Part shown: positions 1 through 64,000 of the stretch, one piece after another
Numbering within the stretch: position 1 is the first letter of the stretch
Layout of the letters: each line of letters begins with the position of its first letter
DNA from: Hyphomicrobiales bacterium
GTDB taxonomy: Bacteria > Pseudomonadota > Alphaproteobacteria > Rhizobiales > Xanthobacteraceae
DNA length: 64,000 bases
NCBI GenBank assembly: GCA_018335895.1
Contig: JAGXQU010000191.1
Coordinates: 25,239 to 89,238, forward strand
Direction of reading: 5' to 3'
Notes under the pieces: model-generated
What the model was told of the DNA's origin: nothing
The model's input: only the letters and a program-made list of their open reading frames with translations
Databases searched by the model: none
Translations under genes and position numbers: made by a program

Positions 1-615
1 CTGGAAGCAGATGTGCTCGGCCGGATTTACCAGGCCCAGTTCCGCTTGCGTCCGGGCGATGGCCAAGGCGATGCGGCATATCTCGATCGTCAACCCTATT
101 TTCAGCGTATGCCGAGATTTCTGATCCATGAAACCGGCATTCATCTAATCGACGTTTTTCGATATCTGTTCGGTGAGGTCGACTCGGTGATCGCGGCCTT
201 GCGCAAGCTGAACTCCGCTATCTCCGGGGAGGACTCGGGAATCGTCATTTTTGACATGACTTCCGGCGCGCGATGCGTTTTTGATGGTAACCGGCTTGCT
301 GATCACGTAGCCGAAAACCGGCGACTGACGATGGGGGAGTTGCTTATCGAGGGATCCAAGGGATCACTGCGTCTCGACGGCGATGGCAACATCTGGATTC
401 GGTCTTTTCTTGCAAATGAGGAGCACAAACATCATTATGAATGGAGCAACGTCGATTTCGGCGGAGATTGCGTTTTTCGTTTTCAACGGCACGTCGTAGA
501 CCACCTTTTGCGCGGGGATGTCCTCCACAATTCCGCAGCCGATTACCTGACCAATATTCGCGTTGAGGAAGCCGTCTATGCCTCGAGCAAGCAAGGCTGC
601 CGTATCCCGATCTAA
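1..615 (+). CDS. Gfo/Idh/MocA family oxidoreductase, C-terminal part (5' end outside window)
   Basis: The frame is open from base 1, so the ORF-track GTG start at 13 is probably internal and the N-terminal Rossmann NAD(P)-binding domain lies upstream of the window. The visible ~200 residues match the C-terminal substrate/dimerisation domain of this family, with the hallmark HETGIHLIDVFRYLFGEV helix followed by beta strands (FDMTSGARCVFDGNR, EGSKGSLRLDG). Such enzymes oxidise or reduce sugars, inositols and sugar acids. The downstream regulator starts inside its 3' end (578), so the two are translationally linked. The adjacent OtnC-like aldolase suggests a sugar-acid substrate. The family is clear; the substrate is unknown. 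Confidence 0.82.
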   Translation: MEADVLGRIYQAQFRLRPGDGQGDAAYLDRQPYFQRMPRFLIHETGIHLIDVFRYLFGEVDSVIAALRKLNSAISGEDSGIVIFDMTSGARCVFDGNRLADHVAENRRLTMGELLIEGSKGSLRLDGDGNIWIRSFLANEEHKHHYEWSNVDFGGDCVFRFQRHVVDHLLRGDVLHNSAADYLTNIRVEEAVYASSKQGCRIPI

Positions 616-1309
616 AGCACGGCCGCCACGCGCGGTGCAGCGACCGGCACCGTCGGTCAGCGCCCGCGATGAAGCATATCTGGCCCTTAAGCGCCTGATC
701 ATGACCAATCAGATTTCCGCCGGTTCGCAGATTTTGGAATCGGAAGCCGCTGAGCGGCTGGGTATGAGCCGCACACCCGTACGCGAAGCAATGATCCGTC
801 TGGAGCAAGAGGGAATTGTCGAATTGCGCAGCAGGCACGGCATGCGCGTGCTTCCGCTCTCGGCTTCGGATATGCAGGAGATCTACGAGGTTCTCACCGC
901 TCTCGAGAGCACTGCAGCTGCAATCGTCGCATCTCGCGGCCTTAGCGATGAGGAGTTGCAACGTTTACGCGACGCGGTCAACGAAATGGATCGAGCGTTG
1001 GCGAAGGACGATCTTCTGCGTTGGAGCCAGGCTGACGAGACTTTTCATCTGCTACTCGTCGATCTGTCAGGTAACAGCCGGATCAGAACGTTTGTGGGTC
1101 AGGTCTGGGAACAGTCGAACCGGGCCCGACTTCTTACCTTGCGGCTTCGGCCCAAGCCGGTCGACTCAAATAAGGATCACGCAGCATTGGTTGATGCTAT
1201 CGCGCGTCGCGACCCGACTACGGCAAAAAAGGTGCACGAAGCGCACCGCAGACGCGCAGGGGCAATGCTGACGGCGCTTCTGGCCGAACACGGATTCAAG
1301 CAACTGTGA
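578..1309 (+). CDS. GntR family transcriptional regulator, FadR/FCD subfamily
   Basis: About 243 residues. An N-terminal winged helix-turn-helix (SAGSQILESEAAERLGMSRT, then PVREAMIRLEQEGIVE) is followed by an all-helical FCD ligand domain (EIYEVLTALESTAAAIVASR, FHLLLVDLSGN). FCD domains usually bind a metal and a carboxylate effector. The track start at 563 is a TTG; I prefer ATG 578 because GAGGAA sits 7 bases upstream. The gene overlaps the dehydrogenase 3' end and the following aldolase (GTGA overlap), so it is part of the operon it probably regulates. The effector is likely a sugar acid handled by its neighbours (inference). Confidence 0.88.
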   Translation: MPRASKAAVSRSKARPPRAVQRPAPSVSARDEAYLALKRLIMTNQISAGSQILESEAAERLGMSRTPVREAMIRLEQEGIVELRSRHGMRVLPLSASDMQEIYEVLTALESTAAAIVASRGLSDEELQRLRDAVNEMDRALAKDDLLRWSQADETFHLLLVDLSGNSRIRTFVGQVWEQSNRARLLTLRLRPKPVDSNKDHAALVDAIARRDPTTAKKVHEAHRRRAGAMLTALLAEHGFKQL

Positions 1310-1962
1310 GCGGGACTGAAGACCAGGCCAGAGAGGCTCTCGTTGGATTCGCAAAGTCACTCTTTGCGAGAGGCTTCACAGTCGGTTCGTCGGGCAATAT
1401 TTCGGTACGGCTAAAAGACGGATTTCTGGTTACGCCGACCAATAGCTGCTTCGGCGATCTTCACGCCGAGGACATTTCCAAGCTCGGGGCAGACGGAACA
1501 CACGTGAGCGGAAGGCAGCCTTCGAAAGAATGGGCGATGCATAAGGCGATGCTCGACACCCGGCCAAACGACAACGCCGTCGTCCATCTGCATTCGACTT
1601 ATGCGACCGCGCTGTCCTGCTTGGATGGACTCGATGAGAACGATTGTATCCCTCCACTGACTCCCTACTTCATCATGAGGGTGGGCAGAGCAAAGCTGCT
1701 TCCCTATTTCAGACCCGGATCAAGCGAGATTGCCGCTGCATTGTCCGCTCTGAATGGGCAATACACAGGAGTTCTCCTCGCGAATCACGGTCCAGTCGTA
1801 TGCGGTGCATCTCTAGCGGACGCAGTATATGCCGCCGAAGAGATGGAAGAAGCCAGCAAGATTGCCATGCTGACAAATCGCTTGGCGGTTCGTTCGCTCT
1901 CCGCTGAACAGATCGATGACTTGATCGCAACGTTCGGAAAGCCGTTTCCCCTTAAACGGTAG
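1306..1962 (+). CDS. Class II aldolase/adducin family protein, OtnC-like (3-oxo-tetronate 4-phosphate decarboxylase type)
   Basis: 218 residues, the usual length for small class II aldolases. Visible motifs are the phosphate-binding GSSGNISVR near residue 25, the metal-binding VHLHSTYATALSCL around residue 95, and NHGPVVCG with a following helix EEMEEASKIAML. The stretch LTPYFIMRVGRAKLLPYFRPG resembles OtnC proteins, which decarboxylate 3-oxo-tetronate 4-phosphate in tetronate breakdown. The GTG start overlaps the regulator's TGA. No OtnK-type kinase or OtnI isomerase is visible, so the pathway may continue upstream of the window. An L-fuculose-phosphate aldolase-like role is the alternative. 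Confidence 0.8.
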   Translation: MSGTEDQAREALVGFAKSLFARGFTVGSSGNISVRLKDGFLVTPTNSCFGDLHAEDISKLGADGTHVSGRQPSKEWAMHKAMLDTRPNDNAVVHLHSTYATALSCLDGLDENDCIPPLTPYFIMRVGRAKLLPYFRPGSSEIAAALSALNGQYTGVLLANHGPVVCGASLADAVYAAEEMEEASKIAMLTNRLAVRSLSAEQIDDLIATFGKPFPLKR

Positions 1963-1990
1963 AACTCGGATCGCGTGGGGGACGGCCTAA

Positions 1991-3049
1991 CTATTTCGCG
2001 GGAATTCGAACTGTCGAAAGGTCAACTCCTACCACTATGGTCCCCTCAAACCCTCCTGCCATCGCGGCGCTCTTATAGTCGGCCTCTGTCAATGGACCGT
2101 TCGGAATCCTGTATGGACCGTGACGTTGCGCCCCAAGAGACGGTGCCAGATGCGTTAGCATCAGATACTTTATCCCTGCACGCTTTGCCATTGCACCGAG
2201 ATCGGTAGTCCCGGATTGACGATAGTAGATCGAAGCAGGCATTCCACTAGTGTTATCTGGTGCCATCACCGGGTGCATGGTTGAGTGCACGAGAATATCG
2301 GCGCCGCGAGCAAGCCTTTCCACTTGTTCCGAAGTGGACGTCGCACGAGGTGGCGTGACGACGTCGTTGCCGGCATCCCCGCCGATTACGACGCTGCCCG
2401 CGGGCGTATCAACACGGTACGAAGCATGCCCTGGAATATGATTGGAGCGAATTGCGCTGACTTTCACCTCTCCCGAGGACCACACGACTTGCACATCGTT
2501 CTTCGGCTCGAACGTGATCAGATTTACGATATCAGCGGGGCCGCCTGGTAGCCGCGTCTTGTCCTCAGCAATTCGTTGCGCAATCTCGCCAGACTGAATG
2601 AGAGGGTCCCCGATATGCTGAACAAATTTTGAACAGCTAAGTGTATGCCCCAATGGGGATAATGCGTTTACGCTGCAGACAACATCCAACTTGGGGCCGG
2701 TAGAGTTGTAGTTCCATCTCAGCTGAGCAATCTCGGAGAATCCCTCAGTATGATCGGAATGCATATGAGTAAAGAATATTGCCTTTAATTGCGCGGGTAC
2801 TACGCCTACTTGCGACATTCGCAACAGAGAGCCTCGCCCCGCATCAAATTGCAGCTGGACGGCGTTGCAATTGTTTGAGTCATCACCGTATCGAACAAGC
2901 GTTCCCGCACCAGCGACACCGTTAAAGATGGGTGGTCCGCTTTGTGTGCCTGTCAGGGTTACAATCAAACATGGCGCGGCTTGCGCAGCTGCTGACAAGC
3001 ACGCCGTCCAAACCATGCTTGCAACCGCCAAAAGGAAATGTTGACGCAT
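1991..3049 (-). CDS. Exported metallo-beta-lactamase fold hydrolase
   Basis: 352 residues beginning with a clear Sec signal peptide (LLAVASMVWTACLSAAAQA, cleavage near residue 25), so it acts in the periplasm or outside. The di-zinc signature is present as THMHSDHTEG, with further likely metal ligands in VIGGDAGND and a C-terminal LTHLAPS. The early VRYGDDSNNCNAVQLQFDAGRG region resembles RNase Z/arylsulfatase-like members rather than true beta-lactamases. It converges on the aldolase gene with only 28 bases between stops and is divergent from the GntR gene at 3338. The substrate is unknown; a lactone or ester of an aromatic or sugar metabolite would fit the context. Confidence 0.78.
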   Translation of the reverse strand: MRQHFLLAVASMVWTACLSAAAQAAPCLIVTLTGTQSGPPIFNGVAGAGTLVRYGDDSNNCNAVQLQFDAGRGSLLRMSQVGVVPAQLKAIFFTHMHSDHTEGFSEIAQLRWNYNSTGPKLDVVCSVNALSPLGHTLSCSKFVQHIGDPLIQSGEIAQRIAEDKTRLPGGPADIVNLITFEPKNDVQVVWSSGEVKVSAIRSNHIPGHASYRVDTPAGSVVIGGDAGNDVVTPPRATSTSEQVERLARGADILVHSTMHPVMAPDNTSGMPASIYYRQSGTTDLGAMAKRAGIKYLMLTHLAPSLGAQRHGPYRIPNGPLTEADYKSAAMAGGFEGTIVVGVDLSTVRIPAK

Positions 3050-3337
3050 ATATATTCTCCCCTGCTTGAGACGCGCACATTCAACCGATCACTGTCTAGA
3101 CTCTAACCGACTCTGGATCGTCCTCTGTCGTGTAGCGACACACTTACGCGGTATGACATCATCCTCCCCCTACCTCACCGAAGCGGAAAAGTCTGGACGC
3201 AGCCATTCGCTCCGATTGACCGACTACCACCTAGCTGTAAGCGCTCGTTCCAAAAAAAATATCTCTTGCTACACTGCTCGCTTGGCTTAAGATTCATTCG
3301 CGCGTATCCACTGACTAACTTTGCAGTCGCCAAATCC

Positions 3338-4102
3338 ATGCCGCAAAAGATCATTCCTCCTGCAACCGGCCATTCCCAACGGACGTCGACCGAAGACTCG
3401 CGCGCTCGAATTGCAGATGAAGTTGAAATGCTTTCCGAAGACTCCGAATCGGCGGGCTCGCTGACACGAGCCGCATACTTGCGCCTTCGACAGGACATTC
3501 TCTCGGGCGACTTGCCGCCAGGAAAAAAACTGAGGCTAGGGGATTTAAAAGAGTTGTACGGCATCGGGATCAGTCCGCTTCGGGAGGCGCTGAATCTTCT
3601 CACGACATTTGATCTTGTCGAGAGGATTGAGCAACGCGGCTTCCGGGTCGCCAGCGTTGGAAGAGAAGAGTTTAGAGATGTTCTGGAGTTCCGTTGCTGG
3701 CTGGAAGACCGGATGTTGCGGGAGGCCATTGTTCGCGGAGACGCGTCCTGGGAGGAAGCCGTTCTTCTTGCCGGCCATCGCCTCGCTCGCGCGCCCCGGG
3801 GCAATGCCAAAGACTCCTCCGTATCCACACGATGGGAAGCGCTTCATAAGGCATTTCATCTTTCACTGGTTTCCGCCTGTGGCTCGCCTTTGATGTTGCG
3901 TACGTGGCATCAGCTTTATGACCTCAATATCCGCTATCGCCGGCTGGCCGCCCCGGAGGCTTATCCCGCGCGCGACATCAATGCCGAGCATAAATCAATC
4001 CTGGAAGCAGTCCTCTCGCGCGATGCTGACGCTGCGGTTGCCGTTTTGCTCGACCATTACCGAACGACTGGAAAGTATCTTTCAACACAGCTCAATACCT
4101 AA
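3338..4102 (+). CDS. GntR family transcriptional regulator, FCD subfamily
   Basis: 254 residues from ATG 3338. The longer track ORF begins at a TTG with no family-like sequence, and the first 24 residues are probably not translated. The winged HTH (LRQDILSGDLPPGKKLRLGD, GISPLREALNLLTT) is preceded by a 45-residue polar tail, longer than usual. The FCD domain follows (FRDVLEFRCWLEDRMLREAI, AEHKSILEAVLSRDADAAV). It lies between the divergent hydrolase gene and, tail to tail, the dioxygenase/TRAP operon, making it the likely local regulator of one or both. No good Shine-Dalgarno precedes the ATG. The effector is unknown. Confidence 0.87.
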   Translation: MPQKIIPPATGHSQRTSTEDSRARIADEVEMLSEDSESAGSLTRAAYLRLRQDILSGDLPPGKKLRLGDLKELYGIGISPLREALNLLTTFDLVERIEQRGFRVASVGREEFRDVLEFRCWLEDRMLREAIVRGDASWEEAVLLAGHRLARAPRGNAKDSSVSTRWEALHKAFHLSLVSACGSPLMLRTWHQLYDLNIRYRRLAAPEAYPARDINAEHKSILEAVLSRDADAAVAVLLDHYRTTGKYLSTQLNT

Positions 4103-4167
4103 TTTCTCCGACTATCCTGACTAGCGCGGTCGCTCACATTCTTGACGTTCATTGTCAATCTGCTTCC

Positions 4168-5043
4168 CTACTCTTTGGGTTCTGGCGCGAGGACGAAGTC
4201 GAACTCAACTCGTGAATACGGTGTTGGCAGAGTGTCTCTAATCTGCAGTTCCGCCGGCAGTTCCTGTCTGCTCTCACTACTCTCATAGTTTACGCAAAGC
4301 GCTGTTCTTACGCCGAACACGGCATCCACTTCGATATAGGGATCATCACTCGGAAATATCTCCGTCACGAGTGTTCGAAATCCCGGCGCGGAAATGATGA
4401 AGTGAATATGGGACGGCCGCCATGGCGTGCGGCCTGTCGAACGCAGAAGCTCTCCTACTGGGCCATCGTCCGGAACCGTGTAAGGAGCAGGCCGGATCGT
4501 ACTGAACAGATATCGTCCGTCATCGCGGCAAGCGAGGCGACCGCGAAGGTTATAGTCCCGCTGCGAAGCATCCTGGTTCGAATACAATCCATTGTCTGCC
4601 GTTTGCCAGATTTCCATTGAGGCAGCCAACGGCTCTCCGGAGACGCTGCGAACGGTTCCGGAGAAAACGACGGCTTCTCCTTGATTGTCCCGTATAAAGT
4701 CTCCGCCGAACGGAATTTCGGGGGCTCCTAGAATATGGAAGGGACCGAGAACGCTTGCGGGGGTGGCCCCGGGCAGCGAATTGACCATGTCCACCAGCGA
4801 TGAGACGCCGAGAACGTCGGAGAACAGAACGAATTCGTTACGTTCGTGATCTGTTATTTTGCCTGCCGCCGTCAGTAGCTCCAAGGCGCGGCGCCATTCC
4901 GCGTGCGTGAGTTTGGTTTCTCGAATAAACCCATGCAGGTGCACGACGAGCCGCTCGAGAATTGTCTTCAACCGCGGATCAGTTTCAGGCCCGCAATAAC
5001 CGAGAAATGCGTCGGTAATTGAGATCTGGTCGATATTTCGCAT
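4168..5043 (-). CDS. Intradiol ring-cleavage dioxygenase, hydroxyquinol 1,2-dioxygenase type
   Basis: 291 residues with the N-terminal helical dimerisation domain (ERLVVHLHGFIRETKLTHAEW) and the catalytic beta-sandwich. The four non-haem Fe(III) ligands are visible: Tyr in NGLYSNQD, Tyr in RPAPYTVP, and both His in PSHIHF. VLGPFHI and WRPSHIHF strongly resemble hydroxyquinol and chlorocatechol dioxygenases, which cleave between two adjacent hydroxyls to give maleylacetate or a cis,cis-muconate. It is the last gene of the leftward operon, 14 bases after dctM. No maleylacetate reductase or muconate cycloisomerase is visible nearby, so the product must be processed elsewhere or by the FAH-family enzyme of the operon (inference). 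Confidence 0.9.
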   Translation of the reverse strand: MRNIDQISITDAFLGYCGPETDPRLKTILERLVVHLHGFIRETKLTHAEWRRALELLTAAGKITDHERNEFVLFSDVLGVSSLVDMVNSLPGATPASVLGPFHILGAPEIPFGGDFIRDNQGEAVVFSGTVRSVSGEPLAASMEIWQTADNGLYSNQDASQRDYNLRGRLACRDDGRYLFSTIRPAPYTVPDDGPVGELLRSTGRTPWRPSHIHFIISAPGFRTLVTEIFPSDDPYIEVDAVFGVRTALCVNYESSESRQELPAELQIRDTLPTPYSRVEFDFVLAPEPKE

Positions 5044-5057
5044 CGTTAAAGCACTCG

Positions 5058-6377
5058 CTATTTCAGGAGTCCTGTGCTGAGCACAGGAAAGATGATCAGA
5101 AGTATGAGCACCCCAAGCATGACAACCGCGAACGGAAATGCGCCCCTAAAGACGTCCGCGAGCGAAATATCGGACCGGTCGAGCGCAGCCCTGATAACAA
5201 AACAAGAAATGCCAAAGGGCGGTGTAAGCAGCCCAATCTCAGCGCCGACCACCGTAATAATCCCAAACCAGACAAGGCTGTAACCGAACTCTTCAACAGC
5301 CTTCATAAACAGGGGCGCGCAGATCAGAATGATGGAAGACGTATCGATAATTGTGCCGAGGAATAGAAGCAGAACTACGTAGATCGCCATCAGCCAAAAG
5401 AAACTGATGCTCGAATCGGAAAGCCAGGCGCTCAGCATTGATGGCAGTCCGGCTATTCCGAGCATCCGGCTATACATGGTTGCGGCCATGATCAAGAACA
5501 GGATGCTCGCTGTAATGTGCCCGGTATCGATCAACAATTCCTTGAACGCAGCAAGACTCAGCCGTCGCTGAAGTCCGATCAGAAACGCAACAAACGCACC
5601 GGCCGCTCCGGCCTCCGAAGCGGTAACGATGCCGCTATAAATTCCGCCGAGGACAATCACAATCAGAAGAACGAGCGGAAGCGCTTTTGCGATCAGCGCT
5701 CCCAGCGGCAAAGTGGGAATATCGTCTTGCCGATTTGTTGCAACAGCGCCCGTCCCGATGAACTGCGGCGTAAGATATGTCATCGCGATGATGGCCACGA
5801 TGAAGGCTGCTGCGAGGAGAAGTCCGGGCACGACGCCCGCCAGAAACATGTCGCCAACGCTTTGCTCGGCGACGAAGGCATAGATGATGAGCATGACGCT
5901 CGGCGGAATCAGCATTCCCAACACCGAACTGCCTGCGACAACACCTACGGCGAAGCGCTTCGAGTAATTGAAACGGATCATCTCCGGCACAGAAACTCGT
6001 GTAAACACGGATGCGGACGCGATCGAAGACCCGGTCACGGCTGCAAAAGCGGTATTTGCAACGACCGTTGTTATCCCAAGACCGCCGCGAACCCGCGCGA
6101 AAAGTTGGAATGCAACGTCATATATGTCCTTACCCATGCCGGTCTTGCCAACGATGAGCCCCATTAGAACGAAGGTCGGGATACTGGCGAAGTCGTAAGA
6201 CTTGATCGCGTCATTGACAGCAAGCGTCAGCAGGCTAACCGCAATCGCCGGGTCACCTTTCAGGATCCAAACGCCGACAAAGGAAACCGCTGCAAGTGCA
6301 ATCCCGACATACACGCCCGCGTAAATCAGAATTACGATCAAGACGAGCGAAGCAAACCCCAGAAGGAATGGGTCCAT
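5058..6377 (-). CDS. dctM: TRAP transporter large permease subunit (DctM family)
   Basis: 439 residues from ATG 6377; the track ORF runs 55 residues further upstream into unlikely sequence, while GAGGGGG precedes the chosen ATG. It is a polytopic inner-membrane protein with about 11-12 hydrophobic segments. Family motifs include PTFVLMGLIVGKTGM, the GSSIASASVFTRVSVPEM loop and GMLIPPSVMLIIYAF. With DctQ it forms the Na+-dependent membrane part of a TRAP importer that takes substrate from the periplasmic DctP protein. All three components are adjacent here. The neighbouring ring-cleavage dioxygenase suggests an aromatic or organic acid substrate (inference). Confidence 0.93.
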   Translation of the reverse strand: MDPFLLGFASLVLIVILIYAGVYVGIALAAVSFVGVWILKGDPAIAVSLLTLAVNDAIKSYDFASIPTFVLMGLIVGKTGMGKDIYDVAFQLFARVRGGLGITTVVANTAFAAVTGSSIASASVFTRVSVPEMIRFNYSKRFAVGVVAGSSVLGMLIPPSVMLIIYAFVAEQSVGDMFLAGVVPGLLLAAAFIVAIIAMTYLTPQFIGTGAVATNRQDDIPTLPLGALIAKALPLVLLIVIVLGGIYSGIVTASEAGAAGAFVAFLIGLQRRLSLAAFKELLIDTGHITASILFLIMAATMYSRMLGIAGLPSMLSAWLSDSSISFFWLMAIYVVLLLFLGTIIDTSSIILICAPLFMKAVEEFGYSLVWFGIITVVGAEIGLLTPPFGISCFVIRAALDRSDISLADVFRGAFPFAVVMLGVLILLIIFPVLSTGLLK

Positions 6378-6420
6378 CAGGGCCGCCCCCTCAGGTATCG
6401 GTTTGTTGCTCCCAAACAAC

Positions 6421-6981
6421 TCAAGGCTGGGACTCCTGCATTGGCACCCGTTCCCCCAGACCATCTTCCGCAAGGCGCCCTCGCAGAATGCGAACAGCGC
6501 GCCGAAGGAAAGCCAGTGCTGCAACCAGCGATCCGAACACAATCATTGCTTTGATCGGCCACTCCGGAAAATGAAACACGCCGCGCGTGCCAATGTACTG
6601 TCCTCGTTCATAAGCTTTAATCATGAGCGGTAGTGTTCCGAATGCGATAAGCGACATCACGACCACTCCCAGCAGCTCGAAGCCGGCGACAATCCATCGG
6701 CCGTAGGAACGGCCGCCATCAAGCCAGCCCTGAATATACCCATCCGAGCGCGTGAGCTTTCCGAGGCGAATGGTATCTCCGAGTTGGCAGAAGACGATCA
6801 TTGTCATCGATATCGCAACAATCTCGACGGCACCTGCGAGCGGCTTGTTCAAGAATGACCGCCCGAAGGCATCGAAATTTATGAGAACCACAAGAAACAG
6901 CACCCAGCCAGCGCCCAGCAGATTCATTCCGGAAATGAATCTGCTAAGCAAGTTGGCCTTGGCTCCAGATTTAAAACGCAA
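6421..6981 (-). CDS. dctQ: TRAP transporter small permease subunit (DctQ family)
   Basis: 186 residues with four transmembrane helices (AGWVLFLVVLINFDAFGRSF, VEIVAISMTMIVFCQLGDTI, GFELLGVVVMSLIAFGTLPL, MIVFGSLVAALAFL), typical of DctQ. The start is TTG 6981, supported by a GGAG 9 bases upstream. An R-x-F-L-N-x-P segment after helix 1 and the cytoplasmic loop GDTIRLGKLTRSD are usual for the family. It lies between dctP and dctM with short gaps of about 40 bases, so it belongs to the same operon and pairs with those subunits. Confidence 0.9.
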   Translation of the reverse strand: MRFKSGAKANLLSRFISGMNLLGAGWVLFLVVLINFDAFGRSFLNKPLAGAVEIVAISMTMIVFCQLGDTIRLGKLTRSDGYIQGWLDGGRSYGRWIVAGFELLGVVVMSLIAFGTLPLMIKAYERGQYIGTRGVFHFPEWPIKAMIVFGSLVAALAFLRRAVRILRGRLAEDGLGERVPMQESQP

Positions 6982-7020
6982 TTGCGTTTCTCCAGCGGAT
7001 GGTGCGGTTGTTGCCCTTGG

Positions 7021-8124
7021 TTACGCTTTGTCCCAGTCCCGTAACGGCTTCTCGCCTGCTGCTCGAAGCGCGTTCATGTAGTGGCTGACCATCGCCTTGG
7101 CTGGAATTCCCTTCTCCTCGAGACGAGCGCTCCACTCCGCCGCAAGGTTCGGAATCTTGTCCGCCCAAGCTTTTCGATCGGCATCTGACAACCGCGTAAT
7201 CTTCCCGCCTTTCGCTACGTATTCAGCCTCCGCCTTCGCAGCGAGTTGGACCGCCTCTTCTGCGAGACGATCACGATATGCGACAGCCACGTCCTTCAGG
7301 GTAGTCTGAACTTCGGGAGGCAGTTTCGCCCAGCTCGCTTTGTTGACGGTGAGCGATTTGTTGATCGCGCCGCCGGTTTCGACCTTCAGAACATGTGGTG
7401 CAACTTCGTGGAATTTGAACGTGTTGGCACCTTCCATCCAAAGCATGGCCCCATCAACGACGCCGCTATTCAGATTATTGTAATAGGTGGCCGAGCTTCC
7501 GGACACGCCAACAGCGCCAATCGGCGGCAAGTAGCGCGCGTTGATGCCTGCAACGTTGATTTTGCGCCCGTTTAGATCGGCGATCGAAGCGGCTGGCCGC
7601 TTCAGGAAGAGATCATACGTGTCGAAGGTGGCCGCATTGGTCAGCAGCACCTGATTGGCCTGCTCGAACTGCTGACGGAACGCCGGAAACTTGTCGGCGA
7701 TCTCATCCATGATCTTGCCGATGAGTTTCGGATTGCTGCTCGCGAACGGCACGTAGAACGGCAGATTATTTAGTGGCAACTTATCGCTGTAGAAAACCGT
7801 GGTAACGATAGCCATGTCGCCGAGACCGCTTTCCACGCCCTCGAGCACACCTTGGGGCTTAACGATCTGACCAGACCAGGCTTGAGTCCAGTCAATCTTA
7901 TACTTTCCTGACTTCGCAAGACGCCGGTCAACCTCCGGAATGAAATAGTCCGAAAACTCGCGAAGCCAAAGCACGCGCGGCGGATAGCCGTCCATCGCAG
8001 TGAGCTTGATCGTTTGAGGCTGCTGGCCGAAACCCGGAACGGGCAACAATGCAGCAGCGCCTCCCGCCAACACGGCGCGGCGGCTCAGCTTGACGGTGCG
8101 GACCACTTGTTTGCTGTTTGACAT
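7021..8124 (-). CDS. dctP: TRAP transporter substrate-binding protein (DctP family)
   Basis: 367 residues with a twin-arginine-like N terminus (KLSRRAVLAGGAAALL) and cleavage near PGFGQ, so a periplasmic protein probably exported by Tat. It has the DctP fold, with conserved segments such as RPAASIADLNGRKINVAG and MLWMEGANTFKFHEVAPHVL, and the usual long C-terminal helices. A clear GGGGAGAG ribosome site precedes ATG 8124. It delivers substrate to the DctQM pair encoded just downstream. It is only distantly like the two TakP-type proteins at 25566-27958. The ligand cannot be read from sequence. Confidence 0.9.
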   Translation of the reverse strand: MSNSKQVVRTVKLSRRAVLAGGAAALLPVPGFGQQPQTIKLTAMDGYPPRVLWLREFSDYFIPEVDRRLAKSGKYKIDWTQAWSGQIVKPQGVLEGVESGLGDMAIVTTVFYSDKLPLNNLPFYVPFASSNPKLIGKIMDEIADKFPAFRQQFEQANQVLLTNAATFDTYDLFLKRPAASIADLNGRKINVAGINARYLPPIGAVGVSGSSATYYNNLNSGVVDGAMLWMEGANTFKFHEVAPHVLKVETGGAINKSLTVNKASWAKLPPEVQTTLKDVAVAYRDRLAEEAVQLAAKAEAEYVAKGGKITRLSDADRKAWADKIPNLAAEWSARLEEKGIPAKAMVSHYMNALRAAGEKPLRDWDKA

Positions 8125-8178
8125 TAGTTCTCTCCCCAGTTTTCGTCTTTTGATATTCTTTGACAGCTCAATTCAGCG

Positions 8179-8649
8179 CTAACCTGTACGTGCCAGCCAG
8201 TTTTCCTCGATTACCGTTCCCGCAGCACGAAAGAGTTTGGCTAACGGGCAGAACTTCGCGACCTCGCCGGCGACCGTGGCGAGTTCCGATGCCGACGCAG
8301 GACCGTCGGATTTAACTTCAAGAACAATCTTCAAGAATGGAACATCGATTTCTTCCTGAAGCAGCACGCCCCGCCGATCGAACTCGCACGCCAAGTTTAT
8401 CGATAGATTTCCGATGTCGACCCCAAGTTTATGTGCAGCCTTGTGTGCAATCACATTCGTGCAGGCGATCAGCGCCGCCATGGCGGTTTCGGTTGGCGAC
8501 GGGCCGAGGTTGGTGCCACCACGCTCCTTGGGTTCGTCAACCGTGACCCCTACATCCCGCACACGAATATCGGTGCGTGCGTGCCCATTGCCGATCCCTG
8601 CCAACCGTATAGTGACGAGCGTTTTTTCTCGAATATTGACCATGTGCAT
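8179..8649 (-). CDS. OsmC family protein
   Basis: 156 residues matching the OsmC/Ohr fold, with the two conserved cysteines in LIACTNVIAHKAAHKLG and KFCPLAKLFRAAG, plus the typical GPSPTETAMAALIACTN segment. Many OsmC proteins reduce organic hydroperoxides through this cysteine pair, but divergent members exist in catabolic operons with unknown roles. Two nearby ATGs (8649 and 8643) are possible starts. It lies 4 bases after the RutE-like gene in the same operon. It may protect against peroxides formed during aromatic oxidation (inference). Confidence 0.85.
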   Translation of the reverse strand: MHMVNIREKTLVTIRLAGIGNGHARTDIRVRDVGVTVDEPKERGGTNLGPSPTETAMAALIACTNVIAHKAAHKLGVDIGNLSINLACEFDRRGVLLQEEIDVPFLKIVLEVKSDGPASASELATVAGEVAKFCPLAKLFRAAGTVIEENWLARTG

Positions 8650-8653
8650 CGCC

Positions 8654-9325
8654 CTACAAAATCGTGCAAACTTCGTCGAATGAGTATCGAGGAAGGCGCG
8701 GAAACAGGCCGGTCACATCAGCGTATCCGATCGTACAGAGCAGATTGGACCGGAATGTCGTTTCCGAGAAGAACTCTGAATCGACCATCGCATTATCGAA
8801 TCCTGACATGGCTCCCACATCGAAGCCGAGCGCGCGCGCCGCGATCATAAAGTAAGCGGCTTGAAGCGAGCTGTTACGAAATGCGGTTTCCGCGGCTTTC
8901 GTCTGACTCGCCCGATAGGGTCCGCTCATATCTTTGTGCGCGAAGAGACGGCCTAACGCCTTCCACCAGTCAATGTCATACGCAACAATGCATATGACGG
9001 GTGCCGCCAGCACCTTGGGCCTGTTTCCTTCAGATACGCACTTCAGGAGCCGTTCCTTCTGATCGATCGTACGAATGAAGACATAACGCGCAGGGTTGCC
9101 ATTGGTGCTTGTCGGCCCCCACCGCGCGACGGAGTGAATCTGACGCAGGTCTTCATCCGTTACCGGGATGGGCTTCCATGTGTGATGCGAGCGCGCGGTA
9201 CGAAGAATCAGATCGATGCCGTCGGTATCCAGTCTAGTGATCCGTTTGCGCAACGAAACGACATCGGCTTGTGCCAATTTTCTTTCATGGCTCACGCTGT
9301 CCGACACCGCATGAGCGCTCGTCAT
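8654..9325 (-). CDS. Nitroreductase family protein, RutE/malonic semialdehyde reductase-like
   Basis: 223 residues. The sequence closely follows RutE-type FMN reductases: ARWGPTSTNGNPARYVFIRT, KAAETAFRNSSLQAAYFMIA, MSGFDNAMVDSEFF and FPRLPRYSFDEV. RutE is reported to reduce malonic semialdehyde in pyrimidine breakdown, and relatives act as nitro or quinone reductases. The N terminus has about 40 extra residues compared with RutE. The start ATG overlaps the FAH-family stop codon (ATGA), implying coupled translation. No other rut genes are present, so its substrate in this operon is probably an aldehyde or quinone from the aromatic pathway (inference). Confidence 0.85.
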   Translation of the reverse strand: MTSAHAVSDSVSHERKLAQADVVSLRKRITRLDTDGIDLILRTARSHHTWKPIPVTDEDLRQIHSVARWGPTSTNGNPARYVFIRTIDQKERLLKCVSEGNRPKVLAAPVICIVAYDIDWWKALGRLFAHKDMSGPYRASQTKAAETAFRNSSLQAAYFMIAARALGFDVGAMSGFDNAMVDSEFFSETTFRSNLLCTIGYADVTGLFPRLPRYSFDEVCTIL

Positions 9326-10227
9326 GATGCCACCGCGACCTTTTCGCCTTCGGTCAGTGCATCTCGCCGTTCGTCAACGACTCTGCTCCTGAGTGTTCCA
9401 ATCCGCTCGATTTCGATTTCGATGATATCGCCATCCTTCATAAAGACCGGCGGCGTTCGCGCATGTCCAACTCCAGGAGGTGTGCCCATCGCAATCATGT
9501 CTCCTGGATGCAGCGTGCTGAACTCCGAGATGACCTCAATGGTCTTGGCAACCGGAAACAGCATGTCGGCCGTGTTCCCGTTCTGCATCACGGCCCCATT
9601 CAGGCGCGCACTTATAGAAAGGCCAGAAGCTCCCGCGGGCAGTTCGTCCGCAGTTACAACGATCGGTCCAATCGGGCCGGTTGCATCAAAATTCTTGCCC
9701 GGCGTCCACTGATGGGTCTTGCGCTGGTAATCGCGCACCGAAACGTCGTTGAAGATCGTGTAGCCGAATACATGCTCAAGCGCTGAGGCTTCCGATATGT
9801 GCTTGCCGCCCTTTCCGATGATGACCATGAGTTCGGCCTCATAGTCGAGGCGAACTGAGCATTGCGGCCGAACAATAGGCTCGGCTGCCGACATCACGCT
9901 TTCTCGAACACGTAAAAAAAGCGCCGGGTAGGATGGAATTTCATATCCGCCCTCCTTCGCGTGATCTGCGTAATTGAGACCCAGACAGACAATCTTTCCA
10001 GGATTCGATATCGGAATGTCAGGTGTGAACTCTGAGATCGGCCGCCTGGTCCCCGCACCGCCCGCGACCAGCGACGCAATCCGCGCGCCCAAGGCGGGGC
10101 CTCCTGCGATGATCCCTTCAAGGTCGGTCGGCAAATCGCTGGCGACGGTAGCCAAATCTATCGCCAAGTCACTCTCTACCAGCGCGATGCCACTTCTTTG
10201 GCCGCTCACAAATCTTAAGAACCGCAT
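9322..10227 (-). CDS. Fumarylacetoacetate hydrolase (FAH) family protein
   Basis: 301 residues with an N-terminal FAH-like cap and the catalytic C-terminal domain. Metal-binding acidic residues appear in SVRLDYEAELMVIIGKGG, and the family motif VSVRDYQRKTHQWTPGKNFD is intact, as is MIAMGTPPGVGHARTPPVF. Members hydrolyse or decarboxylate acylpyruvates, 2-oxo-hept-3-ene-dioates and similar ring-cleavage products. It is the first gene of the seven-gene leftward operon and has an AAGGCGGGG ribosome site. In context it likely processes a product of the operon's dioxygenase (inference). Confidence 0.9.
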   Translation of the reverse strand: MRFLRFVSGQRSGIALVESDLAIDLATVASDLPTDLEGIIAGGPALGARIASLVAGGAGTRRPISEFTPDIPISNPGKIVCLGLNYADHAKEGGYEIPSYPALFLRVRESVMSAAEPIVRPQCSVRLDYEAELMVIIGKGGKHISEASALEHVFGYTIFNDVSVRDYQRKTHQWTPGKNFDATGPIGPIVVTADELPAGASGLSISARLNGAVMQNGNTADMLFPVAKTIEVISEFSTLHPGDMIAMGTPPGVGHARTPPVFMKDGDIIEIEIERIGTLRSRVVDERRDALTEGEKVAVAS

Positions 10228-10362
10228 TTCAGGCCCCGCCTTGAGAAGCCAAGACTATGCAGAGAAACGAGGCGGAACGCAATTAATATATATATTCTGG
10301 CGTTCTTTCTCCACGATATGTATATTTCAGGGCCACTTCCGGACAGTTCAGCGGAGCATGCT
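10228..10362. promoter_or_regulatory. Divergent promoter region between the aromatic operon and the YciI-like gene
   Basis: This 135-base gap separates two genes transcribed away from each other and contains a strikingly AT-rich core (ATTAATATATATATTC at about 10280-10295, then GATATGTATATTTC). Promoters for both directions must lie here. The alternating TA run is partly palindromic and could also be bound by the local GntR regulator. I cannot assign exact -35/-10 boxes. Confidence 0.5.
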
Positions 10363-10749
10363 ATGACCAGTTGGTCCGATTATTCCGAGCGGGCGCGAGG
10401 TAAAGGGGTTCTCGCCAAGCAGTTGTTTATGGTTCGCTCCCGGCCTGCGGTATCTTTGGACGAACTCGCACGCGGGCTTTTCGAGCATCTCGAATACCAA
10501 AGGCTGCTGGAGAAACAGGGCATCCTGGTTTTTGCCGGCCCGCTTTCCGATGAATCCGGAAGCAAATGGTCCGGCGAAGGTTTGATCATATATCGCGCAG
10601 CTGATCTGGTTTCCGCAAAGGAAATTGCCGATGCAGATCCGATGCATCGCGAAGGATTGCGGAAATACGAAATACGAGCGTGGCTGCTGAATGAAGGCTC
10701 GCTGACATTACGGATCACGCTGTCAGATCAAAAACTCGAACTGCCGTAG
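10363..10749 (+). CDS. YciI-like domain protein
   Basis: 128 residues from ATG 10363, preceded by GGAG; the track start at 10318 is upstream in unlikely sequence. It carries the YciI/muconolactone-isomerase-like ferredoxin fold pattern: a first strand AKQLFMVRSRPA, a helix LFEHLEYQRLLEKQGILVFAGPL, and the typical YRAADLVSAKEIADADPMH segment. Such small proteins are found beside aromatic catabolic genes and some act as dehydrochlorinases or isomerases. Its divergent position opposite the dioxygenase operon suggests a role in the same pathway. The biochemical function is not known. Confidence 0.78.
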   Translation: MTSWSDYSERARGKGVLAKQLFMVRSRPAVSLDELARGLFEHLEYQRLLEKQGILVFAGPLSDESGSKWSGEGLIIYRAADLVSAKEIADADPMHREGLRKYEIRAWLLNEGSLTLRITLSDQKLELP

Positions 10750-11478
10750 AATAGAAATCTGCGACTAACGAACTGGCCATCCCGAAGGCCTGGTTCTTAG
10801 CATGTTGATCCTAGCCGATAGATCTCAACTTCAGTCTTGTCGTGTACATGAGCTTCGAACAAGCCAAAGAACGCTCCTACTAAGTGTTCCGAACAGCCAA
10901 ATAGCGATCGACGGCAGGTTTCGCGACGAAGCTACCAAGCTCAGGGGCCTAGATGTATTCTTCAACAAGTTGCCAACTTAAATCTCCCCGTTGAGGAGTT
11001 TCATTGTGGCTTCAACAGCGTGCTCAATCTTTCCGATTCGCCCCATGAGAGTTTCGTTGGAAGCACACTCTACGCAAAGAGAATACTCGAGCAGATTGCC
11101 AACGCGACGAGCAAACGCCGATCCGCGCGAACCAAACGTGGTCATTCGCCAGAATGGGAGTCTTTGGCACCAGCTAAGTTATTGAGATGTTGGCGCGCAT
11201 TCCCAAGCAGGCAGGAGAATTACCTGTAACAGTTTCGCGCCTTTTCTGCGCTGTCGTGCCACCAGAGATCACAGTGCGATTACGTCAGCGAATTGAAAAT
11301 CTCGCTTTCGCCCCAGGTCGGCCGACCCTCATTCGCGAGCAGATACGGCCATAAACCAATGTCCGTGCCGGAAACTCAGAAGCCGAACTTGTTAGGTTTG
11401 GCACAAACACAATCTCTAAACTAACATTCAAACCGGACCACCAAGTGGAGGCCGGTCAGTGCGCGCGGTCAAGAGCAA
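10750..11478. other. 729-base stretch without a recognisable gene
   Basis: Only short ORFs occur here (10991-11185 and 11020-11229 on the plus strand). Neither has a good ribosome site, a recognisable domain or family-like composition. The base composition is mixed and no tRNA, repeat array or terminator stands out. It may be decayed DNA inside the island plus the promoter of the channel gene at 11479. Confidence 0.5.
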
Positions 11479-12258
11479 ATGACGAAAACCAACTATCTTC
11501 AGATAACCCTTCGGGGTCTTTACTTTGGTGCCGACCAAAGAGCGCGGCAATTTCGTTATAGCCTACTGGCGTTCGACCTCGCCGCCATAGTGTTGTTTCT
11601 AGTCTCCTCATTTGCGGAAGGGCGATGGTGGATTGTTCTGCTTGATTTTGGGTTAGGAGCGCTACTGCTTATTGAGTTCAGCGCGCGAATATATGCCGAG
11701 AACGATCGGCGGCGACACTTGCTGAGCTTTGCAACACTTGCTGACGTCCTCGTTATTTCTTCATTACTGCTCCCAGCAATCTTAGAGAACTTCGCATTTC
11801 TTCGAGTATTTAGAGCGCTCCGGTTGCTACGATCATACCATTTATTGCGAGATTTAAGAGCTGACTCGGATTGGTTCCGCTTGCATGAGGATGTAATCCA
11901 ACGAACATTAAACCTTGGCGTCTTTATTTTCGTCGTTACATCCTCGGTCTACGTCAGTCAGCACAGTACAAATCCGCAAATAGTGAATTATGTAGATGCG
12001 CTCTACTTTACGATCACTACGCTAACAACGACCGGCTTCGGGGACATTACCTTGCAGGGTCCGGGCGGCCGCTTGTTGTCAGTGCTCATTATGGTTGTCG
12101 GCGTTGGTTTATTCTTGCGACTGCTGCAGGTACTTTTTCGGCCGAACAAAGTCAGATACGAATGTGACGACTGTGGGCTCGTTCTTCACGACGCTGACGC
12201 TGTTCACTGTAAGCATTGTGGACGCGTACTGCACATTGTGACCGAAGGAACAGCATGA
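11479..12258 (+). CDS. Voltage-gated-type potassium channel with C-terminal zinc ribbon
   Basis: 259 residues, inner membrane. Helices S1-S3 are followed by an S4-like voltage sensor with arginines every third residue (FLRVFRALRLLRSYHLLRDL, about 110-130), then S5, a pore helix with selectivity filter TTTGFGDI (about 178-185), and S6 (LLSVLIMVVGVGLFLRLLQV). The C-terminal ~35 residues form a CxxC...CxxC zinc ribbon (YECDDCGLVLHDADAVHCKH), an unusual cytoplasmic tail replacing the common RCK or cyclic-nucleotide domain. It stands alone, last in the AT-rich region. Ion selectivity for K+ follows from the filter; the ribbon's ligand role is inference. Confidence 0.88.
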   Translation: MTKTNYLQITLRGLYFGADQRARQFRYSLLAFDLAAIVLFLVSSFAEGRWWIVLLDFGLGALLLIEFSARIYAENDRRRHLLSFATLADVLVISSLLLPAILENFAFLRVFRALRLLRSYHLLRDLRADSDWFRLHEDVIQRTLNLGVFIFVVTSSVYVSQHSTNPQIVNYVDALYFTITTLTTTGFGDITLQGPGGRLLSVLIMVVGVGLFLRLLQVLFRPNKVRYECDDCGLVLHDADAVHCKHCGRVLHIVTEGTA

Positions 12259-12370
12259 ATGCCGGAGTGGGATTGTAGAAAACCCTTACGGATGATTTTA
12301 TCAAGCTCTCTATATCGGCGCTGAGAAGAATGGCCAGACGCGCTCTTGGCGTGCTGGCGAGTTTCTGTGC

Positions 12371-12426
12371 ACCTTCTCCCTTCACACGGGAGGGGTCACA
12401 GGTTCAATCCCCTGTCGCGCCCACCA
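12371..12426 (+). other. 3' fragment of a tRNA-Val(CAC) gene, putative island attachment site
   Basis: The fragment contains a perfect 5-bp anticodon stem (CTCCC/GGGAG, 12376-12392) around loop TTCACAC with anticodon CAC, a variable loop GGGTC, a T arm ACAGG/CCTGT (12398-12415), the acceptor 3' strand CGCGCCC and an encoded ACCA end at 12426. The 5' half is absent: upstream bases give no D arm, and only a doubtful partial acceptor match. The T loop has 8 rather than 7 bases, which suggests no selection as a working tRNA. Such 3' ends mark sites where integrases insert elements into tRNA genes, leaving an intact copy at the other end, here predicted to the left. Confidence 0.72.
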
Positions 12427-12451
12427 TTTCAAAATCCGGTGCGGATCACGC

Positions 12452-12748
12452 TCAGTAAAATCTTTGCCTACCGGGAAAGCGAGCGCCGAGCTGATCGTCG
12501 CGCATCCATACCACGCGGCATTTGCGCGTGACGCTGCGGCGCTTGTTGCGCGGGTCCTGGTCCGGCGTGAAAGACAGAACGAACTCCGAAGGAATGTTAT
12601 CGAGCGAATCTTCCCCCGGCGACAGCTTGAGCCGCGCGCCGGTATCGGAGAGATCGCTCACGGTGCAGGCACAGATCGGTTGTAGATCCGGCCAGTAAAT
12701 CCTGGCTGGCCGCCGCACCTTCTTCCGCTTGCTTACTCTCTTCTCCAT
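12452..12748 (-). CDS. PilZ domain protein
   Basis: 98 residues from ATG 12748. A basic N terminus (MEKRVSKRKKVRRPARIYW) supplies the RxxxR half of the c-di-GMP site, and VSDLSDTGARLKL resembles the (D/N)xSxxG half, so it may bind cyclic di-GMP. A single PilZ domain makes up the whole protein. A TTG at 12769, overlapping the upstream stop (TTGA), with AAGAAAGCGAG before it, is a possible alternative start. It follows the DUF2336 gene directly, probably in one transcript. The target process is unknown. Confidence 0.82.
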   Translation of the reverse strand: MEKRVSKRKKVRRPARIYWPDLQPICACTVSDLSDTGARLKLSPGEDSLDNIPSEFVLSFTPDQDPRNKRRSVTRKCRVVWMRDDQLGARFPGRQRFY

Positions 12749-12765
12749 TGTACTAATTCGAGTCG

Positions 12766-13860
12766 TCAACTCGCTTTCTTGTCGGTCAGACGCGAAATCA
12801 TAACCTGCAACTTTCGCTGTGCGGAAAGTTCGGAGAACAGGAGATACGATTTCTCCGCTTCGTCGAGCGCGGCGCCGGAAAGACCGTGCTTCGAGAAGCC
12901 TGCCGCGAGGATGGCCGAGACCGTCGGCCAGCTCACCTTCGCAGCCTTGCAGGCGACCAGCAGGCCGACATGATGATCGTCCTGCAAAAGGGTCGCGACG
13001 AAATCCACCGGTGCCCGGCAGAACAGCGCGAGCGTGGCCGAGACTTCGTCGAATTTCTTTTGCTGCGCGAAACCGAGCAGCACGCGCTCGTTCAGCTTTC
13101 CGTCGCGGTTGAGGCGTTTCACGACACCTTCCGCCGCGGCAAGATCGCGATACCCGAAGGCGCCGAGGCCGAGTTCCTCGGCAACCGACATCATCGCTTC
13201 CTGAATCTTCTTTTGCTGGTCCGGATCGGCGGCCGCGAGCAGCCGCGAGCGCACGAGATTGCTCGCGCGCATCAGAAGCTGCTTCAGCAGGGGAAGCGGG
13301 ATGTCGATCCGCAGGCCGAGGTTCTCCGAAATTTCGTCGTCGCCGTCGGCTTTGGCCACGATGCTCTTGTAGCCCTTGTCGGAGAAGCGCGCGCCGCCGT
13401 TGCGGGCGAGCTTGCCGACCACATGCGGATCGCCGCGCTCGATCAGAATATCAGTGATCGCTTCGCTCAGCTGTTCGCGGATCGCAATCGCAAGCAGGTG
13501 CGTCTGGCTCTTCGATTTCGCGATTTCGATGAGATCGTTCTCGTCGATACGATCCGACTGCGACAGCACCGGGCCGGCGACCGCGATGTTATCGTCGTGC
13601 GCGAGCAGCGAGATCATGTTGCGCGGCGCATTTCTCACCGGCGCGAACTTGAGACTGATCTGTGCGAGCACGTGTTCTTCGATGCGCCGGGCAAGATGCG
13701 TGAGAATCTCGTCGAACACCCCGACCTGCTCTTCGTTCAGGCGGCCGGCGTCGCTGAGGAATAGATCCGTAATGCGCCTGAGCAGCACGACGCGGCGCTC
13801 GGGCGCGCCGGTATGCAACGCGTCCTCGAGTTCAGACATGAGAGCAAGCGTAAATTTCAT
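12766..13860 (-). CDS. DUF2336 domain-containing protein
   Basis: 364 residues from ATG 13860; the track's TTG two codons upstream is less likely. The sequence is almost entirely helical and HEAT-like, with repeated patterns such as RRVVLLRRITDLFLSDAGRL and ISLLAHDDNIAVAGPVLSQS, and a later QQKIQEAMMSVAEELGLGAF. This matches the DUF2336 family common in Alphaproteobacteria, whose function is not established. It has no signal peptide or membrane segment, so it is cytosolic. The adjacent PilZ gene hints at c-di-GMP-linked signalling (inference). Confidence 0.83.
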   Translation of the reverse strand: MKFTLALMSELEDALHTGAPERRVVLLRRITDLFLSDAGRLNEEQVGVFDEILTHLARRIEEHVLAQISLKFAPVRNAPRNMISLLAHDDNIAVAGPVLSQSDRIDENDLIEIAKSKSQTHLLAIAIREQLSEAITDILIERGDPHVVGKLARNGGARFSDKGYKSIVAKADGDDEISENLGLRIDIPLPLLKQLLMRASNLVRSRLLAAADPDQQKKIQEAMMSVAEELGLGAFGYRDLAAAEGVVKRLNRDGKLNERVLLGFAQQKKFDEVSATLALFCRAPVDFVATLLQDDHHVGLLVACKAAKVSWPTVSAILAAGFSKHGLSGAALDEAEKSYLLFSELSAQRKLQVMISRLTDKKAS

Positions 13861-13968
13861 AAGCACTTACTAGCCCAAAGCCGCTAATGAGCGCTTAATC
13901 CAAATGGTTAGCAACGAAGCCGGAAAGCTGAAACTTTTCGCGAAAGTTTCCTTACAATTTTATCGAAC

Positions 13969-14922
13969 TCATTCCGCCGGCGGCGTGCCGTGCGTGTGGA
14001 AGCTTTCGATGGTCTTCAAACCCCAGGCTTGGCCCTTCTTTCGCTCGGTCTCGGTCCAGGTAACTGTTTTCCAGTCGGGATCGATGATGAGGCGCGCACC
14101 GGCGTTCGCCACTTCGACGCGATTGCCGGCGGGCTCATAGACATAAAGGAAGAAGGTCTGCTGGATCGCGTGCTTGTGCGGCCCGGTTTCGATAAAGACG
14201 CCGTTCTCGAGAAAAATATCGGCGGCGCGCAATACATGTTCGCGCTGGTCGACCGCATAGGTCACGTGATGGAAGCGTCCGCGCGCTTTCGTGTGATCGC
14301 GGGTATAGGCAATGTCGTAGCTCTTGTTGTTCACGGTGAACCAGCAGCCGCCAAAGGTGCCGTCGTTGAGCTGGATTTCCTCGGTGACGCGGCTGCCGAG
14401 CGCCGCAGGCATGAATTCGCGGATTTTGGCGACGTCCTGCGCCAGCAGGTTGAGATGGTCGATCCGCCGTACGCCGACGCCACGGCCATGATAGCGCTGC
14501 GCTTGGTTCTTCAGCGCGGGCTTCTCTGCTTGCGGCGCCTGATATTTTTTTGTGTCGAAATAGATTTCAAAGATGTGATTGTCCGGATCGTGGAAGCGGT
14601 AAGATTTGCCGTGCCCAAGGTCGCCACCGGTCCAGCCGATGCCACACCCCATCTTCTCGATCGCGGCAACGCGGCGCGCGAGACCCTGCTCGCTCGATGC
14701 GCGATAACCGATATGTGCGACGCCGGTCGTGTTCGATGCCGTGAGTTTTAGCGAGTGGAATTCATAGTCGTCGAATGCGCGCAGATAGACGCTGTCGCCC
14801 TCGCGGCCGCTTTCGGTAAGGCCGAGGACGTTCACGAAGAAGTCCAGGCTCTCCTGCGGCTTGTTCGTAAGCATCTCGACGTGACCAAGATGCGCGATAT
14901 CGAAACACGGCTCGCTGTTCAT
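13969..14922 (-). CDS. VOC-family extradiol ring-cleavage dioxygenase (catechol 2,3-dioxygenase type)
   Basis: 317 residues from ATG 14922; the track ORF extends about 75 codons into the galC frame. It contains two vicinal-oxygen-chelate modules. In the second, likely Fe(II) ligands are His in RRIDHLNLLAQDV, His in RFHHVTYAVD and Glu in NRVEVANAG, matching type I extradiol dioxygenases. The first module retains HLGHVEMLT and HDPDNHIFEIYF. It is last in the leftward gal-like cluster, 10 bases after galC. It probably opens the ring of a catecholic acid, feeding the downstream hydratase/aldolase steps. The exact substrate is unknown; GalA/LigAB-type enzymes that normally do this are unrelated in fold. 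Confidence 0.87.
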   Translation of the reverse strand: MNSEPCFDIAHLGHVEMLTNKPQESLDFFVNVLGLTESGREGDSVYLRAFDDYEFHSLKLTASNTTGVAHIGYRASSEQGLARRVAAIEKMGCGIGWTGGDLGHGKSYRFHDPDNHIFEIYFDTKKYQAPQAEKPALKNQAQRYHGRGVGVRRIDHLNLLAQDVAKIREFMPAALGSRVTEEIQLNDGTFGGCWFTVNNKSYDIAYTRDHTKARGRFHHVTYAVDQREHVLRAADIFLENGVFIETGPHKHAIQQTFFLYVYEPAGNRVEVANAGARLIIDPDWKTVTWTETERKKGQAWGLKTIESFHTHGTPPAE

Positions 14923-14932
14923 TATTCCTGTC

Positions 14933-15637
14933 TCACTTTTTAAGGTCGTCGAGGCTGTCGATATACTTGAGCCCGGCCTTCTCGAGGCCCTCCCGCATTT
15001 TATACATGTCGAGGCCGAGTTCACCCTTGCCAAGGCGCGTGCGCTTTTCAACTTCGTTAGCGAGCCGAGCCTGCGCGGCCTCCAGCACCTTCTGCGCATC
15101 GGCGCGCGGCACGAATACGACGCCGTCTTCGTCGGCGACGACCACATCGCCGGGATTAACTGCGGCGCCCGCGCAGACCACCGGAATGTTGACTGCGCCG
15201 AGCGTCGCCTTCACCGTTCCCTTCGCCGAGACCGCGCGCGACCAGACCGGAAATTTCATCTCACGGAGCGGGCGCACATCGCGGCAACCGGCATCGATAA
15301 CGAGACCCGTGACGCCGCGCGCTTTGAGCGAAGTCGCGAGCAGTTCGCCGAACATGCCGTCTTCGTTGTCCGTCGTGCAGGCCACCACCATCATGTCCCC
15401 GGGCTGACACTGTTCGGCGGCGACGTGGATCATCCAGTTGTCGCCGGGCTGCGCGAGCACGGTGATGGCGGAGCCGGACGCTTCCGCACCCTGCCACACG
15501 GGGCGCATGTAATTCTTCGCGAGGCCGACGCGGCCCATGGCTTCATGAACGGTCGAGACACCGAGCTTGCCGAGCGCCTCGACGGTCGCCTTGGCGGCGC
15601 GTTCGACTCTACGGACGACGACGGGCTGAAAGGTCAC
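14933..15637 (-). CDS. galC: 4-carboxy-4-hydroxy-2-oxoadipate aldolase/oxaloacetate decarboxylase-like (RraA fold)
   Basis: 234 residues from GTG 15637, which overlaps the galB-like stop (GTGA); the track ORF adds 72 residues of frame-shadow sequence. The RraA-like core is clear: [32 protein letters not shown], the substrate/metal motif [12 protein letters not shown] followed by [10 protein letters not shown], and [10 protein letters not shown]. These class II aldolases (LigK, GalC, ProA) split 4-carboxy-4-hydroxy-2-oxoadipate into pyruvate and oxaloacetate at the end of gallate and protocatechuate 4,5-cleavage. Adjacent galB- and galD-like genes support this over an RraA RNase-inhibitor role. 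Confidence 0.9.
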
Positions 15638-16353
15638 AAGAGCGTCTCCACAACATCGGGGAACAGGCGCTGATAGGCTTCGCCATAGGTCATCGGCTTG
15701 CCGGAGTTGCGGCCGCCCTGCATACCGCGATTGAGCGCAACGCGTGTGTAGTACTCCCACAGATGTTTCTGTGCGGCGAGAATTTCGAACGCCTTTTTCT
15801 TTTTCTCCCATACGGAGTCGATGTTCAGGATGACGTTGGGCTTGAAATTGCACATTTCAGGCTGGTGCGGCTCGAACAGGAAAACCGGCGGCGCGGCATA
15901 GGCGCGCGACGGATCGGGCTTATGGCCCGCCGCCTGCGCGATGATCCGCGCTTCCTGCGCGAAGCGTGTCGCCTCGGGATGATCCACGTTGTACGGGTCC
16001 TCGAGCGAATGCGTCAGCACGAACGAAGGCTTCATCTCGCGATAGACGTCGATTGCGCGATCCAGCATCTTCTCTGTGGTGCGCAGCGGATAGTCGCCGG
16101 CGTCAAAAAACTCGATTTCCGCGCCGAGCGTCTCTGCCGCGCGCATCGCCTCTTCCTTGCGTTGCGCCTTCACATCATCGAGCTTCACGCCTGCGGTCTT
16201 CCAGGCCCACTGGCTTTCGCCGCGTTCGCCGTAAGCAAGGCAGAGAATTTTCATGCGGTAGCCCTTGTCCGCATGCAGCGCGATGGCTCCGCCCGCGCGC
16301 CAGACGAAGTCGCCCGGATGGGCGGTAATCACGAGTCCGGTCTTTCCTGGCAT
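15634..16353 (-). CDS. galB: PIG-L family protein, 4-oxalomesaconate hydratase (GalB)-like
   Basis: 239 residues from ATG 16353, with GGAAGAG just upstream. It has the PIG-L fold, but the deacetylase signature AHPDD is altered to [13 protein letters not shown]: the zinc-binding His and second Asp remain, while the catalytic-base Asp is Gly. A later zinc His is in [11 protein letters not shown]. GalB hydratases share the [14 protein letters not shown] stretch and the absence of the base, so hydration of 4-oxalomesaconate to 4-carboxy-4-hydroxy-2-oxoadipate is the likely reaction. It sits between the galD- and galC-like genes, overlapping the latter. Confidence 0.87.
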
Positions 16354-16365
16354 TTCTCTTCCCAC

Positions 16366-17475
16366 TTACTCCGCGGCCTGCCTCGGCGCCGCCGCTCTCG
16401 CGCTTTGATGCGCGAACGTTTTGCCCTCGAAGAGTTTGCGCGCGGTACGCAGGAGCCCCGCGCGCTCGATTACCGGGTTTTCTTTCGTGCCGCCCACAGT
16501 GAGGTTCACCGTAAACTCGCCGGTCGGATGTTCGACCGACATCGACTTGTCACGGCCGGGCGGAACGATCGCGATGCCTTCCGCCACCGAACCCGGAAGC
16601 ACGCACGCCGTTGCAACCGTCACGGCCGCGAACACGCCGATCGACGCATGACACTCATGCGGGATAAAGGAGCGCGTCGACACGTGACCGCCCTGCTTCG
16701 GTTTCGCTATCAGGATCATCTTCGGCACCACCTTGCCGGTCACGTCACCGAGATTCATGAGCTTGCCCGCGGGAATACGGATTTCCTCGAGGCGCTTCTT
16801 TAACTCGGCGTCCTCGTCGAGCTGCTCGCGCGGCTCGTAGCCGCTCCTGCCGACATCGGCGGCGCGCAGCACGACGCAAGGCATGCCGTTGTCGATGAGC
16901 GTGACCTCGATTCCGGCAACGCTGTCCTTTACGTTGCCGGTCGGCAACAGCGCGCCACAGACCGAGCCTTCCGCATCGAGAAAATTGATGACGACAGGGG
17001 CTGCCGTTCCCGGTACGCCGTCGATCCGCGCATCGCCTCCGTAGGTCACGACGCCGCCTGGCGTTTCGATCAGCAACTCCGCAATCGTGCCCGTGTTCAC
17101 CGTACGGACCTTCACTGGCGTCACGCCGTCTTTTGCCTTGATAAGGCCGCGCTCGATCGCGAAAGGCGCGACACCGGAGAGAATGTTTCCGCAGTTCGGC
17201 GTGGTATCGACCATCGGCTTGTCGATACCGACCTGACAGAACAGGAAATCGATATCGCAATCCTTGTCCTTCGACTTCGAAACGATCGCGACCTTGCTGG
17301 TGAGCGGATGCGCGCCGCCGATGCCGTCCACCTGCCGCGGATCGGGCGAGCCCATCACCGAGAGCAAGACGCGGTCGCGCTCAGCGACATCGGACGGCAG
17401 ATCCTCGCTAAGAAAATACGCTCCCTTCGAGGTGCCACCGCGAAACATCATGCAATCGATGCCGCGGTCAGCCAC
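16366..17475 (-). CDS. galD: 4-oxalomesaconate tautomerase (GalD)-like, PrpF family
   Basis: 369 residues with the double diaminopimelate-epimerase-like PrpF fold. The N-terminal MMFRGGTSKGAYFLSEDLP and the conserved cysteine loop TTPNCGNILSGVAPFA are intact, as is SFIPHECHASIGVFAAVTVA. GalD shifts 4-oxalomesaconate between keto and enol forms so that the hydratase can act. It overlaps the dehydrogenase gene by 8 bases and precedes galB by 12, so the cluster is one transcript. A PrpF aconitate isomerase role is unlikely because no methylcitrate genes are near. Confidence 0.9.
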   Translation of the reverse strand: MADRGIDCMMFRGGTSKGAYFLSEDLPSDVAERDRVLLSVMGSPDPRQVDGIGGAHPLTSKVAIVSKSKDKDCDIDFLFCQVGIDKPMVDTTPNCGNILSGVAPFAIERGLIKAKDGVTPVKVRTVNTGTIAELLIETPGGVVTYGGDARIDGVPGTAAPVVINFLDAEGSVCGALLPTGNVKDSVAGIEVTLIDNGMPCVVLRAADVGRSGYEPREQLDEDAELKKRLEEIRIPAGKLMNLGDVTGKVVPKMILIAKPKQGGHVSTRSFIPHECHASIGVFAAVTVATACVLPGSVAEGIAIVPPGRDKSMSVEHPTGEFTVNLTVGGTKENPVIERAGLLRTARKLFEGKTFAHQSARAAAPRQAAE

Positions 17476-18298
17476 GGGGTTTGGCTCCCCTTGCCTGCGC
17501 GTTGGCGACGGCTAGCGCGAGCTCTGGATCGAAGCCGAAATCGGAGAGCATCTCGCCCGCTTCGCGCATTTCTTCCGAGCGGCGGATGCCGTGTGTCGCC
17601 ACGCGCTCTTTCATGTCTTCGGCAAGCGCACGCCAATCGATCGGCGGGAACGTCTCATGCAGGCTCGCGAACACGTTCTCCTGCACGCCCGCATGTGCGG
17701 AAGCCTTCGCACAATCGACCAGCAGCGCCTCCAGCCCTTTGATGATAATGCTGCGGCAGAGTTTGGTCGCGGAGGCATGTCCGATTTCCGGCGAGATCGC
17801 CTTGATGTTGAAGCCGAGCGCGTTCAGCCGTTCTGCGGTTTCTTCGGCGCGTTTCCCACCCGCAAGGATCGGAACACGGATGCCGGGCTTCTTCACCGGC
17901 GCCATCACGGCGCCTTCGACGTAGTCTGCGCCCGCCTTCTCGAGATGTGCACTGGCGCGCTGCTTGGTGCCGGGTGCCGCGGAATTGATGTCGAAGAAAA
18001 TCTGCCCGCTCTTCAGGAAGTCTGCCGCTTCCGCCGCAACCTTCTCCGTATTCGCAGCGGTGACGGCAGATACGACCAGATGCGCGCCGTCACACGCGGC
18101 GCGCGCGCTCTCGCGTGCCTCGACCTTGCGCTCGGAAGCCGCGCGCTCATACCCGCTGCGTTTCGCGCCGTGTTCGCGCAGAATGTCATAGGTCGAAAGC
18201 GCGAGTGCCGGGTGGCCCAGCATATCGTCGGCAAAACGCCGGCCGACCTCGCCGAACCCGATCAACGCAATACGCAACGTGTTTCTGTCTTCACTCAT
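17468..18298 (-). CDS. NAD(P)-dependent oxidoreductase, 6-phosphogluconate dehydrogenase-like with DUF1932 domain
   Basis: 276 residues. An N-terminal Rossmann domain (IALIGFGEVGRRFADDML) is followed by the beta-hydroxyacid-dehydrogenase-like core (FFDINSAAPGTKQ, GADYVEGAVMAPV) and a DUF1932 C-terminal helical domain with the catalytic-type Lys in ASATKLCRSIIIKGLEALL. It is the first gene of the meta-cleavage operon. In protocatechuate pathways a dehydrogenase (LigC) oxidises the ring-cleavage semialdehyde, but that enzyme belongs to another family; this protein may replace it (inference). A hydroxy-acid dehydrogenase feeding the pathway is the alternative. Confidence 0.85.
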   Translation of the reverse strand: MSEDRNTLRIALIGFGEVGRRFADDMLGHPALALSTYDILREHGAKRSGYERAASERKVEARESARAACDGAHLVVSAVTAANTEKVAAEAADFLKSGQIFFDINSAAPGTKQRASAHLEKAGADYVEGAVMAPVKKPGIRVPILAGGKRAEETAERLNALGFNIKAISPEIGHASATKLCRSIIIKGLEALLVDCAKASAHAGVQENVFASLHETFPPIDWRALAEDMKERVATHGIRRSEEMREAGEMLSDFGFDPELALAVANAQARGAKPRG

Positions 18299-18520
18299 GC
18301 AAGGCCTTCCGCGGATATTTCGCGGCGAGCACGAAATATCTGCCTGTCATTTGCGCGAAGCAATTGAATTATAGCGAGAATCCTCGGCCCCTGCGGGGCC
18401 CGATGCTGCACCCGCGTAAGATTACGCTGTGCCGATTTGCACCGTTGCGGTAGCCCTGAATATATGGCGTTCAAAGACCCAAGCCGGGGGCGGCAAACAG
18501 GCGGAAACAAAGGGATAAAG

Positions 18521-19117
18521 ATGCGACTGAAAGCACTTCTACTCGCCGTACTGGCGGCAATGATCCTCGTTCCCGGGGCGATGGCGCAGGACATGCGCGA
18601 CCCCGTGACAGGCCAGTGGATCTCGGGCCGGGGCAGCAATCCGAACGCCGCACCGCCGCGGATGACCGGCATCTTCTCGGTCTTCGGCGGCTCGGCCTCA
18701 ATCGACAGCAAGTACGCGCCGGGCAGCATCGTCATCATGACGAAGAAGAAGAAGCTCTATTATGTGACGGGTCCGGGTTCCGCGCTCGAATACAACATCG
18801 GCATCGGCCGCGCAGGCTTCACCTGGTCGGGTGTACACAAGGTCTCGGCAAAGAAGGAATGGCCGACCTGGACCCCGCCCGCACAGATGCACGCCCGGCA
18901 GCGCGGCTTGCCGAAACAGATGAAGGGCGGCGAAGACAATCCGCTCGGCGCGCGCGCGATCTATCTCGGCTCGACGCTCTATCGCATTCACGGCTCAAAC
19001 GATCCGGACTCGATCGGACAGGCGGACTCTTCCGGCTGCTTCCGCATGCACAATTCGGATGTGATCGACCTCTACGAGCGAGTTGCGGTCGGCGCGACGG
19101 TTTACGTCATCAACTGA
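18521..19117 (+). CDS. L,D-transpeptidase (YkuD family)
   Basis: 198 residues from ATG 18521, with a ribosome site AGGGA upstream; the track extension to 18437 is unlikely. A Sec signal peptide (LLLAVLAAMILVPGAMA) directs export to the periplasm. The YkuD catalytic motif is present as RIHGSNDPDSIGQ followed by SSGCFRMHNSDV, with the active Cys. LYYVTGPGSALEYNIGIGR is the typical strand before the active site. These enzymes make 3-3 cross-links in peptidoglycan or attach proteins to it. The gene is divergent from the gal-like cluster and ends in a strong terminator. Confidence 0.92.
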   Translation: MRLKALLLAVLAAMILVPGAMAQDMRDPVTGQWISGRGSNPNAAPPRMTGIFSVFGGSASIDSKYAPGSIVIMTKKKKLYYVTGPGSALEYNIGIGRAGFTWSGVHKVSAKKEWPTWTPPAQMHARQRGLPKQMKGGEDNPLGARAIYLGSTLYRIHGSNDPDSIGQADSSGCFRMHNSDVIDLYERVAVGATVYVIN

Positions 19118-19141
19118 TCGAGCGACGAAATCAAAAAAAGC

Positions 19142-19171
19142 AAAGGGCCGGTTCTCCGGCCCTTTTTCTTT
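19142..19171. terminator. Bidirectional rho-independent terminator
   Basis: A 10-bp perfect stem (AAAGGGCCGG/CCGGCCCTTT) with loop TTCT is flanked by an A-rich run on the left and TTTTTCTTT on the right. It lies between the converging transpeptidase and DUF971 genes, so it can stop transcripts from both sides. Confidence 0.9.
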
Positions 19172-19185
19172 AGTGCGCATGTTCT

Positions 19186-19578
19186 TTAGTGCACATGCCT
19201 GCGCGGCGTACCCGGATCGCGCGAAAGTCCCTTCGCAGAGAGCTCGTCGAGATAGCGCTGAAAGCGGGCTTCCTTCTCGCGGCCGAGTTCATGCAAATAC
19301 GGCCAAGAATAGATTCCGGTCGAGTGCATGTCGTCGAACACCAGACGAACCGCATAATTCCCGACGGGTTGAACCTCGAGGATCATTACGTTTCGCTTGC
19401 CCGGAACGGTCTTACGCTCATCCGGGCTGTGTCCCTGCACTTCCGCGCTTGGGCTTTCGACCCGCAGGTACTCGGCAGGCAGCGTAAACCGGGTGCCGTC
19501 CTCGAAGGCGACCTCCATCGCGCTGCGATTACTCAAGACCCGAATCTCGGTCGGCCAGGGAGCATTCTCTTCCGCCAT
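19186..19578 (-). CDS. DUF971 domain protein (gamma-butyrobetaine hydroxylase-like N-terminal domain)
   Basis: 130 residues from ATG 19578, chosen because AGGAGG lies 6 bases upstream; the track start 10 codons earlier lacks this. The DUF971 pattern is clear: [56 protein letters not shown], and a C-terminal [20 protein letters not shown]. Stand-alone DUF971 proteins occur near Fe-S carrier and molybdenum cofactor genes; here moaA is divergent next door. The function is not established. Confidence 0.87.
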
Positions 19579-19731
19579 TTCATCCTCCTGCCGGGAAATT
19601 ACCGACACGCACCTGCGCCGGACAAGCCATGCGGCACCGCCGCTTTACCTGCCCGACTTTCTTGGCCAAAGTCCTATTATATCGGCGCGAAAGACCCAAA
19701 ATGGGCGAGAACAGGCCAGAATAGACGCCAG

Positions 19732-20769
19732 ATGAATGAAATTCGTCCGATTCCCGGTAGTACCGCGGCCTCACCGGCCCTCGTCGACCCGTTCGGCCGG
19801 TCGATCAGCTATTTGCGCGTTTCGGTCACCGACCGCTGCGACTTCCGCTGCGTCTATTGCATGTCCGAGCACATGACCTTTCTGCCTAAGCCGGACCTTC
19901 TGACGCTCGAAGAACTCGACCGCCTCTGCACGGCCTTCGTTTCCCGGGGCGTCGAGAAGCTGCGGATCACCGGTGGCGAGCCCTTGGTGCGGCGGGATAT
20001 CATGACGCTGTTCCGTTCGCTCTCGCGGCATCTCGATAGCGGAACACTCAAGGAGCTGACCGTCACGACCAACGGCTCGCAGCTCACGCGTTTCGCAAGG
20101 GAACTCGCGAGCTACGGCGTCAAGCGCATCAACGTCTCGCTCGACACGCTCGATCCGGAGAAATTCAAGGCGCTCACGCGCTGGGGCGATCTCTCAAAGG
20201 TCCTTGCCGGCATCGACGCCGCGCAGGAAGCCGGCATTCATATCAAGATCAATGCGGTCGCGCTGAAAGACGACAATGAGCATGAGATCGCATCGCTGAT
20301 GGAATGGGCGCACGGCCGCGGCATGGACCTCGCGCTGATCGAAGTCATGCCGCTCGGCGACGTCGGCACCGAGCGCGTGGATCAGTATCTGCCGCTTTCG
20401 CTCGTGCGCGCGCGGCTCGCGGAAAAATACACGCTCGAAGACATCGACTTCCGCACCGGCGGCCCGGCCCGCTACGTGAGCGTGCAGGAAACCGGCGGCA
20501 AGCTCGGCTTCATCACGCCGCTCACGCACAATTTCTGCGAGGGCTGCAACCGCGTACGCCTCACCTGCACCGGCACGCTCTATATGTGCCTCGGGCAGGA
20601 AGACGCCGCCGACCTGCGCGGCCCCATGCGCGCGTCCGCGTCGAACGATCTGCTCTACACCGCCATGGACGAAGCGATCGCGCGTAAGCCCAAAGGCCAC
20701 GACTTCGTCATCGACCGCCGCACCAAGCAGCCCGCGGTCGGACGGCATATGAGTCTGACCGGCGGCTGA
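19732..20769 (+). CDS. moaA: GTP 3',8-cyclase MoaA (molybdenum cofactor biosynthesis)
   Basis: 345 residues from ATG 19732; the track ORF extends far upstream as a shadow of DUF971. The radical-SAM cluster motif is CDFRCVYCM near residue 38, and the second, GTP-binding 4Fe-4S cluster uses [19 protein letters not shown] near residue 270. The C terminus ends in the required Gly-Gly (SLTGG). MoaA converts GTP to the cyclic precursor that MoaC turns into cPMP, the first step of molybdopterin synthesis. No other moa genes lie nearby. The call is very firm. Confidence 0.97.
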
Positions 20770-20795
20770 CGCCGGTTTTCGCAAAGTTTCCACCG

Positions 20796-21746
20796 GTGTC
20801 ATTCAATCCCGCCGCAGGAGCGCTGTCTGCCAATCTGCGTAGCATCTTCTTCATGATGCTCGCGTCGGCATCGTTCGCGTCGAACGATATCTGCACCAAG
20901 ATCGCAGTCCGGTTTCTGCCTGCGCCGGAGATCATCGTCATCCGGGGCGCAACTGCGTTCGTCTTTGCGTTCGCGCTCGTCTGTTTTCTCTACGGCGTCT
21001 CGCAGTTGAAGAAGCTTGCGAACAGGAACGTCATCTGGCGCAGCGTGTTCGAGGGCTCGGTCGGCCCGATGATCATCACCTGCTACGCATTCCTGCCGCT
21101 CGCCACTGTGACCGCAGTGATGCAGGTGGGGCCGTTCCTCGGGATGATCGCCGGAATCTATCTTTTCAGAGAGTCCGTCGGCTGGCGGCGCTGGTGCGCG
21201 GCGCTCATCGCATTCCTTGGCGTACTCTTGATCGTGAAGCCCGGCGCGGAGGCATTTCAACCGGTTGCACTCGTGGTCATTCTCATCGCCGCCGTGGGCG
21301 TCGGCAGGGATATTCAGTCGCGGCGGATCGGAAACGCTGCACCGCCCTTCGTCGTTTCGCTCGCCACTTCGCTTTCGGGAACGGCGATCGCGCTCCTCCT
21401 CACGCCGCTGATGCAGCCGCTCGGAATCAGAGCCTGGGGACCCTGGATCTGGCCCGATCTCGTTACGTTCGGATTGTGCTGTCTGGCCGGATTTCTCATG
21501 GTGCTCGCCAACACCTTCTCGTTTCTCGCCTTCCGCTCCGGCGACATGTCGGTTGTGGCGCCGTTCCGGTATTTCTATCTTTTCTTCGCGGTGATCGGCG
21601 GGATCGTCGTCTTTCTGGAAATCCCGGATCTGCTTTCGCTTGTTGGGATGGCGCTCATCGTCGCAGCCGGAATTTATCTCTTGCATCGCGAGCGGCTGCG
21701 CGCCGGGCGCAAATTGACCGCAACGACACCGGCGGAAGGATCATGA
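20796..21746 (+). CDS. DMT superfamily transporter (EamA domains), copy 1
   Basis: 316 residues with about 10 transmembrane helices arranged as two EamA repeats (FLGMIAGIYLFRESVGWRRW ends repeat one; ISPDLLSLVG-like EIPDLLSLVGMALIVAAGIY ends repeat two). The GTG start at 20796 gives a full-length first helix. It begins 26 bases after moaA. The second EamA gene starts within its stop codon (ATGA). Family members export or exchange metabolites; the substrate is not predictable. It may work as a heteromer with the following paralogue (inference). Confidence 0.87.
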   Translation: MSFNPAAGALSANLRSIFFMMLASASFASNDICTKIAVRFLPAPEIIVIRGATAFVFAFALVCFLYGVSQLKKLANRNVIWRSVFEGSVGPMIITCYAFLPLATVTAVMQVGPFLGMIAGIYLFRESVGWRRWCAALIAFLGVLLIVKPGAEAFQPVALVVILIAAVGVGRDIQSRRIGNAAPPFVVSLATSLSGTAIALLLTPLMQPLGIRAWGPWIWPDLVTFGLCCLAGFLMVLANTFSFLAFRSGDMSVVAPFRYFYLFFAVIGGIVVFLEIPDLLSLVGMALIVAAGIYLLHRERLRAGRKLTATTPAEGS

Positions 21747-22609
21747 CAGACACCCGCGCCGCCAATCGCCGTGGCATGATCTTCATGGTGCTTGCGATGG
21801 CGCTGTTTGCCGCAAACGACGCGGGCACGAAATTCGCGGTCAGGACGATTCCGGTTTCCGAGGTTCTCGTCATTCGGGGCGGGCTGGCGCTGATCTTTCT
21901 CGCGATGATCCTTTGGTGGCGGGGTGAACTGCGCGACGCCCCCAAAGTTCTGGACTGGCAGGTAAGCCTTCGTGGGCTGGCGGAAGCGGCGACGGGCGTG
22001 CTGCTGATCTCCGCGCTTGCGCTGATCCCGCTCGGCAACGTGATTACGATCATTCAACTCGTGCCGTTCATCATGACGATTATCGGCGCCGCATCGCTCG
22101 GAGAAAAAGTCGGCTGGAGGCGCTGGCTCGCGGTCGGGGCAGGCTTTGCCGGTGTCTTATTCGTGGTGAAACCCGCGACCGGTGCATTCGATGTTGCGTC
22201 CCTGTACGCGCTTGCGGCCACTTTCACGATCCTGCTTCGCGATATGCTCGCGCGCTCGATTGGTGCACGCGTGCCCGCATTCGTTGTCGCGCTCGGCTCG
22301 ATCCTCGCAGGCATCCTGGTCGGAGCGGCGGGCTCGCTGTTCCAGCAATGGCAGGCACCCGATCCACTGACACTTCTCAGTTGTCTTTGCTCGGGCGTCT
22401 GCCTTGTGCTCGCACAATACTTTATCGTGCTTGCCTATCGCGGCACCGAACTTTCCGCGGTAGCGCCGTTCCGGTACTCGATCGTAGTATTTGGCGTGCT
22501 CTACGGCTTTGTCATTTTCAGCGAACTGCCTGATCTGTGGTCTTTCGCAGGCATGGCGCTGATGATCTGTGCCGGCATCTACATGCTGCATCGCGAGGCG
22601 CGGCGCTAG
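21743..22609 (+). CDS. DMT superfamily transporter (EamA domains), copy 2
   Basis: 288 residues from ATG 21743, overlapping the previous stop. It aligns along its length with copy 1: AANDAGTKFAVRTIPVSEVL versus ASNDICTKIAVRFLPAPEI, and SAVAPFRYSIVVFGVLYGFV versus SVVAPFRYFYLFFAVIGGIV, so the two arose by tandem duplication. It has about 10 transmembrane helices and two EamA domains, inner membrane. The track ORF extends upstream only as a shadow of copy 1. The substrate is unknown. Confidence 0.88.
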   Translation: MTDTRAANRRGMIFMVLAMALFAANDAGTKFAVRTIPVSEVLVIRGGLALIFLAMILWWRGELRDAPKVLDWQVSLRGLAEAATGVLLISALALIPLGNVITIIQLVPFIMTIIGAASLGEKVGWRRWLAVGAGFAGVLFVVKPATGAFDVASLYALAATFTILLRDMLARSIGARVPAFVVALGSILAGILVGAAGSLFQQWQAPDPLTLLSCLCSGVCLVLAQYFIVLAYRGTELSAVAPFRYSIVVFGVLYGFVIFSELPDLWSFAGMALMICAGIYMLHREARR

Positions 22610-22816
22610 CGCGATGCGACAACCGGCAGCAAATAACGGTTCCGTAAAAAGCTAATTTCCGTAATGTTTCCGATGGTTTCCCGCGCATCTAATTGCGCGT
22701 CATTCGTATCGTCCCGCCGCTTGATCGATTAGTCCAAATGTCTATGGTGCCCTCAAGGAAGGGGTTGGCAGGGCTGGAACCGCCCGGAGCCGACCGTAGT
22801 GCCCGGGGGGAATAAC

Positions 22817-23404
22817 TTGCGTAGCTTACTCGCAATCAGCCGAGCGATTGACGCCGTCAATACGAAGCTCGGCAAGTACATTGCCTGGCTTCTGGTTCTT
22901 GCCGTCGTCGTGTCCACGACCAACGCAATCGTCAGAAAACTGCTCAACCAGTCATCGAACGCCTGGCTCGAACTACAGTGGTATTTATTTGGCGCGGTGT
23001 TCCTGTTCTGCGCGGCTTGGACGCTGATCGCGAACGAGCACATCCGCATCGACATCGTGAACAACCTGTTCTCCAGACGGGCTCGCAACTGGGTCGATCT
23101 GATCGGACATACGTTTGCGCTTCTGCCGTTCTGCATCATCATGGTGTGGACGTCGGTGCCGTTCTTCCTCACCTCCTACCGGCTCAATGAAACATCCTTC
23201 GCGGCCGGCGGCTTGCCGCAATGGATCGCGAAGGGACTGATCCCGCTCGCATTCACGGTCCTGCTTATCCAGGCCATCTCCGAGATAATCAAACGGATCG
23301 GGGTCATTCGGGGCGAGATACCCGATCCCTACGACGGCCCGCAGGTGCATGCCGCGGAGGCTGAAGCCAAACGGTTGCTTGAGGCGATCGAGAAGAAGTC
23401 CTGA
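22817..23404 (+). CDS. dctQ: TRAP transporter small permease subunit (DctQ family)
   Basis: 195 residues from TTG 22817, preferred over the track GTG at 22799 because GGGGGGA lies in the right place before it. Four helices are visible (YIAWLLVLAVVVSTTNAIVR, WYLFGAVFLFCAAWTLIANE, LIGHTFALLPFCIIMVWTSV, LIPLAFTVLLIQAISEII), with the conserved HIRIDIVNNLFSRRARNWVD loop. The polar C-terminal tail (HAAEAEAKRLLEAIEKKS) is longer than in many DctQs. The large permease follows 27 bases downstream. This class usually works with TakP-type binding proteins, two of which are encoded nearby on the opposite strand. Confidence 0.9.
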   Translation: MRSLLAISRAIDAVNTKLGKYIAWLLVLAVVVSTTNAIVRKLLNQSSNAWLELQWYLFGAVFLFCAAWTLIANEHIRIDIVNNLFSRRARNWVDLIGHTFALLPFCIIMVWTSVPFFLTSYRLNETSFAAGGLPQWIAKGLIPLAFTVLLIQAISEIIKRIGVIRGEIPDPYDGPQVHAAEAEAKRLLEAIEKKS

Positions 23405-23431
23405 GTCAGCGCGCGTCCGGAGCATAATCAG

Positions 23432-25501
23432 ATGATCGCCTTTATCATTCACAACATGGCGCCGATCATGTTCGCCACGCTGGTCGTGTGCCTGCTGATC
23501 GGCTACCCGGCAGCCTTCACGCTCGCCGCCGTTGGCCTCGTGTTCGGTGTCGTCGGCATCGAACTGGGGCTGTTCGCGCCCAACTTCCTGCAAGCGATGC
23601 CCGAGCGCGTCTACGGCACGATGAACAACGACACGCTGCTCGCAATTCCATTCTTTACGTTCATGGGACTGATCCTCGAACGAAGCGGCATGGCGGAAGA
23701 CCTGCTCGATACCATCGGACAGGTGTTCGGCCCGATCCGGGGCGGTCTCGCCTATGCGGTGATCTTCGTCGGCGCGCTGCTTGCAGCCACCACCGGCGTC
23801 GTCGCGGCTTCCGTCATCTCGATGGGCCTGATTTCGCTGCCAATCATGCTGCGTTACGGCTACGACCGCCGTCTAGCCACCGGCGTCATCGCGGCGTCCG
23901 GCACGCTCGCACAGATCATTCCGCCGTCTCTCGTGCTGATTGTCATGGCCGACCAACTCGGCCGCTCGGTCGGCGACATGTATGAAGGCGCCTTCGTGCC
24001 AGGGCTGGTCCTCTCAGCGCTCTATGCCGGCTACGTTTTCATGGTCGCGATGATCTATCCGAACCGCGCCCCGGGACTTCCGCCGGAAGCGCAGACGCTG
24101 AAAGAAGACGGCAACAACCGTCCCTTGCGCACGCTGACAAACCTGGCCGGCGTAGTTGCGGCCATTCCGCTCCTCGTCTTCGTGCTAACCAGCGCCATCC
24201 TGAGCGTCATTTTCCTCACGATTTCCGGACTGATCGGGGTCGATGTCGGCGAGGCGCTGAAGGTGCCGCAGATCGTTCGCGATTATGGCATCGAAGTGGT
24301 GGGAGCGCTGTTCGGCATCTACGCACTCTATCTCGGCGTGCGCTCACGAGACTTCGCATCGCGCCCCCACGCCAATCTGACTTTGCTCGTTCTCGTCAGC
24401 GCCCTCGTCGGCATCATGGTCATGCGGTTTACGACCTATCGCGGCGCGGACTTCGTCGTGCTGACCATGTTCATCGCGATCATCTTTGCGTTCCTGGTAT
24501 CGGTCGGCGACCGCCATCGCGGCTTCGCCGGCGTGGTTGGCGCGATCTTCGCAATGGGAGTGGCGTCCTACGTCTACGTTTACCACCCGCTGCCCATCGC
24601 AACCGGCATGCTTGCCACGTTCGAGCCGTTGTTCCGCTTGCTAGCCGCCGTTGCCGCCGGTGCGATCAGCTACTTCGCTATTGCTCTGGTATTGGGCGCG
24701 GTACCATTGTTGCGCGAGCCGCTCCTGTCTGAGATGTCCCGCCAGGTGACAGCCGTGATGGTGCCGCCGCTCGCGCTGATCTTTCTCGTGCTCGGCACGA
24801 TCTTCATCGGCCTTGCGACACCGACCGAAGGCGGCGCGATGGGTGCCGCTGGCGCCGTTATTCTCGCCATCATGAAGCGCAGGCTGAACTTCTCGCTGGT
24901 CAAGCAGGCGACTGAGTCCACCGCGAAGCTTTCAGCGTTCGTCCTCTTCATCCTGATCGGTGCCCGCGTGTTCTCGCTCACCTTCTACGGCGTCGATGGT
25001 CACAAGTGGGTCGAGGAATTGCTGGTATCGCTGCCTGGCGGACAGATCGGCTTCCTGCTCTTCGTCAACGCGATGGTCTTCATCCTCGCGTTCTTCCTCG
25101 ACTTCTTCGAACTCGCGTTCATCATCGTGCCGCTGCTCGCGCCTGCGGCCGAGCGCATCGGCATCGACCTGATCTGGTTCGGCGTGATCCTCGGCGTGAA
25201 CATGCAGACCTCGTTCATGCACCCGCCGTTCGGATTCGCGTTGTTCTACCTGCGCTCCGTGGCGCCGAAGGAGTCTTACGTCGATCGCGTAAGCGGGCAG
25301 CTAACCGCCGGCATCACCACCGGCCAGATTTACTGGGGCGCAGTACCCTTCGTCGTCATCCAGGTCATCATGGTCATACTGGTGATCGCGTTCCCGCAGA
25401 TGGTCCTGCATTACAAGGGCGTCGGAACCGGCGTCGATCCGAGCAAGGTCAAGATCGAAATCCAGTTGCCCGACGAGCCGCTGGGACCACCCAAGTTCTG
25501 A
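23432..25501 (+). CDS. dctM: TRAP transporter large permease subunit (DctM family) with central insertion
   Basis: 689 residues, against about 430 for ordinary DctM. The N-terminal half (MGLILERSGMAEDLLDTIGQ, LAQIIPPSLVLIVMADQLG, to about residue 220) and the C-terminal half (IFIGLATPTEGGAMGAAGAV onward, about 455) are family-typical. Between them lies some 220 residues with several additional hydrophobic helices (VVGALFGIYALYLGVRSRDF, FVVLTMFIAIIFAFLVSVGD). This long form is known among 2-oxoacid/TakP-associated TRAP systems, but the insert's role is unknown. Translation is continuous with no frameshift. The gene ends at a strong bidirectional terminator. Confidence 0.92.
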   Translation: MIAFIIHNMAPIMFATLVVCLLIGYPAAFTLAAVGLVFGVVGIELGLFAPNFLQAMPERVYGTMNNDTLLAIPFFTFMGLILERSGMAEDLLDTIGQVFGPIRGGLAYAVIFVGALLAATTGVVAASVISMGLISLPIMLRYGYDRRLATGVIAASGTLAQIIPPSLVLIVMADQLGRSVGDMYEGAFVPGLVLSALYAGYVFMVAMIYPNRAPGLPPEAQTLKEDGNNRPLRTLTNLAGVVAAIPLLVFVLTSAILSVIFLTISGLIGVDVGEALKVPQIVRDYGIEVVGALFGIYALYLGVRSRDFASRPHANLTLLVLVSALVGIMVMRFTTYRGADFVVLTMFIAIIFAFLVSVGDRHRGFAGVVGAIFAMGVASYVYVYHPLPIATGMLATFEPLFRLLAAVAAGAISYFAIALVLGAVPLLREPLLSEMSRQVTAVMVPPLALIFLVLGTIFIGLATPTEGGAMGAAGAVILAIMKRRLNFSLVKQATESTAKLSAFVLFILIGARVFSLTFYGVDGHKWVEELLVSLPGGQIGFLLFVNAMVFILAFFLDFFELAFIIVPLLAPAAERIGIDLIWFGVILGVNMQTSFMHPPFGFALFYLRSVAPKESYVDRVSGQLTAGITTGQIYWGAVPFVVIQVIMVILVIAFPQMVLHYKGVGTGVDPSKVKIEIQLPDEPLGPPKF

Positions 25502-25510
25502 CAGGACAAT

Positions 25511-25544
25511 AAAAAAAACCCCGGAGCCAAGCTCCGGGGTTTTT
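25511..25544. terminator. Bidirectional rho-independent terminator
   Basis: A 9-bp GC stem (CCCCGGAGC/GCTCCGGGG) with loop CAA is flanked by eight A and five T residues. It lies between the converging dctM and dctP genes and should end transcription from both sides. Confidence 0.92.
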
Positions 25545-25565
25545 CTTCTGTTGTATCCGCGTGGA

Positions 25566-26830
<1,265 letters not shown>

Positions 26831-26866
26831 AAACTTGTTGTATTCGAAGCCTAGTTTCAGGTGAAA

Positions 26867-27967
<1,101 letters not shown>

Positions 27968-28221
27968 CTATCTCCCAGACTTGCGGAAAGCACTGCGCCT
28001 CCCGCTTGGCGAAATCGCGTAGCACGCTTTCGTGGGATGAAAGCGGGATTAGCCATGCACGACGGGCAACTCGCGATGTTGAGCCATGCCCTGCAGCACA
28101 ACCACGTCGCAGCGAAAGTCGATTAAAGTCTGAGCAGAATTTCTCGTGTGGCGAGGCGGACGCAATCTAGCTGCGGCAATCCGTGCACGTTACGTTGCGG
28201 CATTCGTCGCGCGCGTCGAGA

Positions 28222-29349
28222 TCACGATTCGATGACGATCTTCGGCGCGGCGCGCTTGCCCGCCGATCCTTCGAGCGTTGCCCGCACCTTGGCTGCGATG
28301 TCCTTATAGATTTTCGCGTAAGAGCCGTCCGGCTCGCTCGCGACGATCGGCTTGCCGGAGTCGGACATTTCGCGGATTTTGAGTTCGAGCGGAATCTCGC
28401 CGAGAAACGGAACGCTCCAGCGGTCCGCTTCGCGCCTCGCGCCGCCGTGGCTGAAGATATCCGAGCGCTCACCGCAATGCGGGCAAAGGAAGTAGCTCAT
28501 GTTCTCGATGAGACCGAGCACGGGAACGTCCACGCGCTTGAACATCGCGATGCCGCGCCGCGCGTCGATCAGGGCGAGATCCTGGGGCGTCGAAACGATG
28601 ACCGCGCCGGCGAGCGGCACCTGCTGCGCAAGCGTGAGCTGCGCGTCACCGGTGCCTGGCGGCATATCGACGACGATGACGTCGAGCGGTGCCCAGTCCA
28701 CCTCGCGAAGCATCTGCGTGATCGCGGATTGCACCATCGGGCCGCGCCAGATCATCGGCGTGTCCTCGTCGATGAGAAACCCGATCGACATGACCTTGAG
28801 CCCATAGGCTTCCATCGGCTTCAGCGTGCGGCCACCGAGCAGTTCGGGCTTGCCCTTGAGGGCGAGCAGGCGCGGCATCGAAGGACCGTAGATGTCCGCG
28901 TCGAGCACGCCGACCTTCAGACCGAGCGATTGCAGGCCGAGCGCAAGATTGACTGCCGTTGTCGATTTGCCGACGCCGCCCTTGCCCGAAGCGACGGCGA
29001 TAATTGCCTTCACACCGGGAACGCCCGGCGCGGCCTTGGCTGCCGGCTGACTGCCTGGACCGCCCTGCGATGCCGCCTGCGGCGCGGCAGAGGGAGAGCC
29101 CGGTCTCTTCTCAGCCGTCAGGGCGATCAACACCGAAGCGACGCCCGGCGTCGCCTTGATGACCTCTTCGGCCTGCCTGCGCACGCTTTCCCAAGCCTGC
29201 GCTTCGGCGGCATCCACCGTCAGCGAGCAGAAGACTTTTCCGCCGGTTACGACGATGCCGGACAGCTTGCCGGACGTGACGATATCCTTGCCGTCGGGGC
29301 CCTTAACGGATTTGAGCGCTTCGGTGATGGTAGCGGAGGTGGCGGTCAT
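28222..29349 (-). CDS. apbC: Mrp/ApbC family iron-sulfur cluster carrier ATPase
   Basis: 375 residues from ATG 29349. An N-terminal DUF59/MIP18-like domain (ITEALKSVKGPDGKDIVTSG) joins through a Pro/Ala/Gly-rich linker to a deviant Walker A P-loop ATPase (IIAVASGKGGVGKSTTAVNL, about residue 115), with VIVVDMPPGTGDAQL and the Fe-S-binding CxxC in SYFLCPHCGERSDIF. These cytosolic proteins assemble and hand over 4Fe-4S clusters. The gene is downstream of the PaaG-like gene on the same strand, with about 54 bases between. Confidence 0.95.
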   Translation of the reverse strand: MTATSATITEALKSVKGPDGKDIVTSGKLSGIVVTGGKVFCSLTVDAAEAQAWESVRRQAEEVIKATPGVASVLIALTAEKRPGSPSAAPQAASQGGPGSQPAAKAAPGVPGVKAIIAVASGKGGVGKSTTAVNLALGLQSLGLKVGVLDADIYGPSMPRLLALKGKPELLGGRTLKPMEAYGLKVMSIGFLIDEDTPMIWRGPMVQSAITQMLREVDWAPLDVIVVDMPPGTGDAQLTLAQQVPLAGAVIVSTPQDLALIDARRGIAMFKRVDVPVLGLIENMSYFLCPHCGERSDIFSHGGARREADRWSVPFLGEIPLELKIREMSDSGKPIVASEPDGSYAKIYKDIAAKVRATLEGSAGKRAAPKIVIES

Positions 29350-29403
29350 TCTTCTTTTCTCCCACCCTAGGAATAGCACTTCCGGCGGAAATATTCCTCG
29401 CGG

Positions 29404-30192
29404 CTATTCGCCCTGAAAGCGCGGCAGGCGCTTTTCGCGGAAGGCCATCACGCCTTCGACGAAATCGCGGGAGCTGCCCGCGTCGCGCTGGCTGTCCCGT
29501 TCGAGATCGAGCTGGGCGGAAAGATCGTTCGCCCCGCTCGCCATCAGGGCGTGCTTTGCGAGCCGGTACGCGAGCGTCGGACCCGCTGCAAGGATCGCCG
29601 CATGCTTCGAAACTTCCGCAGCGAAGATGTCGTCATCGAAAATCTTCCAGGCGATGCCCATGCGCTCGCAGTCTTCCGCTGGGATCCGGTCGGCGAACAG
29701 ACACATGGCCAGCGCCCGCTTGAGCCCAACGAGCCGCGGCAGAAACCAGGTGCCGCCTGCGTCCGGCACCAGCCCGATCCGCGCGAACGCCTGCTGCAAG
29801 TAGGCGGAACGGGCCATCAGAACGATATCGCATGCCAGCGCGATATTCGCGCCCGCGCCGGCGGCGGGACCGTTCACGGCGGCTATGGTCGGAATCGGAA
29901 ACGCAGCCAGCCTGCGAACGAGCGGATTATAGTTCGCATCAAGCGACGCACCGAGATCGAGCTTTCCGGATTCCGCGATATTGCGCTCGGTCAGGTCCTG
30001 CCCGGAACAGAAGGCGCGTCCTTCGCCGGTGAGAACGAGACAGCGCACATTCTTGTCAGCTTCGATCTTGTCGAGCGCATCGCGCAACTCCGGGTGCGTC
30101 GCAGCGCCGATTGCGTTAAGCCGCTCTGGCCGCGCGAGTGACAAGGTCGCGACCGAGCCCGCGATATCAAGCTTGATGTGCTCGTACTTCAT
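29404..30192 (-). CDS. Enoyl-CoA hydratase/isomerase family, PaaG-like
   Basis: 262 residues of the crotonase fold. The oxyanion-hole segments are GEGRAFCSGQDL and NGPAAGAGANIALACDI, and the catalytic Asp lies in RIGLVPDAGGTWFLPRLVGL. The C terminus (LSAQLDLERDSQRDAGSSRD then FVEGVMAFREKRLPRF) is very close to PaaG, the ring 1,2-epoxyphenylacetyl-CoA isomerase. No other paa genes are near, so a more general enoyl-CoA isomerase role is possible. It forms a pair with the GST gene 3 bases upstream. Confidence 0.88.
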   Translation of the reverse strand: MKYEHIKLDIAGSVATLSLARPERLNAIGAATHPELRDALDKIEADKNVRCLVLTGEGRAFCSGQDLTERNIAESGKLDLGASLDANYNPLVRRLAAFPIPTIAAVNGPAAGAGANIALACDIVLMARSAYLQQAFARIGLVPDAGGTWFLPRLVGLKRALAMCLFADRIPAEDCERMGIAWKIFDDDIFAAEVSKHAAILAAGPTLAYRLAKHALMASGANDLSAQLDLERDSQRDAGSSRDFVEGVMAFREKRLPRFQGE

Positions 30193-30195
30193 AGG

Positions 30196-30807
30196 TCACG
30201 CCTTTGCGCTTGGGCGGGCCGACACGGCAGCGTGCCAGCGCGAGAGATTCTTCATCTCCGGTGTAACGGAAAGCTTGATCACGCGCATGAAATCGATGGT
30301 GCAAAGCGCGTTGATATCCGCAACCGTAAACCGGTTGCCGGCGACAAATTCACGCTTGCCCAGTTCGGTTTCGAGGAAACTCAGGAAGTCCACCGCCTGA
30401 TCGCGGCAGACGGCACCCCACTCGGCTACCTGCACTTTCTCGCGCTGCGCCATGCCGGGGCTTGTGTGCCGGAAGGATTGAGATACCGGCCCGTAGAAAT
30501 GCAATTCGAGCCGCCGATTCCACATTTCGACCAGCGCGCTCTCGAGCGCATCCCGCCCGAACAGGTTCGGTTCCGGGTGAAGCTTCTCAAAATAAAGACA
30601 GATCGCCATCGACTCCGAGATCACCGTCCCGTCGTCGAGAACCAGAACCGGGACCCGCTGCATCGGATTGAGAGCTGTAAATTCGTTGCTGCGTTGCTCA
30701 AGTGTACCGAGATCGACCTGCTGCTTCGGGACATCGATGCCCTTCTCCGCAAGGAAAATGCGCACGCGGCGCGGGTTGGGCGCGCGGCCCATGTCATAGA
30801 GTTTCAT
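30196..30807 (-). CDS. Glutathione S-transferase family protein
   Basis: 203 residues: N-terminal thioredoxin-like domain (MKLYDMGRAPNPRRVRIFLA, then QRVPVLVLDDGTVISESMAI with the cis-Pro and glutathione-binding ES pair) and an all-helical C-terminal domain (VAGNRFTVADINALCTIDF). The first GSH-contact position is in RAPNPRRV, as in bacterial beta/nu-like GSTs. It is cytosolic and starts the short operon GST-PaaG-Mrp. The physiological substrate is unknown. Confidence 0.9.
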   Translation of the reverse strand: MKLYDMGRAPNPRRVRIFLAEKGIDVPKQQVDLGTLEQRSNEFTALNPMQRVPVLVLDDGTVISESMAICLYFEKLHPEPNLFGRDALESALVEMWNRRLELHFYGPVSQSFRHTSPGMAQREKVQVAEWGAVCRDQAVDFLSFLETELGKREFVAGNRFTVADINALCTIDFMRVIKLSVTPEMKNLSRWHAAVSARPSAKA

Positions 30808-31046
30808 CTGGCATTGCCTCCGTGCGCTATCGGACCATGTGCGGCGGAACCTATCAAGCTCCCGAAAAGACTAAGCTATTCGCGCCCGTGCGCCCGGATT
30901 CACGAATCATTAACCATAAGAATCAGCCCGGCATTAACCACTCGCGCGCGATGCTGACGGCAGCTGGCGCGAAGGGACTCGCGGCCGGCTTGCGCTTCGC
31001 ATGGAGCGCGGGGTGAACGACGGGCGATCGGGAACGGTATTGCGTA

Positions 31047-32606
31047 ATGATGAGCTATAGCGCCCGCGGGGACGAAACGGCGGCCGATGCGGCCCGTGCC
31101 GCGCACGAGCGGCGGCTCATGCTCAATCGAAGCGTGCGCGAAGCGCGCGACGTGCTCACTTCAACGTCCGGGGTAAAGCCCGCATTCAATTACGAACTGC
31201 TTCGCCTTTACGCGGAGCATCGCATCGGCGCGTCCGTCGCGCTGTTCATGTTGATCTCGCTCGTAGGCATCGCCTCGTCGCTGTGGACCGGCGGCTTCGG
31301 CGCGGTGCTCTGGACGCTGATCGCACTCACGATCCATTCGCTGAATGTCGCCGCATGCCGCCGCTTCCTCGCCGCCCCTGCCAGTCCGGCGCTGATGCAG
31401 CGCTACCGCATTCTTTTCACGTTGTTCGATCTGATCTTTGGTGTGTCCTGGGTTCTGATCGTGAACGTGCTCGTGGGCCTCGGCGCGCAGGGCGCCGGCG
31501 ATTTTTCGCTGTTCGCCATGCTGCTCGTGGTTGCCGTGTTCTCGATGCTGGCTGCGAGTATTCCGAGCGCGGTGTATGCCGCGACCATTCCCGTCGCAGC
31601 CGTCGTTTCGCTGCATTATCTCCTGCGCGGCACGCCGCAGGACGTTGTCCTTGCGATTCTGACCATCGGCGCGGAAGCCTATTTCGTGATGGTTGCGGGA
31701 CGGCTGCATATCGCAGCGGTCTCAGCGTTAGAGGCACGCGGGCAACTCGACACGCTGATCGGCGAGCTTGAGCAGTCCAAGGCGAAATCGGACGAGGCGG
31801 CGCGGCTTGCGGAAGCCGCGAACCTCGCAAAGTCCCGTTTTCTCGCGCAGATGTCCCACGAGCTCCGCACACCGCTGAACGCGATCCTCGGCTTCTCGGA
31901 AGTCATGAAGAACGAAGTGCTCGGCGGGCATGCGGTGCCGGCCTACAAGGAATATGCGGCAGACATTCATCAGTCTGGCGAACATCTCCTCAATCTCATC
32001 AACGAGATTCTGGACCTGTCGCGCATCGAAGCCGGACGCTACGAACTCAATGAGGAGCCCGTGAGCCTCGTCGGCATCGCGGACGACTGCACCTATCTGA
32101 TGAAGATGCGTGCGACCAATCGCGGCATCACGCTGCACACGCTGTTCGAATCCAACCTGCCGAAGGTCTGGGCCGACGAACGCGCCATTCGTCAGGTCAC
32201 GCTCAATCTGCTTTCGAATGCGATCAAGTTTACGCCGCAGGGCGGCGAGGTTTTCACGAAGGTCGGCTGGACGGCGTCCGGCGGCCAGTACCTCTCGGTG
32301 CGCGATACCGGACCCGGCATTCCCGAGGAGGAAATCCCCGTCGTCATGGCCTCGTTCGGGCAGGGCTCCAATTCGATCAAGAGCGCCGAACAGGGCGCGG
32401 GCCTGGGCCTGCCGATCGTGAAGGGGCTGATCGATCTTCACGGCGGCACCTTCACGCTGCGCTCGAAGCTACGCGAGGGCACCGAAGTGATCGTAACCCT
32501 GCCCCCTGAGCGCGTGATGGCGGCGCTCGCCCCGGTCACCGATGCAGGGTCGCTGCAACCCCGGCTGCCCGCAAAGGACAAGCAGACCACCACCGCCCGC
32601 GCGTGA
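31047..32606 (+). CDS. Membrane sensor histidine kinase, PdhS/DivJ-like
   Basis: 519 residues. A basic N-terminal tail precedes six predicted transmembrane helices (IGASVALFMLISLVGIASSL, DLIFGVSWVLIVNVLVGLGA, AAVVSLHYLL; about 55-225). A short coiled coil (LDTLIGELEQSKAKSDEAAR) leads to HisKA with H-box MSHELRTPLNAILGFSEVMK (about residue 270) and HATPase_c with N box LLSNAIKFTP and G boxes RDTGPGIP and GAGLGLPI. This H-box context is shared by alphaproteobacterial cell-cycle kinases that act on DivK/PleD. No response regulator is adjacent. Which family member it is cannot be fixed from sequence alone. Confidence 0.88.
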   Translation: MMSYSARGDETAADAARAAHERRLMLNRSVREARDVLTSTSGVKPAFNYELLRLYAEHRIGASVALFMLISLVGIASSLWTGGFGAVLWTLIALTIHSLNVAACRRFLAAPASPALMQRYRILFTLFDLIFGVSWVLIVNVLVGLGAQGAGDFSLFAMLLVVAVFSMLAASIPSAVYAATIPVAAVVSLHYLLRGTPQDVVLAILTIGAEAYFVMVAGRLHIAAVSALEARGQLDTLIGELEQSKAKSDEAARLAEAANLAKSRFLAQMSHELRTPLNAILGFSEVMKNEVLGGHAVPAYKEYAADIHQSGEHLLNLINEILDLSRIEAGRYELNEEPVSLVGIADDCTYLMKMRATNRGITLHTLFESNLPKVWADERAIRQVTLNLLSNAIKFTPQGGEVFTKVGWTASGGQYLSVRDTGPGIPEEEIPVVMASFGQGSNSIKSAEQGAGLGLPIVKGLIDLHGGTFTLRSKLREGTEVIVTLPPERVMAALAPVTDAGSLQPRLPAKDKQTTTARA

Positions 32607-32659
32607 TAAATTTTGCTCTCGTCGAATCGCTGTCAGGCAAGCAGCGCCGGAACCCGCCG

Positions 32660-33415
32660 ATGTTACCGCCTTTCGTCCATGACACGCTGAAATGGCTCCG
32701 CAACGAAACGGTATTTCCGTTCGGCGGCACAATCGTCTCGGATGAAGAAGCCGAACAGGCAGCCGTCAACCCCGGCGCGGGGGCCTATGCGGCGCCAGTT
32801 GCCGCGGCGCTCGCAGGCATCTGCGGAGCCGGCGTCCTCCTGCTCTTCTGGAATCTCGGCTTGCCGCCTTCTGCAATTGCTGCCGTGACGCTCCTCTGCC
32901 TTGCCGCCATTCGCGGTGCGCGGCTCGAAAGCGGCACAGTGCGCGCGGGCGACCGGTTGTACGGGCAATCCGGTGTCGGCACCGTCAGCCTGGTTCTGCT
33001 GCTGCTCGTCGAAGTCACGGCGCTCGAGGGGCTGATCGCCTATCACGCGCCCAGCGCGGCACTCGTGCTGATCGTTGCCGTCGTCTTCAGTTCGACCGCG
33101 TCCATCGTATTCCGCCTGACGCAGCCGGCGCGGCCGATCGATGAAATCGGAGACACTTCGCGCGTCTCGCAAAGCACCGCGCTGCAAGGCCTGACACTGG
33201 TCACCGTCGTAATCGGCACCGCAATTCTCCTGCCCGTATTCAGGATCGGCACGACCGCGGTGGCTTTTGTCGGCGCACTCTCGGCATTCGTCGCCGTCGT
33301 CGCGATCGCGAGGCACCAGCACAAAGACGACGTTCCGGACTGCGCTGCCGCGGCAGGAAAGGCCGCCGGTGCCGCCACCCTGCTTGCCGTGCTCGCCATC
33401 GTCAGGACCGCATAA
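32660..33415 (+). CDS. Degenerate CobS-like membrane protein (adenosylcobinamide-GDP ribazoletransferase homologue lacking active-site motif)
   Basis: About 251 residues from ATG 32660; the track start at 32603 overlaps the kinase. The layout of hydrophobic helices follows CobS: AAPVAAALAGICGAGVLLLF, then SGVGTVSLVLLLLVEVTALE (the SxxGTxG-LAL region), and a C-terminal CAAAAGKAAGAATLLAVLAI where CobS has GDTLGAAIELGE. The strictly conserved HLDGLADTxDG block between them is deleted, replaced by LAAIRGARLESGTVRAGDR. If homologous, it cannot perform cobalamin assembly. It could instead be an unrelated membrane protein. It sits between the kinase and a retropepsin gene, spaced 5 bases from the latter. 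Confidence 0.55.
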   Translation: MLPPFVHDTLKWLRNETVFPFGGTIVSDEEAEQAAVNPGAGAYAAPVAAALAGICGAGVLLLFWNLGLPPSAIAAVTLLCLAAIRGARLESGTVRAGDRLYGQSGVGTVSLVLLLLVEVTALEGLIAYHAPSAALVLIVAVVFSSTASIVFRLTQPARPIDEIGDTSRVSQSTALQGLTLVTVVIGTAILLPVFRIGTTAVAFVGALSAFVAVVAIARHQHKDDVPDCAAAAGKAAGAATLLAVLAIVRTA

Positions 33416-33420
33416 GAAAG

Positions 33421-34134
33421 ATGTTTCGCAACGACAAGTTTCTCTGGCTCGTGATCTTCGGCCTCATCGCTGCCGTGGCCGTACTGATGTTGCGCCATGA
33501 CGACGGCACCATCGGTCCGATGGACACCAATTCCTTCGCGAGCCTTGTCTATTTTACCGCGCTGCTGCTTCTTGTCGGCGGCGGATTCTATTCGGTGTTC
33601 TATGGCCGCTTTCAGGAGAAGCTGAAGTCGGTTGGAATCTGGCTCGTTATCGTCGCGCTGCTGGTCGCCGCCTATAATTATCGCAGCACGATCGTGCACG
33701 TCGTCGACCGCATGTTCTCGATCGTAACGCCGGATCAGGACATCACCGCAAGCATACCCAATCATGTTTGGGTCGACCGCACCCCAAGCGGCGACTTCAA
33801 CGTGCGCGTTCAGGTGAACGGAGCGTCACTGCCGATGCTTATCGACACCGGCGCATCGAGCGTGGTGCTGACACTCGACGCCGCACGTGCAGCCGGTCTT
33901 CCGGTGGACCTCCTCAAATACGACATCACGATTCAGACCGCGAAGGGACGAAGCCATGCCGCCGCTGTGGTGCTCGATCAGATCCGCATCGGTAACATCG
34001 TCCAGCGGCGCGTGCCTGCGCTCATCGTGAGGCGCGGCGACCTGAGCGTCAGCCTGCTCGGCATGAGTTTCCTGCAGCGGCTCGAGTCATTCGAGTTGCG
34101 CGGCCAGCAAATGGTGCTGCGCGGAAGACGCTAA
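33421..34134 (+). CDS. Retropepsin-like aspartic protease, TIGR02281-type clan AA
   Basis: 237 residues. Two N-terminal transmembrane helices (FLWLVIFGLIAAVAVLMLRH, LVYFTALLLLVGGGFYSVFY) and a third near residue 75 anchor it in the inner membrane, with the protease domain following. The catalytic motif is PMLIDTGASSVVLTL, with the flap region TIQTAKGRSHAAAVVLDQIR and the closing LLGMSFLQRLESFELRGQQM. This single-domain arrangement would have to dimerise, as retropepsins do. The substrate is unknown. It is 5 bases downstream of the CobS-like gene, likely the same transcript. Confidence 0.9.
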   Translation: MFRNDKFLWLVIFGLIAAVAVLMLRHDDGTIGPMDTNSFASLVYFTALLLLVGGGFYSVFYGRFQEKLKSVGIWLVIVALLVAAYNYRSTIVHVVDRMFSIVTPDQDITASIPNHVWVDRTPSGDFNVRVQVNGASLPMLIDTGASSVVLTLDAARAAGLPVDLLKYDITIQTAKGRSHAAAVVLDQIRIGNIVQRRVPALIVRRGDLSVSLLGMSFLQRLESFELRGQQMVLRGRR

Positions 34135-34153
34135 ACTATTCAAGCCGATGGAT

Positions 34154-34197
34154 AAGTTTCACATTGCGGAACGCACTGTTCCGCAATGCGGAAACTT
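34154..34197. promoter_or_regulatory. 44-base nested palindrome upstream of tctC, candidate operator
   Basis: The inner arms CATTGCGGAAC (34162-34172) and GTTCCGCAATG (34178-34188) are perfect over 11 bp with a 5-base spacer. An outer pair AAGTTTC/GAAACTT (34154-34160, 34191-34197) extends the symmetry over 7 further bp, interrupted by 1 and 2 bases. No T run follows, so it is not a standard terminator. The GCGGAAC/GTTCCGC half-sites resemble IclR-family operators (family knowledge from memory). It lies 141 bases upstream of the tctC start. Confidence 0.6.
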
Positions 34198-34337
34198 GTG
34201 CCGCGCGGTTGACGCTGCGTCCGCTTGATGTTGCAGTGATCTCTCCGCCGCACACGAAACCGTTTGCGGAAAATCGCAACGACGATTTGCAGCAAAAAAG
34301 CTGCTGGCAAGAACGGCAAAAACTTAGGGAGAACAAA

Positions 34338-35303
34338 ATGAAGCGCACCGCGCTTACACTATTATCTTCTGCGATTATCGCGGCGACTGTCGCGTCTGCC
34401 GCAGCGCAAAACTTTCCGACCAAACAGGTCACGCTGATCGTGCCCTGGCCTGCGGGCGGCTCCACCGACATCGCGATGCGCGCGATTGCGGAAGCCGCGA
34501 GCAAACATCTCGGTCAGCCGATCGTGGTCGATAACCGTGCCGGCGGCTCCGGCACCGTCGGACCGGCGCAGATGGCAGCGACCGCGAAACCGGACGGCTA
34601 CACCATCGCCCAGATACCGATCACGATCTTCCGCCTGCCCCTGATGCAGAAGACGACGTGGGATGCCGACAAAGACTTCACCTATATCGCGCATCTGACG
34701 GGTTACACTTTCGGCGTCACCGTGCGGGCGGACTCGGAATTCAAGACCTGGGCCGATGTCGTCAAGTTCGCGAAGGCTAACCCCGGCAAAGTAACTTATG
34801 CCACGCCGGGCACCGGTACTTCGCTGCACATCGGCATGGAACAGATCGCGGCACGCGACGGCTTCAAGGTCACGCAGGTTCCGTTCAAGGGCGGTGCCGA
34901 AACCAACGCAGCCGTGCTCGGCGGTCACACCATGCTGCAAGTCGAGTCGAGCGGCTGGAAGGCTCTTGTTGAGTCCGGCCAGCTCCGTCTCCTGATGATC
35001 TGGACCGAGAATCCGTCGAAGAACTATCCGGGCGTGCCGACGCTGAAGCAGCTCGGCTATCCCTTCGTGTTCGACTCGCCGTTCGGTATCGCCGGCCCGA
35101 AGGGCATGGATCCGAAAGTCGTCGCGATCCTCCATGACGCCTTCAAGAAGGCGATCGAAGATCCGGCGGTGCAGGCGACCCTCGCGAAATACGACATGGT
35201 CGTGAACTACAAGAACACCGCCGACTATGTGAAATTCGTGAAGGAAGTGACCGAAACCGAACGCAAGGTCGTCGATATGCTCGGCCTCAAGAAGAAAGAC
35301 TGA
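34338..35303 (+). CDS. tctC: Tripartite tricarboxylate transporter substrate-binding protein (Bug/TctC family)
   Basis: 321 residues from ATG 34338, preceded by GGGAGAAC. A Sec signal peptide (ALTLLSSAIIAATVASAAA) is cleaved before QNFPTKQVTLIV. Family landmarks are VPWPAGGSTDIAMRAIAE, VVDNRAGGSGTVGPAQMA and YATPGTGTSLHIGMEQIA. Bug proteins bind small carboxylates or aromatic acids in the periplasm and pass them to TctAB. The membrane genes follow directly after a hairpin, typical of high-level expression of the binding protein. The ligand is not predictable. Confidence 0.94.
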   Translation: MKRTALTLLSSAIIAATVASAAAQNFPTKQVTLIVPWPAGGSTDIAMRAIAEAASKHLGQPIVVDNRAGGSGTVGPAQMAATAKPDGYTIAQIPITIFRLPLMQKTTWDADKDFTYIAHLTGYTFGVTVRADSEFKTWADVVKFAKANPGKVTYATPGTGTSLHIGMEQIAARDGFKVTQVPFKGGAETNAAVLGGHTMLQVESSGWKALVESGQLRLLMIWTENPSKNYPGVPTLKQLGYPFVFDSPFGIAGPKGMDPKVVAILHDAFKKAIEDPAVQATLAKYDMVVNYKNTADYVKFVKEVTETERKVVDMLGLKKKD

Positions 35304-35313
35304 CGTCAATCCG

Positions 35314-35345
35314 ATGGCCCCGCTGTTCGAGCGGGGCCATTTTTT
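35314..35345 (+). terminator. Intra-operon hairpin terminator/attenuator between tctC and tctB
   Basis: An 11-bp perfect stem (ATGGCCCCGCT/AGCGGGGCCAT) with loop GTTCG is followed by a TTTTT run. It lies 10 bases after the tctC stop and 22 before the tctB start. It could end most transcripts after tctC, giving excess binding protein over membrane subunits. Confidence 0.88.
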
Positions 35346-35366
35346 CCCGACAACAGCGATCATCCA

Positions 35367-35843
35367 ATGAAAAGTTCCGGCCTCCGGATCAATAACGCCG
35401 AACTCTGGGGCGGCACAATCTGGTTTGCGATCAGCCTGTTCGTGCTCGAACAAGGCCGCAGCCTGGGACACGGCACAGTGAACCAGCCGGGCATGGGCTT
35501 CATGATGTTCTGGCTGGGTCTGGTGATGGCGGGGCTCTCGCTTGCTGTCGCGCTGCAAGCGATCAAGAGCGAGGGACCCTCTGTCCGTTCGCTGTGGGCA
35601 GGAACGCGCTGGCAGAAAACGCTGATCGTGATCGCAACCTTCGTCGTCTACGCATACGCATTCACGCGGCTAGGGTTTCTCCTCTCCACCATCCCTCTGA
35701 TGCTGGTGCTGCTGCGCGCGATCGATCCGGTGCGATGGACTGTTGCAATACCGCTCTCGCTCGGCGCACCGCTCCTCGTCTGGTGGGTGCTCCAGCGGCT
35801 CCTGCAAATCCAGCTGCCGACCGGCATGTTCGAGATCGGCTAG
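35367..35843 (+). CDS. tctB: Tripartite tricarboxylate transporter small membrane subunit (TctB family)
   Basis: 158 residues with four transmembrane helices (AELWGGTIWFAISLFVLEQG, GMGFMMFWLGLVMAGLSLAV, TLIVIATFVVYAYAFTRLGF, VAIPLSLGAPLLVWWVLQRL), the standard TctB layout. The start ATG 35367 follows the attenuator hairpin. It is 3 bases upstream of tctA, so the pair is translationally close. It acts with TctA and TctC in proton- or sodium-driven uptake at the inner membrane. Confidence 0.9.
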   Translation: MKSSGLRINNAELWGGTIWFAISLFVLEQGRSLGHGTVNQPGMGFMMFWLGLVMAGLSLAVALQAIKSEGPSVRSLWAGTRWQKTLIVIATFVVYAYAFTRLGFLLSTIPLMLVLLRAIDPVRWTVAIPLSLGAPLLVWWVLQRLLQIQLPTGMFEIG

Positions 35844-35846
35844 GCG

Positions 35847-37358
35847 ATGGATTTGCTCGGACAGGTCGCTCATGGATTTGCCGTCGCGCTGACGCCGGTG
35901 AATCTGCTCTATTGTTTTATCGGCGTATTCATCGGCACGCTGGTCGGCGTGCTGCCGGGCATCGGCCCGATCTCGGCGATGTCGCTGCTCTTGCCTGTGA
36001 CGCTTTCGGGAACGCCCGAGTCCGGCATCATCATGATGGCCGGCATCTACTACGGCTCGATGTATGGCGGCTCGACGACGTCGATCCTCGTAAACATTCC
36101 AGGCGAAGCGACCTCGGTCGTCACCTGCATCGACGGACACGAGATGGCGAAGCAAGGCCGCGCCGGCCCGGCGCTTGGCATCGCCGCTTTCGGGTCCTTC
36201 ATCGCAGGCACCCTCGCCGTCGTCGGCCTGATGGTGATCGCGCCTTATCTTGCGCGATTTGCGGTCGCGTTCGGGCCCGCGGAAATGTTCAGCCTGATGA
36301 TCCTCGGGCTTGTGATCGTGACCTTCCTCACGCAAGGCTCGATGCTCAAGTCGTTGCTGATGGCGAGCGCCGGTGTCGTGCTCGGCCTGATCGGCCTCGA
36401 CAGCATCAGCGCGCAGCCGCGTCTCACCTTCGACCGCATCGAACTCTACGACGGCATCGGCCTCGTGCCGGTCGTGATGGGGCTGTTCGGTGTCGCCGAG
36501 GTGCTGACCAATATCGAGCAAGGCATCAAGCGCACCGTATCGAGTACGAAGATCACCAATCTGCTTCCAAACAAGGAAGACTGGAAACGCAGTTCAGGGC
36601 CGATCGGGCGCGGCACCGTGCTTGGATTCTTTCTCGGGATCATTCCAGGCGGCGGCGCGGTAATCGCGGCTTTCGCGTCCTACGCGCTCGAAAAGCGAAT
36701 CTCGAAAACGCCGGAACAGTTCGGAAAAGGCGCAATCGAAGGCGTCGCCGGCCCGGAAGCCGCCAACAATGCGGCCGCGGGCGGCGCATTCATTCCACTG
36801 CTCACGCTCGGCATTCCGCCGAACGTTGTCATGGCGCTGCTCCTCGGCGCATTCGTCATTCACAACATCCAACCCGGCCCGCTCCTGATGGTGCAGCGTC
36901 CCGACCTGTTCTGGGGTGTGATCACGAGCATGTATATCGGCAACGTGATGCTGCTCGTGCTCAATTTGCCGCTGATCGGCATGTGGGTGCAACTGTTGCG
37001 CCTGCCCTACAACATCCTGTTTCCGATGATCCTGCTCTTTACCGTCGTCGGCGTGTTCGCGAGCAGCAACAACGTGTTCGATCTCTATGTGATGATCGCG
37101 TTCGGCATCCTGGGCTATCTCGCTCGCAAGCTCGGCTACGAGGCCGCGCCCTTGGTGCTCGCCTTCGTCCTCGGCGCGATCATGGAGAACAAGCTCCGCA
37201 CGGCACTGATCATCTCGGCCGGCGACCTCACGACGTTCTTTACAAAACCGATCTCCGCGGTCTGCCTGAGCGTTGCTGCGATCATGCTGCTGATGCCGGT
37301 TATTCCCGCCCTGCGCAGGAAGCGCGAAAAGGTCGCGCTCGAAGACGGGCAGAATTAG
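35847..37358 (+). CDS. tctA: Tripartite tricarboxylate transporter large permease (TctA family)
   Basis: 503 residues, about 12 transmembrane helices. Hallmark loops are [20 protein letters not shown] near residue 35 and [20 protein letters not shown] near residue 260, the two inverted PGxG signatures, plus [20 protein letters not shown] and [20 protein letters not shown]. It forms the translocation path of the TctABC importer encoded here. The large alternative-frame ORF over the same DNA (35594-37369) is a codon-bias shadow. Confidence 0.96.
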
Positions 37359-37361
37359 TTC

Positions 37362-37411
37362 GCGCGTAATCCTTATCCGAAAGCCGGGTTTCGCATTTCG
37401 GGATCACGCGC
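37362..37411. repeat. REP-like palindromic element between convergent genes
   Basis: Outer arms GCGCGTAATC and GATCACGCGC pair at 9 of 10 positions and inner arms CCGAAA/TTTCGG pair perfectly around a GCCGGGTTTCGCA loop. The element exactly fills the gap between the tctA stop and the exporter gene stop. The sequence style resembles dispersed REP elements I associate with Bradyrhizobium-type genomes (from memory). It may also serve as a terminator. Confidence 0.7.
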
Positions 37412-37412
37412 T

Positions 37413-38255
37413 TCAGAACCAGTCCATCAGGCTCGCGAAGAAACGCACGGCGACGATCAAGAGAAAGCCTCCAAACGCGACTTCAAGGCGGCGGCGCGGC
37501 CACGAGTGTGCGAGCTTTGCGCCGTAGGGGGCCGCGAGCACGCTCGTCGGTGCGAACAGAAGAACGGCGAGAAACGATACGTAGCCCACCGAGAGCGGCG
37601 GCATCAACGCCTGCTGCGGCCAGCCCGCGATCATGTAGCCGATGACGCCCGGCAGAGAAATCAGCACGCCGACGCCCGAGGATGTGGAAACCGCGCGGTG
37701 GATCGAAACGCCGTACAAAGTGAGAAACAGAACCGCATAGGCGCCACCGCCGATACCCATCAGCGCGGAGACGATACCGATCGCAAGCCCGACCGCGACG
37801 GTAACGCCTTTGCCCGGCAGTTGATCGGCGATGCGCCAGTTTTCGCGCCCGAAGAACAACTTCAACGCCATGAGCGTCGCGAAGACGACGAAGATGAGTT
37901 TGAAGACGGTCGAGCTCGCGAAATAGGCGATGAACGAGCCGATCGCGACGCCGCCGACGATCGGAAACGCCCAAGTCTTCAGAAGCTCGTCGTCTACGGC
38001 GCCTTTCGCCTTGTGCGCAAAATAGGAACGCAGCGAAGTCGGAACGATCAGCGCAAGCGCGGTACCGACGCAAAGCTGCATGCGAATTTCGTCGGCGACT
38101 CCGAGCGCCTTGAATACTTCGTACATCACCGGGACGGAGATGGCCGCACCGCCGATACCGAGAAGCCCCGCAAAAATGCCAGTAAGCGTTCCTGCGATAA
38201 CGATGGCTGCAACGAGAACCGCGAACTCGCCTGCGGGAATTCCAAGCACTGTCAT
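37413..38255 (-). CDS. TauE/SafE family sulfite or organosulfonate exporter-like protein
   Basis: 280 residues from ATG 38255, which overlaps the dusA stop (ATGA); the track extension is a shadow of dusA. It has about eight transmembrane helices in two repeats, with the family motifs GTLTGIFAGLLGIGGAAISV and IGIVSALMGIGGGAYAVLFL at equivalent positions. Members export sulfite, sulfoacetate or related anions; the substrate here is not known. Translational coupling to dusA looks incidental. Confidence 0.9.
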   Translation of the reverse strand: MTVLGIPAGEFAVLVAAIVIAGTLTGIFAGLLGIGGAAISVPVMYEVFKALGVADEIRMQLCVGTALALIVPTSLRSYFAHKAKGAVDDELLKTWAFPIVGGVAIGSFIAYFASSTVFKLIFVVFATLMALKLFFGRENWRIADQLPGKGVTVAVGLAIGIVSALMGIGGGAYAVLFLTLYGVSIHRAVSTSSGVGVLISLPGVIGYMIAGWPQQALMPPLSVGYVSFLAVLLFAPTSVLAAPYGAKLAHSWPRRRLEVAFGGFLLIVAVRFFASLMDWF

Positions 38256-39268
38256 GCGGCGCTTTGTGCCGGGGATTCCGTAGAAAGGAAAGCAAGTGCC
38301 TCGCGCAGTACCCATGCATTTGCGCCGGGCTTTACGGCCTCGGTCGAAAGATGGCGGCGGTACAGCCGCGCGCCGGGTCTGCCGCGGAACGCTCCGAGCA
38401 GATGCTTCGTCACATCGTGGAGCCGCGCGCCGGCAGCGACTTCGCGCTCGATATAGGGAATGAGCTTCTCGAATGCCGCTTCGATCGATGCGGACGGCGC
38501 GGCTTCGCCAAAGACCTGCGGATCGACGCCGAGCAGAAGTTCGGGCGTGTCATAGGCCGCGCGGCCGAGCATCACGCCGTCGACATGCGTGAGATGTTCC
38601 TTGGCTGCCGCAATCGAGACAATGCCGCCGTTCAAAATGACAGGGTACGCGCCCAGACGTTTCTTCAGACGAAATACCCGATCGTAATTCAGGGGCGGCA
38701 CCTCGCGGTTCTCGCGCGGGCTCAAACCCTGCAGCCAGGCCTTTCGCGCGTGCACGACCAGCGCATCGGCCCCCGCCGCGACCATGGCGTCTGCAAACCT
38801 GTCGAGCGCTTCTTCCTCGTTCTGATCGTCGATGCCGATGCGGCACTTCACGGTGACGGGAATCTTCACCGCAGCCTTCATCGCAGCAACGCCTTCGGCG
38901 ACCCGCGCGGGCTCCGCCATGAGGCAGGCGCCGAAGTGTCCGTTTTTCACCCGATCCGAAGGACAGCCGCAATTGAGATTGACTTCGTCATAGCCGAGAT
39001 CTTCCGCGATCCTCGCGCTCGCGGCGAGGTCCTTCGCTTCCGAACCGCCAAGCTGGATCGCGACCGGATGCTCCTCGGCGTTGTAGCCGAGCAGTCGCGC
39101 GCGGTCGCCATGCAGCACCGCACCGGTCGTAATCATCTCCGTATAGAGCCGCGCGCGGCGCGTGAGCAGCCGATGGAAAAACCGGCAATGCCTGTCGGTC
39201 CACTCCATCATCGGAGCGCAGCAGAACCGCCAAGGTGTTGGGCCTATACTTTCAGCGTTTTCAATCAT
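38252..39268 (-). CDS. dusA: tRNA-dihydrouridine(20/20a) synthase DusA
   Basis: 338 residues. FMN TIM-barrel with CAPMMEWTDRHCRFFHRLLT at the N terminus (typical of DusA), the catalytic Cys in VNLNCGCPSDRVKNGHFGAC, the FMN-phosphate-binding LNGGIVSIAAAKEHL and VDGVMLGRAAYDTP, and a C-terminal helical RNA-binding domain (GARLHDVTKHLLGAFRGRPG). It reduces uridines in the tRNA D loop. The AT-rich stretch upstream (about 39290-39335) probably holds its promoter. Confidence 0.96.
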   Translation of the reverse strand: MIENAESIGPTPWRFCCAPMMEWTDRHCRFFHRLLTRRARLYTEMITTGAVLHGDRARLLGYNAEEHPVAIQLGGSEAKDLAASARIAEDLGYDEVNLNCGCPSDRVKNGHFGACLMAEPARVAEGVAAMKAAVKIPVTVKCRIGIDDQNEEEALDRFADAMVAAGADALVVHARKAWLQGLSPRENREVPPLNYDRVFRLKKRLGAYPVILNGGIVSIAAAKEHLTHVDGVMLGRAAYDTPELLLGVDPQVFGEAAPSASIEAAFEKLIPYIEREVAAGARLHDVTKHLLGAFRGRPGARLYRRHLSTEAVKPGANAWVLREALAFLSTESPAQSAA

Positions 39269-39852
39269 TAAGGACCGGGCCCTCGTTGAGTGTCATTTTC
39301 TTCATTTATTCTCACATTTTTTTATTTCAGCTCACAGGATGCAGCCTTCCTACACCGAAAAGACCTTGCCGCACCGTGGGCACCGTTCAGAAGAGCCGGA
39401 GAACCGATGGCGCTCTCGGGAATACCATAACCGCAGGGTCGTCTATTCAGAGAGCAAGACGATCGAAAGCGCGGCGATGCGACGAAAGGATATAGCGGAG
39501 CAGGGTCGAGCCGGAAACCCCGACCTGCAGATTACTCGCGCGCGAAGGCACCGCGCGCCGGCATCAAAGAAAAGAACGCGTTCATCAAAGACGTGCGCGT
39601 GGAGTTGGTGCACGGCGAAATCCTGCCGATGCTCCGAGCCAGCATAGATACGAGGGCCTCTGTCTCCTCTACAAGCCGATCGTGCACACTGACCGCAAAA
39701 AAAATGCAGATCGAGATTGCGCGCACTACCGGCGCGCTCCGCTGCCCCCGATCCATTGATTTTGAGAAGTTCAACGCCGTTGCAGCTGACTTAGACGTCG
39801 GCTAGGTTATGACTGTTGGTGGCAGCTTATTCTACGAACAAGAGATTCCCCA
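39269..39852. other. 584-base stretch without a convincing gene
   Basis: The dusA-proximal part is AT-rich (TTTTCTTCATTTATTCTCAC) and is probably promoter DNA. The rest holds only short overlapping ORFs on both strands (for example 39532-39774 minus, 39593-39805 plus) without recognisable domains or ribosome sites. Composition is lower in GC than flanking genes, like the methyltransferase gene that follows. Confidence 0.5.
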
Positions 39853-40563
39853 ATGAAGTTCATGCCGAACTCCAGAAGGCTTTCACGGTGGATGCGGGTG
39901 AAACCGATCTGCAATCTTGTTTTTTGGCTTCGCTTCTTTTGGTACGTGCGAATCAGAAAAACACTGCGCCGTTATGAAGGAACGAGCAGTGTAAACGCGG
40001 TAGGACGGGATCACAACGAAAAGAGCCTACTTCACGGTCAACCGAGCGACCGTATCTTGCGGCTTATCTATCCGATGGCGGCGATCGACCGGCTGAACGA
40101 AAAGTCCAAAGTTCTCGCTATCGGCGTTCGCTACGAAACGGACCTGCTTTATCTAATGGCCTACGGCTTTCATAATTGCCGGGGACTAGATCTCTTTTCC
40201 TATTCGCCCTGGGTCGATCTCGGGAACATGCACGAAATGTCCTACGAAGCGGATTCTTTCGACGCCGTGGTGTTGGGATGGACACTCGCCTACAGCGACG
40301 ACCAGAAGAAAGCAGCCCGTGAAATCGTGAGGGTCACGCGTAACGGCGGTATCGTTGCGATCTCCAACTCGTACTATCCCAAAGAGAGACTGAAAGAACT
40401 CGCAGGCGAAGGTGAACCGATTGGCGGTTTCGACCGGAGGCAGACCGTGGCTTCTATCCTCGAACTGTTTGAGGGTCGTGTTGAGCGGGTTTACTTCCAG
40501 CACGACGCCAACCCACAATGGCAGGGAGCGTGTCTGGTCGTGTTTGCGATCAGTAAGAACTAG
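39853..40563 (+). CDS. Class I SAM-dependent methyltransferase-like protein
   Basis: 236 residues. A basic, Trp/Phe-rich N terminus (ICNLVFWLRFFWYVRIRKTL) may associate with the membrane. A Methyltransf_11-like domain follows, with a degenerate motif I (KVLAIGVRYETDLLYLMAYG), an acidic strand GLDLF, DSFDAVVLGWTLAYSDDQKK and the post-motif III REIVRVTRNGGIVAISN. The Gly-rich motif I is poor, so SAM binding is uncertain. It has lower GC than its neighbours and no operon partner, suggesting acquired DNA. The function is unknown. Confidence 0.75.
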   Translation: MKFMPNSRRLSRWMRVKPICNLVFWLRFFWYVRIRKTLRRYEGTSSVNAVGRDHNEKSLLHGQPSDRILRLIYPMAAIDRLNEKSKVLAIGVRYETDLLYLMAYGFHNCRGLDLFSYSPWVDLGNMHEMSYEADSFDAVVLGWTLAYSDDQKKAAREIVRVTRNGGIVAISNSYYPKERLKELAGEGEPIGGFDRRQTVASILELFEGRVERVYFQHDANPQWQGACLVVFAISKN

Positions 40564-40613
40564 GCCGGCGCCAGCTTTATCGCCATGCCGCGGCCGCCGG
40601 CGCCGTCGTCCTG

Positions 40614-41033
40614 TTACGCAGCGTCGGCTTTCGTGTCGAAATGCTCGCGCGCGGAAAGAATTCTTCCATAGTGCTTTTCGGCCCAGCCCACCAGCAAACC
40701 CACCGGCTCCATCAGCGAGTGACCGAGCGGCGTTAGACGATACTCGACACTCGGCGGCTGCGTCGGAAACACCGTGCGCGAAATCAGGCCGTTGCGTTGC
40801 AGGTCGCGAAGCGTCTGCGTCAGCATGCGCTGCGAGATATCGGGGATGAGTCTGCGTAACTCGCCGAAGCGATACGCCTTCTCGGAGAGCGCGAGCAGCA
40901 TCAGCGTGCTCCATTTGTCGCCGATCTGGTCGAGTACCTGCCGCACCGGACATTCGGCGAGGCTCTGCCCCGAGATGTTCTGCTCCCGGAGCACATCCTG
41001 AATTTGTCGTGAAGATTTTGCCGGCCGTTTCAT
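40614..41033 (-). CDS. HxlR family transcriptional regulator (QorR/YtfH-like)
   Basis: 139 residues: winged HTH of HxlR type with [39 protein letters not shown] and [20 protein letters not shown] all intact. A single N-terminal Cys (ECPVRQV) is the redox-sensing residue in related QorR/YodB proteins. The gene is divergent from a quinone-reductase gene with a perfect palindrome between, the layout of the Escherichia coli ytfH-ytfG pair. It is probably a quinone- or electrophile-responsive repressor (inference). Confidence 0.92.
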
Positions 41034-41132
41034 GATGGTTCTCTTGTCGCGCTGCTCTTGGTGGTTCCTGCGAAGTAACCAGCGCCTGCAAAGCTGCCTT
41101 CTTTACGGACGCCCGTCGATCTCGCATGTAGA

Positions 41133-41159
41133 TATGGTCTCAAAAAGAGACCATATCGC
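41133..41159. promoter_or_regulatory. Perfect palindrome in the HxlR/QorB divergent region, probable operator
   Basis: Arms GATATGGTCTC (41133-41143) and GAGACCATATC (41149-41159) are perfectly complementary over 11 bp with an AAAAA spacer. It lies 99 bases before the regulator start and 26 bases before the qorB start, where it would block the qorB promoter or ribosome access. Dimeric HxlR proteins bind such inverted repeats. Confidence 0.85.
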
Positions 41160-41184
41160 AAAAATGTACATGGGAAGCACGACT

Positions 41185-42075
41185 ATGGCAAACCAACCCA
41201 CCCTGCTCGTCACCGGCGCAAGCGGTCATCTCGGCCGGCGTGCGGCCGAGATCCTTCTCGAAACCAAGGCCGGCAAGGTGATTGCCGGAACGCGGGATCC
41301 ATCGAAAATCGGCGACCTCGCCGCCAAAGGCGCGGAACTTCGCAAAGTTGATTTCGACGATCCGGCGCTTAGCGATGCCTTCAAGGGCGTGGACCGGCTG
41401 CTGCTGATTTCGACCGACGCGCTCGACACCCCGGGCAAGCGGCTCAGGCAACACAAGGCCGCGATTGAGGCCGCGAAAAAAGCCGGCGTGAAACACATCG
41501 TCTACACGTCGATGCCAAAGCCCGAACCGGGCTCGCCGATTCCGTTCGCGCCGGACCACTACGGGACCGAGCAGGCGCTGGCCGAAAGCGGCATCGGCTG
41601 GACCGTGCTCCGCAACTCCTGGTACCAGGAAAATCTGTTCCACTCGCTGCCGCAGGTGCTGGCATCCGGTAAATGGTTTTCCGCGGCCGGAGACGGCAAG
41701 GTCGCGCACGTCTCGCGCGAAGACGCGGCCTATGCCGCCGCGGCGGCACTCGCCACGCAGCCGAACGGCAATGCGCGCTACGACATCACCGGCTCCGAAC
41801 TTCTCACCACGAAGGAAATCGCGAAGCTCGCGGCGGAAGCGACCGGCAAGCCGATCGAAGTCGTAAGCGTCACCGACGAGCAGCTTACGCAGGGCATGAT
41901 CGCAGCCGGCCTGCCGGCTTTCCTCGCGCCGGTATTCGCGAGCTTCGACACCAACACGCGCAAGGGCAACATCGCGATTGCTTCCAGCGCCGTGCGGGAA
42001 CTCACGGGCCGCACACCGCGCTCGCTGCAACAATTCTTCTCAGCGAACAAAGAAGCGCTCTCGCACGCCCACTAG
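41185..42075 (+). CDS. qorB: NAD(P)H:quinone oxidoreductase-like SDR/NmrA protein (QorB/YtfG-like)
   Basis: 296 residues from ATG 41185, with GGGAAG upstream; the track ORF extends back through the operator and is not translated there. An NmrA-type Rossmann fold is shown by LLVTGASGHLGRRAAEILLE, then VDRLLLISTDAL, KHIVYTSMPKPEPGSPIPFA, HYGTEQALAESGIGWTVLRN and VSREDAAYAAAAALAT. These match QorB, which reduces quinones with NADPH. Placement opposite an HxlR regulator supports quinone detoxification. Confidence 0.9.
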   Translation: MANQPTLLVTGASGHLGRRAAEILLETKAGKVIAGTRDPSKIGDLAAKGAELRKVDFDDPALSDAFKGVDRLLLISTDALDTPGKRLRQHKAAIEAAKKAGVKHIVYTSMPKPEPGSPIPFAPDHYGTEQALAESGIGWTVLRNSWYQENLFHSLPQVLASGKWFSAAGDGKVAHVSREDAAYAAAAALATQPNGNARYDITGSELLTTKEIAKLAAEATGKPIEVVSVTDEQLTQGMIAAGLPAFLAPVFASFDTNTRKGNIAIASSAVRELTGRTPRSLQQFFSANKEALSHAH

Positions 42076-42092
42076 GCGGAACGCATGCGTTG

Positions 42093-42117
42093 AAGGGCGG
42101 CCGTCGCGGCCGCCCTT
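42093..42117 (+). terminator. Hairpin after qorB, possible terminator
   Basis: A 10-bp perfect GC stem (AAGGGCGGCC/GGCCGCCCTT) with loop GTCGC lies 17 bases after the qorB stop. There is no T run after it, so termination may be inefficient or factor-assisted. Confidence 0.55.
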
Positions 42118-42187
42118 GACGCACCTAAAATAGAGGGAAAATGTCGTTTCCGAAGCCGCCGCGGAGCGGCGAACAAAGGAAACGCCA

Positions 42188-43153
42188 GTGCCCATTCCGG
42201 TTCAGTTTCAAGGCCGCCTGACGATCCCCGCAGTCGCCGCGCCCATGTTCCTCGTCTCAAACCCCGATCTCGTGGTCGAGTGCTGCAAGGCGGGCATCGT
42301 CGGCACCTTCCCGGCGCTGAACCAGCGCACAAGCGCGGGATACGAGGAATGGCTCGTCGAGATCAACGAGCGTCTCGCGAAACATGAACGCGACACCGGC
42401 AGGAAGACGGCGCCCTTCGGTGTGAACCTCATCGTTCACAAGAGCAACCCGCGGGTGGAGCCGGATCTGGCAATCTCGCGCAAGCATAAAGTGCCGCTCA
42501 TCATCACCTCGCTTGGCGCCGTGAAGGAACTGGTCGGCGCCGTGCAGGGTTACGGCGGCCTCGTTTTTCATGACGTCATCAACCTCCGGCACGCGCGCAA
42601 GGCCGCCGAAGCGAATGTCGACGGCCTGATCGGCGTCTGCGCGGGCGCGGGCGGGCACGCAGGTCTGCTGTCGCCTTTCGCGCTCATTCCGGAAATCCGG
42701 AAATTCTTTCCGAAAACGATCTTGCTCTCTGGCGTCATGTCCACCGGACGGCACGTCGCCGCCGCACGCATGATCGGCGCCGACCTCGCCTATCTCGGCA
42801 CGCGGTTCATCGCGACCAAGGAAAGCATGGCGCAGGAGAAGTTCAAGGACATGATCGTCGGCACCAACGCATCCGACATCGTCTACACCGCCGCGATCTC
42901 GGGTGTGCACGGCAACTTCCTGATGCCGTCGATCGCTGCGACCGGCAAGACGATCGACCTCACCGCCTCGCACAAAATGCAGGTCGGCCAGCACGAAGAA
43001 CGCGCATGGAAGGACGTCTGGTCGGCAGGCCAGGGCGTCGGCTCTATCGATGACGTGCCGACGACCGCCGAACTTTGTGCGCGACTGATCGAAGAGTACC
43101 GCGAGGCCATCGAAGAACTCGCGGACGAGCGCGCGGCGATTGCCGCTCAGTAA
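42188..43153 (+). CDS. Nitronate monooxygenase family protein (FMN)
   Basis: 321 residues from GTG 42188, with AAAGGAAA upstream. TIM-barrel with the NMO/2-nitropropane dioxygenase pattern: IPAVAAPMFLVSNPDLVVEC, the FMN-binding GLIGVCAGAGGHAG, GADLAYLGTRFIATKES, and a C-terminal WSAGQGVGSIDDVPTTAELC. Members oxidise propionate-3-nitronate or other nitronates, or act as enoyl reductases. It may form an operon with the AMP-dependent ligase 20 bases downstream. The substrate is uncertain. Confidence 0.9.
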   Translation: MPIPVQFQGRLTIPAVAAPMFLVSNPDLVVECCKAGIVGTFPALNQRTSAGYEEWLVEINERLAKHERDTGRKTAPFGVNLIVHKSNPRVEPDLAISRKHKVPLIITSLGAVKELVGAVQGYGGLVFHDVINLRHARKAAEANVDGLIGVCAGAGGHAGLLSPFALIPEIRKFFPKTILLSGVMSTGRHVAAARMIGADLAYLGTRFIATKESMAQEKFKDMIVGTNASDIVYTAAISGVHGNFLMPSIAATGKTIDLTASHKMQVGQHEERAWKDVWSAGQGVGSIDDVPTTAELCARLIEEYREAIEELADERAAIAAQ

Positions 43154-43173
43154 AGTAAAGAAGAGTAACTGCA

Positions 43174-44730
43174 ATGAACCCCGAAGCCTGGCTCGATATT
43201 CCATTTCTCACGCTGTCCGATCTGATCCGCGATCACGCGAAGGAACGCAGCCACCACCCGGCCGTGATCCAGGATGAGCGCAAGCTCGATTACGCAGCGC
43301 TCGACAAATACATGGACCGGATCGCAGCGACCTTGCAGCGCGACGGCCTGAAAGCGAAAGACGCGATAGCGGTCTGCGCCTCGACTTCCGTCGAGTATCT
43401 GGCGGTGTTTCTCGCGGCACTCCGCTGCGGCATCGCCGTCGCGCCGCTCGCGCCCTCCTCCACGCCCGAGACGATCGCGACGATGATCGCGGATTCGAAC
43501 TCGCAGCTTTTCTTTCTCGATAAAGGCGTTGCGGAAGAATTGAGAAAGGTCGAAGGCTCGATCAAGGCGCGCAGGATTTCGCTCGACGACTCGGACGCCG
43601 GCGAACCGTTCTCGAAATGGCTTGCAGCGGAAAGCGCGCGGCCCACGCCCGTGAATGTCGAACCGGCGTCCGCCTTCAATATCATCTATTCGTCAGGAAC
43701 CACCGGCACGCCGAAAGGTATCGTGCAGTCGCATGCCATGCGCTGGGGTCAGGTACAGCGCGCCTCGATCATTGGCTATACGCCGGATGCGGTGACGATG
43801 GTGTCGACGCCGCTCTACTCGAACACGACGCTGGTCAGCGTTTTTCCGACGCTTGCGATGGGCGGCACGCTTGTGATGATGGCGAAGTTCGACGTGGAGA
43901 AATTTCTCCAACTCTCGGAGAGATATCGCGCGAGCCACGCGATGCTGGTGCCGGTGCAATATCGCCGCATCATGTCGCATCCAGAGTTCGGAAAATACGA
44001 CCTCTCAGCCTACAAAATGAAGTTCTCGACCAGCGCGCCGTTCGCAGCCGACGTGAAAGCGGATGTCGTGAAGCGCTGGCCCGGGGGCCTGCGCGAGTAT
44101 TACGGCCTCACCGAAGGCGGCGGCACCTGCATGCTCGCAGCGGAACTTTACCCGAACAAGCTGCACACCGTGGGCCAGCCTCTGCCCGGCCACGACATGC
44201 GGCTAATCGACGAGAACGGCGAGGAAGTGGCAGCGGGCGAGATTGGCGAAGTCGTCGGCCATTCGCCGATCATGATGAACGGTTATCATAACAATCCCGA
44301 AAAGAGCCGCGAAGCGGAGTGGTTCGACAAAACCGGAAAGCGTTTCATTCGCACCGGCGACGTCGGCCGCTTCGACGAGGACGGCTTTCTCACGCTCATG
44401 GACCGCAAGAAGGACATGATCATCTCGGGCGGCTTCAACATTTATCCGAGTGACATCGAAGCCCTGATGACGCAGCATCCGGCCGTGCTCGAAGCCGCGG
44501 TCGTCGGCGTGCCTTCGGTGAAGTGGGGCGAAACGCCGGTCGCCTTCGTCGTGCTGAAACCGGGTGCCTCAGCGAACGGCAACGAGATTCAGCAGTGGAC
44601 CAACGAGCGCGTCGGCAAGACGCAGCGCCTCGCGCTCGTCGAGGTCGTTGCCAGCCTGCCGCGCAGCGCCATCGGCAAGGTGCTCAAGCGCGAGTTGCGC
44701 GACACGGTGCGGCTCGCCGAAAGCGCCTGA
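43174..44730 (+). CDS. AMP-dependent acyl-CoA synthetase/ligase (class I adenylate-forming)
   Basis: 518 residues. Adenylation motifs are in order: the P-loop YSSGTTGTPKGIVQSHAMRW near residue 170, REYYGLTEGGGTCMLAAELY near 308, TGDVGRFDEDGFLTLMDRKK and DMIISGGFNIYPSDIEALM, and the catalytic Lys in PRSAIGKVLKRELRD near the C terminus. It activates a carboxylic acid as acyl-AMP, then transfers it to CoA. The TEGGG rather than TE(C/T)xx form and the neighbouring monooxygenase do not fix a substrate; a fatty or aromatic acid is possible. Confidence 0.92.
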   Translation: MNPEAWLDIPFLTLSDLIRDHAKERSHHPAVIQDERKLDYAALDKYMDRIAATLQRDGLKAKDAIAVCASTSVEYLAVFLAALRCGIAVAPLAPSSTPETIATMIADSNSQLFFLDKGVAEELRKVEGSIKARRISLDDSDAGEPFSKWLAAESARPTPVNVEPASAFNIIYSSGTTGTPKGIVQSHAMRWGQVQRASIIGYTPDAVTMVSTPLYSNTTLVSVFPTLAMGGTLVMMAKFDVEKFLQLSERYRASHAMLVPVQYRRIMSHPEFGKYDLSAYKMKFSTSAPFAADVKADVVKRWPGGLREYYGLTEGGGTCMLAAELYPNKLHTVGQPLPGHDMRLIDENGEEVAAGEIGEVVGHSPIMMNGYHNNPEKSREAEWFDKTGKRFIRTGDVGRFDEDGFLTLMDRKKDMIISGGFNIYPSDIEALMTQHPAVLEAAVVGVPSVKWGETPVAFVVLKPGASANGNEIQQWTNERVGKTQRLALVEVVASLPRSAIGKVLKRELRDTVRLAESA

Positions 44731-44822
44731 CACGCCTGCGGCTCGCGCAGAAACCCTGCGCGGATTTCGCACTTTCCTCGCAGGCCGCCTCGGATTAATG
44801 CTTTTCCGCAAGGAGAAGCACG

Positions 44823-47450
44823 ATGTTCCGCGAAGCCGATGCCGCCGTACGCCTCAGCGAATACCGGCCCTATGACTGGCTCGTGGATACGGTCGATCTC
44901 GACTTCCGGCTCGAGCCCACGGCCACACGCGTTCGCGCAAAGCTCGCGATGCGGCCGAACCCGAAGGGCCGCAAGGATGTGCCCATCGTACTCGACGGCG
45001 ACGAGCTTACGCTTGTCTCCCTGAACCTCGACGGCCGCGTTCTCACCGCGAACGAATACGAAGTGAATGCCTCCTCCCTTACGATCAAGAACCCGCCGCG
45101 CGGCAAGCTCACACTCGAGATCGAAACGGTGATCGACCCTTCCTCGAACACGAAGCTGATGGGCCTGTTCCGCTCGAACAAGATTTATTGCACGCAGTGC
45201 GAGGCTGAAGGCTTCCGCCGCATCACCTACTTCCCCGACCGGCCCGATGTCCTCTCCGTCTACACCGTACGCATCGAAGCGGATCGCGACGAGGCGCCGT
45301 TCCTGCTTTCGAACGGAAACCCGGTCGAAGCTTTCGGCATTCCTGATACGAACCGCCACTACGCGATCTGGCACGACCCGCACCCGAAGCCGGCTTATCT
45401 GTTCGCGCTGGTCGGCGGAAAGCTCGACTATATCGAGGAGCCGTTCAAGACCGCGTCAGGCCGCAAGGTGATGCTCCGCATCTTCGTCGAGCCCGACAAG
45501 ACGCAGCTCGCGCACTACGCGATGGATGCCCTCAAGCGCTCGATGCGCTGGGACGAGAAAGTATTCGGCTGCGAATACGACCTCGACGTTTTCCATATCG
45601 TCGCGGTTTCCGACTTCAACATGGGCGCAATGGAAAACAAGGGCCTGAACATCTTCAACGACAAATATGTTCTCGCGTCGCCCGAGACCGCGACCGATAT
45701 CGACTACGAGAACATCGAAGCGATCATCGCGCACGAATATTTTCACAACTGGACCGGCGACCGCATCACCTGCCGCGACTGGTTCCAGCTTTGTCTCAAG
45801 GAAGGACTGACCGTCTTCCGCGATCAGGAATTTTCGTCGGATGAGCGCTCGCGGCCTGTCGAACGCATCGGCGACGTGCGCAGGCTGAAAAGTTTCCAGT
45901 TTGCGGAAGATGCCGGGCCGCTTGCGCATCCGGTTCGTCCCGAGACCTATCGCGAGATCAACAATTTCTACACGGTCACGGTTTACGAGAAGGGAGCCGA
46001 AGTCGTTCGCATGCTGAAGACGCTCTTGGGCGAGCGCGGATTCCGCAAGGGCATGGACCTCTATTTCAAGCGCCACGACGGCGATGCCGCGACCATCGAG
46101 GATTTCCTGAAATGCTTCGCAGACGCGAACAAGCGCGATCTTTCGCAGTTTGCGCTCTGGTACTCCCAGGCCGGAACGCCGGAGCTTGCCGTGCGCGGCA
46201 CCTATGACGCGACGGCAAAAACCTACACGCTCGACATCGAGCAGATGGTGCCGCCGACACCGGGCCAAAGCGCGAAGCAGCCGATGGTGATCCCGCTGAA
46301 GCTCGGCCTGCTCGACGCGAAAGGCCGCGATATCCCGATCAGGGATGCAAAAGGCAAAAGCATTTCCGACAATCTGATCGTACTCGACAGGCAGTCGCAG
46401 ACGTTCGTCTTCTCGGGCATCAAGGAAAAGCCCGCGGTTTCGATCAATCGCGGCTTCTCTGCACCTGTGAAGATTTCGGCGAACTTCGGTGCCGACAATC
46501 TGCTTTTCCTGGCCAAGTACGACAGCGATCCCTTTAACCGCTACGACGCCGTCGAGCAGCTCGCCATGCAGCAACTCGTGGCCTCCGCGAAAGGATCGAA
46601 CGAGCCGCCTTCAGCGCTCATCGAAGCGCTCGGCAACGCGCTCGACAATGCGACGCTCGACGACGCCTTCCTCGCGCAGCTTTTCAGCCTGCCCGACGAA
46701 TCGGATATCGCGCGCGAGATCGGCAAGAACATCGATCCCGATGCGATTCTCGCCGCACGCCGGAAGATCAAGCGCGATATCGGCACAGCGCTCAAGGGCA
46801 AGCTACTCGGGCGCTATCAGATGCTCACGAGCCATAGCCCCTATTCGCCCGACGCCAAGAGTGCGGGCCGGCGCGCGCTCCGCAATGCCTGCCTCGATCT
46901 TCTGGCCGCAACCGGAGACGACGCCGAGCACAAACGCGCGTTCCATCAGTTCGAGCACGCCGACAACATGACGGATCGGATGGCGGCGCTTGCCGTGCTC
47001 TCGCAGTACGCGATCCCCGAGCGCGAGACGGCGCTCGCGGCATTCGAAAAGCGCTACCGCGACGACCCGCTTGTGCTCGACAAATGGTTCGCGGTGCAGG
47101 CGCGTATTCCGGAATCCGGCACGCTGGATCGCGTGCGTGAACTTGCGAAACATCCGGCATTCTCGATGACCAACCCGAACCGCATGCGCTCGCTGATCGG
47201 CGTGTTCGCGGCCAATTCCTCCCAGTTCAACCGCGCGGACGGCAGGGGCTATGCGCTCATCGCCGACACGGTTCTCGTTTTGGACTCAAAGAACCCGCAG
47301 GTCGCCGCCCGGCTGCTCTCGGCCTTCAAGAGCTGGCGGACTCTGGAACCGGCTCGCCGCGCGCTTGCAGAGAAAGAATTGAATCGCATCGCACAAACGC
47401 CGGGCCTCTCGCCCGATGTGGCGGATATCGCAAGCCGATCATTGGCTTGA
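44823..47450 (+). CDS. pepN: Aminopeptidase N (M1 family, PepN)
   Basis: 875 residues, the standard PepN length, with AAGGAG before the ATG. The exopeptidase motif GAMENKGLNIFN (about residue 262) and zinc site HEYFHNWTGDRITCRDWFQL with the distal Glu in LKEGLTVFRDQEF (about 300-340) are intact. The DUF3458 Ig-like and C-terminal alpha-solenoid domains follow. No signal peptide: a cytosolic enzyme that removes N-terminal residues in peptide turnover. Confidence 0.97.
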   Translation: MFREADAAVRLSEYRPYDWLVDTVDLDFRLEPTATRVRAKLAMRPNPKGRKDVPIVLDGDELTLVSLNLDGRVLTANEYEVNASSLTIKNPPRGKLTLEIETVIDPSSNTKLMGLFRSNKIYCTQCEAEGFRRITYFPDRPDVLSVYTVRIEADRDEAPFLLSNGNPVEAFGIPDTNRHYAIWHDPHPKPAYLFALVGGKLDYIEEPFKTASGRKVMLRIFVEPDKTQLAHYAMDALKRSMRWDEKVFGCEYDLDVFHIVAVSDFNMGAMENKGLNIFNDKYVLASPETATDIDYENIEAIIAHEYFHNWTGDRITCRDWFQLCLKEGLTVFRDQEFSSDERSRPVERIGDVRRLKSFQFAEDAGPLAHPVRPETYREINNFYTVTVYEKGAEVVRMLKTLLGERGFRKGMDLYFKRHDGDAATIEDFLKCFADANKRDLSQFALWYSQAGTPELAVRGTYDATAKTYTLDIEQMVPPTPGQSAKQPMVIPLKLGLLDAKGRDIPIRDAKGKSISDNLIVLDRQSQTFVFSGIKEKPAVSINRGFSAPVKISANFGADNLLFLAKYDSDPFNRYDAVEQLAMQQLVASAKGSNEPPSALIEALGNALDNATLDDAFLAQLFSLPDESDIAREIGKNIDPDAILAARRKIKRDIGTALKGKLLGRYQMLTSHSPYSPDAKSAGRRALRNACLDLLAATGDDAEHKRAFHQFEHADNMTDRMAALAVLSQYAIPERETALAAFEKRYRDDPLVLDKWFAVQARIPESGTLDRVRELAKHPAFSMTNPNRMRSLIGVFAANSSQFNRADGRGYALIADTVLVLDSKNPQVAARLLSAFKSWRTLEPARRALAEKELNRIAQTPGLSPDVADIASRSLA

Positions 47451-47641
47451 GTCAAAAAAGCGAAAAAAGTTAACGCTGCCCCGGAGTCGTTAGCCGATAA
47501 TTTACGACTCGGGACAACGGTTTTTGACTCGTTGACTCTAGACAAGTCACCGCCAAATCGATTCTTATCAATTTCGATTCGGGGAGATGCGGCAGTCCCT
47601 CCAGATCATGACTTTTGGGGCTCATCCGGGGAGAGTCAGCG

Positions 47642-49906
47642 ATGGCGCGCGTCCACGCTGCCAACACGACTGCGCATGGACAATCGACGCGTGGTCTTGC
47701 CCGCTCGCTGACGCACCCGAGCTATCAACGTCTTGTCGATGCGGAGCCGGTTCTGCGCCGCATCGTGCCCGTTCTCATTGTCGTATTCCTGATGTCGGTC
47801 GTGCTAGGCGCGCTTGTGCAGGTGCTGGATCATCGCCGCACGGCGATCGCAGACGCGAAAACCGGCTTGTCGTTGTATACGCAATCGATCGCCGAAGAGT
47901 TCTCTCGCGGCGCAGCCGGTACCGACAGGACGGCGCACGACGCCAGGACACTGCTTCGTATCGCGACGCCGGCGCAGGCCATCGCCAATGGCAGGCGGTT
48001 CTTCCTCACCGACCCCAGCGGCAAGATCGTTGCCGCAGAGCCGGAGTCGCCTCTCGCAATCGGAAAATCGCTCATCGACCTGCTCGGCCCTTCGCAGCCG
48101 CTCACGGTCTATGCCGACCGCGCAGGCGTGATCGAAATCACGGTGCCGGACGGCAGCGAAGCGCTCGCGACGGTACGAAATCTGCGCGACAATCTCGGGC
48201 AGCTCGCCTCCGTTCAACTGCGTAGTACTGCGCTCGATAGCTGGTGGCGCGACACGCGGCTGACCGCAACGCTCGTCACCACGACCAGCGTCGTACTGCT
48301 CATTCTCGGTTTCGCCTTCCACTGGCAATCGAACCGCGCACGCGAAGCCGACCTGATCCACGAGAAGGTGCTCGCGCGCATGGACACTGCGCTGAACCGG
48401 GGCCGCGCGGGCCTATGGGACTGGGATCTGGCACGAGGCCGCATCTATTGGTCGGACTCCATGTTCGAGATCCTAGGGTTCAAACCGCGCGACGAACTGC
48501 TCTCCTTCGGCGAAATCGAGGCGCTGGTGCACCCGGAGGATGGCTCGCTCTTCGAGCTCGCTTCCAATCTCGCGGAAGTCGCCGACGGCGCCATCGATCG
48601 CGCATTCCGCATGCGTCACGCCGACGGCAGCTGGGTATGGTTGCGCGCGCGCGCGGAACTCGTGCAGGAGAACGGAAGCAGCGGCCCGCACGTGATCGGC
48701 ATCGCTTCCGACATCACCGAAGAGAAGCGCCTTCAGGCCCGCACCGCGACCGCCGACATGCGGCTCCGCGAAGCGGTCGAGACCGTCTCGGAAGCCTTCG
48801 TGATCTGGGACGCCGACCGCCGTCTCGTGCTTTCGAACTCAAAATTCAAGGAGCAGCACGGCCTGCCCGACGAAGCCGTCGCTCCGGGCACGAATTACGA
48901 CAGAGTCATCGCCGCAATGACCAACCCGGCGCTGCCGGATGCGCAGACGACAGACGGCAGCATCGAACTCGCGGACGGGCGCTGGGTGCAGATCAACGAA
49001 CGCCGGATGAAAGACGGCGGCCTCGTTTCGATCGGAACGGACATCACCAAGATCAAGCTGCACGAAGAAAAGCTGATCGAAAGCGAACGCACGTTGATCG
49101 CGCGCAACGTCGAGCTTACCAACTCGCAGCAGGCCCTCGAATACCAGGCGCAGCAGCTTGCCGAACTCGCGCAGAAATATGCCGACGAAAAATCCCGCGC
49201 CGAGGAAGCGAGCCAGGCGAAATCCGACTTCCTCGCCAATATGAGCCACGAGTTGCGGACACCGCTGAACGCGATCATCGGTTTCTCCGAGATCATGGAA
49301 TCGGGCATGTTCGGCAAACTCGGTTCGGAGAAATACTACGAATACTGCACCGACATCCGTGCGAGCGGCGTCTATCTCCTCGATGTCATCAACGACATTC
49401 TGGATATGGCGAAGATCGAAGCCGGCCGCATGCCGGTGAACATCGAGGCGGTGCGGCTCGAGGAAATCGTCTCGGATGCTATCCGCGTCGTCTCGGTGCG
49501 CGCCGGAGAGAAGAACCTCGTGTGCCGCACACGGATCTGCGACGACCTCACGGTTCGCGCCGACCGGCGCGCCATCAAGCAGATTCTGCTCAACCTCATT
49601 TCGAACTCGGTGAAGTTCACGCCGGAAGGCGGGCATATCGCGGTGAGCGCCAAGCGCTCCGGCAGCTCAGCGTTCCTCGTGATCGAGGACTCGGGCATCG
49701 GCATATCGAGAGAAGCGCTGAAAAAGCTCGGCCGTCCCTTTGAACAGGTCGAAAGCCAACTCACGAAAACGCAGGCCGGCTCCGGCCTCGGGCTCGCGAT
49801 CGCCAAATCGCTCGCGGAATTGCAGGGCGGACGCATGCGCATCCGCTCGATCGAGAACGTCGGGACCAAGGTATTTCTGCGCCTGCCCGCCCGGCTCGCA
49901 AGCTAG
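47642..49906 (+). CDS. pleC: PAS-containing sensor histidine kinase, PleC-like
   Basis: 754 residues from ATG 47642 (GGGGAGAG upstream). Transmembrane helices near 40-60 (IVPVLIVVFLMSVVLGALVQ) and 210-230 flank a periplasmic sensor domain. Two PAS-type domains follow (RGRAGLWDWDLARGRIYWSD; VSEAFVIWDADRRLVLSN), then a coiled coil, HisKA with MSHELRTPLNAIIGFSEIME near residue 530, and HATPase_c with LLNLISNSVKFTP and GSGLGLAIAKSL. PleC kinases/phosphatases control DivK and PleD in the alphaproteobacterial cell cycle. Adjacency to glnE is how pleC lies in related genomes (from memory), which supports the name but does not prove it. Confidence 0.8.
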   Translation: MARVHAANTTAHGQSTRGLARSLTHPSYQRLVDAEPVLRRIVPVLIVVFLMSVVLGALVQVLDHRRTAIADAKTGLSLYTQSIAEEFSRGAAGTDRTAHDARTLLRIATPAQAIANGRRFFLTDPSGKIVAAEPESPLAIGKSLIDLLGPSQPLTVYADRAGVIEITVPDGSEALATVRNLRDNLGQLASVQLRSTALDSWWRDTRLTATLVTTTSVVLLILGFAFHWQSNRAREADLIHEKVLARMDTALNRGRAGLWDWDLARGRIYWSDSMFEILGFKPRDELLSFGEIEALVHPEDGSLFELASNLAEVADGAIDRAFRMRHADGSWVWLRARAELVQENGSSGPHVIGIASDITEEKRLQARTATADMRLREAVETVSEAFVIWDADRRLVLSNSKFKEQHGLPDEAVAPGTNYDRVIAAMTNPALPDAQTTDGSIELADGRWVQINERRMKDGGLVSIGTDITKIKLHEEKLIESERTLIARNVELTNSQQALEYQAQQLAELAQKYADEKSRAEEASQAKSDFLANMSHELRTPLNAIIGFSEIMESGMFGKLGSEKYYEYCTDIRASGVYLLDVINDILDMAKIEAGRMPVNIEAVRLEEIVSDAIRVVSVRAGEKNLVCRTRICDDLTVRADRRAIKQILLNLISNSVKFTPEGGHIAVSAKRSGSSAFLVIEDSGIGISREALKKLGRPFEQVESQLTKTQAGSGLGLAIAKSLAELQGGRMRIRSIENVGTKVFLRLPARLAS

Positions 49907-52878
49907 TTCTCGGCAGCATCACCCAGAATCCGGTCGAAGGCCTCGCGCACGCGCTCCTGCGTGTCGGCAAGATGTGCGTTCAGGGTCGTGAAGTCCGGCA
50001 ACCCGCCGGCGCGCGCAAGCAGCGCCAAGAGACCCGGCGCCGCTTTCGCAGGCTCGAATGGCCCGCTAACGCACAGCCGCAAGACCTGCGTCAGGTTGTG
50101 ATAGAGCGTGACCGCCTCGCTCAGCAATTCGCCATCGGCTTTGTCCAGCAGCGATAACTTCCTCGCCTTCTCGATGACGCGTGCGGTCTGCGTATCCAGA
50201 ATGCCGAGATTCTGCTCGGCATGGACCAGAGAGAAATATTGCGCGAGAAACTCGATATCGATCAGGCCGCCCTTCGCGTTCTTGATGTCCCAGCGCTCGC
50301 TATCGCCGCGCTCGTCGGCGATCGCCTGCCGCATCTCGATCGCGTCGCGGGCGATGATGCCGGGGTCGCGCTCCACGCCTAGCGCCCTGCCGACCGCCGC
50401 CTCGACCTTGCTGCGAAAGCCCGCCGAAGACGACACGACCCGCGCCCGGGTCAGCGCCATATGCTCCCAGGTCCAGGCTTCGCTGGTCTGGTAGTTCACG
50501 AAGCTCGCAAGCGACGTCGCTACCGGGCCAGCGCGGCCCGAGGGGCGCAGACGCAGATCGACGTCGTAGAGTTTGCCCATGTTGGTCGGTGTGGTCAGCG
50601 CGCTGATGATGCGTTGCGTGAGACGAGCGAAATACTGCGCGCCGTATAGCGGCCGCTTGCCGTCGGACTCGGGCTTCGCTTCATCGAACTCATAGAGCAG
50701 GATCAGATCGAGATCGGAACCTGCCGTCATTTCGCGGCTGCCGAGCTTTCCGAGCGCGACTACCGCGGTTTCGGCATCCGAAAGCTTGCCGTGGTTCTTT
50801 TCGAAGCGGCGCAGGACCTCGCGATGCAGTTCGCGAATGATGACATCGGCGAGTGTCGCATAGGCTTCGCCTGCGCGGCTCGCCGAGAGAGCCCCGGAAA
50901 TCACCCGCACGCCGATCAGCACGAGATGCTCGCGGCCGAAGCTGCGGGTGAGATCAAGAAATTCTTCTTCGCTTTGCGCCTGTTTCAGCAGGTCCGCGAG
51001 CCGTTTCGCGAGCACTTCTTCCGAGGGCACGCCGGCGAAGAAAGCCGGATCGAGCAGACCGTCCAATAGCGACGGTGCCTGTGCGATCATGTCGCGAAGG
51101 CGCGGCGATGTTGAAAGGATGGTGGCGACGAGTTGCACGAGATCGGGATGCGTGCGCATCGCCGCAAGAAGCCGCTCACCGCCGGGAAGCTGCGACAGGA
51201 AGCGGTCGCAGGCGAGCAGTGCTGCGTCGGGATTTCCAGAACGCGAGAGTGCATCGAGGAGTGCAGGCAGGATCGCCTGAAATTCGCCTTGCGCCGCCTC
51301 GGTTTTTAACGCGCGATATTCGCCCGCGAGCCAGCCGCGAATGAGGTGGCTCGCTGCAAGCGGTTCCTTGAAGCCCATCTTCGAGAGCGTATCCAGCGTC
51401 TCGCGGTCGTCTTTGTCTTTCGGAAACAGGAGCGCACCGGATACGATGGCGAGCGGCGGCGCATCTTCGAACAGGTGCGCATAATGGCCCTGGACTCTTT
51501 GCAGATACCGCGTCAGCGTGCGTGCGAACTCGCCGCGGTCCTTGTTGCCTAAGAAGCGCGCGAAGCGGTCGAGCGCATCGTCTTCTTCCGGCAGGATATG
51601 CGTCTGTTCGTCCGCCATCATCTGCAAACGGTGTTCGGCGCGGCGAAGGTAAAGATAGGCCTCATGCAATTCGTCGCGGGCCTCTTCGCCGATCCATTTC
51701 TCCTCCGCGAGCCGCGCCAGCATTTCGAGCGTGCGGCGGCCGCGCAGTTCAGGCACCCGGCCGCCTGCGATAAGCTGCTGCGTTTGCACGAAGAATTCGA
51801 TCTCGCGAATGCCGCCGCGGCCGAGCTTGATGTTGTGGCCCGCCACTGCGATCTCGTCGTGCCCGCGGAACGCGTGAATCTGCCGCTTCATCGCATGCAC
51901 GTCGGCGATTGCGGCGTGATCGAGATAGCGGCGCCATACGAACGGCGAGAGGTTTTTCAGAAACCTTTCGCCTGCTGCGATGTCGCCCGCGATCGGACGT
52001 GCCTTGATGTAAGCCGCGCGTTCCCACGTCTGGCCTTCCCGCTCGTAATAGTCGAGCGCGGCAATGGTCGAAATCGCAATCTGGGTGGAGCCGGGGTCCG
52101 GCCGAAGGCGCAGGTCGGTACGGAATACGTAGCCGTCGCCGGTGCGGTCGTGCACGAGACGCAGAAGAGTCTTGGTTAGTGCGACGAAGAACTGAACCGG
52201 CTCGATGCCGTTAGTAAGCGGTGCGGTTTCGCGCTCGAACAGGACGATCAGATCGATGTCGCTTGAGTAGTTAAGTTCGCCTGCGCCATGCTTGCCCATA
52301 GCGAGCACGATGTACCCCGAGCCTTCGCCGGGGTTCGCCTCATTCGCGAGCTGGATCTTTCCCGCTCTTGCCCCCGCACGTAGCGAACGATCGACGGCCG
52401 CGCGAACTGCGGTATCCGCGAGTTTCGTCAGCGCATCCGTGACCCGTTCGAGGTCCCAGACGCCTCCGATATCGGCTAGCGCGATCAGAAGCGCGCCTTC
52501 CCGCTTCATCGCACGCAGAATGACCTGCGCTTCCGCGTCGGACTCCGCGGCAAGCGTCTGCTTCGTATGGCTTGCGAGGATGCGATCGATCGCGGCTTCG
52601 GGTGTCTCGCCGAGCAGACGAAGCAGGATACCCGGCTCGAAAGCGATAATTCCCCAGAGATAGGACGAGCCTTCGAACAGGCCGTGCATCAGCTTTTCGA
52701 GAACGACGTTCGACGCAATCGCCTCGCCGAGCGGGCCCGATACTTCCTTGGGCGTGTCGTCGATCAGGCGGGCGACTGCCGCCTTCGCTTCCGCGATCTT
52801 CGCGGCACGGGGCGCCTCGCGCAGGCGGGCGAGCAGAGATTCGGAAGAAGCAGCCGGACGGGCCTTCGGGGACTTCAT
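49903..52878 (-). CDS. glnE: Bifunctional glutamine synthetase adenylyltransferase/adenylyl-removing enzyme GlnE
   Basis: 991 residues. Two nucleotidyltransferase domains are visible: the N-terminal deadenylylase with LNYSSDIDLIVLFERE (about 225) and the C-terminal adenylylase with EMTAGSDLDLILLYEFD (about 720), each followed by a GlnD-PII-type helical domain. GlnE controls glutamine synthetase activity according to PII and glutamine. Its stop codon shares the CTAG palindrome with the pleC-like gene's stop. The ATG overlaps the upstream kinase's stop (ATGA), placing glnE in the RR-kinase transcript. Confidence 0.97.
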   Translation of the reverse strand: MKSPKARPAASSESLLARLREAPRAAKIAEAKAAVARLIDDTPKEVSGPLGEAIASNVVLEKLMHGLFEGSSYLWGIIAFEPGILLRLLGETPEAAIDRILASHTKQTLAAESDAEAQVILRAMKREGALLIALADIGGVWDLERVTDALTKLADTAVRAAVDRSLRAGARAGKIQLANEANPGEGSGYIVLAMGKHGAGELNYSSDIDLIVLFERETAPLTNGIEPVQFFVALTKTLLRLVHDRTGDGYVFRTDLRLRPDPGSTQIAISTIAALDYYEREGQTWERAAYIKARPIAGDIAAGERFLKNLSPFVWRRYLDHAAIADVHAMKRQIHAFRGHDEIAVAGHNIKLGRGGIREIEFFVQTQQLIAGGRVPELRGRRTLEMLARLAEEKWIGEEARDELHEAYLYLRRAEHRLQMMADEQTHILPEEDDALDRFARFLGNKDRGEFARTLTRYLQRVQGHYAHLFEDAPPLAIVSGALLFPKDKDDRETLDTLSKMGFKEPLAASHLIRGWLAGEYRALKTEAAQGEFQAILPALLDALSRSGNPDAALLACDRFLSQLPGGERLLAAMRTHPDLVQLVATILSTSPRLRDMIAQAPSLLDGLLDPAFFAGVPSEEVLAKRLADLLKQAQSEEEFLDLTRSFGREHLVLIGVRVISGALSASRAGEAYATLADVIIRELHREVLRRFEKNHGKLSDAETAVVALGKLGSREMTAGSDLDLILLYEFDEAKPESDGKRPLYGAQYFARLTQRIISALTTPTNMGKLYDVDLRLRPSGRAGPVATSLASFVNYQTSEAWTWEHMALTRARVVSSSAGFRSKVEAAVGRALGVERDPGIIARDAIEMRQAIADERGDSERWDIKNAKGGLIDIEFLAQYFSLVHAEQNLGILDTQTARVIEKARKLSLLDKADGELLSEAVTLYHNLTQVLRLCVSGPFEPAKAAPGLLALLARAGGLPDFTTLNAHLADTQERVREAFDRILGDAAEN

Positions 52879-54275
52879 GCCCCCTTAGTCTGGACCGGCT
52901 GCGCCGGAATCGCGAGCGTGACTTTCAAGCCTGGTGAATTGTCCTCCAGCCGCAGATCGCCGCCATGAAGCCGCGCAACCGCAAGCGCGAGCGACAGACC
53001 GAGACCCGCGCCCGGGAGCGAGCGGCTCTCCTCCAGACGCACGAAGCGTTCCAGCACGCGCAGGCGGTCCTTCTCGGCAATACCGGGGCCGCGGTCGCCG
53101 ACCGTGAACTCGATCCGGTCGCCAATCTTACGCGCCGCAACCGTAACTTTGCTTCCGGCCGTGGTACCGCCGTGTTTGATCGCGTTGTCGACGAGATTGG
53201 CAAGCGCTTGGCTCACGAGTTCGCGGCTACCGCGAACCGGAAGATTCTCCGCCGCATCGATACCCAGGGTAAGCCCGCTTTCCTCCGCAACCGGCTCGTA
53301 AAGTTCCGCGACGTCCCGCGCGATTTCGCCGGCATCGAAATCGGTCATGGCTTTCCGCACCTCGCCCGCCTCCGCACGGGAAATCATCAGAAGGGCGTCA
53401 AAGGTGCGAATGAGATTGTCAGATTCGTCGATGGTCGTTTCGAGTGCGCGGCGAAGATCCTTCTCGGTGTGGTTCTTCCGCAGCGCTTCTTCCGCGCGAT
53501 TGCGCAGCCTTGTCAGCGGTGTCTTCAGGTCGTGTGCGATGTTGTCGGAGACGTGTTTCAGGCCACCCATTAGATTCTCGATGCGGGTCAGCATCGCATT
53601 CAGGCTGTTCGCGAGCCGGTCGAACTCGTCGCCCGAACCGGTGACCGCAAGCCTGCCGCCGAAATCGCCGCGCATGATCTGTTCCGATGTCGCGGTCATC
53701 TGATCGATGCGCTTCATCACCCGCCGGGTGATGAACAATCCGCCTGCGATACCGAGAATGACGATCACGACCAGCGACCACCGCGCGGGTGCGGCGAGAA
53801 TCTGCCTCAGCCTCTCACGCTCTTCGATATCGCGCCCCACCAGCACGCGGAAACCGCCGATGAAAACGACGCGCACCAGCGCGCGGCTGTCGTGGAGATT
53901 GTCGGCTGCGTCGTCGGTGCGGCGATAGGAAATCTCGGACCAGCCCTGCCGCGACAGCACCGAATTGTTGATGTCGGTCACATTGGCCGCGACCACGGCA
54001 CCGTTGAACGACGTGATCAGGTAGAGATTCGAGCCCGGCTGCTGCGCCCGCACGGCCACCACGTCGATCAGCCTGCCGATACCCCCGTCTTCGTGCACGT
54101 CCTGAAGATTTTTGATTTCGCTGTCGATCGCGTCGGTTATCTGCGTCACGACCAGCGCCTGCGTATGGCGCGCGAGATAGCCGATCACCCCCGCCGCAAA
54201 GAGTGCGAACACGAGAAGGTAAACCGCCACGATCTTGAAAGCGGTGGTGCGGAGAAGTTTACCGAGCGCCGTCAC
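52875..54275 (-). CDS. HAMP-containing sensor histidine kinase
   Basis: 466 residues from GTG 54275. One transmembrane helix near 15-35 (VYLLVFALFAAGVIGYLARH), a periplasmic domain of about 130 residues, a second helix (WSLVVIVILGIAGGLFITRR), a HAMP linker, HisKA with H box NIAHDLKTPLTRLRNRAEEA and HATPase_c with LVDNAIKHGG and GAGLGLSLALA. The start lies 17 bases inside the upstream response regulator, its evident partner. The signal is unknown; nearby degP suggests envelope stress (inference). Confidence 0.93.
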   Translation of the reverse strand: MTALGKLLRTTAFKIVAVYLLVFALFAAGVIGYLARHTQALVVTQITDAIDSEIKNLQDVHEDGGIGRLIDVVAVRAQQPGSNLYLITSFNGAVVAANVTDINNSVLSRQGWSEISYRRTDDAADNLHDSRALVRVVFIGGFRVLVGRDIEERERLRQILAAPARWSLVVIVILGIAGGLFITRRVMKRIDQMTATSEQIMRGDFGGRLAVTGSGDEFDRLANSLNAMLTRIENLMGGLKHVSDNIAHDLKTPLTRLRNRAEEALRKNHTEKDLRRALETTIDESDNLIRTFDALLMISRAEAGEVRKAMTDFDAGEIARDVAELYEPVAEESGLTLGIDAAENLPVRGSRELVSQALANLVDNAIKHGGTTAGSKVTVAARKIGDRIEFTVGDRGPGIAEKDRLRVLERFVRLEESRSLPGAGLGLSLALAVARLHGGDLRLEDNSPGLKVTLAIPAQPVQTKGA

Positions 54276-54939
54276 GAATGATGTATCCCGCGCCCCGCAC
54301 GGTCTGTAGCAGCGGCTTTGCGAACCCCTTGTCGATCTTCGATCGCAGCCGCGAGACGTGCACGTCGATCACGTTGGTTTGCGGATCGAAGTGGTAATCC
54401 CACACGTTTTCGAGCAGCATGGTGCGCGTGACCACCTGCCCCGCGTGACGCATGAGATATTCGAGCAGCCGGAATTCGCGGGGCTGAAGCACGATCTCTT
54501 CGCCGTTGCGCATCACGCGGTGCGAGAGGCGGTCCAGTTCGAGATCGGCGACGCGGTAAACCGTATCCGCGCTGTTCGGAGCGCGCCTGCGCGAGAGCAC
54601 CTCGACCCGGGCAAGCAATTCCGAGAAGGCATAGGGCTTTGCCAGATAGTCGTCTCCACCGGCACGCAGACCCGTAACCCGGTCGTCGACCTGACCCAGT
54701 GCGGAAAGGATCAGTACCGGCGTTTCGTTACCGCGCTTTCGGAGTTCGGAAACCAGCGAAAGGCCGTCGCGCTTCGGCAGCATCCGGTCCACCACCAGCA
54801 CGTCGAAGCTTTCGTCGAGTGCGATCGCGAGACCGGCTTCGCCGTCATTGGCGATCTCGGCCATATGCCCTGCCTCGCGCAGCGCCTTCTTCAGATAGTC
54901 CGCGGCTTCGCGGTCATCTTCGATGATCAGGAGACGCAT
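54259..54939 (-). CDS. OmpR/PhoB-family response regulator
   Basis: 226 residues: receiver domain with acidic pair EDD near residue 8 and phospho-acceptor Asp in VLVVDRMLPKRDG (about 51), Lys in YLAKPY (about 101), then a winged-helix DNA-binding domain (LQPREFRLLEYLMRHAGQVV, TNVIDVHVSRLRSKID). It is cognate to the kinase that overlaps its 3' end. A strong terminator separates it from degP, so it has its own promoter in the 54940-54977 region or reads through. Confidence 0.95.
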   Translation of the reverse strand: MRLLIIEDDREAADYLKKALREAGHMAEIANDGEAGLAIALDESFDVLVVDRMLPKRDGLSLVSELRKRGNETPVLILSALGQVDDRVTGLRAGGDDYLAKPYAFSELLARVEVLSRRRAPNSADTVYRVADLELDRLSHRVMRNGEEIVLQPREFRLLEYLMRHAGQVVTRTMLLENVWDYHFDPQTNVIDVHVSRLRSKIDKGFAKPLLQTVRGAGYIIRDGAR

Positions 54940-54977
54940 GATTTCCGACTCGATATTCCTGCAAAGGCTTCTCGCCT

Positions 54978-55018
54978 AAAAAAATTGGGGCGGAAAGCGC
55001 TTTCACGCTCTCCGCCCC
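54978..55018 (-). terminator. Rho-independent terminator after degP
   Basis: On the minus strand a 13-bp stem (GGGGCGGAGAGCG with CGCTTTCCGCCCC, one G-T wobble) is followed by AATTTTTTTA. It lies about 60 bases after the degP stop and before the response regulator gene. Confidence 0.9.
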
Positions 55019-55078
55019 CGGATGCCCGCGGTCGGCAGGGGGCGATGGGGGTTTACGCCGCCGCGGACACCCGAAACG

Positions 55079-56620
55079 TTAGCCCTTGCCTGCGGGCAAG
55101 GTGACAAAGCGTGCGCCGCCCTGCGACTTCACACGCAGCATGATGACGCTCTTTCCCTCGGCGCGGGCTTTCGTTATCGCGTCGTTGAGATCCTTCGCCT
55201 TACTGACGGTGCGCCCGCCGATATCGAGGATGACGTCGCCGGTCCTGAGTCCGCGCTCCGCGGCCGGGCCGTTCATGTCGACATCGGTCACGACGATCCC
55301 TTCCGCGCTTGCACCCTGCACTTCGCTTGCAGGCGCCACCGTAATTCCGAGTTCGGATAGATTCTGTTCGTTGGTCTCGAAATTGTCGCTGCGCCCGCGA
55401 TCCTTTCCGCGCGGACCCTTGCGCTTTTCCATCCGCGGATCGGTCGAGGCCAGTTGCTGGTCGGGAAGCTTCGCCAGCTTGACGTTAATCACCTGCTCCT
55501 TGCCGTCGCGGATGACCTTTACCTTGGTGGTCGAATCCGGGCGGAGAGAAGCGATCTTGCGTTGCAGTTCGCGCGCGGTTTTGATCGGCGTTCCGTCGAC
55601 ATCGATGATGACGTCACGAGCCTTGATACCGGCGTTGGCGGCCGGAAGTCCCGGCTGTACTTCACCGACCAGCGCGCCTTCCTGCGACTTAAGGTTCAGA
55701 CTCTCCGCGATTTCCTGTGTCACGGGCTGAATCTGCACGCCGAGATAGCCGCGCTCGACCGTCTTGCCCGCGCGAAGCGCTGCCACCACCGTCTGAACAG
55801 TCTCCGCCGGAATGGCGAAGGCGATGCCGACGTTGCCGCCGGTGGGCGAAACGATCGCGGTGTTCACGCCGATCACTTCGCCTGCGAGATTGAAGGTCGG
55901 GCCGCCGGAATTTCCACGATTCACCGCAGCGTCGATCTGGATGAAGTCGTCATAAGTGCTCGCGCCGATATCGCGGCCGCGCGCGGAGACGATACCCGCG
56001 GTAACCGTGCCGCCGAGCCCGAAGGGATTGCCGACCGCAAGCACCCAGTCGCCGATGCGCGGCGCTGCCGGTGCGAGGCGTACCCACGGGAAATCTTCGC
56101 GTCCGTCCACCTTGAGCAGCGCAAGATCGGTGCGCGGGTCGGTGCCGATGACTTTCGCAGCATAGGTCTTGCCGTCGTCGGTCTGCACCTCAACGGTCGT
56201 CGTCTTGTCGATCACGTGATTGTTGGTGACGACATAGCCGTCGGCGGAGATGAAAAAGCCGGAGCCCTGACCCTGCGAGCGGCGGTTGCGCGGGATACGG
56301 TTCGGCCCGGGGACCTGATCGCCAAAGAAGCGGCGGAAGAAGCGCTCCATATTCGGGGGAATCTCGCCGGATTCCTCGCCGCTCATGTTTGCGGGTGCTT
56401 CGCTCTTGGTGCGCACGCTGACGACCGCGGGCTTCACCTTGTCGACGATGTCGGCAAACGAAAGAAGATTGGCCGGACGATCGGTCGTGATCTGCGCCTT
56501 CGCCGAGGAAACGAAAGACAGGACGTTGGTGCCGGTTACGACGAAAGCGGCAATCGTCGCTCCAATCACAATGCCTGTGATGAGCGAACGGCGGGCCGCC
56601 GGGCTACGGGTCTCTTGCAT
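55079..56620 (-). CDS. degP: Periplasmic Do-family serine protease DegP/DegQ
   Basis: 513 residues from ATG 56620; the track extension of 10 residues lacks support. An N-terminal membrane signal/anchor (SLITGIVIGATIAAFVVTGT) precedes a chymotrypsin-fold protease with catalytic His in YVVTNNHVIDKT, Asp in RTDLALLKVDG and Ser in VNRGNSGGPTFNLAGEV, then two PDZ domains (VQIQPVTQEIAESLN; GIVVTDVDMNGPAAERGLR). A Pro/Arg-rich linker (MEKRKGPRGKDRGRSDNF) separates them. It degrades or refolds misfolded envelope proteins. Confidence 0.96.
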   Translation of the reverse strand: MQETRSPAARRSLITGIVIGATIAAFVVTGTNVLSFVSSAKAQITTDRPANLLSFADIVDKVKPAVVSVRTKSEAPANMSGEESGEIPPNMERFFRRFFGDQVPGPNRIPRNRRSQGQGSGFFISADGYVVTNNHVIDKTTTVEVQTDDGKTYAAKVIGTDPRTDLALLKVDGREDFPWVRLAPAAPRIGDWVLAVGNPFGLGGTVTAGIVSARGRDIGASTYDDFIQIDAAVNRGNSGGPTFNLAGEVIGVNTAIVSPTGGNVGIAFAIPAETVQTVVAALRAGKTVERGYLGVQIQPVTQEIAESLNLKSQEGALVGEVQPGLPAANAGIKARDVIIDVDGTPIKTARELQRKIASLRPDSTTKVKVIRDGKEQVINVKLAKLPDQQLASTDPRMEKRKGPRGKDRGRSDNFETNEQNLSELGITVAPASEVQGASAEGIVVTDVDMNGPAAERGLRTGDVILDIGGRTVSKAKDLNDAITKARAEGKSVIMLRVKSQGGARFVTLPAGKG

Positions 56621-56712
56621 AAGGAAGTCTCCGAAAATTCCGAAGTCCACTGGGGGATGTGGGCCTGTATGGAAGACAACCTAGTAGCCACCGCCTTACG
56701 GCGATGTCGCGG

Positions 56713-56736
56713 GAACATTACGGTTTCGTAAGGTTC
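56713..56736. promoter_or_regulatory. Imperfect palindrome upstream of degP, candidate operator
   Basis: The 24-base element has outer arms GAAC/GTTC and inner arms TTACG/CGTAA around GTTT, broken by a single A/G mismatch pair. It lies between the ccmH stop and the degP start, about 93 bases upstream of the degP ATG. No T run makes a terminator unlikely. It could bind the nearby response regulators; this is not shown. Confidence 0.4.
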
Positions 56737-56742
56737 TAGGCC

Positions 56743-57195
56743 TCAGGACAGGTCCTTGAGGCGTTTCTTCTCGGCCGCGCTCAGCGGTTCGGGAGCAGCG
56801 GCTCGGTGTCTTGTAAAGAAACGCATGAGAACAAGGCCGCCCGTAAGCAGCACTAGAAACGGCGCAAGCCACAGGAACGCGGTTCGCCAGTTCTTCTCGG
56901 GCTCGAGCAAAACGAACTGGCCGTAGCGCGCGACCAGAAACTCACGAACTTGTGTATCGCTGTCGCCTGCCTGCAAGCGTTCGCGGACGAGAATGCGCAG
57001 ATCGCGCGCCAGCGGCGCGTCCGAATCATCGATCGACTGATTCTGGCAAACCATGCAGCGCAGCTTGTGCGAGAGCGCCCTCGCACGCGCTTCCAGCGCG
57101 GGATCACGCAACACTTCGTCAGGTTGTACGGCCGGCGCGTGCGACACGAACGCGAAGCAGAGAAAGAGCGCCAATGTAAAGTTTTTCATTGTCAT
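56743..57195 (-). CDS. ccmH: Cytochrome c-type biogenesis protein CcmH (CycL)
   Basis: 150 residues (two adjacent ATGs, 57195 and 57189). Signal peptide LALFLCFAFVSHAPAV, then the thiol motif LRCMVCQNQSIDDSDAPLAR that reduces apocytochrome c haem-binding cysteines, and a C-terminal membrane anchor (TAFLWLAPFLVLLTGGLVLM). It is periplasmic, with the ATG overlapping the ccmF stop. It is the last gene of the ccmI-E-F-H operon. Confidence 0.95.
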   Translation of the reverse strand: MTMKNFTLALFLCFAFVSHAPAVQPDEVLRDPALEARARALSHKLRCMVCQNQSIDDSDAPLARDLRILVRERLQAGDSDTQVREFLVARYGQFVLLEPEKNWRTAFLWLAPFLVLLTGGLVLMRFFTRHRAAAPEPLSAAEKKRLKDLS

Positions 57196-59174
57196 TCCGC
57201 CGGCGCCACAGCGAGCTTCTTCCTGGCTGCTCGCACCGGAATGCCGATCCTGAGCCGGCGATCCGACAGCGAGAAGGCAGCGCCCAGCGCCATGACCAAT
57301 CCTCCGATCCAGATCAGAAGTACAAAGGGCTTCCAGTAAGCCCGCAGCGCAACCGACTGATCGGGAGCAGGCTCGCCGATGCTCAGATAAAGCTGACTGA
57401 GACCGAAAGTCTTGATCCCCGCCTCGGTGGTCTGCTGGCCGCGCATCACGAAAATCCGCTTCGCAGGCGCGAGTTCAGCGATCACGACCCCGCCCCGGCG
57501 AACCTCAAAGATCGCTGCGATGTCCCGATAGTTCTCCCCCTTACGCTCCGCCCATTGCGTGAAACGAAGATCGAAATCCGCGACGCGCATGGTTTCGCCC
57601 GGCTTCACGGATGCGATCTTCTCCACGCTCCAGCCGCCTTCCGCGGCCATGCCGATCAGCGAAAGGCCAATGCCGGCATGCGCCAGCAGCGTTCCGAGAT
57701 ACGAGCGCGGCAATCCGCGTGCGCGGAAAAATGCTTCCGCAGCCGGCACTCGGAACAGCGCAATCCGTGTCGCATATTCCGTGAACGCTCCGGCGAGCGC
57801 GAAGATTCCGATGAACAATCCGATCATCGGATAAATCCGCGCGCCCTGCATCGCGAAAACCGCAAGTACCGCCACCAGCGCAAGGCCCACGGCAATCGCA
57901 AGCTTCTGCGCGATGCCTGCGGCGTCGCCGCGTTTCCATGCGAGCAATGGTCCTGCCGGCATCAGCGCCACAAGAAGAAGTGCGAGCGGGCCGACCGTTG
58001 CATTAAAGAACGGCTCTCCGACCGAGATTTTCTCGCCGGTAAGCGACTCCAGCATCAACGGATACAGCGTGCCGACGAACACAGTCGCGCAGATCGCGGA
58101 CAGAAACAGATTGTTCAGTAGAAGCGCGCCTTCGCGCGACACCGGGGCGAAGATGCCGCCCGGCTTCAACTCCGAAACGCGCAACGCGAACAACGCCAGC
58201 GACCCGCCGACGAAAAGCACAAGAATTACAAGGATGAACACGCCGCGCGTGGGATCACTTGCGAAGGCATGCACCGACGTCAGCACGCCGGAACGAACCA
58301 GAAAAGTGCCGAGCAGCGACAGCGAGAACGTAAGCAGCGCGAGCAGCACGGTCCAGATTTTCAGCGCGTCGCGCTTCTCCATCGCGAGCGCCGAATGCAG
58401 AAGTGCCGTCGCCGCAATCCAGGGCATCAACGATGCGTTCTCGACCGGGTCCCAGAACCAGTAACCGCCCCAGCCGAGTTCGTAATAGGCCCAATAGGAG
58501 CCCATCGCGATTCCGAGTGTGAGGAACAGCCACGCCGCGAGAGTCCAGGGGCGAACCCAGCGCGCCCAGGCGGCGTCGATACGGCCCTCGATCAATGCCG
58601 CGACCGCAAACGAGAACGCGACCGAGCAGCCAACGTACCCGAGATACAAAAGTGGCGGATGGAGCGCGAGACCGATGTCCTGCAACACCGGATTTAATCC
58701 CTGCCCCTGCGCCGGCGGAACCGCGAGCCGCAGGAAAGGATTGGACGTCGCGAGAATGAAGAGCAGGAAAGCCGCCGCTACAAGCCCCTGAACGCCGAGC
58801 ACGTTCGCGCGAAGGCGGGGCGGAAGATTTCCGGCAAAGACCGCGATCAGTGCGGAGAAGATCGCAAGCGACAACGCCCAGAGCAGCATCGAACCTTCGT
58901 GATTGCCCCAGACGCCGGTGATTTTGTAGAGCAGCGGCTTAGCCGAGTGCGAATTCGCGTACACGTTCGCGACGGAAAAATCCGAGATCACATATAGATA
59001 TGTGAGGCCCGCGAAAGACGCAGCCGTCAAAAGAAACACCGCGATCGCGGCAACGGGCGGCACCGCCATGAGACGGGCATCGCCCTGCCGCGCGCCCCAG
59101 ATCGAGAATATCGCTTGCGCGACGGCGAGCGCGAATGCGAGCGCAAGCGCCGCGTGCGAAAGCTCCGCGATCAT
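57192..59174 (-). CDS. ccmF: Cytochrome c haem lyase subunit CcmF (CycK)
   Basis: 660 residues from ATG 59174, overlapping the ccmE stop; the track adds 9 unlikely residues. About 15 transmembrane helices. The haem-handling WWD motif is intact as LGWGGYWFWDPVENASLMPW, and conserved His residues appear in VWGNHEGSMLLWAL and ALHPPLLYLGYVG. With CcmH and CcmI it attaches haem from CcmE to apocytochromes c at the outer face of the inner membrane. Confidence 0.97.
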   Translation of the reverse strand: MIAELSHAALALAFALAVAQAIFSIWGARQGDARLMAVPPVAAIAVFLLTAASFAGLTYLYVISDFSVANVYANSHSAKPLLYKITGVWGNHEGSMLLWALSLAIFSALIAVFAGNLPPRLRANVLGVQGLVAAAFLLFILATSNPFLRLAVPPAQGQGLNPVLQDIGLALHPPLLYLGYVGCSVAFSFAVAALIEGRIDAAWARWVRPWTLAAWLFLTLGIAMGSYWAYYELGWGGYWFWDPVENASLMPWIAATALLHSALAMEKRDALKIWTVLLALLTFSLSLLGTFLVRSGVLTSVHAFASDPTRGVFILVILVLFVGGSLALFALRVSELKPGGIFAPVSREGALLLNNLFLSAICATVFVGTLYPLMLESLTGEKISVGEPFFNATVGPLALLLVALMPAGPLLAWKRGDAAGIAQKLAIAVGLALVAVLAVFAMQGARIYPMIGLFIGIFALAGAFTEYATRIALFRVPAAEAFFRARGLPRSYLGTLLAHAGIGLSLIGMAAEGGWSVEKIASVKPGETMRVADFDLRFTQWAERKGENYRDIAAIFEVRRGGVVIAELAPAKRIFVMRGQQTTEAGIKTFGLSQLYLSIGEPAPDQSVALRAYWKPFVLLIWIGGLVMALGAAFSLSDRRLRIGIPVRAARKKLAVAPAE

Positions 59175-59614
59175 TTCTTCTTGCCCTCGTTTTGTTGCCA
59201 CATGCCCTTGTCTTTGAGGGCATCTACGACCTCACGCGGCATATAATTCTCGTCGTGCTTCGCGAGGATCGTGCGCGCAATGAAGATGCCGTCTTCGAAC
59301 GTCCCTTCCGCGACCACGCCCTGCTTTTCGCGGAACAGATCGGGCAGCATTCCCTGGTAGCGAACCGGAACGCTTTTCGCGCCGTCGGTCACCTCGAAGC
59401 GCACCAACACACCCTCCTTCGAGATGCTGCCTTCCTTCACGAGCCCGCCGATTCGTAAGCGCTTGCCCGGAGGCGGTGGGTTCACCGCAAGCTCGCTCGG
59501 ACTCGCAAAGAAAGTGATCGAGTCTCGCAAGGCTGAAAGTGTCAGCAGCGCCGCAAGCGTCAGCACGATGCCGCCGACTGCGATCAGTGTGAGGCGTCGC
59601 TGTTTGCGGGTCAT
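59171..59614 (-). CDS. ccmE: Periplasmic haem chaperone CcmE (CycJ)
   Basis: 147 residues. N-terminal membrane anchor (LIAVGGIVLTLAALLTLSAL) and an OB-fold domain with GKRLRIGGLVKEGSI. The haem-binding His and the following Tyr are in ILAKHDENYMPREV. It carries haem from the CcmABCD side to CcmF. The start and stop codons overlap those of ccmI and ccmF (ATGA), so the operon is translationally coupled. Confidence 0.97.
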   Translation of the reverse strand: MTRKQRRLTLIAVGGIVLTLAALLTLSALRDSITFFASPSELAVNPPPPGKRLRIGGLVKEGSISKEGVLVRFEVTDGAKSVPVRYQGMLPDLFREKQGVVAEGTFEDGIFIARTILAKHDENYMPREVVDALKDKGMWQQNEGKKK

Positions 59615-60429
59615 TGTTTTTTCTCGATCATTCTAAGACGGCGCTCCGCCGGAATGCGCCAGGGATCGCCGGGAGGGGTGAGTTCGATCACACGCGTCCA
59701 GAAGCGCGCAGCGGCATCGTTCTCGCCGCGTTCGGCCGCTTCGAGCCCGAGATAAAACAACGCCGGCACCGACTTTTCGTCGCGTGCCAGCGCGCGTTCG
59801 AAAGCCGCCTTCGATTCCGCTGTGATCCTTCCGTTTGCCGCGCGGATGAACTCGCCCAGCGTCACTTCCCGCGCACTCGTAGAGCCGAGGATGCTGATGA
59901 CGCGTTCCTGTGCGGCGACTGCATCGCCGGTCCTGCCGACACGCATGTAAATCGGCGCGATCAGTTCCCATCCTTCGCCCTGGTTCGGGTTCTGCTCGAG
60001 CCGCTCCTCGATCCGGCCGACGAGCATGCCGATATCCTGCTGCGCGAGAGGACGCGCGAGACGTTCGGCGAGCGGCGCGTCGGGATACTCCGGTACTCCG
60101 AAATACAAGTATAAAGTGAGGGAAAGGGCCGGAATGCCGGCGAGTGCCGCAATCGAAGCGATACGCCGTCTAGACGCGCTGGCCTTGGCCTCGCCAGTAC
60201 TCGCCGCGGCGGCGTTCAGCAATCGCCGCGATACTTCGATGCGGGCGGCTTCGGCTTCGGAATCGGGCAACACGCCGCGGGCGCGGTCGGCATCGATCTC
60301 CGCGAGCTGGTCGCGGTAAACCGCGAGGCCCGCGCTTTCGCCCGCAAGTTTTGGCATCCGCGACAAAGGCCACAACACCGCAAACACGGCGGCGGCGGTC
60401 ATCAGCGCGAGCAGCGTCCAGAACAGCAT
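59611..60429 (-). CDS. ccmI: Cytochrome c biogenesis protein CcmI (CycH)
   Basis: 272 residues. Two membrane helices (LLALMTAAAVFAVLWPLSRM; IASIAALAGIPALSLTLYLY) flank a cytoplasmic leucine/coiled-coil loop (AVYRDQLAEIDADRARGVLP, DSEAEAARIEVSRRLLN), followed by a periplasmic TPR domain (GWELIAPIYMRVGRTGDAVA, PALFYLGLEAAERGENDAAA). The TPRs present apocytochrome c to the haem lyase. It is the first gene of the operon; the promoter should lie in 60430-60493. Confidence 0.95.
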   Translation of the reverse strand: MLFWTLLALMTAAAVFAVLWPLSRMPKLAGESAGLAVYRDQLAEIDADRARGVLPDSEAEAARIEVSRRLLNAAAASTGEAKASASRRRIASIAALAGIPALSLTLYLYFGVPEYPDAPLAERLARPLAQQDIGMLVGRIEERLEQNPNQGEGWELIAPIYMRVGRTGDAVAAQERVISILGSTSAREVTLGEFIRAANGRITAESKAAFERALARDEKSVPALFYLGLEAAERGENDAAARFWTRVIELTPPGDPWRIPAERRLRMIEKKQ

Positions 60430-60493
60430 TGTCTCACCCGGAGTGAGGTCCTACTGCCCGGCCCCGACCCGGTCAAAAGGCTTATCCGCGCAC

Positions 60494-60967
60494 TTAGCCC
60501 CGGACTTGCGACCAGGTGCCGTCCGGGTTCCGGCAGGCGATGCCCCGCGCAGTCTGCGGCTGGCCGTTTACATAGACGGTGTGGGTGTATTCGCGGCAGC
60601 GCTGAAAGCTTTGATAGGCGTAAGGCGGACCCGCGACGATGGTGCCGTATGCGCCACGGTCGCCACGCCAGCTCACCGGTGCGCCCGGTCCTTCCGCTTC
60701 CAGCGCGCGAAGTTCGGCCTCGTAGGCGCGGCGGCGGTCTTCCTCATCGAGTGCGTTACCAACCGCACCGCCGACCAGTCCGCCGATGACGGCGCCGGCC
60801 ACGACAGCACCCGCGCCACGCCCGGTCGCAGCGCCGATCAGGCCGCCGGTCAACGCCCCGAGAAATGCGCCATCCGTCGTCTTGGGGCCCGAAGGACCCG
60901 AGCACGCGCCCAGAAGCAGCGACAATGCACAAACACTACCAACGATCTTGGTATTCAAAGCCGGCAT
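60494..60967 (-). CDS. Glycine-zipper lipoprotein
   Basis: 157 residues. The lipobox LSLLLGACSG gives a predicted acylated Cys near residue 22. A glycine-zipper region follows (GALTGGLIGAATGRGAGAVV, AGAVIGGLVGGAVGNALDEE), as in 17-kDa surface antigen/OmpA-like lipoproteins, and a small C-terminal domain (CREYTHTVYVNGQPQTARGI) common in Rhizobiales paralogues. It is probably attached to the outer membrane. The role is not established. Confidence 0.87.
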   Translation of the reverse strand: MPALNTKIVGSVCALSLLLGACSGPSGPKTTDGAFLGALTGGLIGAATGRGAGAVVAGAVIGGLVGGAVGNALDEEDRRRAYEAELRALEAEGPGAPVSWRGDRGAYGTIVAGPPYAYQSFQRCREYTHTVYVNGQPQTARGIACRNPDGTWSQVRG

Positions 60968-61071
60968 GAAAAGCCCCTTACTCCGTACTCACAGGTGCCG
61001 CGACGGTCACCGCTTACGGACTATGCCAGAAATGCTCGGACAAATCAGGCGAAAGCTTGGCCCCGGCCGGA

Positions 61072-62448
61072 TCAGGCGGCCGGTAGTACCAGTTCCGCGC
61101 GAAGGCCGCCAAGCGGCGAGGCACCGAGTTGCAGGGTGCCGCCATAAAGCTTCGCAAGTTCCAGCACGATGGAAAGACCGAGGCCGGTGCCGGGTTTGCT
61201 TTCGTCGAGACGTTTACCACGATGGAGAACTTCTTCCCGCTCTTCGGGCGCAAGTCCTGGACCGTCGTCATCGACGACGATCCGGAAAGAACCCGGCTGC
61301 GAAGCGTGCGGCGGGTCACCCGCAAATATCTCGATATCGACGCGCGAGACGGCCCATTTGCACGCGTTGTCGACCAGATTGCCGACCATTTCCTCGATGT
61401 CCTGCTGTTCGCCGCGAAAGCTGAGTGCGGGATTGAGTTGCGTACGCAGTTCGAGCCCGCGCTCGCGGTAAATTTTCTCCATCGTGCGCACGAGCGTATC
61501 GACGACCGGGGCCACTTCGACGGTTGCCGAAATGACAGCGACGCGGGCTGCGATCCTCGCGCGGTCGAGATGCCGCTGCACCTGATCGCGCATGACGCCG
61601 AGCTGCTCGCGGATCTTTTCCGCCACCGGGCCCTGCACGTTGCCGCTCTCGTTCATCAGTACGGATAGCGGCGTCTTCAGCGCATGCGCAAGATTGCCGA
61701 CATGCGTGCGTGCGCGGTCGACGATCTCGCGGTTAGTATCGAGAAGCGCGTTCACTTCGCCCGCAAGCGGCGCGACCTCCTTCGGAAAAATTCCCTGCAG
61801 GCGATCGATTTTCCCGGAGCGGATTTCGGAGAGCGCCTCGGAGATGTTTTTCAGCGGCCGCAGACCGTAGCGGACCTGAAACCAGATGATCGCCATGAAG
61901 GCGAGGCCGATGAATCCGAAAGTGAGCAGCAACGCATCGTTGAAGCCGGAAACCTCGTCATCGATCTCGAAGGAGTCGCCGGCGATCATCAGGAAGAAGC
62001 GACCGTCTTCCCCGAGATCGAGATACCGTTCGACCGCGCGCAGCCGCTGACCGTCGGGTCCGGTCAGATAGGCCTGCCGCAAACCGCCGTATACTTCCGG
62101 CACCTTGAGGCTTTGAAGCGTCGGAAAGCCTTCTTCGGGCGAGGAGCGCGATGCCTTGCGCTCCTGCGGATTGCCGAGCCGCGTGATCTGCCAGTACCAG
62201 CCGGAGCCGGGAATGAAAAAGAGCGGCTCGCCGAGCGTTTCCGGCTCTATAGTGGGCGATCTCGGATTGTTCGCGATTTCGGCAACGATGTTGCGGAGAT
62301 AGACGTTGATGCGCCGGTCGAACGCACGCTCGACCGCGTTTCGATAGAGCGAGGAAAGCACGATCCCGATCGCGAGCAGCACGACCAGGCTGACCGCGGT
62401 CGCGGAAAGAAACAGGCGGCGAGCGAGTGACGACGCTCTAGCTGGCAT
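61072..62448 (-). CDS. feuQ: Sensor histidine kinase, FeuQ/PhoQ-like
   Basis: 458 residues. Transmembrane helices near 15-30 and 180-200 (ALLLTFGFIGLAFMAIIWFQ) flank a periplasmic sensor with FFIPGSGWYWQITRL and DGRFFLMIAGDSFEID. HisKA H box is NLAHALKTPLSVLMNE (PhoQ-type AHALKTP), then HATPase_c with MVGNLVDNACKWA and GTGLGLSIVLEL. It overlaps its regulator by 11 bases. FeuPQ controls export and envelope genes in rhizobia, and it lies near cycHJKL-degP there (from memory), as here. Confidence 0.85.
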   Translation of the reverse strand: MPARASSLARRLFLSATAVSLVVLLAIGIVLSSLYRNAVERAFDRRINVYLRNIVAEIANNPRSPTIEPETLGEPLFFIPGSGWYWQITRLGNPQERKASRSSPEEGFPTLQSLKVPEVYGGLRQAYLTGPDGQRLRAVERYLDLGEDGRFFLMIAGDSFEIDDEVSGFNDALLLTFGFIGLAFMAIIWFQVRYGLRPLKNISEALSEIRSGKIDRLQGIFPKEVAPLAGEVNALLDTNREIVDRARTHVGNLAHALKTPLSVLMNESGNVQGPVAEKIREQLGVMRDQVQRHLDRARIAARVAVISATVEVAPVVDTLVRTMEKIYRERGLELRTQLNPALSFRGEQQDIEEMVGNLVDNACKWAVSRVDIEIFAGDPPHASQPGSFRIVVDDDGPGLAPEEREEVLHRGKRLDESKPGTGLGLSIVLELAKLYGGTLQLGASPLGGLRAELVLPAA

Positions 62449-63109
62449 CGGCGGGCGGCGAGAGCATGTAGCCGAGGCCGCGGACGGTCTGGATCACGTC
62501 GATACCGAGCTTCTTGCGCAACCGGCCCACGAAAACCTCGATCGTGTTGGAGTCGCGATCGAAATCCTGATCGTAGAGATGCTCGACGAGTTCGGTGCGC
62601 GAAACCACGCGGCCGGTGTGATGCATCAGATAGGCGAGCAGCCGGTATTCATGCGAGGTCAGCCGTACCGGATTTCCGTTCACGGAGACGCGGCTGGAGC
62701 GCGTATCCAGTGTGACGGGTCCGCAGGTGAGTTCGTTGGTGGCGTGACCCGCCGAGCGGCGCAAGAGCGCACGCAGGCGCGCGAGCACCTCCTCCATATG
62801 GAAGGGCTTGGCGACATAATCGTCGGCGCCGGCGTCAAACCCCTGCACCTTGTCCGACCATCGGTCGCGTGCAGTCAGAATCAGCACGGGCATCATCTTG
62901 CCGCTCTTGCGCCAGCGCTCCAGAACGGAAATGCCATCCATCTTCGGCAGGCCGAGATCCAGCACGATCGCGTCATAGGGCTCGCTGTCGCCGAGGAAAT
63001 GCCCCTCTTCGCCGTCAGAGGCGGCATCCACCGCGTAACCGGCATCGGACAATGCCGTCACGAGTTGGCGGTTCAGATCGGGATCGTCTTCAACGACAAG
63101 CAGACGCAT
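62438..63109 (-). CDS. feuP: Response regulator, FeuP/PhoP-like (OmpR family)
   Basis: 223 residues. Receiver domain with EDD near residue 8, phospho-acceptor Asp in AIVLDLGLPKMDG (about 51), VLILTARDRW and YVAKPFHMEE. The winged-helix output domain ends with SNTIEVFVGRLRKKLG and QTVRGLGYML. It heads the pair with the FeuQ-like kinase. The FeuN inhibitor known upstream of feuP in Sinorhizobium is not visible in the 86-base gap before it. Confidence 0.86.
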   Translation of the reverse strand: MRLLVVEDDPDLNRQLVTALSDAGYAVDAASDGEEGHFLGDSEPYDAIVLDLGLPKMDGISVLERWRKSGKMMPVLILTARDRWSDKVQGFDAGADDYVAKPFHMEEVLARLRALLRRSAGHATNELTCGPVTLDTRSSRVSVNGNPVRLTSHEYRLLAYLMHHTGRVVSRTELVEHLYDQDFDRDSNTIEVFVGRLRKKLGIDVIQTVRGLGYMLSPPADAS

Positions 63110-63195
63110 GGCGACTCAAAGGCCCTCTTCGCGCGGCGGGATTGTGCCACACGATAAGGCCAGAGCGTAGATGAACCGCCGATTAAGGCGGGCGC

Positions 63196-63870
63196 TCAGT
63201 CGAAGCCCTGAAAGGTCGCGAACTCGGTCACATCCGCGCGAGGCGAGCGCCATTGGTTAATGGGCGCGGTCTCGTCGGCATAGCCGAGCGCCACGCCGCA
63301 GAACAGCATGATTTCGGGGGGAAGTTCGAGGAAGCGGGACACGGTCTTGTGCCAGTAGGTCCAGGCTTCCTGCGCGCAGGTGTGGAGGCCGGAACCTCGC
63401 GCAAGGAGAAGCACATTCTGGATGTGCATCCCGAGGTCCTGCCATTGCGGCGGACCCATGGTGCGGTCGAGCGAAAAGAAAATGCCGACCGGCGCGCCGA
63501 AGAACTCGAAGTTGCGGGCGAACTGCTTGTAGCGGCCCGGCCGGTCTTCGCGCGGAATGTTGATGCTCTCGTAGAGCAGCTCGCCGACCTTGAAGCGGCG
63601 CGCCTTGTAGGGCTCCTTTAGCGGAGCCGGATAGACCTGATATTCGCCGCCTTCGGCGAGCGGCAGCTCATTGAGCCGGGGGCGGATCAGGCTCTTGAGT
63701 TCTTCGAGACGCTTGCCCGCGACCGCATGCACGATCCACGGCTGGAGATTTCCACCCGAAGGCGCGCGCGCCGCCGACTGCAAAATCTCGCGGACGATAT
63801 TTTCGGAAACGGGTTTCGGGAGAAACGCCCGGCAGGAATAGCGGCTCTCGACCGCCTCGCGGATGTGCAT
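63196..63870 (-). CDS. Nitroreductase family protein
   Basis: 224 residues from ATG 63870, preferred because AAAGGGTT lies upstream; the track start at 63897 is possible. FMN-binding features are AVESRYSCRAFLPKPV, LQSAARAPSGGNLQPWIVHA, and a C-terminal MLFCGVALGYADETAPINQW with the R-P/S-R contact segment. The long insertion VYPAPLKEPYKARRFKVGEL is typical of NfnB/Bradyrhizobium-type nitroreductases. It reduces nitroaromatics or quinones with NAD(P)H. It stands apart from other genes. Confidence 0.92.
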   Translation of the reverse strand: MHIREAVESRYSCRAFLPKPVSENIVREILQSAARAPSGGNLQPWIVHAVAGKRLEELKSLIRPRLNELPLAEGGEYQVYPAPLKEPYKARRFKVGELLYESINIPREDRPGRYKQFARNFEFFGAPVGIFFSLDRTMGPPQWQDLGMHIQNVLLLARGSGLHTCAQEAWTYWHKTVSRFLELPPEIMLFCGVALGYADETAPINQWRSPRADVTEFATFQGFD

Positions 63871-63919
63871 TGGCTGAACCCTTTGAACAGGGTTCATTTA
63901 TATATGAGCTTATCAATTG

Positions 63920-64000
63920 TCATTCCGGGCGAGCGGAGCGAGACCCGGAATCCAGTAACCACAATCCTCTATCGAGTTTACTGGATGCCCGCTTTCGCGG
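63920..64000. repeat. Mosaic REP-like palindromic repeat, cut by the window edge
   Basis: Three hairpins follow each other: ATTCCGGG/CCCGGAAT (63922-63951), TCCAGTAA/TTACTGGA (63951-63985) and CCGC...GCGG at the right edge, continuing beyond the window. The core CATTCCGGGCGAGCG with AGCGAGACCCGGAATCC is of a style widely repeated in Bradyrhizobium-type genomes (from memory). It lies just upstream of the nitroreductase gene. Confidence 0.8.

Follow-up and report, generated by a model that had tools for sequence, protein, structure and literature searches.

How did the 3' half of a tRNA-Val(CAC) gene come to lie by itself where DNA of low GC content passes into DNA of higher GC content, and does it mark the border of acquired DNA? 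The window analyzed here, a stretch of 64,000 bases, covers bases 25239-89238 of contig C191 (89,238 bases) from the draft genome G000 of a member of the Xanthobacteraceae, which amounts to 3.1 Mb in 191 contigs. Window positions 12376-12426 read CTCCCTTCACACGGGAGGGGTCACAGGTTCAATCCCCTGTCGCGCCCACCA and correspond to nucleotides 26-75 of tRNA-Val(CAC), with 50 of 51 alignment columns identical to the intact gene (E 4e-20). A 35-base core of this fragment occurs once in the window and in none of 100 shuffled versions. The fragment spans the anticodon stem to the CCA end, with the stem-loop CTCCC TTCACAC GGGAG, the T arm, the acceptor 3' strand and CCA all present, and with neither the D arm nor the acceptor 5' strand. 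The original prediction had named the same parts as present and the D arm as missing, and all of them were found as described; of its bounds, 12371-12426, the part from 12376 stands, and the first five bases (12371-12375) are not tRNA-derived. The single difference from the intact gene is one extra C, which gives the T loop of the fragment 8 bases instead of 7. This C is absent from the intact tRNA-Val of G000 and of the genus, in agreement with the earlier view of the 8-base loop as drift, and selection for tRNA function has presumably ceased to act on the displaced copy that carries it.

ARAGORN annotates a complete tRNA-Val at window 12348-12422, a call that would speak for a functional second tRNA-Val at this place. 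We consider it a spurious over-call because the Rfam tRNA model matches nothing there, either genome-wide or in a local search at E values up to 10. The bases that would have to serve as D arm and acceptor 5' strand have no homology to tRNA, the T loop is one base too long, and relatives have no second tRNA at the site. Moreover, over-calling of integration fragments by tRNA-finding software is already documented, namely for tRNAscan-SE (PMC9897764). The probability that the fragment is a working second gene is practically negligible.

An intact tRNA-Val(CAC) gene, expected to the left of the window, is situated at C191:2272-2346; from there it is 22.9 kb to the first base of the window and 35.3 kb to the fragment. 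It is the only other close copy on the contig and lies, like the fragment, on the + strand, so that the intact tRNA at one end of the island and its 3' fragment at the other have the same orientation. The direct repeat formed by the two runs from the anticodon stem to CCA over 51 columns with one gap, where about 45-55 bases had been anticipated; anticodon-centred attachment sites form a class reported for Islander islands (PMC4383910). Downstream of CCA the fragment has TTTC and the intact gene of G000 ATAAG, and in uninterrupted relatives of the same genus CCA is followed by TTT or TTC. When a 60-base probe made of the tRNA end and downstream bases of the relative G006 was used, the match to the fragment reached base 54, and that to the intact gene stopped at base 50. 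Since host-type bases follow the fragment and not the intact gene, these alignments identify the fragment as the 3' end that the host gene had originally, and the end now carried by the intact gene as the one brought in by the element.

The block between the two tRNA copies, C191:2347-37613, is 35.3 kb long as read between two repeats in a draft assembly of 191 contigs, and 22.9 kb of it, on the left, fall outside the window. Its GC content is 55.8%, compared with 62.5% in the left and 61.5% in the right flank; in 1-kb windows the island has 0.558 versus 0.615 (Mann-Whitney p = 1.5e-13), with values of approximately 0.50-0.56 left of the fragment and 0.58-0.64 right of it. An unsupervised two-breakpoint change-point fit on the contig, blind to the positions of the tRNAs, gave 2300-38100 as the best low-GC segment, and the borders defined by the tRNA copies are 2346 and 37614. 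The right change point is thus at most 0.5 kb from the fragment, as the predicted GC shift at the junction requires, and the block as a whole differs in composition from the backbone.

The empty site that had been predicted for relatives was seen in five genomes of the same genus (G002, G003, G004, G006 and G007), which possess the same left neighbors, an intact tRNA-Val and the same right neighbors. Collinearity of the left flank extends to the tRNA or close to it in each of them. In G006 this flank aligns over its full length as far as the tRNA with 78% identity and the right flank resumes approximately 26 bp past the tRNA, at a DUF2336 gene, with 80% identity; G003 and G004 are arranged in the same way, the DUF2336 gene following 25-29 bp after the tRNA in these three genomes. 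The order in G002 and G007 is gph, tRNA-Val, PilZ, DUF2336, DUF2336, and the window keeps PilZ and one DUF2336 gene to the right of the fragment. Alignment of the homologous tRNA-Val regions of the relatives examined, including two further ones, G001 and G005, showed no island DNA, and for one TRAP binding protein of the island the other genomes of the genus gave nothing above 28% identity. A clean empty site is missing in G001 and G005, so the order is not supported by every relative. In G001 there is no DUF2336 gene beside tRNA-Val and about 2 kb of other DNA follows the tRNA. The G005 locus is split across contigs, and in the stretch L089:67-1191 its tRNA-Val seems inverted in relation to gph and PilZ when compared with the other members of the genus, an inversion which could be real or an assembly fault. 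When GTDB genomes were scanned with the DUF2336 neighbor, only three MAGs were retrieved, all from the same genus.

These comparisons also bear on the reading in which the low-GC block is ancestral backbone lost by the sister genomes and the repeat is a coincidence. The variation of PilZ and the second DUF2336, backbone genes here, among the relatives could be taken in its favor, but five genomes would have to have lost DNA exactly between the repeats, which is much less probable than a single insertion, the host-type downstream bases are attached to the fragment, and neither flank has a GC content like that of the block, all of which makes an ancestral origin extremely improbable. The 51-base repeat, the GC step at both ends and the empty site bear out the proposal that the truncated tRNA-Val(CAC) 3' end is the right border of an island. 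We therefore read the fragment, with a probability of about 0.94, as the displaced 3' end of the host tRNA-Val(CAC) gene, left by a mobile element that inserted 35.3 kb. The attachment site of such an element would have carried a copy of the tRNA 3' half, from the anticodon arm to CCA, and recombined with the host gene. On the left, the copy carried by the element would then have restored an intact tRNA, and the former 3' end of the host gene would have been pushed to the far end of the insert, where it would no longer be a working gene and would have gained one base. The insertion was probably performed by a tyrosine integrase with its crossover in the anticodon arm; its gene may later have been lost, or the enzyme may have acted in trans, and a fixed island with catabolic and transport genes would have resulted.

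A Pfam scan of about 33 island proteins gives a picture of the cargo; features inside the window are collected in Table 1. Transport is represented by two branched-chain-type ABC uptake systems, the TRAP transporter genes and an ion channel, and regulation by one TetR and two GntR proteins. Among the enzymes are an acyl-CoA ligase-type AMP-binding enzyme, a cobalamin-independent methionine-synthase-type protein, an isocitrate/isopropylmalate-type dehydrogenase and a Gfo/Idh oxidoreductase, together with a four-carbon acid sugar kinase-type protein (SBD_N/NBD_C), a gluconolactonase-type protein, a class II aldolase, an intradiol dioxygenase, an FAH-family hydrolase, a nitroreductase and OsmC- and YciI-type proteins. 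By these domain assignments it looks like a catabolic and uptake island. Neither relaxase nor type IV secretion/conjugation nor phage genes were found among these proteins by Pfam, which does not correspond to an ICE or a prophage. The permease of the first ABC system (L017:7952-8464) seems truncated, since it matches the BPD_transp_2 profile in the C-terminal part alone. Close to the intact tRNA, on its right side, is a truncated transposase gene (HTH_Tnp_1; C191:2768-3112). Window 11419-11460 is 76-97% identical to sequences in many genomes of the order, some of them near contig ends, as is the case with IS termini, and it is possibly an IS remnant near the right end of the island. When the right end was searched in 398 genomes of the order, only gene-level similarity, mainly to the ion channel, and this short IS-like stretch were found, and a plasmid search with the part of the island in the window returned one 108-base match only.

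Table 1. Features of the window at and around the right border of the island (positions are those of the window unless C191 is given).
Feature	Position	Strand	Evidence
Right-hand 12.4 kb of island	1..12375		Low GC; absent from empty site of relatives
GntR/FCD regulator	563..1309	+	Pfam PF00392, PF07729
Class II aldolase	1306..1962	+	Pfam PF00596
Intradiol ring-cleavage dioxygenase	4168..5043	-	Pfam PF00775, PF04444
TRAP transporter (DctM, DctQ, DctP)	5058..8124	-	Pfam PF06808, PF04290, PF03480
OsmC-like, nitroreductase, fumarylacetoacetate hydrolase family genes	8179..10227	-	Pfam PF02566, PF00881, PF01557
Ion channel (Ion_trans_2), last island gene	11479..12258	+	Pfam PF07885
Displaced 3' fragment of tRNA-Val(CAC), nt 26-75 plus one inserted C; probable distal attachment scar, island right border	12376..12426 (C191:37614-37664)	+	50/51 identity to C191:2272-2346; TTTC follows as in uninterrupted relatives
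Host backbone, PilZ-domain gene, directly after tRNA-Val in G002/G007	12452..12769	-	Pfam PF07238; tblastn to G002/G007
Host backbone, DUF2336 gene, adjoins tRNA-Val in relatives	12766..13866	-	Pfam PF10098; 83-84% identical orthologues beside tRNA-Val

An integrase gene had been expected left of the window beside the intact tRNA, and here the expectation failed. A profile search across the genome for the tyrosine recombinase domain PF00589, with stops read through, gave no match on C191, inside the island or elsewhere on the contig, and tblastn with the recombinases of G000 and of two genomes from other genera, G031 and G035, left no trace on it either. Of the recombinases on other contigs of G000, those of C74 and C179 represent one Xer-like gene that occurs at two contig ends, and the three on C56 are not linked to the tRNA-Val locus. 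Fragments of tRNA-Val(CAC) starting at nucleotides 27-29 are present in G018, G031 and G035, and in the latter two a recombinase or recombinase-like gene adjoins the fragment and not the intact tRNA beside which it had been sought. In G031 a 26-kb span at tRNA-Val(CAC) (L116:5309-6534, L117:11084-11158) has recombinase-like and phage-repressor-like genes at the fragment end, the former recognized by eye from the sequence and not by the PF00589 search; in G035 (L118:10064-11546) the gene next to the fragment encodes an intact tyrosine integrase, and a primase-like gene comes further along. Because these fragments adjoin recombinase genes, they show that the family includes putative integrases which use the tRNA-Val(CAC) site, and that an integrase gene can be located at the end where the fragment lies.

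Because C191 has no tyrosine recombinase, we only infer that the island entered by means of an integrase, and for the same reason it is probably immobilized. Loss of the integrase gene would account for its present state; alternatively, the island may naturally have no integrase and depend for its movement on trans-acting integrases from other elements directed at the anticodon-arm site of tRNA-Val(CAC), for example those of the related genera, to which we give a slim chance. The missing integrase, the truncated transposase gene and the stretch behaving like IS termini across many genomes would also fit recombination or duplication without any integrase, such as IS-mediated capture of a tRNA end with its cargo. 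However, the repeat runs from the anticodon stem to exactly CCA, the usual signature of tyrosine integrases that target tRNA genes (PMC4383910), fragments with the same end points are found next to recombinase genes in other genera, and both flanks are collinear with the empty site, so we regard an integrase-free origin as very unlikely. The displaced host 3' end thus remains our reading, and the island is a decayed or integrase-less example of the tRNA-gene-targeted integrative kind, for which we do not claim the active Islander-type form.

This reading provides nearly base-exact borders for a 35-kb acquired catabolic and transport block in an otherwise small (3.1 Mb) genome, and tRNA-Val(CAC) emerges as an insertion site common to members of the family. 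Island finders which require an integrase would miss the island, and a tRNA finder misannotates the fragment as an extra tRNA gene. Islander islands (PMC4383910) have the same arrangement, an intact tRNA and a displaced 3' fragment in the same orientation with the island in between, the same anticodon-centred crossover class (A) and a length range, 2-200 kb, which includes the present one; here, however, there is no integrase gene inside, and the Islander integrase filter would reject the island. The PYG1 island of Pyrococcus yayanosii, at tRNA-Gln and with direct repeats of 44 bp, likewise has a complete and a partial tRNA at its ends, the partial copy being misannotated as a tRNA gene (PMC9897764), although the tRNA, the domain of life and the cargo are different. 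Closest in site are the phage-like elements of G031 and G035, which use the same tRNA-Val(CAC) with nearly the same fragment end points (nucleotides 27/29-75), but in these the fragment end also bears a gene for a recombinase or integrase, whereas the island of the window has none and carries metabolic cargo. It is a genomic island of a well-understood kind with ordinary biology, and what is new is a further example of it.
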